Source: a virus. From it: a DNA stretch of 33,674 nt. The stretch covers positions 1 to 33,674 of the IMG/VR virus record IMGVR_UViG_3300033153_005930; one strand, written 5' to 3'. Of the stretch, positions 1 to 33,674 are shown piece after piece. A program made the translations under genes and the position numbers. Positions within the stretch are counted from its first letter, which is position 1. Each line of letters begins with the position of its first letter. The notes below the pieces were generated by a model. That model ran no database searches, had not been told where the DNA came from, and was given only the letters and a program-made list of their open reading frames with translations.

Positions 1-1
1 T

Positions 2-721
2 ATGAGAATGATATCAAAAGCTCAAAAATACTCGATTTATCCAGTAGGACAAGATATTATATTGAAACACGATGGCATAAACGCGACTACGACAGCACTA
101 TATAATGAAACAAATATAATAAAAGATTCATTAAAGGTACAATATTTCTTTAAAGAGGAAAGTCCCTCAACAGACTCAGTTGAATGTTCTTATCGCTCCA
201 GTACAGACTGGAAGCAAGAGTTAGAGCGATATCCATCAATAGGCACAACCCCTTTAAAAGTTGATCTGTTTGGAGTAACCACAAATGCACAAGCTTTAGC
301 AATGGCTACATATTTATATAAACAAGATGCTGCTAGACGCAAAACAGTAACCTTTGACACAGACATACAGGGCTTAGTCCCTCAATTCCTAGACAAGATA
401 CTCATTTCCCATTCATCTATTCTTTGGGGTGTGGCAGGGATAACAGAAGCCGTTGATGGGATACAAGTTACACTGTCAGAAGAGGTAACAAGTAATAGTA
501 ATATCACATTTAGAAATATTGATGGGTCGGTATCAAATAGTTTAGCGTTCACAATGATAGACGGCTATAATATAAACATAACAGGTTTGCCCGCGTGGGT
601 GGAAAAAGATACACCTTATACAGTTGGAACAACTAAAGAGTATTTGGTAACAAGCATCAAGCCAAAAGGCGAAACGGTTAGCATAGAATGTGTTAATTAT
701 GACGCCTCAATTTACTCATAA
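2..721 (+). CDS. Tail tip / host-specificity protein J-like, C-terminal part
   Basis: The C-terminal 239 residues of a lambda-J-type tail tip protein, which sits at the distal tail and contacts the receptor. The frame is open to the left edge, and the first base of the window completes the split last codon of the gene leaving the right edge (32194-33674), so the two are probably one protein of about 733 residues cut by the choice of window ends. Residues near 40-110 (a charged run, then ALAMATYLYKQDAARRKTVTF) look like the family's segment that lists and filters tail-tip domains. The first ATG is not the true start. The joined protein may lack a few tens of residues usual at this point, so a small gap is possible. 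It ends with TAA, followed by the next gene's ribosome-binding site after a 9-nt gap. Confidence 0.75.
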   Translation: MRMISKAQKYSIYPVGQDIILKHDGINATTTALYNETNIIKDSLKVQYFFKEESPSTDSVECSYRSSTDWKQELERYPSIGTTPLKVDLFGVTTNAQALAMATYLYKQDAARRKTVTFDTDIQGLVPQFLDKILISHSSILWGVAGITEAVDGIQVTLSEEVTSNSNITFRNIDGSVSNSLAFTMIDGYNINITGLPAWVEKDTPYTVGTTKEYLVTSIKPKGETVSIECVNYDASIYS

Positions 722-730
722 AGGATTAAG

Positions 731-967
731 ATGGCAATTATTGAAGGTATAAACAATGAAACACTCACACAGGTTTTAGACGGTGAAGGGTTTTGCTATA
801 GTGAGAATGAAATAAAATATTATTTCGGAGCAGATGCCGCCACTGCAGAAGCCGCAGGACGGATATTACTAGACCCGAAAAGCCAAATCAACGGAATAGC
901 GGGAAAAATACTTTGGGCAAAATCAGCACGATTTGAAACAGCCCTAGTCACTTCAACACCGGTGTAA
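731..967 (+). CDS. Small hypothetical protein downstream of tail tip gene
   Basis: A 78-residue soluble protein that I do not recognise. The start ATG has an AAGGATTAAG ribosome-binding site, and its TAA is directly followed by the ATG of the next gene, so it belongs to the tail operon. It is moderately acidic with an Ala-rich stretch (residues 34-43), and has no membrane segment or obvious metal site. Position between the tail tip gene and a virion beta-sandwich protein suggests a minor tail or virion accessory component, but only by context. Confidence 0.6.
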   Translation: MAIIEGINNETLTQVLDGEGFCYSENEIKYYFGADAATAEAAGRILLDPKSQINGIAGKILWAKSARFETALVTSTPV

Positions 968-1624
968 ATGATGGGAAAAGTATTCGGATTTATAACACCA
1001 AATATACAAGAATTTTTTAAAAACATAGGTATAGGTGAAGGAAGTAACAGGTTAAAAATAGAAGATGACGGGACTATCGTAAGAGAGGGCAACGCTACAG
1101 TATGGGACGACATCGTTGGCTCGTTAATAGGCAAAAGGCTATCTTCTGTAGTGGGGAAAGTAGAGTACAATTATGCTGAAAATGCAATTACCTTTAAAAG
1201 TGGAGGCAGTATATCTACTGCCAATGACATAGTAAACTTTAACTTACAATATCCCCACGCAGCCAAAGTAACAGGAAGTATGAACTTACACATCCATTGG
1301 GAGCAGTCAGACACTTATTTAAATATGCCTATTCAGTTCACAGTCAAATATAGGGTGCAAAGTAATGGTGCTGCTAAAACTACTTCATGGACGACTGTTG
1401 TCGTAGAAGCAAACCCCACCAACAATGCAATGACTTATGTAAGTGGAACATTTAACCAGATTACTAAGCTTATTAATGTTGATATGACAGGGATGGGAAT
1501 AAGCTCAACCGCTCAATTTCAACTTGCAAGGACAGACAGCGAAACAGGTGATATTATAGGCACTTTTGTGGATGCTCATGTAGAGATGGATACAGACGGC
1601 AGCAGATCAGAGTTTAGCAAATAG
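968..1624 (+). CDS. Virion beta-sandwich protein (HIHW/GSR-type minor structural protein)
   Basis: A 218-residue protein of a type common in phage structural modules: residues 41-46 TVWDDI, a central LHIHW motif (about residue 107) beginning a beta-sandwich, and the closing VDAHVEMDTDGSRSEFSK. In related phage proteins the same order (VWDD..., HVHW..., DFHYE.D..GS) marks fibre- or baseplate-associated structural proteins; the exact role is usually unassigned. No transmembrane or enzymatic motif is seen. It starts right after the preceding TAA (two adjacent ATGs; the first is taken), consistent with translational coupling. The function given is inferred from the motif pattern and from the neighbouring tail genes. 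Confidence 0.65.
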   Translation: MMGKVFGFITPNIQEFFKNIGIGEGSNRLKIEDDGTIVREGNATVWDDIVGSLIGKRLSSVVGKVEYNYAENAITFKSGGSISTANDIVNFNLQYPHAAKVTGSMNLHIHWEQSDTYLNMPIQFTVKYRVQSNGAAKTTSWTTVVVEANPTNNAMTYVSGTFNQITKLINVDMTGMGISSTAQFQLARTDSETGDIIGTFVDAHVEMDTDGSRSEFSK

Positions 1625-1632
1625 GAGTATGA

Positions 1633-2043
1633 ATGATACACATAAGCGATTATCTTGACAAAGACTTTATGCTAAATTCGAGCCAAGAGGCTACTAATTT
1701 TATACGATCACAATTTGACTATGGAACAAGACAGCGAAGAGGGCTAAAAGGGTATCCCAAGTATGGTGTAAAAATGATACTATCAATAGGGGAACTTAAA
1801 AACTTCCAGCGAATGTGGGAAGTTTTATATGATGGTACAGATACTTTCTATGTGGATCAAGTTATTAGAGGGGACACTAGTTTAAATAAAATAGTTAGAT
1901 TTATGCAAGCACCATCCATAAGAGAGATAGGGAATACAAAATATGAGATTATATCAACTATCGAGATTTTAAAAACATCTCTATTCTGCCCATTAGTGAT
2001 TGGGGAACATACAATAATCGGAGAAAAAACAATAATATGTTAA
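1633..2043 (+). CDS. Minor virion protein (RQRRG-type, tail-associated)
   Basis: A 136-residue protein with the pattern FDYGTRQRRGLKGYP near residues 28-42, then an LKNFQRMWEVLYDGTDTFYVD stretch and a beta-rich end. The RQRR plus aromatic FxxxW layout recurs in small phage tail-region proteins that are normally annotated hypothetical. The C-terminus carries an IIGEHTIIGEKTII near-repeat that looks like a short beta hairpin or an oligomerisation tail. The ribosome-binding site is AGGAGTATGA. Its place between the HIHW-type protein and the fibre genes makes a baseplate or fibre-adaptor role likely, without direct proof. Confidence 0.55.
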   Translation: MIHISDYLDKDFMLNSSQEATNFIRSQFDYGTRQRRGLKGYPKYGVKMILSIGELKNFQRMWEVLYDGTDTFYVDQVIRGDTSLNKIVRFMQAPSIREIGNTKYEIISTIEILKTSLFCPLVIGEHTIIGEKTIIC

Positions 2044-2055
2044 AAAGGAATACAA

Positions 2056-3021
2056 ATGCCATACGCTAAGGGAACCTGGGTTAACAATGTGACACCAGCA
2101 AACGCTACAAATATGACCAGAATAGAAGATGGGGTATATGATAATTCTATCAAGATAGATGATCTTGAGACTGCTGATTCTGATAATACAGCTGCTAACG
2201 AGACCAGTCATTCAGATGTATTAGTAGATAGTGATACAGTATCACCTGTTACTCCATCAAATAAAATTTTAACAGAGTCAGACGCTACAGGCGGTGGGGA
2301 TATGCTTAAGTCCGTTTATGATGCTGATAATGATGGAGTAGTTGATGCAGCTTACTATGCTGATAATGCAGGCGATGCAGTGGATTCTCAACGTTTGGGG
2401 GGGTATTTACCGTCACATTTTATGGGGATAAACTTTTATGATTCTAATGAGGATGGGGTTGTTGATTTTGCAGATGAATCCAACAAATTAGGGGGGCAAC
2501 TTCCTTCATATTATTTAACGAAAGTAGTTTACGACACAGACGATAGCGGTATAGTAGATAACTCCGAAAAACTAGGAGGTCAACTTCCCTCTTATTATGC
2601 AGTAGCCGCCAATTATGTACTTAAAACAGGTGGAATATTCACGGATTCTACAATCTTTGGAGACACAGGAGAAAATCCAAACAGCATATTTGATTTTAAA
2701 ACAAATCTAAGAGCCTCTAATATAGTAACAAGTGAAGGATATTTTAATGCTAAGTTTGCAGGGTTATCAAGTGGATTTCTTATTAAGCATTATAATTCAG
2801 ATGATTCAGCAGGTACAGCCTCGTTCTATATGGATAAAACTGCTTTAACTTTTGAAACAAAATCGGACGGGGTGTATTATGATGATACGAGCCGCTTGCT
2901 TGGTTCTGACACCTCAGCAGATACAGGTTCAGACCAAATAAAAAATATTGTATCTTTGACCCAATCAGAATATAACGCACTTACTCCAGTATCGACAACT
3001 TTTTATGTCATAGTAGGATAA
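2056..3021 (+). CDS. Tail fibre protein with calcium-loop repeats
   Basis: A 321-residue fibre protein. The N-terminus (TWVNNVTPANATNMTRIEDG) is the typical entry of phage fibre and collar proteins. Residues about 86-180 hold three copies of a module: an acidic DxDxDG loop (DADNDGVVD, DSNEDGVVD, DTDDSGIVD) followed by a Leu-Gly-Gly turn (LGGYLPSHF, LGGQLPSYY, LGGQLPSYY). The acidic loops resemble dockerin/EF-hand calcium loops, suggesting calcium-stabilised fibre segments. The C-terminus SLTQSEYNALTPVSTTFYVI is a common closing motif of fibre proteins. It probably forms part of the host-contacting fibre together with the next two genes; the ribosome-binding site is AAAAAGGAATACAA. Confidence 0.75.
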   Translation: MPYAKGTWVNNVTPANATNMTRIEDGVYDNSIKIDDLETADSDNTAANETSHSDVLVDSDTVSPVTPSNKILTESDATGGGDMLKSVYDADNDGVVDAAYYADNAGDAVDSQRLGGYLPSHFMGINFYDSNEDGVVDFADESNKLGGQLPSYYLTKVVYDTDDSGIVDNSEKLGGQLPSYYAVAANYVLKTGGIFTDSTIFGDTGENPNSIFDFKTNLRASNIVTSEGYFNAKFAGLSSGFLIKHYNSDDSAGTASFYMDKTALTFETKSDGVYYDDTSRLLGSDTSADTGSDQIKNIVSLTQSEYNALTPVSTTFYVIVG

Positions 3022-3024
3022 CTT

Positions 3025-4320
3025 ATGAATTTAGGCTCTAGTGAAATAGCGGCATACTATATAAGTAGCTCACAAGTTGATAAAATAATGCTTGGGAGCG
3101 ATGAGGTGTATACTAGGGCTTCTTCAAACCCGCCTTCATACGACTTCTCGCAAGCCCTTATCGAAAGTGGTGGGTTCAAATATGTTGATGATATAGCTAA
3201 CGTACCCACAGACTATAACGGAAAACTTCTCAATGATGATGATACGGCGTACAATCCTAGTTCTGCACAATATCCAGAAGACGGCACAATAGACCTAAGT
3301 GGCGGGAAAAAGATAAATACTGGATGGGAAGCACCTTCTGATGAAACATGGAGCATAGGCGGCATTTATGATGTGGTTATGGGAGTATCTTATAAAATAT
3401 ATGTTATTGACTACAAGGGTGACAATACTTGTGACATTTATTTAGGAGATCACGAAACTGAAGTTACGCTAAGTGAGAGCGGTAAGTCATACACCCCTCC
3501 ATCAGGTGATTGGATTTTTTATGAACTTCCTCCAGCTATTATAGACAATATAGACCCTGTCATTACAATGTTAGGCTCAAGCCCTGTAGATGTTGAGCAG
3601 TATGGCACATACAACGATGCAGGAGCAACAGCATTAGACAATAGAGATGGAGACATCACAGCTGATATTGTAACGGTCAATCCTGTGGATGAGGATGTGA
3701 TAGATGAATATACAGTCACTTATAATGTGGATGATGAAGCAGAGAATAGTGCTGATGAAGTAACAAGAACAGTGAATGTAGTTGCTGCTGCAACTTATGA
3801 ACCTATCCTTATTTCTGTAGGGACAGAAGGTTCGAGTAGTTCAAACACATGGAATAGCTTTATACTTATAAATGCTATTGATGTAGAAACAACGCTTGTA
3901 GACGAAGAGGGGACTACTGTTACAGGTGCGACAATATTGTGTACTACACAAGCTGAAAATGTCTATCATGATGATAGTGGCAATAATGGTGCAGATGCTT
4001 GTGGTGAAGCGTTTATGATGTATGGTTTTTGGTATGTAGAATCTGGAGCAGATGAGACTTGTGTTATTGCTCTCAAATTACCAACAGGTACTTATGACAT
4101 TACTTTTCATTCAATGGATGAAACAACAGGAACCCCGGCTCCAAGTGACTTTAATTTTAATGGAAGTGATTTCACTATCAATTCAAATCAAGACGCGACA
4201 AACTGTCATACTGTAGAAGACGTAAGTTATTCCGGTACAGCTAAAAACTTGACAATGACGCTTAACGGCTCACAAACCTATGCTGCACTTAATGGTATTA
4301 CTATTCAAAGGACAGCATAA
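3025..4320 (+). CDS. Fibre/minor structural protein with DUF5011-like Ig domain
   Basis: A 431-residue protein. The N-terminus (EIAAYYISSSQVDKIMLGSDEVY) matches the short adaptor domain that starts many phage fibre-associated proteins. Residues about 176-252 form a bacterial Ig-like domain of the DUF5011 type: PVITMLGSSPVDVEQYGTYN, then DAGATALDNRDGDIT and VNPVDEDVIDEYTVTYNV. The last ~160 residues are beta-rich and contain Cys pairs (ILCTTQ, DACGEA, ETCVIA, TNCHTV) and end in GITIQRTA, possibly a carbohydrate-binding jelly roll. It begins three bases after the previous stop and shares its last A with the next ATG, so three fibre genes form one translationally coupled block. A surface adhesin role is inferred. 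Confidence 0.7.
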   Translation: MNLGSSEIAAYYISSSQVDKIMLGSDEVYTRASSNPPSYDFSQALIESGGFKYVDDIANVPTDYNGKLLNDDDTAYNPSSAQYPEDGTIDLSGGKKINTGWEAPSDETWSIGGIYDVVMGVSYKIYVIDYKGDNTCDIYLGDHETEVTLSESGKSYTPPSGDWIFYELPPAIIDNIDPVITMLGSSPVDVEQYGTYNDAGATALDNRDGDITADIVTVNPVDEDVIDEYTVTYNVDDEAENSADEVTRTVNVVAAATYEPILISVGTEGSSSSNTWNSFILINAIDVETTLVDEEGTTVTGATILCTTQAENVYHDDSGNNGADACGEAFMMYGFWYVESGADETCVIALKLPTGTYDITFHSMDETTGTPAPSDFNFNGSDFTINSNQDATNCHTVEDVSYSGTAKNLTMTLNGSQTYAALNGITIQRTA

Positions 4321-5702
4321 TGATAAGCAAACATATTTTTGAATCAACATTTAGTCTAGCTACAGCTCAAGCATTGAAGATTTGGGCTGATAATAATATT
4401 ATAAGTGAAAATCCTTATTTAGAAACAGTGTTTATCCCCGAATATGACAGTGGGATAGACACTCATGTGTTGATAACTACATCAAATGGAAACGAATCAT
4501 TACTTAACGATGACAGCAAACAACATTTTTACGTAGAGCCGGGTGACTATTCATCTACAACTTGGGTGCTTACAGAAGATGGGGATGCAGAGAATAGGCG
4601 TACTATTAGTTTACTTAATGGAAACGATACCCATACGGGAGCATTAACGATTAACACAACAAATCTTGCCAGAATACAAATAGAGATTGACGGCAACTTT
4701 TGGATATTAGACAGAATGGCGGCATGGGATGTCAATAATGACGGAGAAATAAAAATATGGGGTACAGACAACATAATAAATAGATTTCTTGCAGACAGTG
4801 TAAATCAAGGAGTTATGATACGTCATTTGGCTCACAGGAATACTGTTCAAAGAAGTAGATTTCAAAACCAAGTTATCGACGACGGTGGAGCGATTGAAAT
4901 AAACGAATGGAATGGAAGTGCTGATTTAGAGTGTCACGACTGTAAATTTATAGAGAATGAAATCTATAAATGCAATGATGGTATTCAGATTGTGAGAGTT
5001 ACTAACTCAAGTGATCCAGAATGGGAACGAGCAGTAAATGTAGAGGGTCTTGTAATAGACAACAATAGGATTCAATTAGATGTAGATAATGCATCTTTTG
5101 AAAATGCTATTGACATGAAGGGTGGTTCACATGACGTAGGGAATCCCGTAACAATATCTAACAACTTTATGCAAGGGTATCATGAGTCTGTAGATAAAAG
5201 TGCGATGGTATTACACAAAAGACCTGCAAATATAAATATAACTAACAATGTGTTTTATAATTCAGGAGACGGTATTAATACCGGCTCAAGCGGTCTAAAT
5301 ATTCCAGAGGGTGATGATGCAGGGATGCAAGATGGTACTATCAGCGGCAACTTGTTTTATACCTGTGGACAGGCAAGTATGGTGGTTAACAGGTTTAGTG
5401 ATGTTGGGAATGTGCAATTTGAAGACAATGTAATTATAAACGGCTCTAGTTACTGGGGAAGTTTTTACGGGTGTACATCAACTTCAACTTATCAAAATAA
5501 CGACATCTGCAATAGTGGTGATATTGACAACTGGGAGGACAGAGGTGGAAGCAATAGTTCTACTTTCTTAGCGACTTTGGCAAACAATGATATATATGCT
5601 ACATCATCATTAGGTGGATATACAGAAGATTTAGTTATAGATTATGACTTATACACGGCAAGCCCCCAACAAGCCACATTGGTTAATGCAGTCAAGCCAT
5701 AG
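4320..5702 (+). CDS. Right-handed beta-helix tailspike-like protein
   Basis: A 460-residue protein whose middle (about residues 120-440) shows repeated Asn-rich turns typical of right-handed parallel beta-helices (pectate-lyase-like fold): GLVIDNNRIQL, VTISNNFMQG, INITNNVFYNSGDGI, GTISGNLFYT, VQFEDNVIING. Such proteins form phage spikes that bind or cleave surface polysaccharide; no catalytic residues can be assigned from sequence alone, so depolymerase activity is only a possibility. The N-terminus IFESTFSLATAQALKIWADN may anchor it to the virion. The ATG overlaps the upstream stop by one base and the gene closes the fibre block before the lysis cassette. Confidence 0.75.
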   Translation: MISKHIFESTFSLATAQALKIWADNNIISENPYLETVFIPEYDSGIDTHVLITTSNGNESLLNDDSKQHFYVEPGDYSSTTWVLTEDGDAENRRTISLLNGNDTHTGALTINTTNLARIQIEIDGNFWILDRMAAWDVNNDGEIKIWGTDNIINRFLADSVNQGVMIRHLAHRNTVQRSRFQNQVIDDGGAIEINEWNGSADLECHDCKFIENEIYKCNDGIQIVRVTNSSDPEWERAVNVEGLVIDNNRIQLDVDNASFENAIDMKGGSHDVGNPVTISNNFMQGYHESVDKSAMVLHKRPANINITNNVFYNSGDGINTGSSGLNIPEGDDAGMQDGTISGNLFYTCGQASMVVNRFSDVGNVQFEDNVIINGSSYWGSFYGCTSTSTYQNNDICNSGDIDNWEDRGGSNSSTFLATLANNDIYATSSLGGYTEDLVIDYDLYTASPQQATLVNAVKP

Positions 5703-5718
5703 AATATAAAGGATTGAA

Positions 5719-6051
5719 ATGGAAAAAAAGATAATACAATTTGGTGGCTTTACAATACTTACAGGACTTGGTGCTACATTGGTAGCAGGTCTATTAGCAT
5801 GGGTATTTAATACAACACTTGAGAACAAGATAACATTTACCCCTCTAATAGCCTCTATTGACAAACTCACAAAAAGTTTAGAGAAATCAGACATACGGAA
5901 TACAGCAGAACATGAACTAATAGTTAAAAAACTAAGCAGTATAAATGGTCGTATTAATGTAAATGAGACTAAACTCTTTCGTGTGATAAAGGACTGCTCA
6001 GACAATAATAGTGATATAAGAAACTGCCAAGCAACCTTTAAAAGGAATTGA
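5719..6051 (+). CDS. Small membrane protein with coiled coil, start of lysis cassette
   Basis: A 110-residue protein with one strong transmembrane segment (about residues 8-31, FGGFTILTGLGATLVAGLLAWVF) followed by a polar, heptad-like region (IDKLTKSLEKSDIRNT..., VKKLSSINGRINVNETKL) and a short Cys-containing tail. The topology resembles XhlA-type or antiholin-like lysis proteins; I cannot name a family. The ribosome-binding site is AAAGGATTGAA. It is immediately followed, in the +1 frame, by the holin-like frame, with its TGA inside that frame's first codons, suggesting coupled expression of two membrane lysis proteins. Confidence 0.6.
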   Translation: MEKKIIQFGGFTILTGLGATLVAGLLAWVFNTTLENKITFTPLIASIDKLTKSLEKSDIRNTAEHELIVKKLSSINGRINVNETKLFRVIKDCSDNNSDIRNCQATFKRN

Positions 6052-6052
6052 T

Positions 6053-6274
6053 ATTAAGCCAGATAATCAATTAAGCAGATTAATTAGACCTAGTTTGATG
6101 ATATGGTTGACGCTATTATTTACTACCTTTTCTGTAATAGATGGAAACTTCTTTGATATGACAATTAAAGAGGCTTATATAAGCGTATTGGAAGCAATAC
6201 TTATAGTTATGTATGGTTCATATTTTGTAGCCAAGAGTGCAGAGCATATTTCACGGATAAATAAAGATGATTAA
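6053..6274 (+). CDS. Holin-like protein (GTA-holin type) without ATG start
   Basis: The frame is open from 6020 to the TAA at 6272-6274 and translates to a recognisable holin pattern: DIKPDNQLSRLIRPSLMIWL, then a hydrophobic stretch, then EAYISVLEAILIVMYGSYFVAKSAEHI. This 'RLIRPS ... yF..rs.E.i' layout matches small phage holins related to the 3-TM GTA-holin family; two to three membrane segments. No ATG, GTG or TTG lies upstream of the conserved part; the first ATG is inside helix one. An AAAAGGA ribosome-binding site at 6040-6046 is well spaced for an ATT at 6053, which is taken as start. Alternatives are ATT at 6047, a +1 frameshift from the previous gene, or a sequence error. Confidence 0.6.
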   Translation: MKPDNQLSRLIRPSLMIWLTLLFTTFSVIDGNFFDMTIKEAYISVLEAILIVMYGSYFVAKSAEHISRINKDD

Positions 6275-6287
6275 AGGATATGTAAAA

Positions 6288-6560
6288 ATGTTTAAACTTT
6301 ATACATATATAGGAGCAGCCGTTTTTGTTTTAGGCTTGACTGGTGGCGTTATTTATAAGTATCACTTTGAACCGATTAATAATCTTAGTAAAAGAATAGA
6401 TACACTAATAATAGACAATAAAGCCAAAGATATTACAATCAATAACTTAGGTGTTGAGATAGTTCAACTTATAGAACAAAATAAGATAGTTAATTTTGAA
6501 AGTTATTTTACAGGACTTGCAGATGCGAATAATTCTACTAGCAATAATCTTATTTTTTAA
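6288..6560 (+). CDS. i-spanin-like inner-membrane protein (Rz analogue)
   Basis: A 90-residue protein with an N-terminal membrane anchor (about residues 5-24, YTYIGAAVFVLGLTGGVIYK) and a periplasmic coiled coil (ISKRIDTLIIDNKAKDIT..., VEIVQLIEQNK). This is the architecture of the inner-membrane spanin that pairs with an outer-membrane lipoprotein to fuse the membranes at lysis. An upstream in-frame ATG at 6267 overlaps the holin stop, but AAAGGA at 6273-6278 suits the ATG at 6288. The o-spanin gene starts inside its 3' end in another frame, as in the lambda Rz/Rz1 arrangement. Confidence 0.7.
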   Translation: MFKLYTYIGAAVFVLGLTGGVIYKYHFEPINNLSKRIDTLIIDNKAKDITINNLGVEIVQLIEQNKIVNFESYFTGLADANNSTSNNLIF

Positions 6561-6801
6561 TGGCTGCTCACAAAAACCTTGCACGCCTACTAAGGTTTTT
6601 GTTAAAACCAAAGTACCTAAACTAAAAATACTATATAAAGTTCCTAGCTATGAAATTAAGGACTTTAAAGTTCATGACTACACATATTACCTAGTTAACA
6701 AGAAAGAGCTTCACAAGGCTAGTGAGATATCGCAAAAGAGGATTCATAACATATCCTTCTACGAGAAACAAAATAGCGAATTTAACAGGAGATTTAAATG
6801 A
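6523..6801 (+). CDS. o-spanin-like outer-membrane lipoprotein (Rz1 analogue)
   Basis: A 92-residue lipoprotein: MRIILLAIILFFNGC is a short signal sequence with a lipobox ending at Cys15, followed by SQKPCTPTKVFVKTKVPKLK. After cleavage the mature protein would be tethered to the outer membrane and reach the i-spanin across the periplasm. The start at 6523 is preferred over an upstream TTG because it gives a clean signal peptide and follows CAGGAC. It overlaps the i-spanin gene by 38 nt out of frame. It is longer than lambda Rz1 and not Pro-rich, so it may belong to another o-spanin class. Confidence 0.7.
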   Translation: MRIILLAIILFFNGCSQKPCTPTKVFVKTKVPKLKILYKVPSYEIKDFKVHDYTYYLVNKKELHKASEISQKRIHNISFYEKQNSEFNRRFK

Positions 6802-6980
6802 TACATATAATCAAAAATCAGCACAATGACCACATCATAGATGAAGATATTAGGGTCGAGATCAATCATGCACTTGATAATGACTTGGAATATACTTACT
6901 TTAAGAAAAAAAGGATTGATATTGTAAGCGATACGCGTAGAAGTAAAGAGAGAGTAACTATCGTGAAAGCCGAACTATGA
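6798..6980 (+). CDS. Small HIID-IR-NH protein, paralogue of 16131-16313
   Basis: A 60-residue protein of unknown function. It aligns without gaps to the 60-residue product of 16131-16313: both carry HIID at residues 12-15, IR at 18-19, ExNH at 21-24, a KK(V/R)(E/D)IV strand, and an Arg/Lys-rich then acidic end. It is charged, with no membrane segment or cysteines. It overlaps the o-spanin stop (ATGA) and the next ATG (ATGA), so it is translated within the lysis cassette. Having one copy among lysis genes and one among DNA-metabolism genes is unexplained. Confidence 0.6.
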   Translation: MIHIIKNQHNDHIIDEDIRVEINHALDNDLEYTYFKKKRIDIVSDTRRSKERVTIVKAEL

Positions 6981-7294
6981 TTGAGTGTAACAGAACAATA
7001 AAGATAGATGATTTTAAATGGTACGAACTCCCTATAAAATGGATGATGATGCTATTTGGATGGAAGGGATATACTGCACCAATTAAATATATTTATTTTA
7101 TAGGCGTTCCATCAAGACGGTTAAAAAAACATGAGTGTAAACATGCAGAACAGATGAAAGAAGACGGAATCGTAAAGTATCATATTGTGTATCTTTATCA
7201 TTTTATACGTGGGTTGTTGGCATTTAAGGGTATTAAGCGATCTTATTTGGATATACCTTATGAGATAATCGCAAGGAAAGCTGAAAATGAATAA
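6977..7294 (+). CDS. Predicted HEXXH metallopeptidase-like protein in lysis cassette
   Basis: A 105-residue protein with a zinc-peptidase-type HEXXH motif (HECKH, residues 52-56) followed by AEQMKEDGIVKYHIVYLYHFIRG and a closing IPYEIIARKAE. The pattern HExxHxxQ ... IP(Y/F)ExxA occurs in small, poorly characterised bacterial and phage proteins that look like minimal metalloproteases; the Glu at about residue 96 could be the third zinc ligand. Located directly upstream of the amidase and overlapping it by 8 nt, it may act on the cell envelope at lysis. No signal peptide is seen. Activity is inferred from the motif only. Confidence 0.55.
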   Translation: MIECNRTIKIDDFKWYELPIKWMMMLFGWKGYTAPIKYIYFIGVPSRRLKKHECKHAEQMKEDGIVKYHIVYLYHFIRGLLAFKGIKRSYLDIPYEIIARKAENE

Positions 7295-7841
7295 GACAAA
7301 AATAGCCTTAATTATAGGGCATGACGAAATAAACCAAGGGGCTTTTGGTTCAGAGGGAATAAGTGAATATTCTTTTAACGATGAGTTAATATTCTCTCTT
7401 GACTTAACAAGAATAGAGCATGCAATATTCTATAGAAATGAAAAGATAATAGGATATACTGCACAAATGATAGACTTACATAGTCGTATTGATGAGTGGG
7501 GGGCTGAAATCTCAGTAGAGTTTCATTTTAATTCTTTTTCTAATCAAGCCGTACATGGTCACGAGGTGCTTTTTTGTAGTGAGGGGGGTAAACATATAGC
7601 CGAACTGCTTAACTACTCTTTAGATAGGCATCTACCCACATCAAACAGGGGTATTAAAAAAGTATCTATGAGTGATAGAGGTGGTGGCTTCTGTTGTAGA
7701 GGTAAATCTTTGGCTATTATTGCAGAACCGTTTTTTGGAAGCGCACAATACCGTTTTACTGAGGGTGGGGATTTGAGAGAACCTTTAAAAATTGCAATCA
7801 CCGAATTTTTATCGCAACTATTAAGTCAAGGGGTGAAGTAA
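7287..7841 (+). CDS. N-acetylmuramoyl-L-alanine amidase (Amidase_3-like endolysin)
   Basis: A 184-residue endolysin that would cleave the bond between muramic acid and the L-Ala of the peptide stem. Visible Amidase_3 features are the N-terminal strand IALIIGHD with zinc ligand His12, an acidic ligand in SEYSFN (Glu27), a second zinc His in VEFHFNS (His80) and the catalytic Glu in IIAEPFFGS (Glu147). It consists only of the catalytic domain, without a wall-binding domain or signal peptide, as is common for Gram-negative phages relying on a pore-forming holin. It ends the rightward lysis block; its last 16 bases overlap the end of the convergent leftward operon. Confidence 0.85.
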   Translation: MNKTKIALIIGHDEINQGAFGSEGISEYSFNDELIFSLDLTRIEHAIFYRNEKIIGYTAQMIDLHSRIDEWGAEISVEFHFNSFSNQAVHGHEVLFCSEGGKHIAELLNYSLDRHLPTSNRGIKKVSMSDRGGGFCCRGKSLAIIAEPFFGSAQYRFTEGGDLREPLKIAITEFLSQLLSQGVK

Positions 7842-7963
7842 TCTTCCATGATATGTTCACTCTTAACCTCTCCAATGATAAACGTATCTATTATCCCTAT
7901 TACCGCAAAGGCATAAATAGCTAATGCGAACAGGAATGCTAAAACTATTCCTATGTATTTCAT
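7826..7963 (-). CDS. Small single-pass membrane protein, end of leftward operon
   Basis: A 45-residue protein too short for routine gene calling. Residues 3-27 (YIGIVLAFLFALAIYAFAVIGIIDT) form a transmembrane helix followed by a short charged tail. The ATG lies inside the upstream gene's stop (ATGA overlap) and has AAGGAATTAAATC as ribosome-binding site. It is the last gene of the leftward early operon and overlaps the 3' end of the convergent amidase gene. Function unknown; superinfection exclusion or membrane modulation would be guesses. Confidence 0.55.
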   Translation of the reverse strand: MKYIGIVLAFLFALAIYAFAVIGIIDTFIIGEVKSEHIMEDYFTP

Positions 7964-8163
7964 GATTTAATTCCTTTTTTATCTCCATTAAAATCTATAT
8001 AATTTGATAAAAGTATCACATCCTTGTTCTTGTCTTTACCCTCTAGCTTATAATATCCCTTAGCGGTTGGGTGTAGAATCAGGTTCATATTTGCAATTAT
8101 CCCATTACCATTAAGTATTTTATTTAACTTTTCTTCTGTTTCTTTATTAAGCATTATATTCAT
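7960..8163 (-). CDS. Hypothetical protein, leftward early operon
   Basis: A 67-residue charged protein (MNIMLNKETEEKLNKILNG...). The ATG at 8163 is preferred to an upstream GTG (8184) because AAAGGAATTGAC precedes it and it overlaps the previous stop as ATGA. The middle stretch NLILHPTAKGYYKLEGKDKN followed by DVILLSNYIDF suggests a small beta fold. No motif allows a function to be named. It sits between two short membrane proteins at the end of the ERF operon. Confidence 0.6.
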   Translation of the reverse strand: MNIMLNKETEEKLNKILNGNGIIANMNLILHPTAKGYYKLEGKDKNKDVILLSNYIDFNGDKKGIKS

Positions 8164-8291
8164 GTCAATTCCTTTCTGTTCCACATATTACTTATTGCTT
8201 TCTCTTCATTAGAAAGCCCTTTTGGTTGTTGCTTGGTCGGGAAAAACCAAACCAATAATACCAATGCAGTTATTGCTATGGTTTCAATCAT
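8160..8291 (-). CDS. Small membrane protein, leftward early operon
   Basis: A 43-residue protein with an N-terminal hydrophobic helix (residues 2-17, IETIAITALVLLVWFF) and a polar tail PTKQQPKGLSNEEKAISNMW. The ATG overlaps the upstream stop (ATGA) and its own TGA overlaps the next ATG, so the frame is fixed by coupling on both sides. The family is not recognised. Confidence 0.5.
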   Translation of the reverse strand: MIETIAITALVLLVWFFPTKQQPKGLSNEEKAISNMWNRKELT

Positions 8292-8725
8292 TTGTTATCC
8301 TTTTTCTTATCCCATAATTTCTTATTTGGGAAATCTGGGGCTTCTATGTTTTGCCTTGCAAGTAATTTCACTATAACATTGATGAATTTTTCAAACTCTT
8401 TTTTCATCATCTTTGATGTGTGTGTTGTCCTTCCATCGGTTGCAAAAGTTACAGCTAAAGTCCCGAATATGGATTTCACTAACTGCATTGTATAGTCGAT
8501 ATCAACATTTAAAAACTCATTGCCTAACTTCTTATTATTCTTATTTAAAAGTTGTGCTATCTGGGTGTACCACAAGTGTAAAGAATTGTTCATTTTGACA
8601 GTACGCATATCGAGATTTTTAATATCTACTTCATAAATGGCATCACTCAGCTTCTCCAATATGTCTATATCTGCTTGACTGTTTGGGAATAGTGCTATAC
8701 CGCCTTTTCTTAGTGTGATTTTCAT
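8288..8725 (-). CDS. NinB-like / phage recombination accessory protein
   Basis: A 145-residue protein with the segment SLHLWYTQIAQLLNKN, then DYTMQLVKSIFGTLAVTF and TSKMMKKEFEKFINVIVKLLARQNI, ending in a basic tail. The pattern (N/A)LHLyf..la..LN ... VK ... T..M....f..v...i...l matches small phage proteins found beside annealing proteins and often placed near NinB. I therefore infer a role in recombination or replication-fork processing, tentatively. It is coupled by ATGA overlaps to both neighbours and lies four genes downstream of ERF in the same operon. Confidence 0.5.
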   Translation of the reverse strand: MKITLRKGGIALFPNSQADIDILEKLSDAIYEVDIKNLDMRTVKMNNSLHLWYTQIAQLLNKNNKKLGNEFLNVDIDYTMQLVKSIFGTLAVTFATDGRTTHTSKMMKKEFEKFINVIVKLLARQNIEAPDFPNKKLWDKKKDNK

Positions 8726-8919
8726 ACTGATTCCATGTAGAAATTTATTTCTTTTTTATCATAGTTGAGCGTGTTATCCGTTGATTTACCACGATAGAAC
8801 GCATCAGATTGAGCCATAACACCTTTTTCACCGTTTGCCAATGCTCTTGCTTTGACAAGCCTTTCTCTCTCGTCTATTCGCTTTTTGATAAACCATTGTA
8901 TAGGGGTAGCATTTACCAT
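8722..8919 (-). CDS. Hypothetical protein, leftward early operon
   Basis: A 65-residue basic protein (IQWFIKKRIDERERLVKARALANGEKGV). The first half is probably a long amphipathic helix; no known motif. ATG has AAGGATAACTT as ribosome-binding site and overlaps the stop of a tiny upstream frame. It is coupled to the NinB-like gene by an ATGA overlap. Function unknown. Confidence 0.55.
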   Translation of the reverse strand: MVNATPIQWFIKKRIDERERLVKARALANGEKGVMAQSDAFYRGKSTDNTLNYDKKEINFYMESV

Positions 8920-8990
8920 AAGTTATCCTTAGTGTATTCCTTCGCATCGTCTATTAGATTATAATGCTCTCGTATAGCTATATCACTCAT
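8913..8990 (-). CDS. Very small hypothetical protein (25 aa)
   Basis: A 25-residue frame (MSDIAIREHYNLIDDAKEYT...) that fills the gap between ERF and the next gene. Its ATG overlaps the ERF stop by one base (TAATG) and its own stop overlaps the following ATG region, so continuous translational coupling supports it. A GGAAAGCATA sequence precedes the ATG. It could equally be a spacer with a chance frame. Confidence 0.4.
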   Translation of the reverse strand: MSDIAIREHYNLIDDAKEYTKDNLW

Positions 8991-9583
8991 TATGCTTTCC
9001 TTTGACTATTCAGCCATTCAATCATTTTATCGTAATTGTCAGCGTGAAGTTCAGCTAGGCTTTTCATCGTCCATGCAGTACAAACCTGTGGAACAGTTAA
9101 TCCAACTTCATTCGCAAGAGTGAATATATCTGCTATCTGCTTAGAGTTGATAAGTATTGTTGCAGTCTTTGCTTTCGGTGCTTCCTTTGGTTTTGGTTTC
9201 ACCTGTTCGCCCTCAGCATCTTTATCCTCATCAGAAGCAATACCACAAATAGAAGCCCACGCGTAACGTCTATAATAAGTAGATTGTGAACCTTGGACTT
9301 GGTATGCGTTCATCTTAGAAAGTTGGATAATGTCACCCGTAAAAGTAGACTCCATCCATTCCCCAGACACATGAACCATTCTAGTAAGAACTCCGTTTGG
9401 GATGTTCATTTGGATAATTGCCAAGCCGTGCTTGTGTAAAATAGGCTTAGTATGCTCTATGAGCTTCTCAAGACTTGTATAGTTATAACCATAACCCTCA
9501 CTGTCTTTACCAATATTTACCAACTCTGGGGAGACCTCTACATATGCCTTGAATAGTTGCTCTACATTCTCACTGGTTTTCAT
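8990..9583 (-). CDS. ERF-family single-strand annealing protein
   Basis: A 197-residue protein of the ERF (P22 essential recombination function) family, which anneals complementary single strands in phage recombination and genome circularisation. Diagnostic segments are YNYTSLEKLIEHTKPILHKH near residues 34-53, and AYQVQGSQSTYYRRYAW followed by SICGIASDEDKDAE near residues 92-124. A Pro/Lys linker (KPKPKEAPKAK) then leads to a C-terminal helical region. It is the main recognisable gene of the leftward early operon, coupled upstream (ATGA) and downstream (TAATG). A gene with SSB and DUF1064-nuclease partners elsewhere in the genome fits a phage-encoded recombination system. Confidence 0.85.
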   Translation of the reverse strand: MKTSENVEQLFKAYVEVSPELVNIGKDSEGYGYNYTSLEKLIEHTKPILHKHGLAIIQMNIPNGVLTRMVHVSGEWMESTFTGDIIQLSKMNAYQVQGSQSTYYRRYAWASICGIASDEDKDAEGEQVKPKPKEAPKAKTATILINSKQIADIFTLANEVGLTVPQVCTAWTMKSLAELHADNYDKMIEWLNSQRKA

Positions 9584-9771
9584 GATCTATCCTTATTTGT
9601 ATGATGTATTACACTTTTTGGCATCCAATCAGGTTTTAGAAAATCCAAATCATCTTCTTTTTCATCTTCTTCAATCACCCAGTGTTTTCTCACAATAGCC
9701 GCAAATTCAGAGCACGTCATTTGATTGTATTTCTCATTTTCTAGCATTTCCAATAGTTGTATTGCTTTCAT
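9580..9771 (-). CDS. Acidic hypothetical protein upstream of ERF
   Basis: A 63-residue acidic protein (EKYNQMTCSEFAAIVRKHWV, then EEDEKEDDLDF). The N-terminal half looks helical, the acidic middle might interact with DNA-binding partners. No family recognised. The ATG at 9771 follows GGGGCTAAC and its TGA overlaps the ERF ATG. Confidence 0.55.
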   Translation of the reverse strand: MKAIQLLEMLENEKYNQMTCSEFAAIVRKHWVIEEDEKEDDLDFLKPDWMPKSVIHHTNKDRS

Positions 9772-9779
9772 GTTAGCCC

Positions 9780-9950
9780 CTACCTGTCACTAGCTATCAT
9801 TCTAGCTATCTGTTTTTTACTGAAAGGCTTTTTGTCACCACTATGTTCTTTAGAGTCAGCCATCATGGTTTTAATGTTTGAATACCCTGCGATTTTAATC
9901 ACTCTCTTTTTCTTCATTCTACATAACTCAGCATATGAATAATCTCTCAT
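9780..9950 (-). CDS. Small basic protein, first gene of leftward operon
   Basis: A 56-residue Lys/Arg-rich protein beginning MRDYSYAELCRMKKKRVIKI. The ATG has a good ribosome-binding site (AAAGGAAATAGAT). It is the first frame after the divergent control region and would be the leading gene of the leftward early operon. The C-terminal SKKQIARMIASD could be a short DNA-contacting helix, so a small regulator is possible; I do not recognise a family. Confidence 0.55.
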   Translation of the reverse strand: MRDYSYAELCRMKKKRVIKIAGYSNIKTMMADSKEHSGDKKPFSKKQIARMIASDR

Positions 9951-9993
9951 ATCTATTTCCTTTGTTGTTTATTTAGAGGTAAAGCCCTCACAA

Positions 9994-10055
9994 GGGGATA
10001 ACAAGGTAGTGTTACTATTATTAAAGGATGAGTTAAAATAAATAGTGCTATCCCC
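9994..10055. repeat. Inverted repeat GGGGATA/TATCCCC with inner ACTATT/AATAGT
   Basis: Outer arms GGGGATA (9994-10000) and TATCCCC (10049-10055) are perfect; inside them ACTATT (10014-10019) pairs with AATAGT (10041-10046). Together they give a long, interrupted stem. It lies between the leftward operon and the next inverted repeat. Confidence 0.6.
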
Positions 10056-10069
10056 ATATCAAGGCTTAA

Positions 10070-10128
10070 AAGTAGCAAAGCCGGACTAATGTCACTCTTT
10101 CGAGGATGCCGTTATCTATTTGCTACTT
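10070..10128. repeat. 10-bp perfect inverted repeat AAGTAGCAAA/TTTGCTACTT
   Basis: Arms at 10070-10079 and 10119-10128 are perfectly complementary over 10 bp and enclose 39 bases containing CGG/CCG and CTC/GAG mini-pairs. The geometry (long closing stem with small inner hairpins) recalls a structured RNA, but it does not fit a tRNA: no standard T-loop or anticodon arm is seen. Confidence 0.65.
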
Positions 10129-10135
10129 ATTGTTG

Positions 10136-10247
10136 TGAAGTGGTGAGTGTAGGTGACTATTCGTAACTAACGTGTCATAGTGAGTTTGTGTACACACAAC
10201 AAGGTGTTTCCATCACAGCCTATCAAAGTTATTGTCACACCACTTCA
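10136..10247. repeat. Long extended stem TGAAGTGGTG/CACCACTTCA
   Basis: Perfect 10-bp outer arms at 10136-10145 and 10238-10247. Within them further nested pairs line up in order: GTGAC (10153-10157) with GTCAC (10234-10238, sharing the last base), and TAACT (10164-10168) with AGTTA (10227-10231). The centre carries a TGTGTACACA palindrome. Several nested pairings in the correct order suggest one long folded RNA or a cruciform. Confidence 0.6.
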
Positions 10248-10337
10248 ATTTTTAACTCAAAGAACACATCGAAATAAAATGTTTCGATAGGGAATTGTAG
10301 CAAGAGTTAGCTTAAATAGATATTAAATAGATTATAC

Positions 10338-10373
10338 TTGACAAATAAATAGAAAAAATGATATAATTGTCAA
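10338..10373 (+). promoter_or_regulatory. Consensus sigma70 promoter with overlapping TTGACAA/TTGTCAA operator-like repeat
   Basis: A perfect -35 TTGACA (10338-10343), 18-bp spacer and perfect -10 TATAAT (10362-10367) precede the RHH gene. TTGACAA (10338-10344) and TTGTCAA (10367-10373) form an inverted repeat covering both promoter elements. This suits repression by a dimeric regulator, perhaps the ribbon-helix-helix protein encoded just downstream. Confidence 0.8.
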
Positions 10374-10395
10374 ATAATAATAAAAAGGATTATAA

Positions 10396-10557
10396 ATGGC
10401 AGTAAGAACGGTAACATTTTCACTAGATGAGGAAATTATTAAAAAAATAGAGGTTATGACTAAAAATAGGGTTGAGATAGCAAGCAAATCTCATTTAATT
10501 ACAATAGCAATACTAAAAGAGTATGCACGATTTAAAAAGATGGAGGATAAGAAATGA
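10396..10557 (+). CDS. Ribbon-helix-helix (Arc/CopG-like) regulator
   Basis: A 53-residue protein with the RHH layout: an N-terminal beta strand RTVTFSLDEE that would pair in a dimer and insert in the DNA major groove, helix IIKKIEVMTKN, turn with KSHLI, and helix TIAILKEYARFK. It is the first gene after the strongest promoter in the window, has AAAAAGGAT as ribosome-binding site, and is coupled to the next gene by ATGA. A role as repressor or autoregulator of the early promoter is likely; the inverted repeat overlapping that promoter is a candidate operator. Confidence 0.65.
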   Translation: MAVRTVTFSLDEEIIKKIEVMTKNRVEIASKSHLITIAILKEYARFKKMEDKK

Positions 10558-10721
10558 AAACAATAGAAATAAGCGAACTAGAGAAGATAAATGATTTTAT
10601 TGAAGATGGAGATAGATTTATTTTTTTAAGTGATGTATTGGGAGCAATAGGGGAAGTGTCTTATTCAAATCAAAGAGATGCTACAGCAGATGAAGTGATT
10701 GAATTTTTAAGTAAGGGATAA
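10554..10721 (+). CDS. Small acidic hypothetical protein
   Basis: A 55-residue acidic protein (MKTIEISELEKINDFIEDGD...), ATG overlapping the RHH stop (ATGA). The coupling to a regulator suggests a partner such as an antitoxin-like or anti-repressor peptide, but no motif supports this. The layout of a short RHH protein followed by a small acidic one is also seen in type II toxin-antitoxin pairs, though the acidic composition here does not look like a toxin. Confidence 0.5.
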   Translation: MKTIEISELEKINDFIEDGDRFIFLSDVLGAIGEVSYSNQRDATADEVIEFLSKG

Positions 10722-10724
10722 AAA

Positions 10725-10850
10725 ATGCCAAGCATAAGAGTAATCAGAAGAACAAAACAAATCGCAGAAATATACTACAACAATAAATCAATGATGATCG
10801 CAGCGGTTGTTGAACTGCCTATGGAGTTATTGAAAATCATGGAGGATTGA
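10725..10850 (+). CDS. Small hypothetical protein (41 aa)
   Basis: A 41-residue protein (PSIRVIRRTKQIAEIYYNNK, then a hydrophobic MMIAAVVELP stretch). AAGGGATAAAAA precedes the ATG. Spacing of three bases after the preceding stop and one base before the next ATG supports a real operon member. Unknown function. Confidence 0.45.
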   Translation: MPSIRVIRRTKQIAEIYYNNKSMMIAAVVELPMELLKIMED

Positions 10851-10851
10851 T

Positions 10852-11178
10852 ATGAAAGTAAGTAAAGCAACAAAAACAGTTTGCCCTTTTTTAAGTATGC
10901 CATTAATCGCAGATTCAGAGGGATATAGAAGTGGGGCACTTTATAAAGTTATGTGCATGGGTGGTGACTGCATGACATGGGAATACACTAAAACACATAA
11001 AACTAAGCCATGCTCTACATCGGTACACAAGCCTGCTGTAAAAGCATTAGAAGAACAAATGATAAGGGATGGATATAAAAAAACAGAAGATGGAGTCTCT
11101 GAGTGGTGGACTAAAGAACTTCCAGAAGATGAAAAAGAAGGATATTGTAAAAGATTGGGGACAATACAATGCACATAG
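10852..11178 (+). CDS. Cys-rich early protein with CPFL...CMGGDCMTW motif
   Basis: A 108-residue protein with cysteines in VCPFLSMP (residue ~11) and VMCMGGDCMTW (residues ~34-40), plus later Cys (KPCSTS, GYCKRLG, IQCT). The CPf...C.g..CmtW spacing is a short zinc-knuckle arrangement seen in many small phage early proteins of unknown role. The C-terminal half is charged and helical. The gene follows the previous stop by one base and overlaps the next ATG. Function cannot be assigned. Confidence 0.6.
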   Translation: MKVSKATKTVCPFLSMPLIADSEGYRSGALYKVMCMGGDCMTWEYTKTHKTKPCSTSVHKPAVKALEEQMIRDGYKKTEDGVSEWWTKELPEDEKEGYCKRLGTIQCT

Positions 11179-11381
11179 AAAATCAAAGAATAAAAATGCC
11201 AACAAACTACCTCGACCCCGTAACATACATACCAAGCCATGTTCCAAATCGAAACGTAAGTCATGAGGATTGCGATCAAGGGGTGATAATGGATATCGTG
11301 GGCAACAACACGGTAAAAGTCTTGTTTTGCAAGAGTAGAACGGTACAGTCAGTAAATTGTAATGATCTAGTATTTGGATAG
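11169..11381 (+). CDS. Conserved small phage early protein (YIPSH...DCDQGVI type)
   Basis: A 70-residue protein with VTYIPSHVPNRNVSHEDCDQGVIMDIVGNNTVKVLF. The pattern V.Y.P.H ... H.DC..G(V/I)(V/I) ... V.V.F ... L(V) recurs in small phage proteins with an SH3-like barrel, usually of unknown function. The ATG lies inside the previous gene (10-nt overlap), with GGGGACAATACA upstream. Confidence 0.6.
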   Translation: MHIENQRIKMPTNYLDPVTYIPSHVPNRNVSHEDCDQGVIMDIVGNNTVKVLFCKSRTVQSVNCNDLVFG

Positions 11382-11390
11382 GGGGAAATT

Positions 11391-11447
11391 ATGACAAGAG
11401 AAGAAGCACAAACAGGAAAGCCACACATCAATAACGTGGAACATTAA
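11391..11447 (+). pseudogene. MTREEA leader peptide, N-terminal remnant of Cys-rich protein
   Basis: An 18-residue frame starting MTREEAQTGKPHINNVEH with a strong GGGGGAAATT ribosome-binding site, ended by TAA and immediately followed in the same frame by the ATG of the next Cys-rich gene. The paralogue at 18064 begins MTREEAIK and continues without interruption into the equivalent of the next gene. The simplest reading is a gene split by a stop codon; a functional leader peptide is the alternative. Confidence 0.45.
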
Positions 11448-11657
11448 ATGTTTGTTGATAATTGGATAGACGATAAAATAGATAAAATCTACAATGATAT
11501 AGAGAAACAAACTTGTGAGAACTGCATAACAGACTATAAAAGTTGCTTGATATTTCAAGGGGCAAATTCAAATATATGCCTAAATCACAAAGGGTTCAGT
11601 TGTAGTTTACACGAAAGGAAACCAAATGAAAGTAAGATACCCAAACCAATGCAGTAA
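11448..11657 (+). CDS. Small CxxC protein, paralogue of 18064-18255
   Basis: A 69-residue protein: DNWIDDKIDKIYNDIEKQ helix, then CENC and additional cysteines (KSCLIF, NICLNH, FSCSLH). The product of 18064-18255 has a matching helix (FVDNIYDDFESM) and CDNC plus CGTC. Both are likely zinc-binding mini-proteins. The start codon directly follows an in-frame TAA that ends the MTREEA frame, so this may be the surviving C-terminal part of a longer protein or be expressed by reinitiation. Confidence 0.55.
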   Translation: MFVDNWIDDKIDKIYNDIEKQTCENCITDYKSCLIFQGANSNICLNHKGFSCSLHERKPNESKIPKPMQ

Positions 11658-11790
11658 ATGCAGATTTTACACAATAGGTGTAAACCCAAGCAAACCACCG
11701 CGAAAGTCTTGTGATTACAAGCATAGTCATACTGGAGATCACACCATCTCGCAAACGGGAACTTGTGGTGTGTTTGAACCTAAAGATTAA
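11626..11790 (+). CDS. Small zinc-ribbon-like protein
   Basis: A 54-residue protein with CSKCRFY (residues 9-15), then KSCDYKHSHTGDHTIS and TGTCGVFEP. The Cys/His spacing suggests one zinc site. Ribosome-binding site CGAAAGGAAACCAA; it overlaps the preceding gene by 32 nt in another frame. It is the last gene before the structured region at 11.8 kb. Unknown function. Confidence 0.55.
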   Translation: MKVRYPNQCSKCRFYTIGVNPSKPPRKSCDYKHSHTGDHTISQTGTCGVFEPKD

Positions 11791-11801
11791 TTATGCTATA
11801 C

Positions 11802-11849
11802 TAACAATCTAAACACAAGTTATCTCTATGATGGTTTGTGTTATTGTTA
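11802..11849. promoter_or_regulatory. Hairpin TAACAAT-AACACAA / TTGTGTT-ATTGTTA
   Basis: Two consecutive 7-bp arms pair in order: TAACAAT (11802-11808) with ATTGTTA (11843-11849), and AACACAA (11812-11818) with TTGTGTT (11836-11842), with a 3-nt bulge. There is no U-run, so a simple intrinsic terminator is unlikely. TTGTTA at its right edge and TATAAG at 11866-11871 (16-nt spacer) could form a weak promoter. Confidence 0.6.
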
Positions 11850-11865
11850 AGATAGATTAATAGAT

Positions 11866-11954
11866 TATAAGTGAGCCGTCCAAGCTTAATGCCCTTACAC
11901 TTTGTGAGGGTTCACTTATAGGTTATTAATTTGGTGATATAGTTTTGGACGGCT
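11866..11954 (+). promoter_or_regulatory. Interleaved inverted repeats with pseudoknot topology upstream of replication genes
   Basis: Arm a1 TATAAGTGA (11866-11874) pairs perfectly with a2 TCACTTATA (11912-11920); arm b1 AGCCGTCCAA (11874-11883) pairs perfectly with b2 TTGGACGGCT (11945-11954). Because b1 lies inside the a-stem and b2 outside, the order is a1-b1-a2-b2. An internal hairpin CCCT..CAC/GTG..AGGG sits at 11892-11910. As RNA this is a three-stem pseudoknot; as DNA it could be interlocking operator sites. It ends about 40 nt before the DnaB-N-like gene. Confidence 0.7.
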
Positions 11955-11994
11955 ATCAATCACAAACCTAAATTTAATGTTCCGAAAGCACAGC

Positions 11995-12297
11995 ATGGAA
12001 ATAAATATCCAACGAGCTATATTAGCTTCATTTTTGTGGGCTAACGACATGGGAACTGATACAGCATATGCTTTCCCTCTTAACCAGCACTTATTTACAG
12101 GAGACAGATACTTAATTGCCTCAAAAGTAAACGAGATCACAGAAACAGAAGATAAGTTCTATGGTATTTTAAATCTTGAGATAGAAAATACATCACATCA
12201 AGAATGGCTAGAACTATCAAAAACGACACCGATTCCTTTCACTTTAGCCAAAAAATATCACGATAACTTATCAGACCCAAGAGGAGATAAGATATGA
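11995..12297 (+). CDS. DnaB N-terminal-domain-like protein
   Basis: About 100 residues resembling the N-terminal helical domain of replicative helicase DnaB: MEINIQRAILASFLWANDMG, then FPLNQHLFTGDRYLIASKVNEI, in the order of the DnaB-N collar domain (E.avLgall ... F....H..If..i..l). There is no ATPase domain in this frame; a RecA-fold ATPase is encoded two genes later. The start is uncertain: ATG at 11977 or at 11995; the latter matches the domain start, though neither has a good ribosome-binding site. It could be a helicase-loading adaptor or one half of a split helicase. Confidence 0.6.
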   Translation: MEINIQRAILASFLWANDMGTDTAYAFPLNQHLFTGDRYLIASKVNEITETEDKFYGILNLEIENTSHQEWLELSKTTPIPFTLAKKYHDNLSDPRGDKI

Positions 12298-12872
12298 AAC
12301 ATATAGGAATATGGATACCTATAGAAGTACTACATGATGAAAATCTAACACATACAGAGAGATATTTACTAATGGACATAATACAACTAGACAAACTTGA
12401 AAAAGGTTGCTTTGCTTCTAATGAATATTTTTCAGAATTATTAAATATGACAAAACCAAACATATCAAGATCACTTCATTCATTACAAGAAAAAGGCTAC
12501 ATTTCAATCAATATTAAAGTTGGAAGTCGTAATCACGATAGGGTTATCAAAATGATATTTGAGGGTTATCAAAATGATACTGAGGGGTTATCAAAAAGAG
12601 AAGAGACTATAGATAATAAAACAATTAATAAAACAATTAATATCTATGATGCTTTTCTTAAAGAACTAAAATCTAAGGTAAAAACTCCATCTAAAGTGAC
12701 AAAAACTAAAGATGGCGAAAAGCTATTTAAAAAGATAGAAGATAAGCAAAAACTGATAAGTGATTATATATCACATCAGGAAGAGAAGAAAGAATTTGCA
12801 CAAAGAATAACAGCCTTTATGGAAGACTATAGCCCTACTGAAAATGATTGGAGTCAGTATGCAAGAGCTTAA
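12294..12872 (+). CDS. HTH_36-type replication initiator/primosomal protein
   Basis: A 192-residue protein whose first 80 residues match the HTH_36 winged-helix pattern: WIPIEVLHDENLTHTERYLLMDIIQLD, GCFASNEYFSELLNMTKPNISRSL, then SLQEKGYISINI. Such domains occur in plasmid and phage replication initiators and DnaD-like primosome proteins. The remaining half is Lys-rich and probably coiled, ending in an acidic segment EDYSPTENDW that might contact the helicase. Its ATG overlaps the previous stop (ATGA), and its 3' end overlaps the ATPase gene, consistent with a replication complex. Confidence 0.7.
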   Translation: MKHIGIWIPIEVLHDENLTHTERYLLMDIIQLDKLEKGCFASNEYFSELLNMTKPNISRSLHSLQEKGYISINIKVGSRNHDRVIKMIFEGYQNDTEGLSKREETIDNKTINKTINIYDAFLKELKSKVKTPSKVTKTKDGEKLFKKIEDKQKLISDYISHQEEKKEFAQRITAFMEDYSPTENDWSQYARA

Positions 12873-13734
12873 CGAATTTGACATACTAGATAATAAATGT
12901 AAACAACTATTAAGCACTATCGACACATCTTTAAATCACAAAGAGAAAATGAAACTCAAGAGAGAGTATCATACCACTAAGTTAAAAATGATTGAGTTGC
13001 TAGATACAGAGCAGACAAACAAAGGAGTTACTGCAAGACAGCTCATAAGTGATGTAAATAGCCGTCCAAAAGTGCCAAGGTATAGTCTAGGTATCAGAGG
13101 ACTTGACGAGGCTTTAAATGGCGGTATAGAGTTGGGAACATTCATACAACTTGCAGGACAATCTTTCACGGGTAAAACACATTTAGTCCTAGAGATACTT
13201 TCAAATATTGCAGGAGCATGGGGAGCCGTACTCTTTAATTTTGAAATGGGCGATGTTAGAATAGCCAATAGACTTGATAAGCTACTCGTGACCGATACAC
13301 AATTAGACAATCTAGTCATAGACAGCAGAACAAGAGATATTGATATGTTGATAACAGAGATTAGAATTTACGCTAAAAAAGGTGTGAAGTTTTTTGCGAT
13401 TGACTCTAAGATGAAGATCACATCAAGCGAAAAAGAGGATATGAAGCGTTTTGCAGAGATAAGTTCTAAGCTTTCACGAGTGTGTCAAGAGAATGATATT
13501 ATAGTTTTTTTGATTAATCAAATGAATGAAGCAGACCTACAAAGTAAACGATTAGCTTTTAAGGGAAGTGGAGATCAAATGTATGATACAGATATTGCAC
13601 TCTTTTATATGTTAGAGAAAGATGATAGCAGAGTTTTGATATGTAATAAAAACCGTCAGGACGAGAGAGGTTTTGTCTTAAATACATGGCTAAATGATGA
13701 TGATAAAGTCGAGTGTGTAGAGGTAAGAAAATGA
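12859..13734 (+). CDS. RecA-fold DnaB/RadA-like replicative ATPase
   Basis: A 291-residue ATPase. After a coiled N-terminus (about 75 residues) comes GIRGLDEALNGGIELGTFIQLAG and Walker A AGQSFTGKTH (about residues 99-108), then VLFNFEM, Walker B-like VKFFAIDSKM, and INQMNEAD resembling the sensor loop of DnaB/RadA-type proteins. It lacks the DnaB N-terminal domain, which a separate upstream gene appears to supply. It is likely the phage helicase or helicase-like motor. An ATG at 12844 exists, but GGAG at 12850-12853 suits the ATG at 12859. Confidence 0.75.
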   Translation: MQELNEFDILDNKCKQLLSTIDTSLNHKEKMKLKREYHTTKLKMIELLDTEQTNKGVTARQLISDVNSRPKVPRYSLGIRGLDEALNGGIELGTFIQLAGQSFTGKTHLVLEILSNIAGAWGAVLFNFEMGDVRIANRLDKLLVTDTQLDNLVIDSRTRDIDMLITEIRIYAKKGVKFFAIDSKMKITSSEKEDMKRFAEISSKLSRVCQENDIIVFLINQMNEADLQSKRLAFKGSGDQMYDTDIALFYMLEKDDSRVLICNKNRQDERGFVLNTWLNDDDKVECVEVRK

Positions 13735-13826
13735 AGCACTTACGAGATAAAGAGTTCCAAGGACGGATAAAGTCGAGGGTTGAAAGAAAAAAGGTTTTAG
13801 TAGTGAAAGCGAAGGATGTGGGATGA
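13731..13826 (+). CDS. Tiny basic protein (31 aa)
   Basis: A 31-residue Lys/Arg-rich frame (MKHLRDKEFQGRIKSRVERK...), coupled on both sides by ATGA overlaps with the ATPase gene and the next gene. Codon-to-codon coupling is the main support. Highly basic, possibly nucleic-acid binding; unknown. Confidence 0.45.
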   Translation: MKHLRDKEFQGRIKSRVERKKVLVVKAKDVG

Positions 13827-14155
13827 GCGAGAGAAAAGACTGGTTAATAAAAGAAAAACGTTTAACTGATGAGGTAATTAATGATATATTGTTTCATAAG
13901 AATGATATTGGCATAGAATTACTACTGCAAAAATCTAAGTATTTATTGGCAAGTCATTTAGAGGTAATTTCGTATTTGATTGATAATGATTTTGAAACAA
14001 AATTGGATAATGCAAAACAAAGATATGAATTACAACGTGACACGATAAAAGAGTGTTCAGAATTTTCTACAGAACAAGCTATTGAAATTGCTAAACTTAA
14101 AAATAAAATAATATCACATGAGTCTACTATGAGAGCAAATGGGATAATAAAATGA
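13823..14155 (+). CDS. Coiled-coil hypothetical protein in replication block
   Basis: A 110-residue, mostly helical protein (LTDEVINDILFHKNDIGIEL, LDNAKQRYELQRDTIKECSE, AIEIAKLKNKIISHESTM). Heptad-like spacing suggests a dimeric coiled coil. It is coupled to the tiny basic frame upstream (ATGA) and overlaps the short LPQWLNKEAW frame downstream. No family is recognised. Confidence 0.5.
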   Translation: MSERKDWLIKEKRLTDEVINDILFHKNDIGIELLLQKSKYLLASHLEVISYLIDNDFETKLDNAKQRYELQRDTIKECSEFSTEQAIEIAKLKNKIISHESTMRANGIIK

Positions 14156-14202
14156 AAAACCTACCACAATGGCTAAACAAAGAAGCCTGGACAATAAAAT
14201 GA
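14152..14202 (+). pseudogene. Truncated LPQWLNKEAW peptide
   Basis: A 16-residue frame MKNLPQWLNKEAWTIK. The LP.WLNKEAW start is a familiar opening of a small phage replication-region protein (usually continuing with a W..(Y/H)R motif), but here it stops after 16 residues. It probably is a remnant shortened by rearrangement close to the inserted HNH gene. ATG overlaps the previous stop; its TGA overlaps the next ATG. Confidence 0.35.
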
Positions 14203-14327
14203 ACCCAAAACCAAACAGAATAACACAATTAATCTCCAAGAAAGTACTCAAGACAATTTCAAGCTTGGAGCTGTATGAACTTTGGTTGAGGTTGAATAAT
14301 TTGATACCGTCTGTTAACAATAAGTAG
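14199..14327 (+). CDS. Small hypothetical protein (42 aa)
   Basis: A 42-residue frame (MNPKPNRITQLISKKVLKTI, then SSLELYELWLRLNNLIPSV). It overlaps the truncated peptide upstream by an ATGA and ends before the structured element preceding the HNH gene. It may encode a short helical protein, or be the rearranged rest of the disrupted upstream gene. Confidence 0.4.
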   Translation: MNPKPNRITQLISKKVLKTISSLELYELWLRLNNLIPSVNNK

Positions 14328-14367
14328 ATACAATATACAAGGTTTCGGTTATGCCGTTCAACCAGGG

Positions 14368-14457
14368 AGTCTCTTAAAAAGAGGACTTGACTGCTCATCC
14401 CCCTTCACGGACACGGGTTGAGTCCTCCTCTTTTTAATAGGCAAAAGTTCGTGAAGG
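14368..14457 (+). promoter_or_regulatory. Interleaved inverted repeats masking the HNH ribosome-binding site
   Basis: Arm a1 at 14374-14387 (TTAAAAAGAGGACT) pairs with a2 at 14421-14437 (AGTCC, 3 extra bases, TCTTTTTAA-type arm). Inside that stem b1 CCTTCACGGA (14402-14411) pairs with b2 TTCGTGAAGG (14448-14457; 10 pairs including one G.U), which overlaps the Shine-Dalgarno GAAGGAG of the HNH gene (ATG 14466). Arm a1 can alternatively pair with AGTCTCTT just upstream (14368-14375), leaving a2 free. This gives a pseudoknot with a built-in alternative fold, the design of a translational switch. Confidence 0.65.
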
Positions 14458-14465
14458 AGCTACAA

Positions 14466-15119
14466 ATGAGAAGAAAACTTAAAACACTCCCAAAAGAAAT
14501 ACTAGGAATACCTATAATTAAAGACTTGGGTATGAATAAAGATGTGAAAGCTAAAAGAGAAGCTATTTTTAAATGTGATTGTGGAAAGAATTTTCAGGCT
14601 AAAATAAATGCAGTAGCAACAGGGCAAAAGAAAAGCTGTGGTTGTTATTATAGGAGATTTCCATCAGGCAAAACACATGGACTTTCAGGACATAGGCTTT
14701 ATAGAAAATGGAGTGGAATGATTACAAGATGTACAAACCCAAAAGAAAGACATTGGCATAGATATGGTGGAAGAGGTATAACAATTTGTAGTGAATGGAG
14801 AAATGATTTTAAAACTTTTTATGATTGAGCTATAGCTAATGGGTATAAAAAAGGGCTAACGATAGATAGAAAAGAAAACGATGGAAACTATGAACCTTCT
14901 AATTGTCAATGGATAACGATGAAAGAGAATACAATAAAAGACAGTTTAAAATTTAACCCATCCAGCACAATAAAAAGCAAGATATGTGAAACATACAAAA
15001 ACACACACATCACAGTAACAAAACTAGCAGAATTGTACAGCACACACAAAGAGCGAATAAGTAATATTCTTAAAGAAAGCAACATACAGATAGTACATAG
15101 GAGAATGAAATGTTATTAA
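14466..15119 (+). pseudogene. HNH homing-type endonuclease interrupted by an in-frame TGA
   Basis: The frame from ATG 14466 encodes a free-standing HNH endonuclease: a Cys-rich N-terminus (FKCDCGKNF ... KSCGCYYRRF), THGLSGHRLYRKWSGMITRC, RYGGRGITICSEWRNDF. At 14826-14828 a TGA replaces the Trp expected in FxxFYDW. The frame then stays open to 15119 with the rest of the nuclease core (TIDRKENDGNYEPSNCQW) and a C-terminal helix-turn-helix (VTKLAELYSTHKERISNIL). The full-length product would be 217 residues. Either the gene is recently inactivated by a TGG-to-TGA change, or UGA is read through at low level. TGA is an ordinary stop elsewhere here. Confidence 0.8.
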
Positions 15120-15559
15120 GTGTTAATGGAGTGGCAAGAATAGCCACAGATTTAGAAACAAGATTTACGCAAGCGGGGAAACAAATCACAAGTTTTTCTG
15201 TAGTGAGTGGTGATAAGTACAAATTACAAGATGGAACAACCAAGGAGGACACCTGTTTTGTAAAGGTGACAGCGTTTGGGGGTTTGGCAAAAGTGATTTC
15301 CGATTATTGCCATAAAGGAAGCAAAGTTTTCATAATTGCATCTTTAAAGCAAGATAAGTGGGAAAATCAGCAGGGAAATAAAAAATCCATGCACACGCTG
15401 AAGATTGAAAAGCTTGAGATGCTAGACTCAAAACAAGACACCCAAAACAACTACCAGCAACCAAACCAAGCACCACCTTCACCACCACAAGCTGCACCAC
15501 AACAAGCACCGTCAAACATTCCAGAGATTGACATAACATCGGAAGATATTCCCTTCTGA
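15110..15559 (+). CDS. ssb: Single-stranded DNA-binding protein
   Basis: A 149-residue SSB: an N-terminal OB fold (VNGVARIATDLETRF, TSFSVVSGDKYK, EDTCFVKVTAFGGLAKVISDY, GSKVFIIASLKQDKW), a Pro/Gln-rich flexible linker (about residues 110-138) and the acidic tip ending EDIPF that in bacterial SSBs recruits partner enzymes. It would coat single strands during phage replication and ERF-mediated recombination. The ATG lies within the last codons of the HNH frame (10-nt overlap), so translation may depend on that frame being readable to its end. Confidence 0.9.
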   Translation: MLLSVNGVARIATDLETRFTQAGKQITSFSVVSGDKYKLQDGTTKEDTCFVKVTAFGGLAKVISDYCHKGSKVFIIASLKQDKWENQQGNKKSMHTLKIEKLEMLDSKQDTQNNYQQPNQAPPSPPQAAPQQAPSNIPEIDITSEDIPF

Positions 15560-15587
15560 TTTAATGGCAATGGTAGTCAAAAAAGGA

Positions 15588-15593
15588 TATAAT
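15588..15593 (+). promoter_or_regulatory. TATAAT -10 box upstream of kissing-loop element
   Basis: A perfect TATAAT lies in the ssb-HNH gap; a start site about 7 nt downstream (near 15600) would place the 15603-15641 hairpins at the very 5' end of the transcript. No convincing -35 box is seen (TGGCAA at the expected position). Confidence 0.5.
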
Positions 15594-15602
15594 AACAACC
15601 TA

Positions 15603-15641
15603 GCAGGGACTCCGAATCCCTGCAATTACTTCGGAGGTAAT
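15603..15641 (+). promoter_or_regulatory. Intramolecular kissing-loop / pseudoknot sequestering an HNH gene's Shine-Dalgarno
   Basis: Hairpin 1: GCAGGGA (15603-15609) pairs with TCCCTGC (15617-15623), loop CTCCGAA. Hairpin 2: ATTAC (15625-15629) pairs with GTAAT (15637-15641), loop TTCGGAG (15630-15636). The two 7-nt loops are perfectly complementary. The second loop plus its first stem base is the Shine-Dalgarno GGAGG (15633-15637), 8 nt before ATG 15646. Loop-loop pairing would close the ribosome-binding site; opening either hairpin or capturing hairpin 1 would expose it. All three pairings are exact within 39 nt. Confidence 0.8.
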
Positions 15642-15645
15642 ACAA

Positions 15646-16131
15646 ATGGAAACTACTAAATGCAGAAAATGCAATCAACCAAAAAACATTACAGAATTTT
15701 ATAAAAGCGATAAAAACACTTGCAAAAATTGTATTAAAGCAAGAGTTAAAAAATATAGAAAAGATAATATTGCGAAAGTAATGGAGTATGATAGAAATCG
15801 TCCTAATGCCAAAGAGAGAAATAAGAAGCACTTAAATCGGATGAAAAATTTACCTGCCGAGAAAAAATCTGAATATAAAAAAAGAAAAGATGAGACAACA
15901 GCATCAAGCGAATACAAGAACAAAAAAACAGTAAATACATACTTAGATAATGCGATAAGAGACAAAAGAAAAGAAAAAGGAACAGAGTGCGAACATTGTG
16001 GCGAGAAAGATATACCGCTAGATGGACATCATCCAAGCTACTTGAAGCCTCTTGATGTTGCATGGTTGTGCAAACCTTGTCATGGAGCAGAACACAAGCG
16101 ATTAAACGCAATAAAGAGAGGATCAGCATAA
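15646..16131 (+). CDS. HNH-type endonuclease with N-terminal zinc knuckle
   Basis: A 161-residue protein. The N-terminus CRKCNQPKNITEFYKSDKNT followed by CKNC is the zinc-knuckle start seen in many phage HNH proteins; a long Lys/Arg-rich helical middle follows; the C-terminus CEHCGEKDIPLDGHHPSYLK and LDVAWLCKPCHGAEHKRLN gives a Cys4-type HNH core (DGHH, CxxCHGxxH). It is likely a DNA nicking or cleaving enzyme, free-standing, between ssb and the small HIID paralogue. Its ribosome-binding site lies in the loop of a hairpin that can kiss an upstream hairpin, so its translation is probably tightly controlled. Confidence 0.75.
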   Translation: METTKCRKCNQPKNITEFYKSDKNTCKNCIKARVKKYRKDNIAKVMEYDRNRPNAKERNKKHLNRMKNLPAEKKSEYKKRKDETTASSEYKNKKTVNTYLDNAIRDKRKEKGTECEHCGEKDIPLDGHHPSYLKPLDVAWLCKPCHGAEHKRLNAIKRGSA

Positions 16132-16313
16132 TGACACACGAAATAAAAACAATCTACGGCACACACATAATCGACCAACATATCAGAGATGAAGTAAACC
16201 ACATGATACGAAAAGGGATTGACACTAACACCATCAACGGTAAGAAAGTTGAGATAGTGAAAAGCTACAAGACAAATGACATGAGAGAAACAACAATCCA
16301 GGTGGAAGAGTGA
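16131..16313 (+). CDS. Small HIID-IR-NH protein, paralogue of 6798-6980
   Basis: A 60-residue protein matching the lysis-cassette copy at the same length without gaps: HIID (12-15), IR (18-19), ExNH (21-24), then KKVEIVKSY. The nucleotide sequences have diverged, so duplication is not recent or one copy was acquired separately. Start at 16131 (sharing an A with the previous TAA) gives GAGAGGATCAGC as ribosome-binding site. Function unknown. Confidence 0.6.
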   Translation: MTHEIKTIYGTHIIDQHIRDEVNHMIRKGIDTNTINGKKVEIVKSYKTNDMRETTIQVEE

Positions 16314-16693
16314 TGAGCGCATCACAACACGCAACAGCACTAGGGTTTCATCAAAACTTTTTCGCTTCGATTAAAAAATCATGCTCAGCACGATATCAGT
16401 ATATAGTAAACCTTAACCCAAACCTCACAGAAGCATATAGGCAATACATGAGTGAGCAAGAGCAATATAAATCACAACTAACAGAGATATACTATGAACT
16501 GTCAGACAAAAGAAAGATAAGGGCATTTGGTAGGCATCTTAAAGATATAGGTATGTACCGGAATGGGAATGGATTTTCAACAACAATCACAAGAGCCTTA
16601 TTTAGGTCAACAGAAGGTATAGGGAACCATAGATTTTTTATTAAGGCTCCTAAAATTATTGCAGAATATCACAAAGTAAAAGAAAGTCTATGA
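16313..16693 (+). CDS. Hypothetical DNA-binding-like protein
   Basis: A 126-residue protein; residues 2-30 (SASQHATALGFHQNFFASIKK) and 75-105 (RKIRAFGRHLKDIGMYRNGNGFSTTITRALF) each look like helix-turn-helix-type helices joined by a charged coiled segment (YMSEQEQYKSQLTEIYYEL). A regulator or DNA-structure protein is plausible. ATG shares one base with the previous TGA; GGTGGAAGAG precedes it. No family named. Confidence 0.5.
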   Translation: MSASQHATALGFHQNFFASIKKSCSARYQYIVNLNPNLTEAYRQYMSEQEQYKSQLTEIYYELSDKRKIRAFGRHLKDIGMYRNGNGFSTTITRALFRSTEGIGNHRFFIKAPKIIAEYHKVKESL

Positions 16694-16920
16694 GAAAAAA
16701 TAAGCATATCAATAGGTATTGTGTAGATTGTGGAACTGACGTATCGAGGTGTGCAGAAAGATGTACTAAATGTAGAGGTAAACAAGAGTATTTCCATACT
16801 AAAGCATCTTCTGTAAATCCTAAATACACAGAGCCAAGAGGATCAAAAATGAGAAAAGTCCTAGGGCTTAAGCCTACAGAGTTTGGCATGAGTCGTGGTT
16901 ATGGTTTGGATATTGTATGA
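16690..16920 (+). CDS. Small zinc-ribbon protein
   Basis: A 76-residue basic protein with YCVDCGTDVSRCAERCTKCRG near residues 10-30, i.e. two CxxC pairs forming a classical zinc ribbon, followed by a Gly/Arg-rich end. Coupled to the previous gene (ATGA) and to the methylase (ATGA). Possibly a nucleic-acid-binding accessory protein. Confidence 0.55.
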   Translation: MRKNKHINRYCVDCGTDVSRCAERCTKCRGKQEYFHTKASSVNPKYTEPRGSKMRKVLGLKPTEFGMSRGYGLDIV

Positions 16921-17840
16921 AAAGGATTGAAAAACTTGGTATGCCATACATGGGCAACAAAAGAAAGCTCTCTAAAAAAATAATAAATTTCATACTAAAG
17001 GAGAACCCAAATACTAAATATATATATGATTTATTTGGCGGTGGTGGCTCGATAAGTTTTGAAGCGATGCAGCGGCGACAGATAAAAAAAGTTTTCTACA
17101 ATGAACTAAATACAGCCGTAACAATCCTGTTAAAAGACATTATCGAAAATGGGGTATCTGAAAAGTATTACAAGTGGATAGACAGAGAAACCTTCAACAA
17201 AAACAAAAACGAAGATACTCTGTTTGGAGGTATTTGCCAAGTGATATGGAGTTTTGGAAATAACCAAAAAGATTATTTATTTTCTAAAGAAATAGAAGAA
17301 AATAAAAGGCTACTGCATGAATTTGTGGTTAATGAGTGCAACCATTCACTAGATACCTTTAATAGCAAGCATCAAATTGATATTTCCTGTAGTGATAGTA
17401 GGAGTCTATTTAGTGAGACTCACACCCAAAGGCGGCTAAGAGTGCAAAGAGTTATTAAAAGTAGAGTAGGTGAGCTAGAACGGCTACAACAGCTAGAACG
17501 GCTACAACAGCTAGAACAGCTAGAACAGCTAGAAATATTCAACAATTCATATAAAGATGTGAAAATAAAAACACCTCAAAATGAAACAATTATATATTTA
17601 GATCCTCCATATAAAAATACAACAGAATACAAAAAAGGTGAATTCGACCATGAAGAGTTAAATGAATTTATAGCGAAATCACCTTATAAGATATATGTTT
17701 CTAGTTATGAATTTGATTTGCCTTTTGTATTGGAGATGGAACATAGAACCACACTATCCGCTTCAGCAAATAATATAGTAGTGGAAAAGTTATTTACAAA
17801 CGATATTGAGAATTTACACAAAAAAAGGGTGACAGCATGA
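16917..17840 (+). CDS. Dam-like (D12 class) DNA adenine-N6 methyltransferase
   Basis: A 307-residue methyltransferase transferring a methyl group from SAM to adenine. The N-terminal GMPYMGNKRKL is the family start, motif I DLFGGGGS binds SAM (residues 38-45), and catalytic motif IV is DPPY (229-232). Between these motifs an insertion LERLQQLERLQQLEQLEQLE (about 187-206) is encoded by a 9-nt tandem repeat. Such a phage enzyme typically protects its genome from host restriction; the target sequence is not predictable here. ATG is coupled to the zinc-ribbon stop (ATGA). Confidence 0.85.
   Translation: MKRIEKLGMPYMGNKRKLSKKIINFILKENPNTKYIYDLFGGGGSISFEAMQRRQIKKVFYNELNTAVTILLKDIIENGVSEKYYKWIDRETFNKNKNEDTLFGGICQVIWSFGNNQKDYLFSKEIEENKRLLHEFVVNECNHSLDTFNSKHQIDISCSDSRSLFSETHTQRRLRVQRVIKSRVGELERLQQLERLQQLEQLEQLEIFNNSYKDVKIKTPQNETIIYLDPPYKNTTEYKKGEFDHEELNEFIAKSPYKIYVSSYEFDLPFVLEMEHRTTLSASANNIVVEKLFTNDIENLHKKRVTA
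17475..17534 (+). repeat. In-frame 9-nt tandem repeat in methylase gene
   Basis: Nearly seven copies of a CTAGAACGG / CTACAACAG / CTAGAACAG nonamer, arranged as two identical 18-mers followed by two identical 9-mers and a partial unit. It encodes Leu-Glu-Arg, Leu-Gln-Gln and Leu-Glu-Gln triplets. Copy-number changes would keep the reading frame and lengthen or shorten a helical insert. Confidence 0.9.
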
Positions 17841-18067
17841 GTCAATCTAAAAAACACAGTCACCTAGAAATCATTGCAAATCAAATAGCAGGTATAATCA
17901 TAGGGTGGTGCTTAGTCTTTTTTGCATTTCCATTGATGGGAACAATAGCAACAGTGGAGCAAGCTTCAATATCGAGTGTGTTGTTTTTTGGAGCGTCTTA
18001 TTCAGGAGCATATGTGATGCGCAGGTTTTTTAATCGAATTAATACAAGAAGTAGGAGCTTGATATGA
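17837..18067 (+). CDS. DUF7220-like two-helix membrane protein
   Basis: A 76-residue membrane protein: H-H-S-H-L-E-I-I-A-N-Q opening, helix 1 IAGIIIGWCLVFFAFPLMG, helix 2 SSVLFFGASYSGAYVMRRFF, and a basic end. The order (H...E...N...G..., then S..R.Y..RR.F) is a very widespread phage protein of unknown function (DUF7220 type). Coupled to the methylase by ATGA and to the next gene by ATGA. Confidence 0.7.
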   Translation: MSQSKKHSHLEIIANQIAGIIIGWCLVFFAFPLMGTIATVEQASISSVLFFGASYSGAYVMRRFFNRINTRSRSLI

Positions 18068-18255
18068 CTAGAGAAGAAGCAATAAAAATATCTTGGACTA
18101 AAAAAATAGAAGATTTTGTAGACAATATCTACGATGATTTCGAGTCCATGAACTGTGATAATTGTCAAAACAAGCCAAAAAAAGACGAACCATACCCTTT
18201 TGAATGTGGTACGTGTTCGCGGTTCTATGGAGATAAATTCGAGAGAAAGGATTAA
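18064..18255 (+). CDS. MTREEA CxxC mini-protein
   Basis: A 63-residue protein starting MTREEAIKIS, with helix KIEDFVDNIYDDFESM, CDNC, and ECGTCSRFYG: one four-Cys zinc site. It is the uninterrupted counterpart of the frames at 11391-11657. Overlaps the previous stop (ATGA) and, by 29 nt, the next gene. Unknown role. Confidence 0.6.
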   Translation: MTREEAIKISWTKKIEDFVDNIYDDFESMNCDNCQNKPKKDEPYPFECGTCSRFYGDKFERKD

Positions 18256-18469
18256 TATAAAAAGTACAAAATACTTATACGATATAGACTCAAGCGACTT
18301 AGAGGATAAACTATATTTTGATGCCCTAGAATACAAACTTGAAGCAGGACGAAGATTGTATCGTGAACTCTTTTTAAAGCATGATAAAACCAAAGAGGAA
18401 GAAGATAGAATGTTTTACGTGGCTAAAGCTCAAAGGCATACTGAAAAGCTATTAGAGGAGAGAGAATGA
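18227..18469 (+). CDS. Charged helical protein with uncertain start
   Basis: An 80-residue protein (TKYLYDIDSSDLEDKLYFDA, LEAGRRLYRELFLKHDKTKE, RHTEKLLEERE), strongly helical and charged. ATG 18227 lies inside the previous gene without a good ribosome-binding site, whereas GAGAAAGGATTA at 18242-18253 would suit a start around 18254-18257, where only ATT/ATA codons exist in frame. The C-terminal end is coupled to the HNH-like gene (ATGA). Unknown function. Confidence 0.55.
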   Translation: MEINSRERINIKSTKYLYDIDSSDLEDKLYFDALEYKLEAGRRLYRELFLKHDKTKEEEDRMFYVAKAQRHTEKLLEERE

Positions 18470-18780
18470 TAAGTAAAGAAAGCCAACTCTATAAAAACAG
18501 AAGAGTGAATTTAAAGAGATTACCCCAAGTAGAGCTAAAATTATTCAAAGAGTTTATATTCGATAAGGCAGGCGGGAAATGTCAAAGTGGGTGTAACAGA
18601 CCACTAGACACTTACCACCACTCTAAACGAGGGATAAACAAAGATGACAGGTCGCTAGGTGGTATATGTGATACTTGTCATACAACACTTCACTTCTCGA
18701 CAGACACACACGAAAGAGAAGCACTTACTATTCTTTTTAAATCTATAGGAATAGAAAACTGGAGAGAACATAATGAGTAA
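18466..18780 (+). CDS. HNH-like nuclease / recombination protein
   Basis: A 104-residue protein with a compact HNH-type core: KCQSGCNRPLDTYHHSKRG, DDRSLGGICDTCHTTLH. Cys pairs CxxxC and CxxCH plus HH would bind zinc and the catalytic metal. Small proteins of this shape sit in phage recombination clusters beside Holliday-junction-type nucleases. The preceding RRVNLKRLPQVELKLFKEFIF is a basic helical arm. ATGA overlap upstream, 8-nt overlap with the DUF1064 gene. Confidence 0.65.
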   Translation: MISKESQLYKNRRVNLKRLPQVELKLFKEFIFDKAGGKCQSGCNRPLDTYHHSKRGINKDDRSLGGICDTCHTTLHFSTDTHEREALTILFKSIGIENWREHNE

Positions 18781-19195
18781 GTACGGCAACAAGAAAGTAG
18801 ACTATGAATTTCAAGGTGAAGTGTATCGCTTTGACTCCAAACTTGAAAGAGATCATGCAATAGAACTGTTTAGTGAACTAAAAGCAGGGAAGATAAGCAA
18901 CCTTGTATTGCAAAAAGAGTTTCAACTTTGTGAACCAACAACATTGCTAACTAACTCTACAAAGAATGGCAAGACACAACAGAGAGCCATTAAATACATA
19001 GCAGACTTTAGTTATGTGAAAGATGGTATACATATTGTATCTGACAGCAAAGGCATGAAAACCTCTGTATATGGGATAAAAAAGCGGTTATTTCTATCAC
19101 AACTTAAAGAACAGACAGTGGACGAGTTTCAAGAGCTATATAGAAGTGAGACAATCACATACAGGAGGCTACATGACAATACAAGAGCAGAATAA
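18773..19195 (+). CDS. DUF1064-family nuclease-like protein
   Basis: A 140-residue protein of the DUF1064 family, predicted PD-(D/E)XK-type phage endonucleases often placed near recombination genes. Family features: KYGNKKVDYEFQGEVYRFDS followed by KLERDHAIEL, LQKEFQL, IKYIADFSYV, SDSKGMKT and YGIKKRLFL. Glu in LERD, Asp in IADF and the D-x-K in SDSKG form the likely active site. It may resolve branched DNA before packaging. Ends in another frame overlapping a tiny downstream gene. Confidence 0.8.
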   Translation: MSKYGNKKVDYEFQGEVYRFDSKLERDHAIELFSELKAGKISNLVLQKEFQLCEPTTLLTNSTKNGKTQQRAIKYIADFSYVKDGIHIVSDSKGMKTSVYGIKKRLFLSQLKEQTVDEFQELYRSETITYRRLHDNTRAE

Positions 19196-19265
19196 AATTG
19201 ACGAGAAGAAATACATGAAGCAAATAGAGAAGTATGAGAGAATAATGAATGACACGAAAAGATAA
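19173..19265 (+). CDS. Tiny charged protein (30 aa)
   Basis: A 30-residue charged frame (MTIQEQNKIDEKKYMKQIEK...) with the strongest ribosome-binding site in this block (AGGAGG, 5 nt before ATG). It overlaps the DUF1064 3' end and the next gene. The ribosome-binding site is the main support; single helix predicted, function unknown. Confidence 0.45.
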   Translation: MTIQEQNKIDEKKYMKQIEKYERIMNDTKR

Positions 19266-19383
19266 AAACAAACAGAAAGCCAAAGAAGAGAAACGGAAGC
19301 GTTCTGATATGTTAAAAGATGAAGAGGCTATCAGAATTAACAAAGCTTTCCGTGATGGTTCGCTATGGGACAGGAAAAAATAA
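19249..19383 (+). CDS. Small basic protein (44 aa)
   Basis: A 44-residue Lys/Arg-rich protein (MTRKDKNKQKAKEEKRKRSD, EEAIRINKAFRDGSLW). Overlaps the previous frame by 17 nt; its stop precedes the ribosome-binding site of the next gene. Probably nucleic-acid binding; unknown. Confidence 0.45.
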   Translation: MTRKDKNKQKAKEEKRKRSDMLKDEEAIRINKAFRDGSLWDRKK

Positions 19384-19392
19384 GGGGATAAC

Positions 19393-19830
19393 ATGGAAGA
19401 GTCGGAAGCACTTTACTATCAATGCAGTATAAGAATAGACGATGATATTGAAGTATCAGACCCCTTTATGGTGGGGTGTATTGCTTACATGAAGCGTTCC
19501 AATGGTGAAAAGGGTGTGAGGCGCAAAATAAAAGATGATATAAGCATGAACTATTATGAGCCTTATCTTAGAGAACTTAGATTCATTGCAGCTATGAACA
19601 AAGATTCACTACACGCGTTAATCACCTCATCCCTCGATATTTCTGCTATACTAAAGCAAGTGACTATTATATTTAATCACATAAAAGAGTGTGATTTTTC
19701 AATGGTGCAGGAAAGTACACACGCAAGAAAAGCGAAAAGGGCAGGTGAAATGCTTATGAAGATATCGGAACAGATGCGACCTTCAACCAAAGTTAGAACC
19801 GACAGTAGTTTATTTAGTGAGGCTGAGTAG
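19393..19830 (+). CDS. Hypothetical protein upstream of terminase
   Basis: A 145-residue mostly helical protein (SDPFMVGCIAYMKRSNGEKG, YEPYLRELRFIAAMNKDSLH, ILKQVTIIFNHIKECDFSM). It starts after AAGGGGATAAC and its TAG shares a base with the GTG of the small terminase. Position suggests a packaging accessory or a late regulator; no motif recognised. Confidence 0.55.
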   Translation: MEESEALYYQCSIRIDDDIEVSDPFMVGCIAYMKRSNGEKGVRRKIKDDISMNYYEPYLRELRFIAAMNKDSLHALITSSLDISAILKQVTIIFNHIKECDFSMVQESTHARKAKRAGEMLMKISEQMRPSTKVRTDSSLFSEAE

Positions 19831-20351
19831 TGGCAGGACTAACCGACAATGGAAAAAGCTTACTTATAGCAGACTACAATACAAACAAATACAGCCAAAG
19901 ACAATTAGCAAAAAAATATAACATTTCGCTAGGTACAGTAAATAAACTAACTAAAGAAATAAATCCACAAAATGAACACTTAGTGAACGCTCAAATTATG
20001 ATACTGACGGCATCCAGTGTACTGCCAAATGAACAAATGAACGCAATAATGAACACTGCAAAAGATGAGGTATATAATAAAAACTTGGTTATAAACGCAA
20101 GCCAGCTAAACTTGGTTAGGGTAAGCGAACACCTATCAAACAATAAGAAGCTTGAAAAGATAGGCTTAGGCGGGGGCATTCAGGGGTTTAAAGAAGTGGG
20201 GCTGGGGAGTAGCGACTTCAAGGAGTGTCAAGATGCGATAGACAGAGCCTCTATTACTTTAGGGGTGAATAAGAGACACGCAAATACAATTATAAGCAAC
20301 ACAAACGCCCAACAAACCGACGTAATAGTTGCGAAAGAGCCTAGCTTTTAA
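19830..20351 (+). CDS. terS: Terminase small subunit
   Basis: A 173-residue DNA-binding subunit of the packaging motor. Residues about 18-38 (KYSQRQLAKKYNISLGTVNK) form a helix-turn-helix that would recognise the packaging site; a central helical region follows (STSLNLVRVSEHL-type, residues 85-110) and the tail is disordered. GTG start overlapping the upstream TAG; stop overlaps the ATG of the large subunit. Assignment rests on the HTH plus direct adjacency to the large subunit. Confidence 0.75.
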   Translation: MAGLTDNGKSLLIADYNTNKYSQRQLAKKYNISLGTVNKLTKEINPQNEHLVNAQIMILTASSVLPNEQMNAIMNTAKDEVYNKNLVINASQLNLVRVSEHLSNNKKLEKIGLGGGIQGFKEVGLGSSDFKECQDAIDRASITLGVNKRHANTIISNTNAQQTDVIVAKEPSF

Positions 20352-21634
20352 TGAGTTGTATTCCAGACGTAGACCTGTCAAATGTTCTTAATGAAACCGT
20401 ATTAGAAGTATACAAAAAATCAAAATTTAGAAATCAATCACGCTATGATATATTTAAAGGTGGGGCTGGAAGTGGTAAAAGCAGATTTATTGCGCAAAAG
20501 ATACTATACAGAATAATATATCAACCTAATCATAGATACTTAATAATACGTAAAGTGAAAGACACAATGAAGCTGTCAGTATTTCAGCTATTCAAAGATT
20601 ATATTTATAGTTGGGGTGTAGAAAGCAAATTCCATATTACCGAAAGTCCTATGAAAATTACTCACAAGCATAGTGGGAACACGATAAATTTTATGGGGGT
20701 GGATAAACCAGAAAAACTAAAGTCAATAGAAAAGATAACGTCTATATGGATAGAAGAAGCATCAGAACTTGAAGAGGCAGACTTTAACGAGCTAAACAGA
20801 AGGTTAAGGGGTAAACTACCAAACTACAAGCAGATTCATATTAGCTTCAACCCTATAAGTCATTTGCATTGGTTAAAAAAGAGATTCTTTGATAGCCCAC
20901 CGGATGATTGCAATGTAATAGAAACAACATACTTAGATAATCCCGAGTTACCAGAGGAGGATGTTCGGGTATTATTGGAGATGAAACAATATGACATACA
21001 GCAATATAATATCTATGCACTTAATCAATGGGGGGTAATTAATACAAACATCATCCACCACAGGTTTAATCCATTAGATCACTTATCGACTAAAACAACT
21101 AAAGATTTCTATCATCTAAGCATAGGAATAGACTTTAACATAGGTGGGTGTGTAGGTGTAGTGTTTGGTGAGGATAATTACGGCTATATACACGCAGTAG
21201 ATGAATTTTGCGTGTATGATACAGAAGAGATCATCACAGAACTTAAAAGTAAGTATTCAGCCTATACACTAGAGCTGTACCCAGACGCAACAGGAACAAA
21301 GAGAGCCACATCAAGCACAACCACAGACATTGCCATGCTTAGGGATGAATTTAGCGTAACCGCACCAAAAAGTAACGGTTCAACCCAAAAGAGATACAAT
21401 GCCGTAAATAGAAAGTTTATGACAGGCACTCTACTTATTAACAAAGACAAATGTACTAAGACGTATGCAGCTTATCAAACACACGCCTATTTAAAAAATG
21501 GTCAGCCCGAAAAATTCACAGATCATGAGGGCGGTGCCATCGATGATTACACGGATGCGGGGGATTACTGCATATCAAGAATGTTCCCTATCGAGATTAC
21601 AGGATCAGGAATGCACAAGATGAAAAAGAGATAA
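20351..21634 (+). CDS. terL: Terminase large subunit (PBSX-type)
   Basis: A 427-residue packaging ATPase/nuclease. Walker A GGAGSGKS (residues 37-44), Walker B SIWIEEASE (131-139), and coupling motif ISFNP (164-168) make the ATPase. The nuclease shows Asp in GIDFNIGG (261), Asp in YPDATGT (312) and the third site in IDDYTDAGDY (near 402). It resembles the PBSX/Terminase_3 group, typical of headful (pac) packaging, which would give circularly permuted genomes and agrees with a circular assembly opened in the tail-tip gene. Confidence 0.92.
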   Translation: MSCIPDVDLSNVLNETVLEVYKKSKFRNQSRYDIFKGGAGSGKSRFIAQKILYRIIYQPNHRYLIIRKVKDTMKLSVFQLFKDYIYSWGVESKFHITESPMKITHKHSGNTINFMGVDKPEKLKSIEKITSIWIEEASELEEADFNELNRRLRGKLPNYKQIHISFNPISHLHWLKKRFFDSPPDDCNVIETTYLDNPELPEEDVRVLLEMKQYDIQQYNIYALNQWGVINTNIIHHRFNPLDHLSTKTTKDFYHLSIGIDFNIGGCVGVVFGEDNYGYIHAVDEFCVYDTEEIITELKSKYSAYTLELYPDATGTKRATSSTTTDIAMLRDEFSVTAPKSNGSTQKRYNAVNRKFMTGTLLINKDKCTKTYAAYQTHAYLKNGQPEKFTDHEGGAIDDYTDAGDYCISRMFPIEITGSGMHKMKKR

Positions 21635-21650
21635 TCATCATAACCCTTTG

Positions 21651-21659
21651 TGTTATAAT
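21651..21659 (+). promoter_or_regulatory. Extended -10 promoter upstream of portal gene
   Basis: TGTTATAAT (21651-21659) is a perfect extended -10 (TGn then TATAAT) 27 nt before the portal ATG, with no clear -35. It would give the head genes a dose of transcription independent of the terminase read-through. Confidence 0.55.
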
Positions 21660-21686
21660 AATAAAAGTAAATACTTAAGGCATCTA

Positions 21687-23114
21687 ATGAATCAAACTAT
21701 ACCTAGTGGCTCAATAGGCTACATTAAAAAAGCCACCAACACTATTAATATAAATATCAGCAACGAGAGCGACAGAATAACCAAATTTGCAAGACGAAAA
21801 CAGATGTTAGACGACAATTTCTATGCTCAAGTAGAAGAGGAATTAGGGAACGTTATTGTTTCCTCAGACGATACCGGATTGATTGATCAGATAGACGATA
21901 CAAACAACCTGTTCAGAATGGTAGTAGAGGAAATATCAAAGGTTTATGATATTGAGCCGGAACGTGAATTTAGCACCAACGAGACAGATCAAGGGCTAAT
22001 GGAAGAACTATATAAGGATTTAGAGGTTACTGAAATACTAGAGCAATCAAACATCTTTATGAATGCTTTTAATGACGTGTTGATTCAAGTAGGGTTTAAT
22101 AATGATACCAAAGAGTTCACACTAAAACTAAGAACGCCCGAAAATACAATAGTTAAAGTCAATGATGATTTAGAGCTAGAAGAGGTATATATTTATGGCG
22201 GCAAGGGTGGAGAGGACGACAAAAAAGATATGCAAGTGTGGTATGGGTACACAAAAGATAGTGTTTTCAAACTACTTGTAGACACCGCTAACGATGTATT
22301 GATTCATAGTGATGATAGATTACCATTAAAAACAGATGGTACAATAGACAACCCTTTAGGCTTTTTACCATTTATCCCTATACATAAAGGTTTTAGAGAT
22401 GACTCATACTGGCAGATGTATAAAGGGGATGATCTAGTCAAAGGCAATATACAAATAGCTATTAAATTAACCATACTTAACCAGCTTATCAAGTTCCAAT
22501 CATTCAAGCAGTTGGTCGCTACGAGTGAAACTAGCCAGAACCTAGACGGGATAACGATAGACCCTGCAAGTGTTATTTATTTATTCGGGGAAGGTTCAGA
22601 CATCAAAACTCTTGATTTAGAATCTAACTACAAAATGCTATGGGACACAATCAATGAAATAAACCAAAACATTGCAACCAATTATAAGATAAGCGGTAAT
22701 ATGTTCAAGATGACAGGATCCCCCTCTAGCGGGTTTTCTTTGTTGATGGAAAATATAAAGCTAGATAGTTTTATAACGAAACAGCAAAAATACTACAAGA
22801 AAATAGAACAAAACTTATTCGATTTATTTAAAAAGATGGACGAAAAGATGGACATAGGAATAATCAAAGGGGATAATCTAAAAACAAACTTTCAGTCACA
22901 ATCATATCCTAAGAGTGACAAAGATATTCTTGATGAACAAGAGAAATCTATCGAGCTTGGTAAAACAAACATGGTAAAAATACTAATGGATGAAAAAGGA
23001 ATAGATGAAGATGAGGCTACTTTAATGTATACCGAAAACATTAAAGTAAGGAATCTTGCTAACCAAAAGTTTACCCCACCAACCCCAAGTGTAAACTTAC
23101 CAATAGAAGAGTAA
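21687..23114 (+). CDS. Portal protein (SPP1 gp6-like)
   Basis: A 475-residue portal that forms the dodecameric head vertex for DNA entry and tail attachment. Features: an N-terminal wing (DNNFYAQVEEELGN, AMEELYKDLEV-type), the central segment LGFLPFIPIHKGF, KGNIQIAIKLTILNQLIKF, the long crown/stem helices, and a Pro-rich Gln tail. The ATG at 21687 with TTAAGGCATCTA is chosen over 21648, which would start inside the promoter. Position between TerL and the minor head protein is canonical. Confidence 0.85.
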   Translation: MNQTIPSGSIGYIKKATNTININISNESDRITKFARRKQMLDDNFYAQVEEELGNVIVSSDDTGLIDQIDDTNNLFRMVVEEISKVYDIEPEREFSTNETDQGLMEELYKDLEVTEILEQSNIFMNAFNDVLIQVGFNNDTKEFTLKLRTPENTIVKVNDDLELEEVYIYGGKGGEDDKKDMQVWYGYTKDSVFKLLVDTANDVLIHSDDRLPLKTDGTIDNPLGFLPFIPIHKGFRDDSYWQMYKGDDLVKGNIQIAIKLTILNQLIKFQSFKQLVATSETSQNLDGITIDPASVIYLFGEGSDIKTLDLESNYKMLWDTINEINQNIATNYKISGNMFKMTGSPSSGFSLLMENIKLDSFITKQQKYYKKIEQNLFDLFKKMDEKMDIGIIKGDNLKTNFQSQSYPKSDKDILDEQEKSIELGKTNMVKILMDEKGIDEDEATLMYTENIKVRNLANQKFTPPTPSVNLPIEE

Positions 23115-23117
23115 TAA

Positions 23118-23879
23118 ATGGCAGTAGATAAGATAGTAGACTTAATTAATGCCAAATTAGACAGAGAAATGACTTTGTTTAACTTTGAATTTGAAAAGAT
23201 ACTATTAGAGATTAAAAAGCTAGTACAAATCAGAGCTGTTGAACTGTACAAATATCCTTTAAAGTTTGACTTTGCATTCCAACAAATACTGCACGATACC
23301 GGTTATTATGATTTAGTTAATAAGTTTATAGATAATAGCTACGATAAAACCTATGGTGAGATTATAGCTTTGTTCAAAGCAGGCGGCTTGACAGTAGCAT
23401 TTAGTGTTGAGGACTTAGAAGCAATTAGAGCGATAAAAAGCCTGGACTTGGACTTCTTTAGCCAAATAGGGTTAAATGCTTCGCAGTCACTAAAGGCAGA
23501 CCTTTATAAATACTCATTATCAGACATAAGCAAAAAAGACATAATAGGGAATATCAGTAAATCATTAGAAGATACGGATTTAGCACGATATTCTAAAACC
23601 TATGCAGAAACAGCAATTAGTAACTTTAATCAAAGCGTTATTGATTTAAAAAGTGCAGGGGTAACGGGTGAGGTCTATGTTTATGTAGGAGTTAGAGACA
23701 AAAAGACGCGATCGTTCTGTAGGTGTGTATTGAACCATAATAAATATTATGACAAATCTAACGCAAGCAGACTAAAGACTGACAAAAGAAGAGCTTATAA
23801 CTGTAGGCACATCATTTTACCTATTTCTTTAAAAGATGCGAAAGATGATGGATATGTACAGGGTTCATTTAGTTGTTGA
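23118..23879 (+). CDS. Minor head protein (SPP1 gp7 / MuF-like)
   Basis: A 253-residue protein with a helical N-terminal part and a MuF-type C-terminus: YVGVRDKKTRSFCRCVLNHN, then RRAYNCRHIILPIS. The D..TR..C ... YNCRH arrangement is typical of minor head proteins that travel with the portal and may be ejected with DNA. ATG follows the portal stop by three bases. Confidence 0.75.
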   Translation: MAVDKIVDLINAKLDREMTLFNFEFEKILLEIKKLVQIRAVELYKYPLKFDFAFQQILHDTGYYDLVNKFIDNSYDKTYGEIIALFKAGGLTVAFSVEDLEAIRAIKSLDLDFFSQIGLNASQSLKADLYKYSLSDISKKDIIGNISKSLEDTDLARYSKTYAETAISNFNQSVIDLKSAGVTGEVYVYVGVRDKKTRSFCRCVLNHNKYYDKSNASRLKTDKRRAYNCRHIILPISLKDAKDDGYVQGSFSC

Positions 23880-23880
23880 T

Positions 23881-24324
23881 ATGGGATTAAAAAAAAAGAT
23901 AGATTTTAGACGGCTTACAGTTAGATTAACTAAAAATAATCTCCCTTTGATTGGTAATAAAGTTATGAAAGATATTATTGTTAGAACCCAAAAAGGGAAA
24001 GATAGGGATAATAGGAAGTTTGAAAAATATACGGATGAATACCTAGATAGTTATTGGACGCCAGGCAAAAGAGGTCAAAAAAGAACTGATAAAAAAAGGG
24101 TTAAAGATGTAAAGACCATCCCAAATCTAACAAAATCACAAAATATGCTTAATGCTATGAGATGGAAAAAGATCACTGATGGTATAAGGCTTTATTTTCA
24201 AGGTAAAGAGAATAACAGCAAGGCACACGGAAACCAAGTTAAAAACGGCAGAAAGTTTCTAGGTGTTGATGACAAGCAAGCTAAAAAAATAAAAAAAGAC
24301 TTAATTAGTCTTAGTAAAAAATAA
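23881..24324 (+). CDS. Phage virion morphogenesis / head-tail completion protein
   Basis: A 147-residue basic protein resembling the phage virion morphogenesis (gpG/tail completion) family: KVMKDIIVRTQKGKDRDNRK, FEKYTDEYLDSYW, NLTKSQNMLNAM, then GKENNSKAHGNQ, and FLGVDDKQAKKIKK. The order (GkDrdgr.F..Yt ... LT.s..Ml..i ... KA..nq ... FLGv) supports this. It ends head to head with the leftward cassette: its stop touches the lipoprotein gene's stop. Confidence 0.7.
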   Translation: MGLKKKIDFRRLTVRLTKNNLPLIGNKVMKDIIVRTQKGKDRDNRKFEKYTDEYLDSYWTPGKRGQKRTDKKRVKDVKTIPNLTKSQNMLNAMRWKKITDGIRLYFQGKENNSKAHGNQVKNGRKFLGVDDKQAKKIKKDLISLSKK

Positions 24325-24570
24325 TTATCTTACATCTTCAAGAGAATAACCATTTATCATCATACATCTGTTTCTTATCTCTACGTGTCTATATGCCGCC
24401 TCAAATGGACTTCTAATATACATAGTAGCCTTTTCAGCTTCATAGTCGCATATCATTAAAGCCCTGTTTCGTTCCGTGATTGTTTTGCCTACTTGGACGA
24501 ATCGTGTTTGGGCACATCCCAACAAAAGGAACGATGACGCAATAAGCGATACTATTTTAATTTTCTTCAT
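24325..24570 (-). CDS. Small lipoprotein, leftward cassette in head module
   Basis: An 81-residue lipoprotein: signal peptide KKIKIVSLIASSFLLLGC with a clear lipobox ending at Cys19, then a charged, Cys-containing domain (MICDYEAEKATMYI, EIRNRCMMINGYSLEDV). Phage-encoded lipoproteins expressed against the late genes often alter the host surface (superinfection exclusion or receptor masking), which is the leading guess. Coupled to the upstream small frame by a 14-nt overlap. It abuts the 3' end of the morphogenesis gene. Confidence 0.65.
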   Translation of the reverse strand: MKKIKIVSLIASSFLLLGCAQTRFVQVGKTITERNRALMICDYEAEKATMYIRSPFEAAYRHVEIRNRCMMINGYSLEDVR

Positions 24571-24676
24571 TTTTTATAGCCTTTTCTAACTCATCAAATA
24601 AATACATATGGTTTAGGATGATTCCTGCTTCTGTGTATATTTTGATTTTATGGATTAATCTAAGCAGCTTCTTCAT
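24557..24676 (-). CDS. Small hypothetical protein (39 aa), leftward cassette
   Basis: A 39-residue frame (MKKLLRLIHKIKIYTEAGII, then LNHMYLFDELEKAI) bridging the 222-residue gene and the lipoprotein gene, overlapping both. AAAGAAGCGATTAC precedes the ATG. The coupling is the main support; amphipathic helix likely, function unknown. Confidence 0.45.
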   Translation of the reverse strand: MKKLLRLIHKIKIYTEAGIILNHMYLFDELEKAIKNEEN

Positions 24677-25313
24677 GTAATCGCTTCTTTATTAATTTAG
24701 CACGATCAAGAATAAACCCAGCAATAATTAGTTTAGGAATACTATCATTTTGCATTAATGCTTTTATGATAATCTTGCTATTTTCCTCTGTAACTGCCAT
24801 GGTTACTCTATGTTCATAAGAGTATTGCCCTTGATAAGACATATCAACTTCGGCAACATTCATATCTTTAATGAAATAGTTTCTATATGTCGGAGGAGTA
24901 CCCCCTCCTTTCCCTCTTCTCTCCATTATGTCCCTATCGTAAGATAAAAAATCATCACCATCTTTTTTGCTTGCACAATAAATAATAGGACCTAACAAAG
25001 GAACAGTGCATGGCTCTACAGTGTGAAGCTCAGATGGGTGGAGTTGTACTTTTTTAAGGCTTTTTATTATATCATACTCTTTTCGCATTATTCTGTGTGA
25101 TAAAGATACCTTGCACCCTATACAAATCTTTTTATTTTTAGGCAAAAATTTAGAAATAAAAAACTTTAAGTTGTTACAAACAATGTTATGTACCTGACTG
25201 TTATCGGTATAGTCATACATGGTATCAGTAAGCAATAAAACATTAGAGTTATGAAAATATAGCTTGTTACCATATTCATATTTTTGCTTTCCACAAAATT
25301 CACAATTAATCAT
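24660..25313 (-). CDS. Zinc-finger hypothetical protein, leftward cassette
   Basis: A 217-residue protein starting MINCEFCGKQKYEYGN with CEFC, and a second pair CIGC at about residue 64, together a probable zinc site. The rest (VEPCTVPLLGPIIYCASKKD, MERRGKGGGTPPTYRNYF, MTVAVTEEN-type strands) is unlike any family I know. Start 25313 has GGAGG six bases upstream, hidden in the end of the preceding gene, and is favoured over 25328. It is the largest gene of the cassette inserted against the head operon. Confidence 0.6.
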   Translation of the reverse strand: MINCEFCGKQKYEYGNKLYFHNSNVLLLTDTMYDYTDNSQVHNIVCNNLKFFISKFLPKNKKICIGCKVSLSHRIMRKEYDIIKSLKKVQLHPSELHTVEPCTVPLLGPIIYCASKKDGDDFLSYDRDIMERRGKGGGTPPTYRNYFIKDMNVAEVDMSYQGQYSYEHRVTMAVTEENSKIIIKALMQNDSIPKLIIAGFILDRAKLIKKRLHEEAA

Positions 25314-25608
25314 CTTCATCCTCCACAACGATTATCTCGCTTATGTTTTCGGATAATTGTAAAAATGACTCTCTTGCAATTCTTGCATCTTCCCTATCAA
25401 ACTCTCTCTTATCTTTGACTATTCTTTCTTTTTCAAGTTCAATCTCTAGTTCAAGTTTAGCAGACTTTAGAATTTGGTCACTAAGCATACACACACTGTC
25501 TACTTTTGCCCCAGAAACCTCGTTCTTAATAAGGGCATCCAGTGTGTCAAACAATCTCTCTCTTAATCCATCAGCAGTTTTATTCTGTCTATTTATCATT
25601 GAGTTCAT
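25306..25608 (-). CDS. Helical regulatory-like protein, leftward cassette
   Basis: A 100-residue helical protein: LRERLFDTLDALIKNEVSGA, QILKSAKLELEIELEKERIV, ending in an acidic tail. The pattern (L...LF..ld.L....(I/V)......A..Il..a..El) also fits the 60-residue product upstream, and both belong to a type of small phage proteins, often near the terminase, of unknown function. One-base overlap (TAATG) with the upstream gene. Confidence 0.55.
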   Translation of the reverse strand: MNSMINRQNKTADGLRERLFDTLDALIKNEVSGAKVDSVCMLSDQILKSAKLELEIELEKERIVKDKREFDREDARIARESFLQLSENISEIIVVEDEDD

Positions 25609-25790
25609 TATTTTTCCTTAAACCATAGTCTAGTTTTAGCGGTAAGTACCTTTTCCTCCATAGCAAGACGATCTTTATATACAACCTGTGCTGCCAACTT
25701 AGTAACCGCCCTCGCTCTCTTAATATCAGTCTTGCCAGAAATAAGACTATCAATCTCACTCATTAGAATTTGTTTTATATCTTTACTCAT
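25608..25790 (-). CDS. Small helical protein, first gene of leftward cassette
   Basis: A 60-residue basic protein (KDIKQILMSEIDSLISGKTD, IKRARAVTKLAAQVVYKDRL). Its layout parallels the N-terminal two-thirds of the next product, suggesting an old duplication. Excellent ribosome-binding site AAGGAG seven bases before the ATG. It leads the cassette downstream of a TATAAT box on this strand. Confidence 0.55.
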   Translation of the reverse strand: MSKDIKQILMSEIDSLISGKTDIKRARAVTKLAAQVVYKDRLAMEEKVLTAKTRLWFKEK

Positions 25791-25816
25791 AATATGCTCC
25801 TTTTTTAAATATCCTC

Positions 25817-25822
25817 ATTATA
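25817..25822 (-). promoter_or_regulatory. Leftward -10 box for embedded cassette
   Basis: TATAAT on the minus strand, 26 nt upstream of the first cassette ATG (25790). The -35 region is a run of A/T without consensus. It allows the cassette to be expressed independently of and against the head operon. Confidence 0.5.
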
Positions 25823-25914
25823 TACAAATACCAAATAAAATAAAAATAAATAAAACTTATTAAGTTAATAAATCGGATTTATTAAAAAGTTCAACCCCGA
25901 CCCCTCAAATATAA

Positions 25915-25920
25915 TATAAT
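25915..25920 (+). promoter_or_regulatory. Rightward -10 box for scaffold/coat operon
   Basis: Two overlapping TATAAT boxes (25910-25915 and 25915-25920) lie upstream of the scaffold gene; TTCAAC at 25891-25896 is a poor -35 at 18 nt. A dedicated promoter is needed here because the leftward cassette interrupts the head operon. Confidence 0.55.
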
Positions 25921-25921
25921 T

Positions 25922-25948
25922 GAGTACTTACAAAAACAAGGAGTACTC
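25922..25948 (+). promoter_or_regulatory. GAGTACT/AGTACTC inverted repeat overlapping scaffold ribosome-binding site
   Basis: GAGTACT (25922-25928) and AGTACTC (25942-25948) are perfect 7-bp arms; the right copy is part of the palindrome GAGTACTC and overlaps the Shine-Dalgarno AAGGAG (25938-25943). It could be an mRNA hairpin limiting scaffold translation or an operator just downstream of the promoter. Confidence 0.55.
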
Positions 25949-25952
25949 TAAT

Positions 25953-26564
25953 ATGGCTGACGAACCAACCCAAAACGGAAATGAAAACAACCCTACACCG
26001 GGTGAAGAAGGTGGAGAAACAACTGTGACGATCACGCAGGAAAAACTGGACTCTCTCATTAATGGGAAGTTTAAACAAGGTGCTGAAAAAGCAAATGCTG
26101 ATTTTTTAAAATCACTTAATGTTGAGTCTATCGACGCAGCAAAAGAGATTATGAAAGCAAAACAGGACGCAGATGAAGCAAGTAAAACAGACCTTGAAAA
26201 AGCAAATGGCACAATAGATTTATTAAATACAACTATTGATAGCTTAACAAGCAAACTAAGTGTCAATGAAGCGAATAACAAAATCAATTCGTTAGCACTT
26301 GAAAACGGGATAAAGGAAGTAGAGTATTTTAAATATGAGTATCAGAAAGCAGCGAAAACAGAAGGCTTTGAAGAAAAAGTATTTATAGATAATCTACTGA
26401 AAAGCAAAGGTGAACTTTTAACAGGAGACAAAAAACAAAACATAGACAACCCTCCAAATGTTACTAATAATAACAATAGGGAAACGATTACTATGACTGC
26501 CTACTCTTTGTTAAGTTCAAAAGAAAGACAAAAATACAAATCAAATCAAATTATAAAAGGGTAA
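25953..26564 (+). CDS. Scaffolding protein (GP20-like)
   Basis: A 203-residue acidic, Lys/Glu/Gln-rich, largely helical protein typical of phage scaffolds: disordered start (PTQNGNENNPTPGEEG), VTITQEKLDSLINGKFKQGA, coiled ELKKANGTIDLL-type region, and a KSKGELLTGDKK end before an Asn-rich tail. It resembles GP20-type minor structural/scaffold proteins, which guide coat assembly and leave the shell. ATG 25953 is used; the upstream frame extends only into the promoter. It directly precedes the coat gene. Confidence 0.8.
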   Translation: MADEPTQNGNENNPTPGEEGGETTVTITQEKLDSLINGKFKQGAEKANADFLKSLNVESIDAAKEIMKAKQDADEASKTDLEKANGTIDLLNTTIDSLTSKLSVNEANNKINSLALENGIKEVEYFKYEYQKAAKTEGFEEKVFIDNLLKSKGELLTGDKKQNIDNPPNVTNNNNRETITMTAYSLLSSKERQKYKSNQIIKG

Positions 26565-26567
26565 AAA

Positions 26568-27710
26568 ATGTCAAATGATATTGCAGGGTTAATCCCCAAG
26601 ATACTTACAGAAGCAGCGGTTATTTTTAGAAATAACTCAATCACAGCGAACCTAGTGAATAGGGGCTATGATACTGAATTTAAAAAACAAGGTGATGCTA
26701 TCAATGTTCCATCTTATAGTTCTCCAAGTGTTCAAAGCATTACAGCGGGCAGAGGTAATGAAAATACATCAAGTAACGTAGTAGCCACAAACACAACGGT
26801 AACACTATCAGAATGGAAAGAAGTCAAGATTGGGTTCTCAGACCTTGAACTTAAACAAATCGAAGAGGGTAGACCAAGCGAAGCGCTTGAAACAGCGGTT
26901 ATCGCACTTGCTGACTATGTAGATGCTTATGTACTTGAAGATATCGGGATAAGTGGTTATAACACAGTTGGTACAGTAGGAGCGGCATTCAGTAACCCGG
27001 CTAACCTTGTAGATGCAAGTGTAATTATGGGTAATGAAAAAGTACCAAAAAGAGACAGATTCTCTATGATTAATCCAACGGTGGCGGGCGCATTCATTAA
27101 AGACACTAACCTTAGTGAAGTGAACAAGCTTGGCTCAGACGAATCCTTGAGAGATGCCGTCGTAGGGAGACTATACAGCTTTGACAACTACGAGACTGTT
27201 AACATGACCGACTTTGTTGGGGGTACGCTTTCAGACGGTACAAGCAAAGACGCTCTTGTATCTGCAACTTGTGCAGTGGGCGCAACATCAATCACTTTTG
27301 ATGAAACATCATTAGCGGGCACACTTGTAGAGGGAGATATCTTTACTAAAGCTGGAGATACTCAAGAGTATGTAGTCACAACAGGGGGAACAGCGGCAAC
27401 AAACGCCATCACAGTTTCATTCTTGCCTGCGAACAAAGTTTCATCATCAGATGGTGATGCAGCTACGTTTGTAGATGATTACACGGCGGCGGGGCTATCA
27501 GTTCATAAAGACGCGTATATCTTTGGTACTGCACCTGTGAAAATCGACTTTACAGGTGGAAACTTGGTCGAGTCATTTACAGACCCAGTTTCAGGAATTA
27601 CATTCACATATGAGGTTGAGAGAGTCGGAAAAACAACTGAACACTCACTAAGCATTCTTTTCGGTGGGGAAGTTCTTAAACGAGAAGGCATCGTAAGACT
27701 TCTATCTTAA
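26568..27710 (+). CDS. Major capsid protein (P22 coat-like)
   Basis: A 380-residue coat protein with the HK97 fold as in P22 gp5: N-arm (IAGLIPKILTEAAVIFRNNS), TVTLSEWKEVKIGFSDLELK, an A-domain/E-loop section (VGTVGAAFSNPANLVDAS), and an inserted beta-barrel domain about residues 228-305 (ALVSATCAVGATSITFDETS, GDIFTKAGDTQEYVVTTGGT) corresponding to the P22 I-domain. It ends with GGEVLKREGIVRL, a conserved closing strand. It is encoded three bases after the scaffold, as usual. Confidence 0.88.
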   Translation: MSNDIAGLIPKILTEAAVIFRNNSITANLVNRGYDTEFKKQGDAINVPSYSSPSVQSITAGRGNENTSSNVVATNTTVTLSEWKEVKIGFSDLELKQIEEGRPSEALETAVIALADYVDAYVLEDIGISGYNTVGTVGAAFSNPANLVDASVIMGNEKVPKRDRFSMINPTVAGAFIKDTNLSEVNKLGSDESLRDAVVGRLYSFDNYETVNMTDFVGGTLSDGTSKDALVSATCAVGATSITFDETSLAGTLVEGDIFTKAGDTQEYVVTTGGTAATNAITVSFLPANKVSSSDGDAATFVDDYTAAGLSVHKDAYIFGTAPVKIDFTGGNLVESFTDPVSGITFTYEVERVGKTTEHSLSILFGGEVLKREGIVRLLS

Positions 27711-27740
27711 TCGATAGGGGCTTACTTATAAAGGCATAAC

Positions 27741-27965
27741 ATGAAAATAGAAACAGTAAAAATCGTTGACGGAAATAGGCGTGGGTTTAAGACTATAAAT
27801 AAGTCTGACTTTAAACAAGGGACACACAAACCATATTCAGAAGAGCCAAAGAAAACACAAAAAGAGCTACTTATCGAAGAAGCTATAGGGCTTGGGGTTA
27901 TAGATACTTCTGAAATGACAATAGCATTACTCACAGATGCTATAACAGAAGCAAAAAAGACATAA
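27741..27965 (+). CDS. Small head-region protein
   Basis: A 74-residue protein (KIETVKIVDGNRRGFKTINK, SDFKQGTHKPY, then a helical tail). The opening (V.I.......G...IN.sDf....H) is common in short proteins between coat and connector genes in many phages. It may help head completion; unknown. AAAGGCATAAC precedes the ATG. Confidence 0.6.
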   Translation: MKIETVKIVDGNRRGFKTINKSDFKQGTHKPYSEEPKKTQKELLIEEAIGLGVIDTSEMTIALLTDAITEAKKT

Positions 27966-27966
27966 T

Positions 27967-28554
27967 ATGACAATCACTAACGCAGACATAGCAGGGAGGT
28001 TAAAACTCCTTGCAGATGAACACCTAAAAGCAGACAGCGGCACAACTACAACGGTTGTAAACTCTTCTCTTATAGATGGGGCTGACGTTAGTAATCGTTT
28101 TGTTTGTTTTATTTCTGGCAGTAATATTGGTATAGATAGAATTATCACAAACTTTGCTACAGAAACAGGCACTATCACTTTCACAGCCCTAGACAATACG
28201 ATAACAAGCTCAGACGAGTTCTGTATCGTGGCAACAGGCTTTCAAAGTGATGTGATACAAGCTGAAAAGGTAATAGAAAATGATCTTAGAAACAAAGGGT
28301 ATAAACTAGAGTTATTCTTAACAGAACCACAACTAAAAGAAATGTACATTTACAAAACAATTGAGCTTGTTTGCGCGTCTCTTATGAATGATGGGGACAA
28401 TGAAGATATCTATTTTGTACACTACAATAGATTTAGAAAACTATATGAAATTGAAACAAATACAATGATTGCAGATTATGACAAAAACGAGGATGGAGCG
28501 ATAGGGGACAATGAGGAACTTCAATCCCCTAGACAAGGGTATTTTGTACGATGA
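27967..28554 (+). CDS. Head-tail connector-like protein
   Basis: A 195-residue protein, helical in its last two-thirds (VIQAEKVIENDLRNKGYKLE, QLKEMYIYKTIELVCASLMN), resembling neck/adaptor proteins that join the portal ring to the tail. An acidic YDKNEDGAIGDNEEL loop near the C-terminus is EF-hand-like and could bind calcium. It starts two bases after the previous stop and overlaps the next ATG (ATGA). Confidence 0.65.
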   Translation: MTITNADIAGRLKLLADEHLKADSGTTTTVVNSSLIDGADVSNRFVCFISGSNIGIDRIITNFATETGTITFTALDNTITSSDEFCIVATGFQSDVIQAEKVIENDLRNKGYKLELFLTEPQLKEMYIYKTIELVCASLMNDGDNEDIYFVHYNRFRKLYEIETNTMIADYDKNEDGAIGDNEELQSPRQGYFVR

Positions 28555-28868
28555 AAAAATACTTAATCGAAAAAGGTTACAAGTTTAAAGACGGTGCTAA
28601 TGATATGACACACAAACAGTTTTATCTAACCAGTGTGGTGTATGCAAACAGCGAAACAAGCACAATGGGAAATCTAACACTAGATAGACAGGAAACCTAT
28701 ACCCTGTTCTTAAAAGAAATAGATACATCAACATTCAAAGATACACTCGAAAGCATTTTAAACAGTGCTTTGACAGGCGGAGTAAATGTATCACTCGACA
28801 ACAGCGTAACCGTTGAAAACGTAGAGAATGGATACAACATAACACTAGCCTTTGTAATACAAGGCTGA
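28551..28868 (+). CDS. Head completion / tail terminator-like protein
   Basis: A 105-residue alpha/beta protein (THKQFYLTSVVYANSETSTM, VTVENVENGYNITLAFVIQG). Length, beta-rich C-terminus and position between connector and tail tube match small head-closure or tail-terminator proteins. ATGA overlap with the connector gene. Assignment is mostly by gene order. Confidence 0.6.
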   Translation: MKKYLIEKGYKFKDGANDMTHKQFYLTSVVYANSETSTMGNLTLDRQETYTLFLKEIDTSTFKDTLESILNSALTGGVNVSLDNSVTVENVENGYNITLAFVIQG

Positions 28869-28879
28869 AAGGAATAAAT

Positions 28880-29284
28880 ATGTCAATTCAAGGATATAAA
28901 GGAAGCGTAACAGTAGGAGCTGCAGATGTTGGCTCAGCTTCTGCATGGAGTCTTGATATGCAAGCCGGAGACACAGATACAACTACTTTCGCAGATGATG
29001 GTTGGTCTTCATCTTGTGTAGGGCTTAAAAGTTGGAGTGGGTCTATTACTTGTACTTTTACAGCAGGAGCGGACACAGGTGAGGCGGCTATTGTCACAGC
29101 ATTTGAGGCAGGAACGGCGGTTGCATTAGATTTGATTACAGGCGCAACAACGGGAACAGCAGGGCACTACTCAGGGAATGCGGATATTACAGGCTTTCCT
29201 GTAGCAAGTGAAGTTTCAGGATGTATTATTGTTACTTTTACTTTTAAAGGTAAGGGTGAACTAACTATAGCGGCTAACGCGTAG
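28880..29284 (+). CDS. Major tail tube protein
   Basis: A 134-residue beta-rich protein with VDMQAGDTDTTTFADDGW-type strands: GSVTVGAADVGSASAWSLDM, GLKSWSGSITCTFTAG, HYSGNADITGFPVASEV. The W..d...d.T.f.ddG....v.Gl..wsGsi pattern is the classical siphovirus tail tube subunit (TP901-1/lambda V type). Ribosome-binding site AAAGGAATAAAT. The following hairpin and a 50-bp gap suggest it is translated at high level. Confidence 0.8.
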   Translation: MSIQGYKGSVTVGAADVGSASAWSLDMQAGDTDTTTFADDGWSSSCVGLKSWSGSITCTFTAGADTGEAAIVTAFEAGTAVALDLITGATTGTAGHYSGNADITGFPVASEVSGCIIVTFTFKGKGELTIAANA

Positions 29285-29315
29285 TATTACATGGCACTTT
29301 CCGGAGTGTCATACT
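29283..29315 (+). terminator. Hairpin after tail tube gene (possible attenuator)
   Basis: GGCACT (29293-29298) pairs with AGTGTC (29305-29310; one G.U) around loop TTCCGG, and AGTAT (29283-29287) with ATACT (29311-29315). A TTTTAT run follows. It may partially terminate or stabilise mRNA between the abundant tail tube and the rarer tail chaperone. Confidence 0.45.
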
Positions 29316-29336
29316 AATTTTATATAAGGCTGTCAC

Positions 29337-29732
29337 ATGGAACTAAAAGAAACTTTACTTGCAGAACTTACAAAAGCACAAGATGATCTAAACGAAATAT
29401 CATTCACTTTAAATAAAAAAAAGTTCGCATTCTATTATAGATATTTAACACTACTTCAAAAAGTTAGAATAGAGCAAATGTGTATTAAGCCTGCAACCAC
29501 AATAGAGAGTGACGGTACAACTACGGTCAAGCGTGAGAAGCAAGAGCATTTAATTCCTATACATACCATACTTGAAAAAGCTACAGATAAAAAAGGTGAA
29601 AAGATATTCAGCCACCATAATGTAGATGATTTTAATATGATATCAAGTTTCCCTGCGGCTCTTGCATCATATATTGCTTATGAAATGAGTGTTGATATCT
29701 TTGGATCTATATCCCCAGACAAGGAATCATGA
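29337..29732 (+). CDS. Tail assembly chaperone-like protein
   Basis: A 131-residue protein between tail tube and tape measure, the position of lambda gpG-type chaperones. An N-terminal domain (AELTKAQDDLNEISFTLNKK, KFAFYYRYLTLLQKVRIEQM) and a helical C-terminal half (HNVDDFNMISSFPAALASYI). No separate GT-type frame overlaps it, and no evident slippery site precedes the stop, so no frameshift extension is proposed. ATG overlap with the tape measure gene (ATGA). Confidence 0.65.
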   Translation: MELKETLLAELTKAQDDLNEISFTLNKKKFAFYYRYLTLLQKVRIEQMCIKPATTIESDGTTTVKREKQEHLIPIHTILEKATDKKGEKIFSHHNVDDFNMISSFPAALASYIAYEMSVDIFGSISPDKES

Positions 29733-31360
29733 TGGATTTTGGTTCTGAAAAGATAGTATATGACATACTTATTAATGGCAAGCCCGCCAAAGACTCCATA
29801 GAAGATGTAGAAAAATCACAAAATAAACTAGACAAAACAGTCGAGAAAACATCTCGAAATATTACTATGAATTGGAGAGCAATAGGGGCATCGGCAACAG
29901 TAGCGGCAACAGCTATGATGGCACTTGCAAAACAATCTCTTGACCTTGAAAAGGCTATGTTTGGGTTAAATCAACAAACGAAAGACTATATACAAAATGC
30001 CTCAAATTATTATGCAGTTAGTCAGGAAATAGTCGCAGGGTTCGTTCAAACAGGTAAAGCCGCAGGGATGAGCGGTGAAAAAATTAAAACCATGATTGAA
30101 CAAGCCGTTGCTTTAAGTAGGGCATACCCACAAGAGAGCATAGAGACATTTATAGATAATCTCTCTATGCTTAGTAGAACAGGTGAAGCACAAGGGTATA
30201 TAATTGATGTGTTAGCACAAAAATGGGGAACTATTGATTTAAAGAGTAAAACACTAGCAGAGAAAATGGCAGTCATAGAGGAGGCAACGAGAGGGGTTAA
30301 TGCGGAATTTAACAAGACCGCTGGGGCAAAGGTTGACCAATTATTTCAAGAGATCACTAATGAAGTCCTAGAATTAGGTGATGGATTCGTGACGATGGGT
30401 GAAAAAGCCGTCTCATCTTTTGATAAATTAAAGAAAGAGGCAAAGGGGTTTTTTAATTGGTTACATGATAAAGGTGTTATTTCTTTTGAGTTTAAGACAG
30501 ATACAGAAAAACCAAAAGATGATGTAATTCTAGGAACTATTGACATAGTTGGTAAATCAGAGAAAATTACACCACCAAAAACAACATCAACAAGTAGTAG
30601 CGGACAAAGTACGGCAGATAAACAAAAATCAATAGCATTATCCGCTAACGAAAGATTTTGGAGAGAATACGAAAAGTCCATTATGTCAGCAACAGAGTTT
30701 GAACTATCAGAGTTAAACAAAAGATACACTGCTTATGCAAAAGATGTCACAGATAAGGTGGCTCTTGAAGAGTGGTTGAGTAATGAACAACAGCGTATTT
30801 TAGATGTAGACAAAGAAAGAACAGACCAGTATGCAAGATACAAAGAGCAGCTGTTTGGCAAGATGGGTGACGCTTTTGCAAGATTCACACAGACAGGAGA
30901 AATAAACTTCAAGGATATGGCTAACTCGATAATCCAAGACCTAATTAGAATACAAACTAAACAGCTACTTGTTGGAATGTTTAGTGGCAGCGGTTCAATC
31001 CTAGACATATTCGGGGGAGGAAGTGTAGCAAATACTGCGAATGTAACCCCGTTTGCATCAGGGGGTATAGTGAATACCCCTACACTGTTCCCTATGGCTA
31101 AAGGATCAGGGTTGATGGGTGAATCAGGAGCAGAAGCTATCCTACCACTTAAGAGATCATCAAATGGCGATTTAGGTGTAACTGCACAAAGTTCACCTGT
31201 TATTGTAAATGTTACAAACAATACAAGCAGCGAAGTGGAAGTCCAACAAACTGACAATAGTTTAGAGATAGTCATATCCAAAATAAGTCAAGATATACAA
31301 AGAGGTACAGGGTCAATACCCAGAAGCCTTGAATCTCGCTACGGCATAAAAAAGGTGTAG
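29729..31360 (+). CDS. Tape measure protein
   Basis: A 543-residue tail length determinant. N-terminal helical segment (EDVEKSQNKLDKTVEKTSRN), a hydrophobic stretch AIGASATVAATAMMALA, long helices, a Ser/Thr linker (TSTSSSGQSTAD) at about residue 290, and the lambda-H-like C-terminus FASGGIVNTPTLFPMAKGSG followed by LMGESGAEAILPL. If the usual 0.15 nm per residue holds, the tail is about 80 nm. Two adjacent ATGs open the gene, the first overlapping the chaperone stop. Confidence 0.88.
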   Translation: MMDFGSEKIVYDILINGKPAKDSIEDVEKSQNKLDKTVEKTSRNITMNWRAIGASATVAATAMMALAKQSLDLEKAMFGLNQQTKDYIQNASNYYAVSQEIVAGFVQTGKAAGMSGEKIKTMIEQAVALSRAYPQESIETFIDNLSMLSRTGEAQGYIIDVLAQKWGTIDLKSKTLAEKMAVIEEATRGVNAEFNKTAGAKVDQLFQEITNEVLELGDGFVTMGEKAVSSFDKLKKEAKGFFNWLHDKGVISFEFKTDTEKPKDDVILGTIDIVGKSEKITPPKTTSTSSSGQSTADKQKSIALSANERFWREYEKSIMSATEFELSELNKRYTAYAKDVTDKVALEEWLSNEQQRILDVDKERTDQYARYKEQLFGKMGDAFARFTQTGEINFKDMANSIIQDLIRIQTKQLLVGMFSGSGSILDIFGGGSVANTANVTPFASGGIVNTPTLFPMAKGSGLMGESGAEAILPLKRSSNGDLGVTAQSSPVIVNVTNNTSSEVEVQQTDNSLEIVISKISQDIQRGTGSIPRSLESRYGIKKV

Positions 31361-31361
31361 T

Positions 31362-31859
31362 ATGGCATTAACAGCAGACTTAAGAGAAATATACACTAAC
31401 CATAACGATAATAGAATGTTTTATGACAGCATGGAGTTGTATCATCCAAACTTTTCACCTACATCTAAATATCTCATTAGATCAAATGAGGATATGACGC
31501 TGAATGTTGACAGCACGCCTACTTTGTTTGAGGCATTCCCATTCAATATTGTTATGCCAGAACAGGGAAGCGACCAGCAGGATATTGCAATAGTTTTAGA
31601 CAACGTATCTCAAGAAGTCATAGGTGAGATTGAAAGTGCCTCAGCAAATCCAGAAACACCCATCAAGATGACTTATCGAATTTATATAGATGATGATTTA
31701 GACACCCAAATAACACCCATTGTTTTATACTTGACCAATATCGTAGTAGACAATTACACGATAAGTGCAACAGCTACGAGAAGTGATTTATATAATAGAC
31801 GATTTCCATTCGGGGACACCACTTACTATGACAGAAAGTTTGAGGGGCTTTGGCTATGA
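31362..31859 (+). CDS. Minor tail protein (DUF1833)
   Basis: A 165-residue DUF1833-type minor tail protein, a family found between tape measure and tail-tip genes. Indicators: FYDSMELYHPNF, LIRSNEDMTLNVD, TLFEAFPFNIVMPEQGSDQQ, and the closing strand LYNRRFPFGDTTYY. It probably forms part of the tail-tip complex, like lambda L/M-region proteins. Starts one base after the tape measure stop. Confidence 0.75.
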   Translation: MALTADLREIYTNHNDNRMFYDSMELYHPNFSPTSKYLIRSNEDMTLNVDSTPTLFEAFPFNIVMPEQGSDQQDIAIVLDNVSQEVIGEIESASANPETPIKMTYRIYIDDDLDTQITPIVLYLTNIVVDNYTISATATRSDLYNRRFPFGDTTYYDRKFEGLWL

Positions 31860-32206
31860 CATTAAAAATATCACCAAATTCGCTTATAGGTAAGCAGTAT
31901 GACAAAGACACATATCATTGTTATCACTTTATAGAAGAGTGCTTAAATGTACCAAAGCTTGATGATGTGGCGGTTGATACTGTTATTAATGACATAGAAA
32001 AATATCGTGAGCTTTTTTCAGAAATAATATTCCCTATTGACTATTGTATAGCACTATTAGGGGATAAACATATAGGTATATATCATGATGGTGGGGTTTA
32101 TCATAATGACACACAAGGGGTAAGATATCAATCATTAAGGGTTATGAAAATGCAATACAAAACTATTAGATATTATATGCCAAAAGGTGAAGTATGCAGT
32201 TTATAA
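31856..32206 (+). CDS. NlpC/P60-like tail tip peptidase (lambda K-like)
   Basis: A 116-residue NlpC/P60-like protein. LIGKQYDKDTYHCYHFIEEC has the nucleophile Cys in HCYHF, and DKHIGIYHDGGVYH supplies the His of the hIGiy motif. Such domains occur in lambda gpK and are involved in tail-tip assembly or local peptidoglycan cleavage at injection. The segment before the Cys is shorter than usual. Starts within the DUF1833 stop (ATGA) and its end overlaps the tail tip gene by 13 nt. Confidence 0.65.
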   Translation: MTLKISPNSLIGKQYDKDTYHCYHFIEECLNVPKLDDVAVDTVINDIEKYRELFSEIIFPIDYCIALLGDKHIGIYHDGGVYHNDTQGVRYQSLRVMKMQYKTIRYYMPKGEVCSL

Positions 32207-33674
32207 CGACTAAAGTTTTAAATCCATATAATAGACAAATCGTATCTACTAAAACATATCCATTATTGATTGATTTTCTACAGGAGGAATACCCAAAAGG
32301 TTTTGATATCCCTACAGATATTCACATCAATACTAATAAAATAGAAGTAGAAAATTATGACGCTCTATTAAAAGATAATGACATAATAGTGTTATTGGAA
32401 AGACCAGGAGTTTCTATAGGCTTCATGGGATTAACAACATTAGGAGCATGGCTGGCAAACGTAGCACTATCAATGGCTTTAAATTATGTGGTCGGGAGAA
32501 TATTTACACCGGATGAATTATCCCAGACCACAGCACAAAGAAACCAACCATCATCTGTATACAACCTAAATAATTCACAAAACATTGCCAAACTAGGACA
32601 ACCAATACCAGTTATATACGGAACAGTAAGAATGTTCCCCTCTATGATTAATCAACCATATTTTAAGTACGTAGATAATGATGAGTATCTATTTCATATG
32701 CTTTGTTTAGGACACGGGAGTATAGACATTGAAAGCCTTTTTGTAGGTACTCAAAACGTAGATGACAGTGACGATATAGAAGCTATAAAGATAACAGATA
32801 CTAATTTTGCAGATATTGAAGCATTTGTTGGTGACTCCGACTACAACCAGCTTACAAACACACTTGACACACCTCAACAGCTAGAATTGGGCGGTTTTTG
32901 GGCAGATGAAGTTGGGGCGGTTTTCACAGCTTCACATACGATAGTATTAGATATTGAACTCGATATAGAGATAGGAGACTCTATTGTGATAGATGAAGTA
33001 CTTGACGGAGGCACGCCCCCAGTAAACGCAGGAACATACACTGTAACAGCGTCGTCTATATCCGCGGGGGATACAACCATTACTGTAAGCGAAACAGTAG
33101 TTAACGAAACGGTTGATATTTATATTTATTCAGAAGTTGAAACAGAACTGTACCCAGTTAGTATAGATTCCCTAGAATACGAGATAGACTATCATTACCC
33201 TAACGGTGTCTATAATTCATCTACAGACGGTGATTATTACGAGTATGAGGACAGATTTTATATTTATTCATACAGTAGCTCAAAATCACTTCTACACACC
33301 ACAACAATGATAACAAGCGGGAGGTCAAACAATGCAATTAGAGGTTCTCAAGCGGTATATTCCCCTAATGTAGCATATGTTTCATTTAAACAAAGAAGAG
33401 GAAAAGCCAAGAACCTAAGAATAAGCAACACTTTATATATCCGGAGAATAAAAGAGATATTCACCCAGCCAGACGTGTCTAATTATGGAGATATAACGCT
33501 ATTATGGGTAAAAATAAAAGCAACAAATGCAATTTCAGCAGCAGGGCAAACCAAAGTAAATGGATTTTTTTCCCGGCAAGATGTGGATAATGACATAAAG
33601 TCAGTACTTACAGATATTTATACAAACACCACCTATGGAGGGGGGTTATCATTGTCTGACCTTGATTTCCCAAC
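32194..33674 (+). CDS. Tail tip / host-specificity protein J-like, N-terminal part (runs off window)
   Basis: The first 493 codons of a J-like tail tip protein. After a ubiquitin-like N-terminus comes a hydrophobic segment LTTLGAWLANVALSMALNYV (about residues 83-102), then the family signature LGQPIPVIYGTVRMFPSMIN, LGHGSIDIESLFVGTQN, and VYSPNVAYVSF-type strands, RRGKAKNLRISNTLYIRR, and TNTTYGGGLSLSDLDF. The window ends two bases into a codon; the window's first base completes it and the frame continues at position 2. The gene is therefore interrupted only by the choice of ends, unless a short piece is missing. Confidence 0.85.
   Translation, partial: MQFITTKVLNPYNRQIVSTKTYPLLIDFLQEEYPKGFDIPTDIHINTNKIEVENYDALLKDNDIIVLLERPGVSIGFMGLTTLGAWLANVALSMALNYVVGRIFTPDELSQTTAQRNQPSSVYNLNNSQNIAKLGQPIPVIYGTVRMFPSMINQPYFKYVDNDEYLFHMLCLGHGSIDIESLFVGTQNVDDSDDIEAIKITDTNFADIEAFVGDSDYNQLTNTLDTPQQLELGGFWADEVGAVFTASHTIVLDIELDIEIGDSIVIDEVLDGGTPPVNAGTYTVTASSISAGDTTITVSETVVNETVDIYIYSEVETELYPVSIDSLEYEIDYHYPNGVYNSSTDGDYYEYEDRFYIYSYSSSKSLLHTTTMITSGRSNNAIRGSQAVYSPNVAYVSFKQRRGKAKNLRISNTLYIRRIKEIFTQPDVSNYGDITLLWVKIKATNAISAAGQTKVNGFFSRQDVDNDIKSVLTDIYTNTTYGGGLSLSDLDFP

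Follow-up and report, generated by a model that had tools for sequence, protein, structure and literature searches.

A predicted pseudoknot that would hide the Shine-Dalgarno sequence of a phage HNH nuclease gene, and similar leaders in other phages

Introduction

Leaders that sequester the ribosome-binding site have been described for several endonuclease genes of T4-type phages, namely I-TevI, I-TevII, I-TevIII, segB and Aeh1 mobE, and likewise for T4 gene 49 (endonuclease VII), e and soc (PMC2988022, PMC3014915). These T4-type leaders are single hairpins, and a late promoter supplies transcripts that are free of the inhibitory structure. A different fold is found in the leader of T4/T2 gene 32, which encodes the single-stranded DNA-binding protein (SSB): an H-type pseudoknot 67 nt upstream of the start codon nucleates gp32 binding and controls translation (PMC3014915, PMC535899). 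In the aapA toxin mRNA of H. pylori, an upstream anti-Shine-Dalgarno sequence catches the Shine-Dalgarno (SD) sequence during RNA synthesis, in a system with metastable hairpins, a toxin-antitoxin context and 3' processing (PMC6733600). Compact H-type pseudoknots that hide the SD are also known from the preQ1-I and SAM-II RNAs, and fully complementary 7-nt loops from ColE1 RNAI/RNAII. The int-alpA RNA (RF02996) is a further RNA that, in the present analysis, lies before phage HNH genes.

In the current study, we describe a 39-nt leader before an HNH nuclease gene in the window, that is, the whole 33,674-nt stretch of viral DNA that was analysed (IMG/VR record IMGVR_UViG_3300033153_005930). As in the T4-type cases, the gene is a phage endonuclease gene (endonuclease VII-like), its SD is predicted to pair (in hairpin 2 and in stem S2), and a promoter-like box lies nearby. 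In contrast to the single hairpins of those leaders, however, the window leader joins a second hairpin to a predicted loop-SD pseudoknot, and its -10-like box stands upstream of all pairings, so that a bypass of the T4 type would not be open to it. It shares with the gene 32 leader a predicted pseudoknot in a phage mRNA leader, but here the SD is inside the second stem; with aapA it shares the proposed capture of the SD during synthesis, but through a loop-SD pseudoknot. It resembles preQ1-I and SAM-II in its compact design, whereas the compact leaders described below have no ligand-binding core in common. The ColE1 loops pair in trans between two RNAs, whereas the window hairpins are joined by a linker too short for both stems to stay intact in cis. 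The leader gave no match to the int-alpA model.

Layout of the leader and its gene neighborhood

The leader reads GCAGGGA-CTCCGAA-TCCCTGC-A-ATTAC-TTCGGAG-GTAAT (15603-15641; Table 1) and contains two perfect stems of 7 and 5 bp separated by a 1-nt spacer, A15624. The initial annotation had pointed to two exact hairpins whose 7-nt loops are exact complements, to an SD 8 nt before the HNH start codon, and to a TATAAT box that would place the transcript start at the foot of hairpin 1. The first two points are plain in the sequence, and the third agrees with a predicted +1 near 15600, 2-3 nt before hairpin 1; the -35 match of this promoter is poor (ATGGCA, spacer 18). The annotation had also placed the whole GGAGG in loop 2, which holds for four of its bases, the fifth being part of the stem. 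In the RNAfold prediction, hairpin 2 grows to 7 bp and its loop shrinks to 3 nt, and an intrinsic terminator scan did not report hairpin 1 as a terminator. A fold of 15540-15760 contains a possible 7-bp stem (one G-U pair) between 15571-15577 and 15652-15658, which would enclose the leader and the start codon and would be available only to read-through transcripts from ssb.

Table 1. Positions of the leader elements and neighboring genes in the window
Feature	Position	Strand	Basis or remark
S1 5' strand (hairpin 1), GCAGGGA	15603..15609	+	exact inverted repeat
Loop 1, CTCCGAA; S2 5' strand, anti-SD	15610..15616	+	exact complement of 15630-15636
S1 3' strand, TCCCTGC	15617..15623	+	pairs with GCAGGGA
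A linker and ATTAC; hairpin 2 5' arm or pseudoknot L3 (6 nt) crossing S1	15624..15629	+	
Hairpin 2 5' arm, ATTAC	15625..15629	+	pairs with GTAAT 15637-15641
Loop 2, TTCGGAG; S2 3' strand, with four of five SD bases inside	15630..15636	+	
SD, GGAGG, 8 nt before ATG 15646	15633..15637	+	sequence
Hairpin 2 3' arm, GTAAT	15637..15641	+	sequence
TATAAT (-10-like) box	15588..15593	+	exact sequence; ends 9 nt before S1
HNH / endonuclease VII-like gene (161 aa)	15646..16131	+	phrog_2340 3e-28 (endonuclease), phrog_1035 endonuclease VII 2e-5
ssb gene, directly upstream of the HNH gene	15110..15559	+	Pfam SSB 2e-22
Second HNH gene (phrog_374), ATG 14466	14466..14828	+	cut by in-frame TGA 14826-14828
Second HNH leader	14369..14457	+	long hairpin 14369-14442, loop CCCTTCAC 14401-14408

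The 161-aa HNH product had no Pfam match, its phrog_1035 (endonuclease VII) match is weak, and a profile search against the PDB returned nothing useful; CxxC pairs are common to eleven HNH homologues, as are two neighboring histidines and one C-terminal histidine (an HH...H motif). The best homologues are less than 50% identical. In a set of 69 non-redundant homologue leaders, an SSB-type acidic tail precedes the HNH gene in 65. The sister phage L123, whose SSB is 66% identical, has other genes after ssb, the HNH gene and the leader both being absent there.

The second HNH gene of the window is interrupted by an in-frame TGA, past which the frame stays open to 15119, and relatives have W at that position (L232). 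The codon is either a nonsense mutation or a sequencing error; reassignment of TGA was rejected, since ssb and ATGA overlaps use it as a stop. In the leader of this gene, a hairpin of about -35 kcal/mol carries the loop CCCTTCAC; its CCTTCAC can pair with GTGAAGG at 14451-14457 in the SD region, but with a stem of about 27 bp and a linker of 7 nt, simple loop-SD pairing in cis is doubtful. Loop-SD pairing in the family of this second HNH gene showed weak enrichment, and some of that was an artefact of where the cut had been placed.

Rarity of the arrangement

Among the adjacent hairpin pairs of the window, only that at 15603-15641 exceeds four complementary loop bases, and the best loop complementarity in 40 whole-window shuffles was 6. 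The pseudoknot score of the leader is 37, compared to a best value of 33 among 1,000 leader shuffles. A 7-nt loop complementarity to the SD region is confined to the two HNH genes among the window's 40 SD-bearing starts, and a hairpin loop with such complementarity was found for only 1 of 188 control genes. The loop/SD arrangement of the window leader is not a product of chance. No close homologue of the leader was found by blastn on phages or by searching for the exact hairpin 1 in 84,980 genomes, and none of the HNH protein in genomes or IMG/VR; scans for the loop sequence or the S1 sequence gave unrelated matches only. Because close homologues of the HNH leader are absent from the searched collections, the covariation described below rests on the leaders of other genes.

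Geometry, energy and proposed mechanism

Two forms of loop-loop pairing, a kissing-loop complex or an H-type pseudoknot, had been proposed for this leader. Kissing of the intact window hairpins in cis would leave about 53 Å to bridge with 1 nt, the reach of which is about 12 Å; with this linker, both stems cannot stay paired during loop-loop pairing, and a kissing-loop complex in cis was rejected on geometric grounds for the compact leaders. The H-type pseudoknot fits: by geometric estimate, the 6-nt L3 would span 29.7 Å with a reach of about 43 Å, and this geometry also fits two of the leaders introduced below (L136 and L239). The modeled pseudoknot has L1 = 0 across 7 bp, and without an L1 nucleotide, the junction would probably need one open S1 or S2 pair, or else a bend in the helix of the kind seen when 7-nt kissing loops are fully paired. 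Judged on S1, S2, crossing-loop length and compensatory changes, the modeled structure belongs to the H-type pseudoknot class. A rough estimate of the Dirks-Pierce type put the pseudoknot at -16.6 to -18.7 kcal/mol and the two hairpins at -15.0 kcal/mol, an advantage of only 1.6-3.7 kcal/mol, and a pseudoknot that is comparable to or modestly favored over two hairpins would suit a two-state leader.

Our preferred reading, to which we assign a probability of roughly 70%, is that the window leader is a 5'-terminal H-type pseudoknot, rivaled by hairpin 2, that conceals the SD and holds down synthesis of the nuclease. Transcription would start at the foot of hairpin 1, leaving the structure as the 5' leader of the HNH mRNA, and hairpin 1 would fold first, presenting its 7-nt anti-SD loop so that it is ready when the SD emerges. 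The emerging SD would then be captured by loop 1 to give the pseudoknot (S1 of 7 bp, S2 of 6-7 bp and L3 of 6 nt), in which GGAG would be buried in a strong helix and the ribosome-binding site hidden, and nuclease synthesis would be kept low and delayed. Hairpin 2, whose 3' arm begins just past the SD, would be the competing, permissive state, with the SD weakly held in a loop, and the pseudoknot might open passively or in response to a factor; neither a signal nor a release step was seen for the window leader. The sequence analysis shows the pairings, the compensatory changes among related leaders, the TATAAT box ahead of the structure and the geometry in cis. We infer the translational repression, the two-state exchange and any agent that would shift the balance, and the "off-switch" for a nuclease gene put forward in the initial annotation is to be read in the same sense.

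Recurrence in other phage leaders

Leaders were scanned for any start whose SD pairs with the loop of an upstream hairpin, covering the window, eight contigs related to it through its helicase, the sister phage L123 and the contig of L239. Whole-sequence shuffles were too lenient because they destroy the start and SD context, and were replaced by 17,025 shuffles in which the SD and start codon of each start were fixed and the upstream bases alone were shuffled. Five strong leaders (at or below -26), including that of the window, were obtained, compared to none of the 17,025 shuffled leaders. Three of them precede HNH genes (window, L239 and L325, the last a phrog_374 gene), one precedes a phrog_874 gene of unknown function (L323), and one a gene for a small protein of 91 aa without a family (L136); the idea of an HNH-specific switch is therefore not borne out. 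The window and L239 had been chosen for reasons other than the scan. L325, L323 and L136 had not, and their contigs had been selected on account of a helicase relative rather than of an HNH gene or a leader; L136 had surfaced in an earlier, looser scan.

The HNH leader of L239 repeats the layout of the window in different letters (TATAAT-7 nt-AGGGGAGTG[CCACAAC]CACTCCTCT-A-ATACTTT[GTTGTGG]GAGGTAT-ATC-ATG). A second hairpin placed exactly around the SD segment is present in all five strong leaders, with arms of 4, 4, 7, 5 and 5 bp, compared to a second hairpin of at least 4 bp in 7% of shuffled hits. An exact TATAAT stands 7 nt before the hairpin in L136 and L239 and 15 nt before it in L325, and L323 has TACAAT at 15 nt; neither the second hairpin nor the promoter-like box was a criterion of the scan. 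L325 (2234-2265) and L323 (2167-2198) also have an invariant extra pairing, TGTAGA/TCTACA, between the 5' end of the leader and the big loop, which suggests a more complex fold in this subtype.

In a larger set of AT-rich, HNH-bearing contigs, one leader was found at or below -26 (0 expected) and seven at -20 (1.5 expected), and in four scanned phage records, including that of Staphylococcus phage Twort, four leaders were found at or below -20 (0.3 expected). The Twort ORF141 leader resembles the loop-SD form (CATAT[AACCTCCT]ATATG...[AGGAGGTT]). In Twort (L404, NC_007021), which is a well-studied phage, the loops before ORF141 and ORF124 are both fully complementary to the SD (AACCTCCT/AGGAGGTT and TCCCTTTCCTT/AAGGAAAGGGA, respectively). 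In a sister phage (L320, 8195-8255), GAGTAGTAG[CATTGGTTTTC]CTGCTACTC is followed by GAAAACCAA, which adjoins the SD of a 70-aa Cys-rich ORF; the loop complementarity there is 9 nt.

Covariation

The homologous leaders of L325 and L323 differ at seven pairs that have changed on both sides with pairing kept (3 in S1, 3 in S2 and 1 in hairpin 2, H2), compared to 0-1 two-sided changes in slid controls. The window and L136 leaders align without gaps over 39 nt (24/39 identical) and likewise differ by seven two-sided changes (4 in S1, 2 in S2 and 1 in H2). In the trio of window, L136 and L239, aligned after four linker bases of L239 had been trimmed by hand, 12 of the 19 pairs have two-sided changes (6/7 in S1 and 4/7 in S2), and 98% of cells are paired, compared to 39-56% in slid controls. 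Since S1/S2 pairing was the search criterion, the S1 and S2 counts are not independent of ascertainment; the only independent evidence comes from H2, from the promoter-like box and from aligning homologous leader pairs. The initial annotation had proposed looking for compensatory change in all three pairings, and such change is present in the relatives (S1, S2 and H2), in leaders found by their S1/S2 pairing. It had named as contrary evidence a loop 1 that varies without loop 2; in every related leader, all found by that same pairing, loop 2 compensates.

Leaders across the HNH family

Start sites in the HNH family are more strongly structured (mean z of -1.27) than those of control genes on the same contigs (-0.15), and a start-site hairpin of -5 kcal/mol or below was found in 41% of the family's leaders and 15% of controls (p about 1e-6). 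Where the gap after ssb is at least 15 nt, 67% of HNH leaders have an SD-hiding hairpin (-5 kcal/mol or better) and 36% have TATAAT within 80 nt; such a hairpin is present in 8% of leaders whose HNH gene abuts or overlaps ssb, and among control starts, 0.5% have TATAAT within 60 nt. Endonuclease VII-like HNH genes follow ssb in many unrelated phages (L151-L230, L140-L148), and their start sites come in two styles, either an overlap with ssb or a gap with a promoter-like box and an SD-hiding hairpin. Leaders with the SD in a hairpin are common in the family (L148, L196, L219 and L220 are examples). In six homologues (L145, L148, L170, L184, L219 and L220), TATAAT lies at -34/-35 and the 5' arm of the hairpin starts from about -32 to -27, so that the transcript would begin inside the arm. 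In Streptococcus phage Javan129 (L235), TATAAT is likewise followed, after a few nt, by the 5' arm of a hairpin that hides the SD. The predicted transcripts of these seven leaders would lack part of the arm, which, as judged from the positions of these elements, is the logic of T4 I-TevI outside T4-like phages.

By a loose test, a pseudoknot was found in 17% of HNH homologues and 14% of controls, most homologues having none. The pseudoknot was rejected as a property of the HNH family, and this lack of enrichment points to a lineage-specific feature.

The int-alpA RNA (RF02996) lies directly upstream of HNH genes in L277 (1015-1085) and L232 (1416-1481) and, just below the cut-off, in L259 (1015-1077), where the SD of the gene is the exact complement of a hairpin loop (CTCATCA/TGATGAG). 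The int-alpA RNA may be a translational leader of HNH genes. A similar-looking leader is found near 12448 in L381 (CCTCCAA/TTGGAGG).

Alternative explanations

The RNAfold minimum of the window leader is the two-hairpin structure at -15.0, a 5'-terminal stem is a known mRNA stabilizer, and SD-in-hairpin leaders are, as noted, common in the HNH family. These points would suit a simple two-hairpin leader, in which hairpin 2 alone sequesters the SD, hairpin 1 acts as a 5'-terminal mRNA-stabilizing stem, and the loop complementarity is secondary. On its own, however, hairpin 2 is weak (-1.0 to -2.8 kcal/mol), and four other leaders also have the 7/7 or 8/8 complementarity, with two-sided changes. 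We therefore regard this explanation as unlikely.

Considerably less probable is a ligand- or protein-responsive riboregulator, whether a preQ1-I-like pseudoknot or an element of autoregulation by SSB or the HNH protein. The design of preQ1-I and SAM-II is that of an SD-hiding H-type pseudoknot. Furthermore, the repression that T4 SSB exerts on its own mRNA acts by way of a pseudoknot in the leader (PMC3014915), and ssb lies just upstream in the window. However, no Rfam family matched the window leader at gathering score, the compact leaders share no conserved unpaired core, and the genes downstream of them are unlike in function.

We give slightly less credence again to intermolecular kissing, in which hairpin 1 would pair with hairpin 2 of another mRNA, or with an antisense transcript having loops of the same sequences, to give concentration-dependent repression. 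Fully paired 7-nt loops are the geometry of ColE1 RNAI/RNAII, and both hairpins are kept in all five strong leaders, but no antisense promoter-like site of at least 9/12 was found within 15580-15650, mRNA concentrations are low, and a cis pseudoknot is entropically favored. Least probable of all is a DNA operator, in which a dimeric regulator would bind the inverted repeat CTCCGAA-N13-TTCGGAG immediately past the promoter. The half-site centers are 20 bp apart and the repeat overlaps the start of the transcribed region, but no second copy with up to 3 mismatches was found in the window, the repeat letters differ in every relative with pairing kept, and S1 and H2 would be left unexplained.

Novelty and significance

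SD-hiding leaders of phage endonuclease genes are already known; the pseudoknot form of the window leader, as predicted from its sequence, is apparently new. The initial annotation had not recognized the arrangement, in keeping with the missing Rfam family and with the literature searched (from which subscription journals were mostly absent), where no description of a loop-SD pseudoknot combined with a hairpin around the SD was found. We see about even odds that these leaders form a recurrent new class of leader RNA, in which a 5'-terminal hairpin with an anti-SD loop and a hairpin exactly around the SD make up a switch between pseudoknot and hairpin states that several groups of phages would use for mobile nucleases and other accessory genes. 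The motif, about 40 nt in length, is fully cis-encoded and sequence-programmable; it thus lends itself to a simple reporter test and could be a designable translational lock.

The same predicted knot, written in different letters, stands before nuclease and other genes elsewhere, and so it probably reflects real control of risky genes; the leader fold, which occupies the first ~45 bases of the message, is probably a means of quieting them. The analysis suggests that occlusion of the SD of phage nuclease genes, elucidated in T4-like phages, extends to another phage group, where the fold differs. It also suggests that, among endonuclease VII-like genes beside ssb, many are either coupled to ssb or preceded by a leader that hides the SD.
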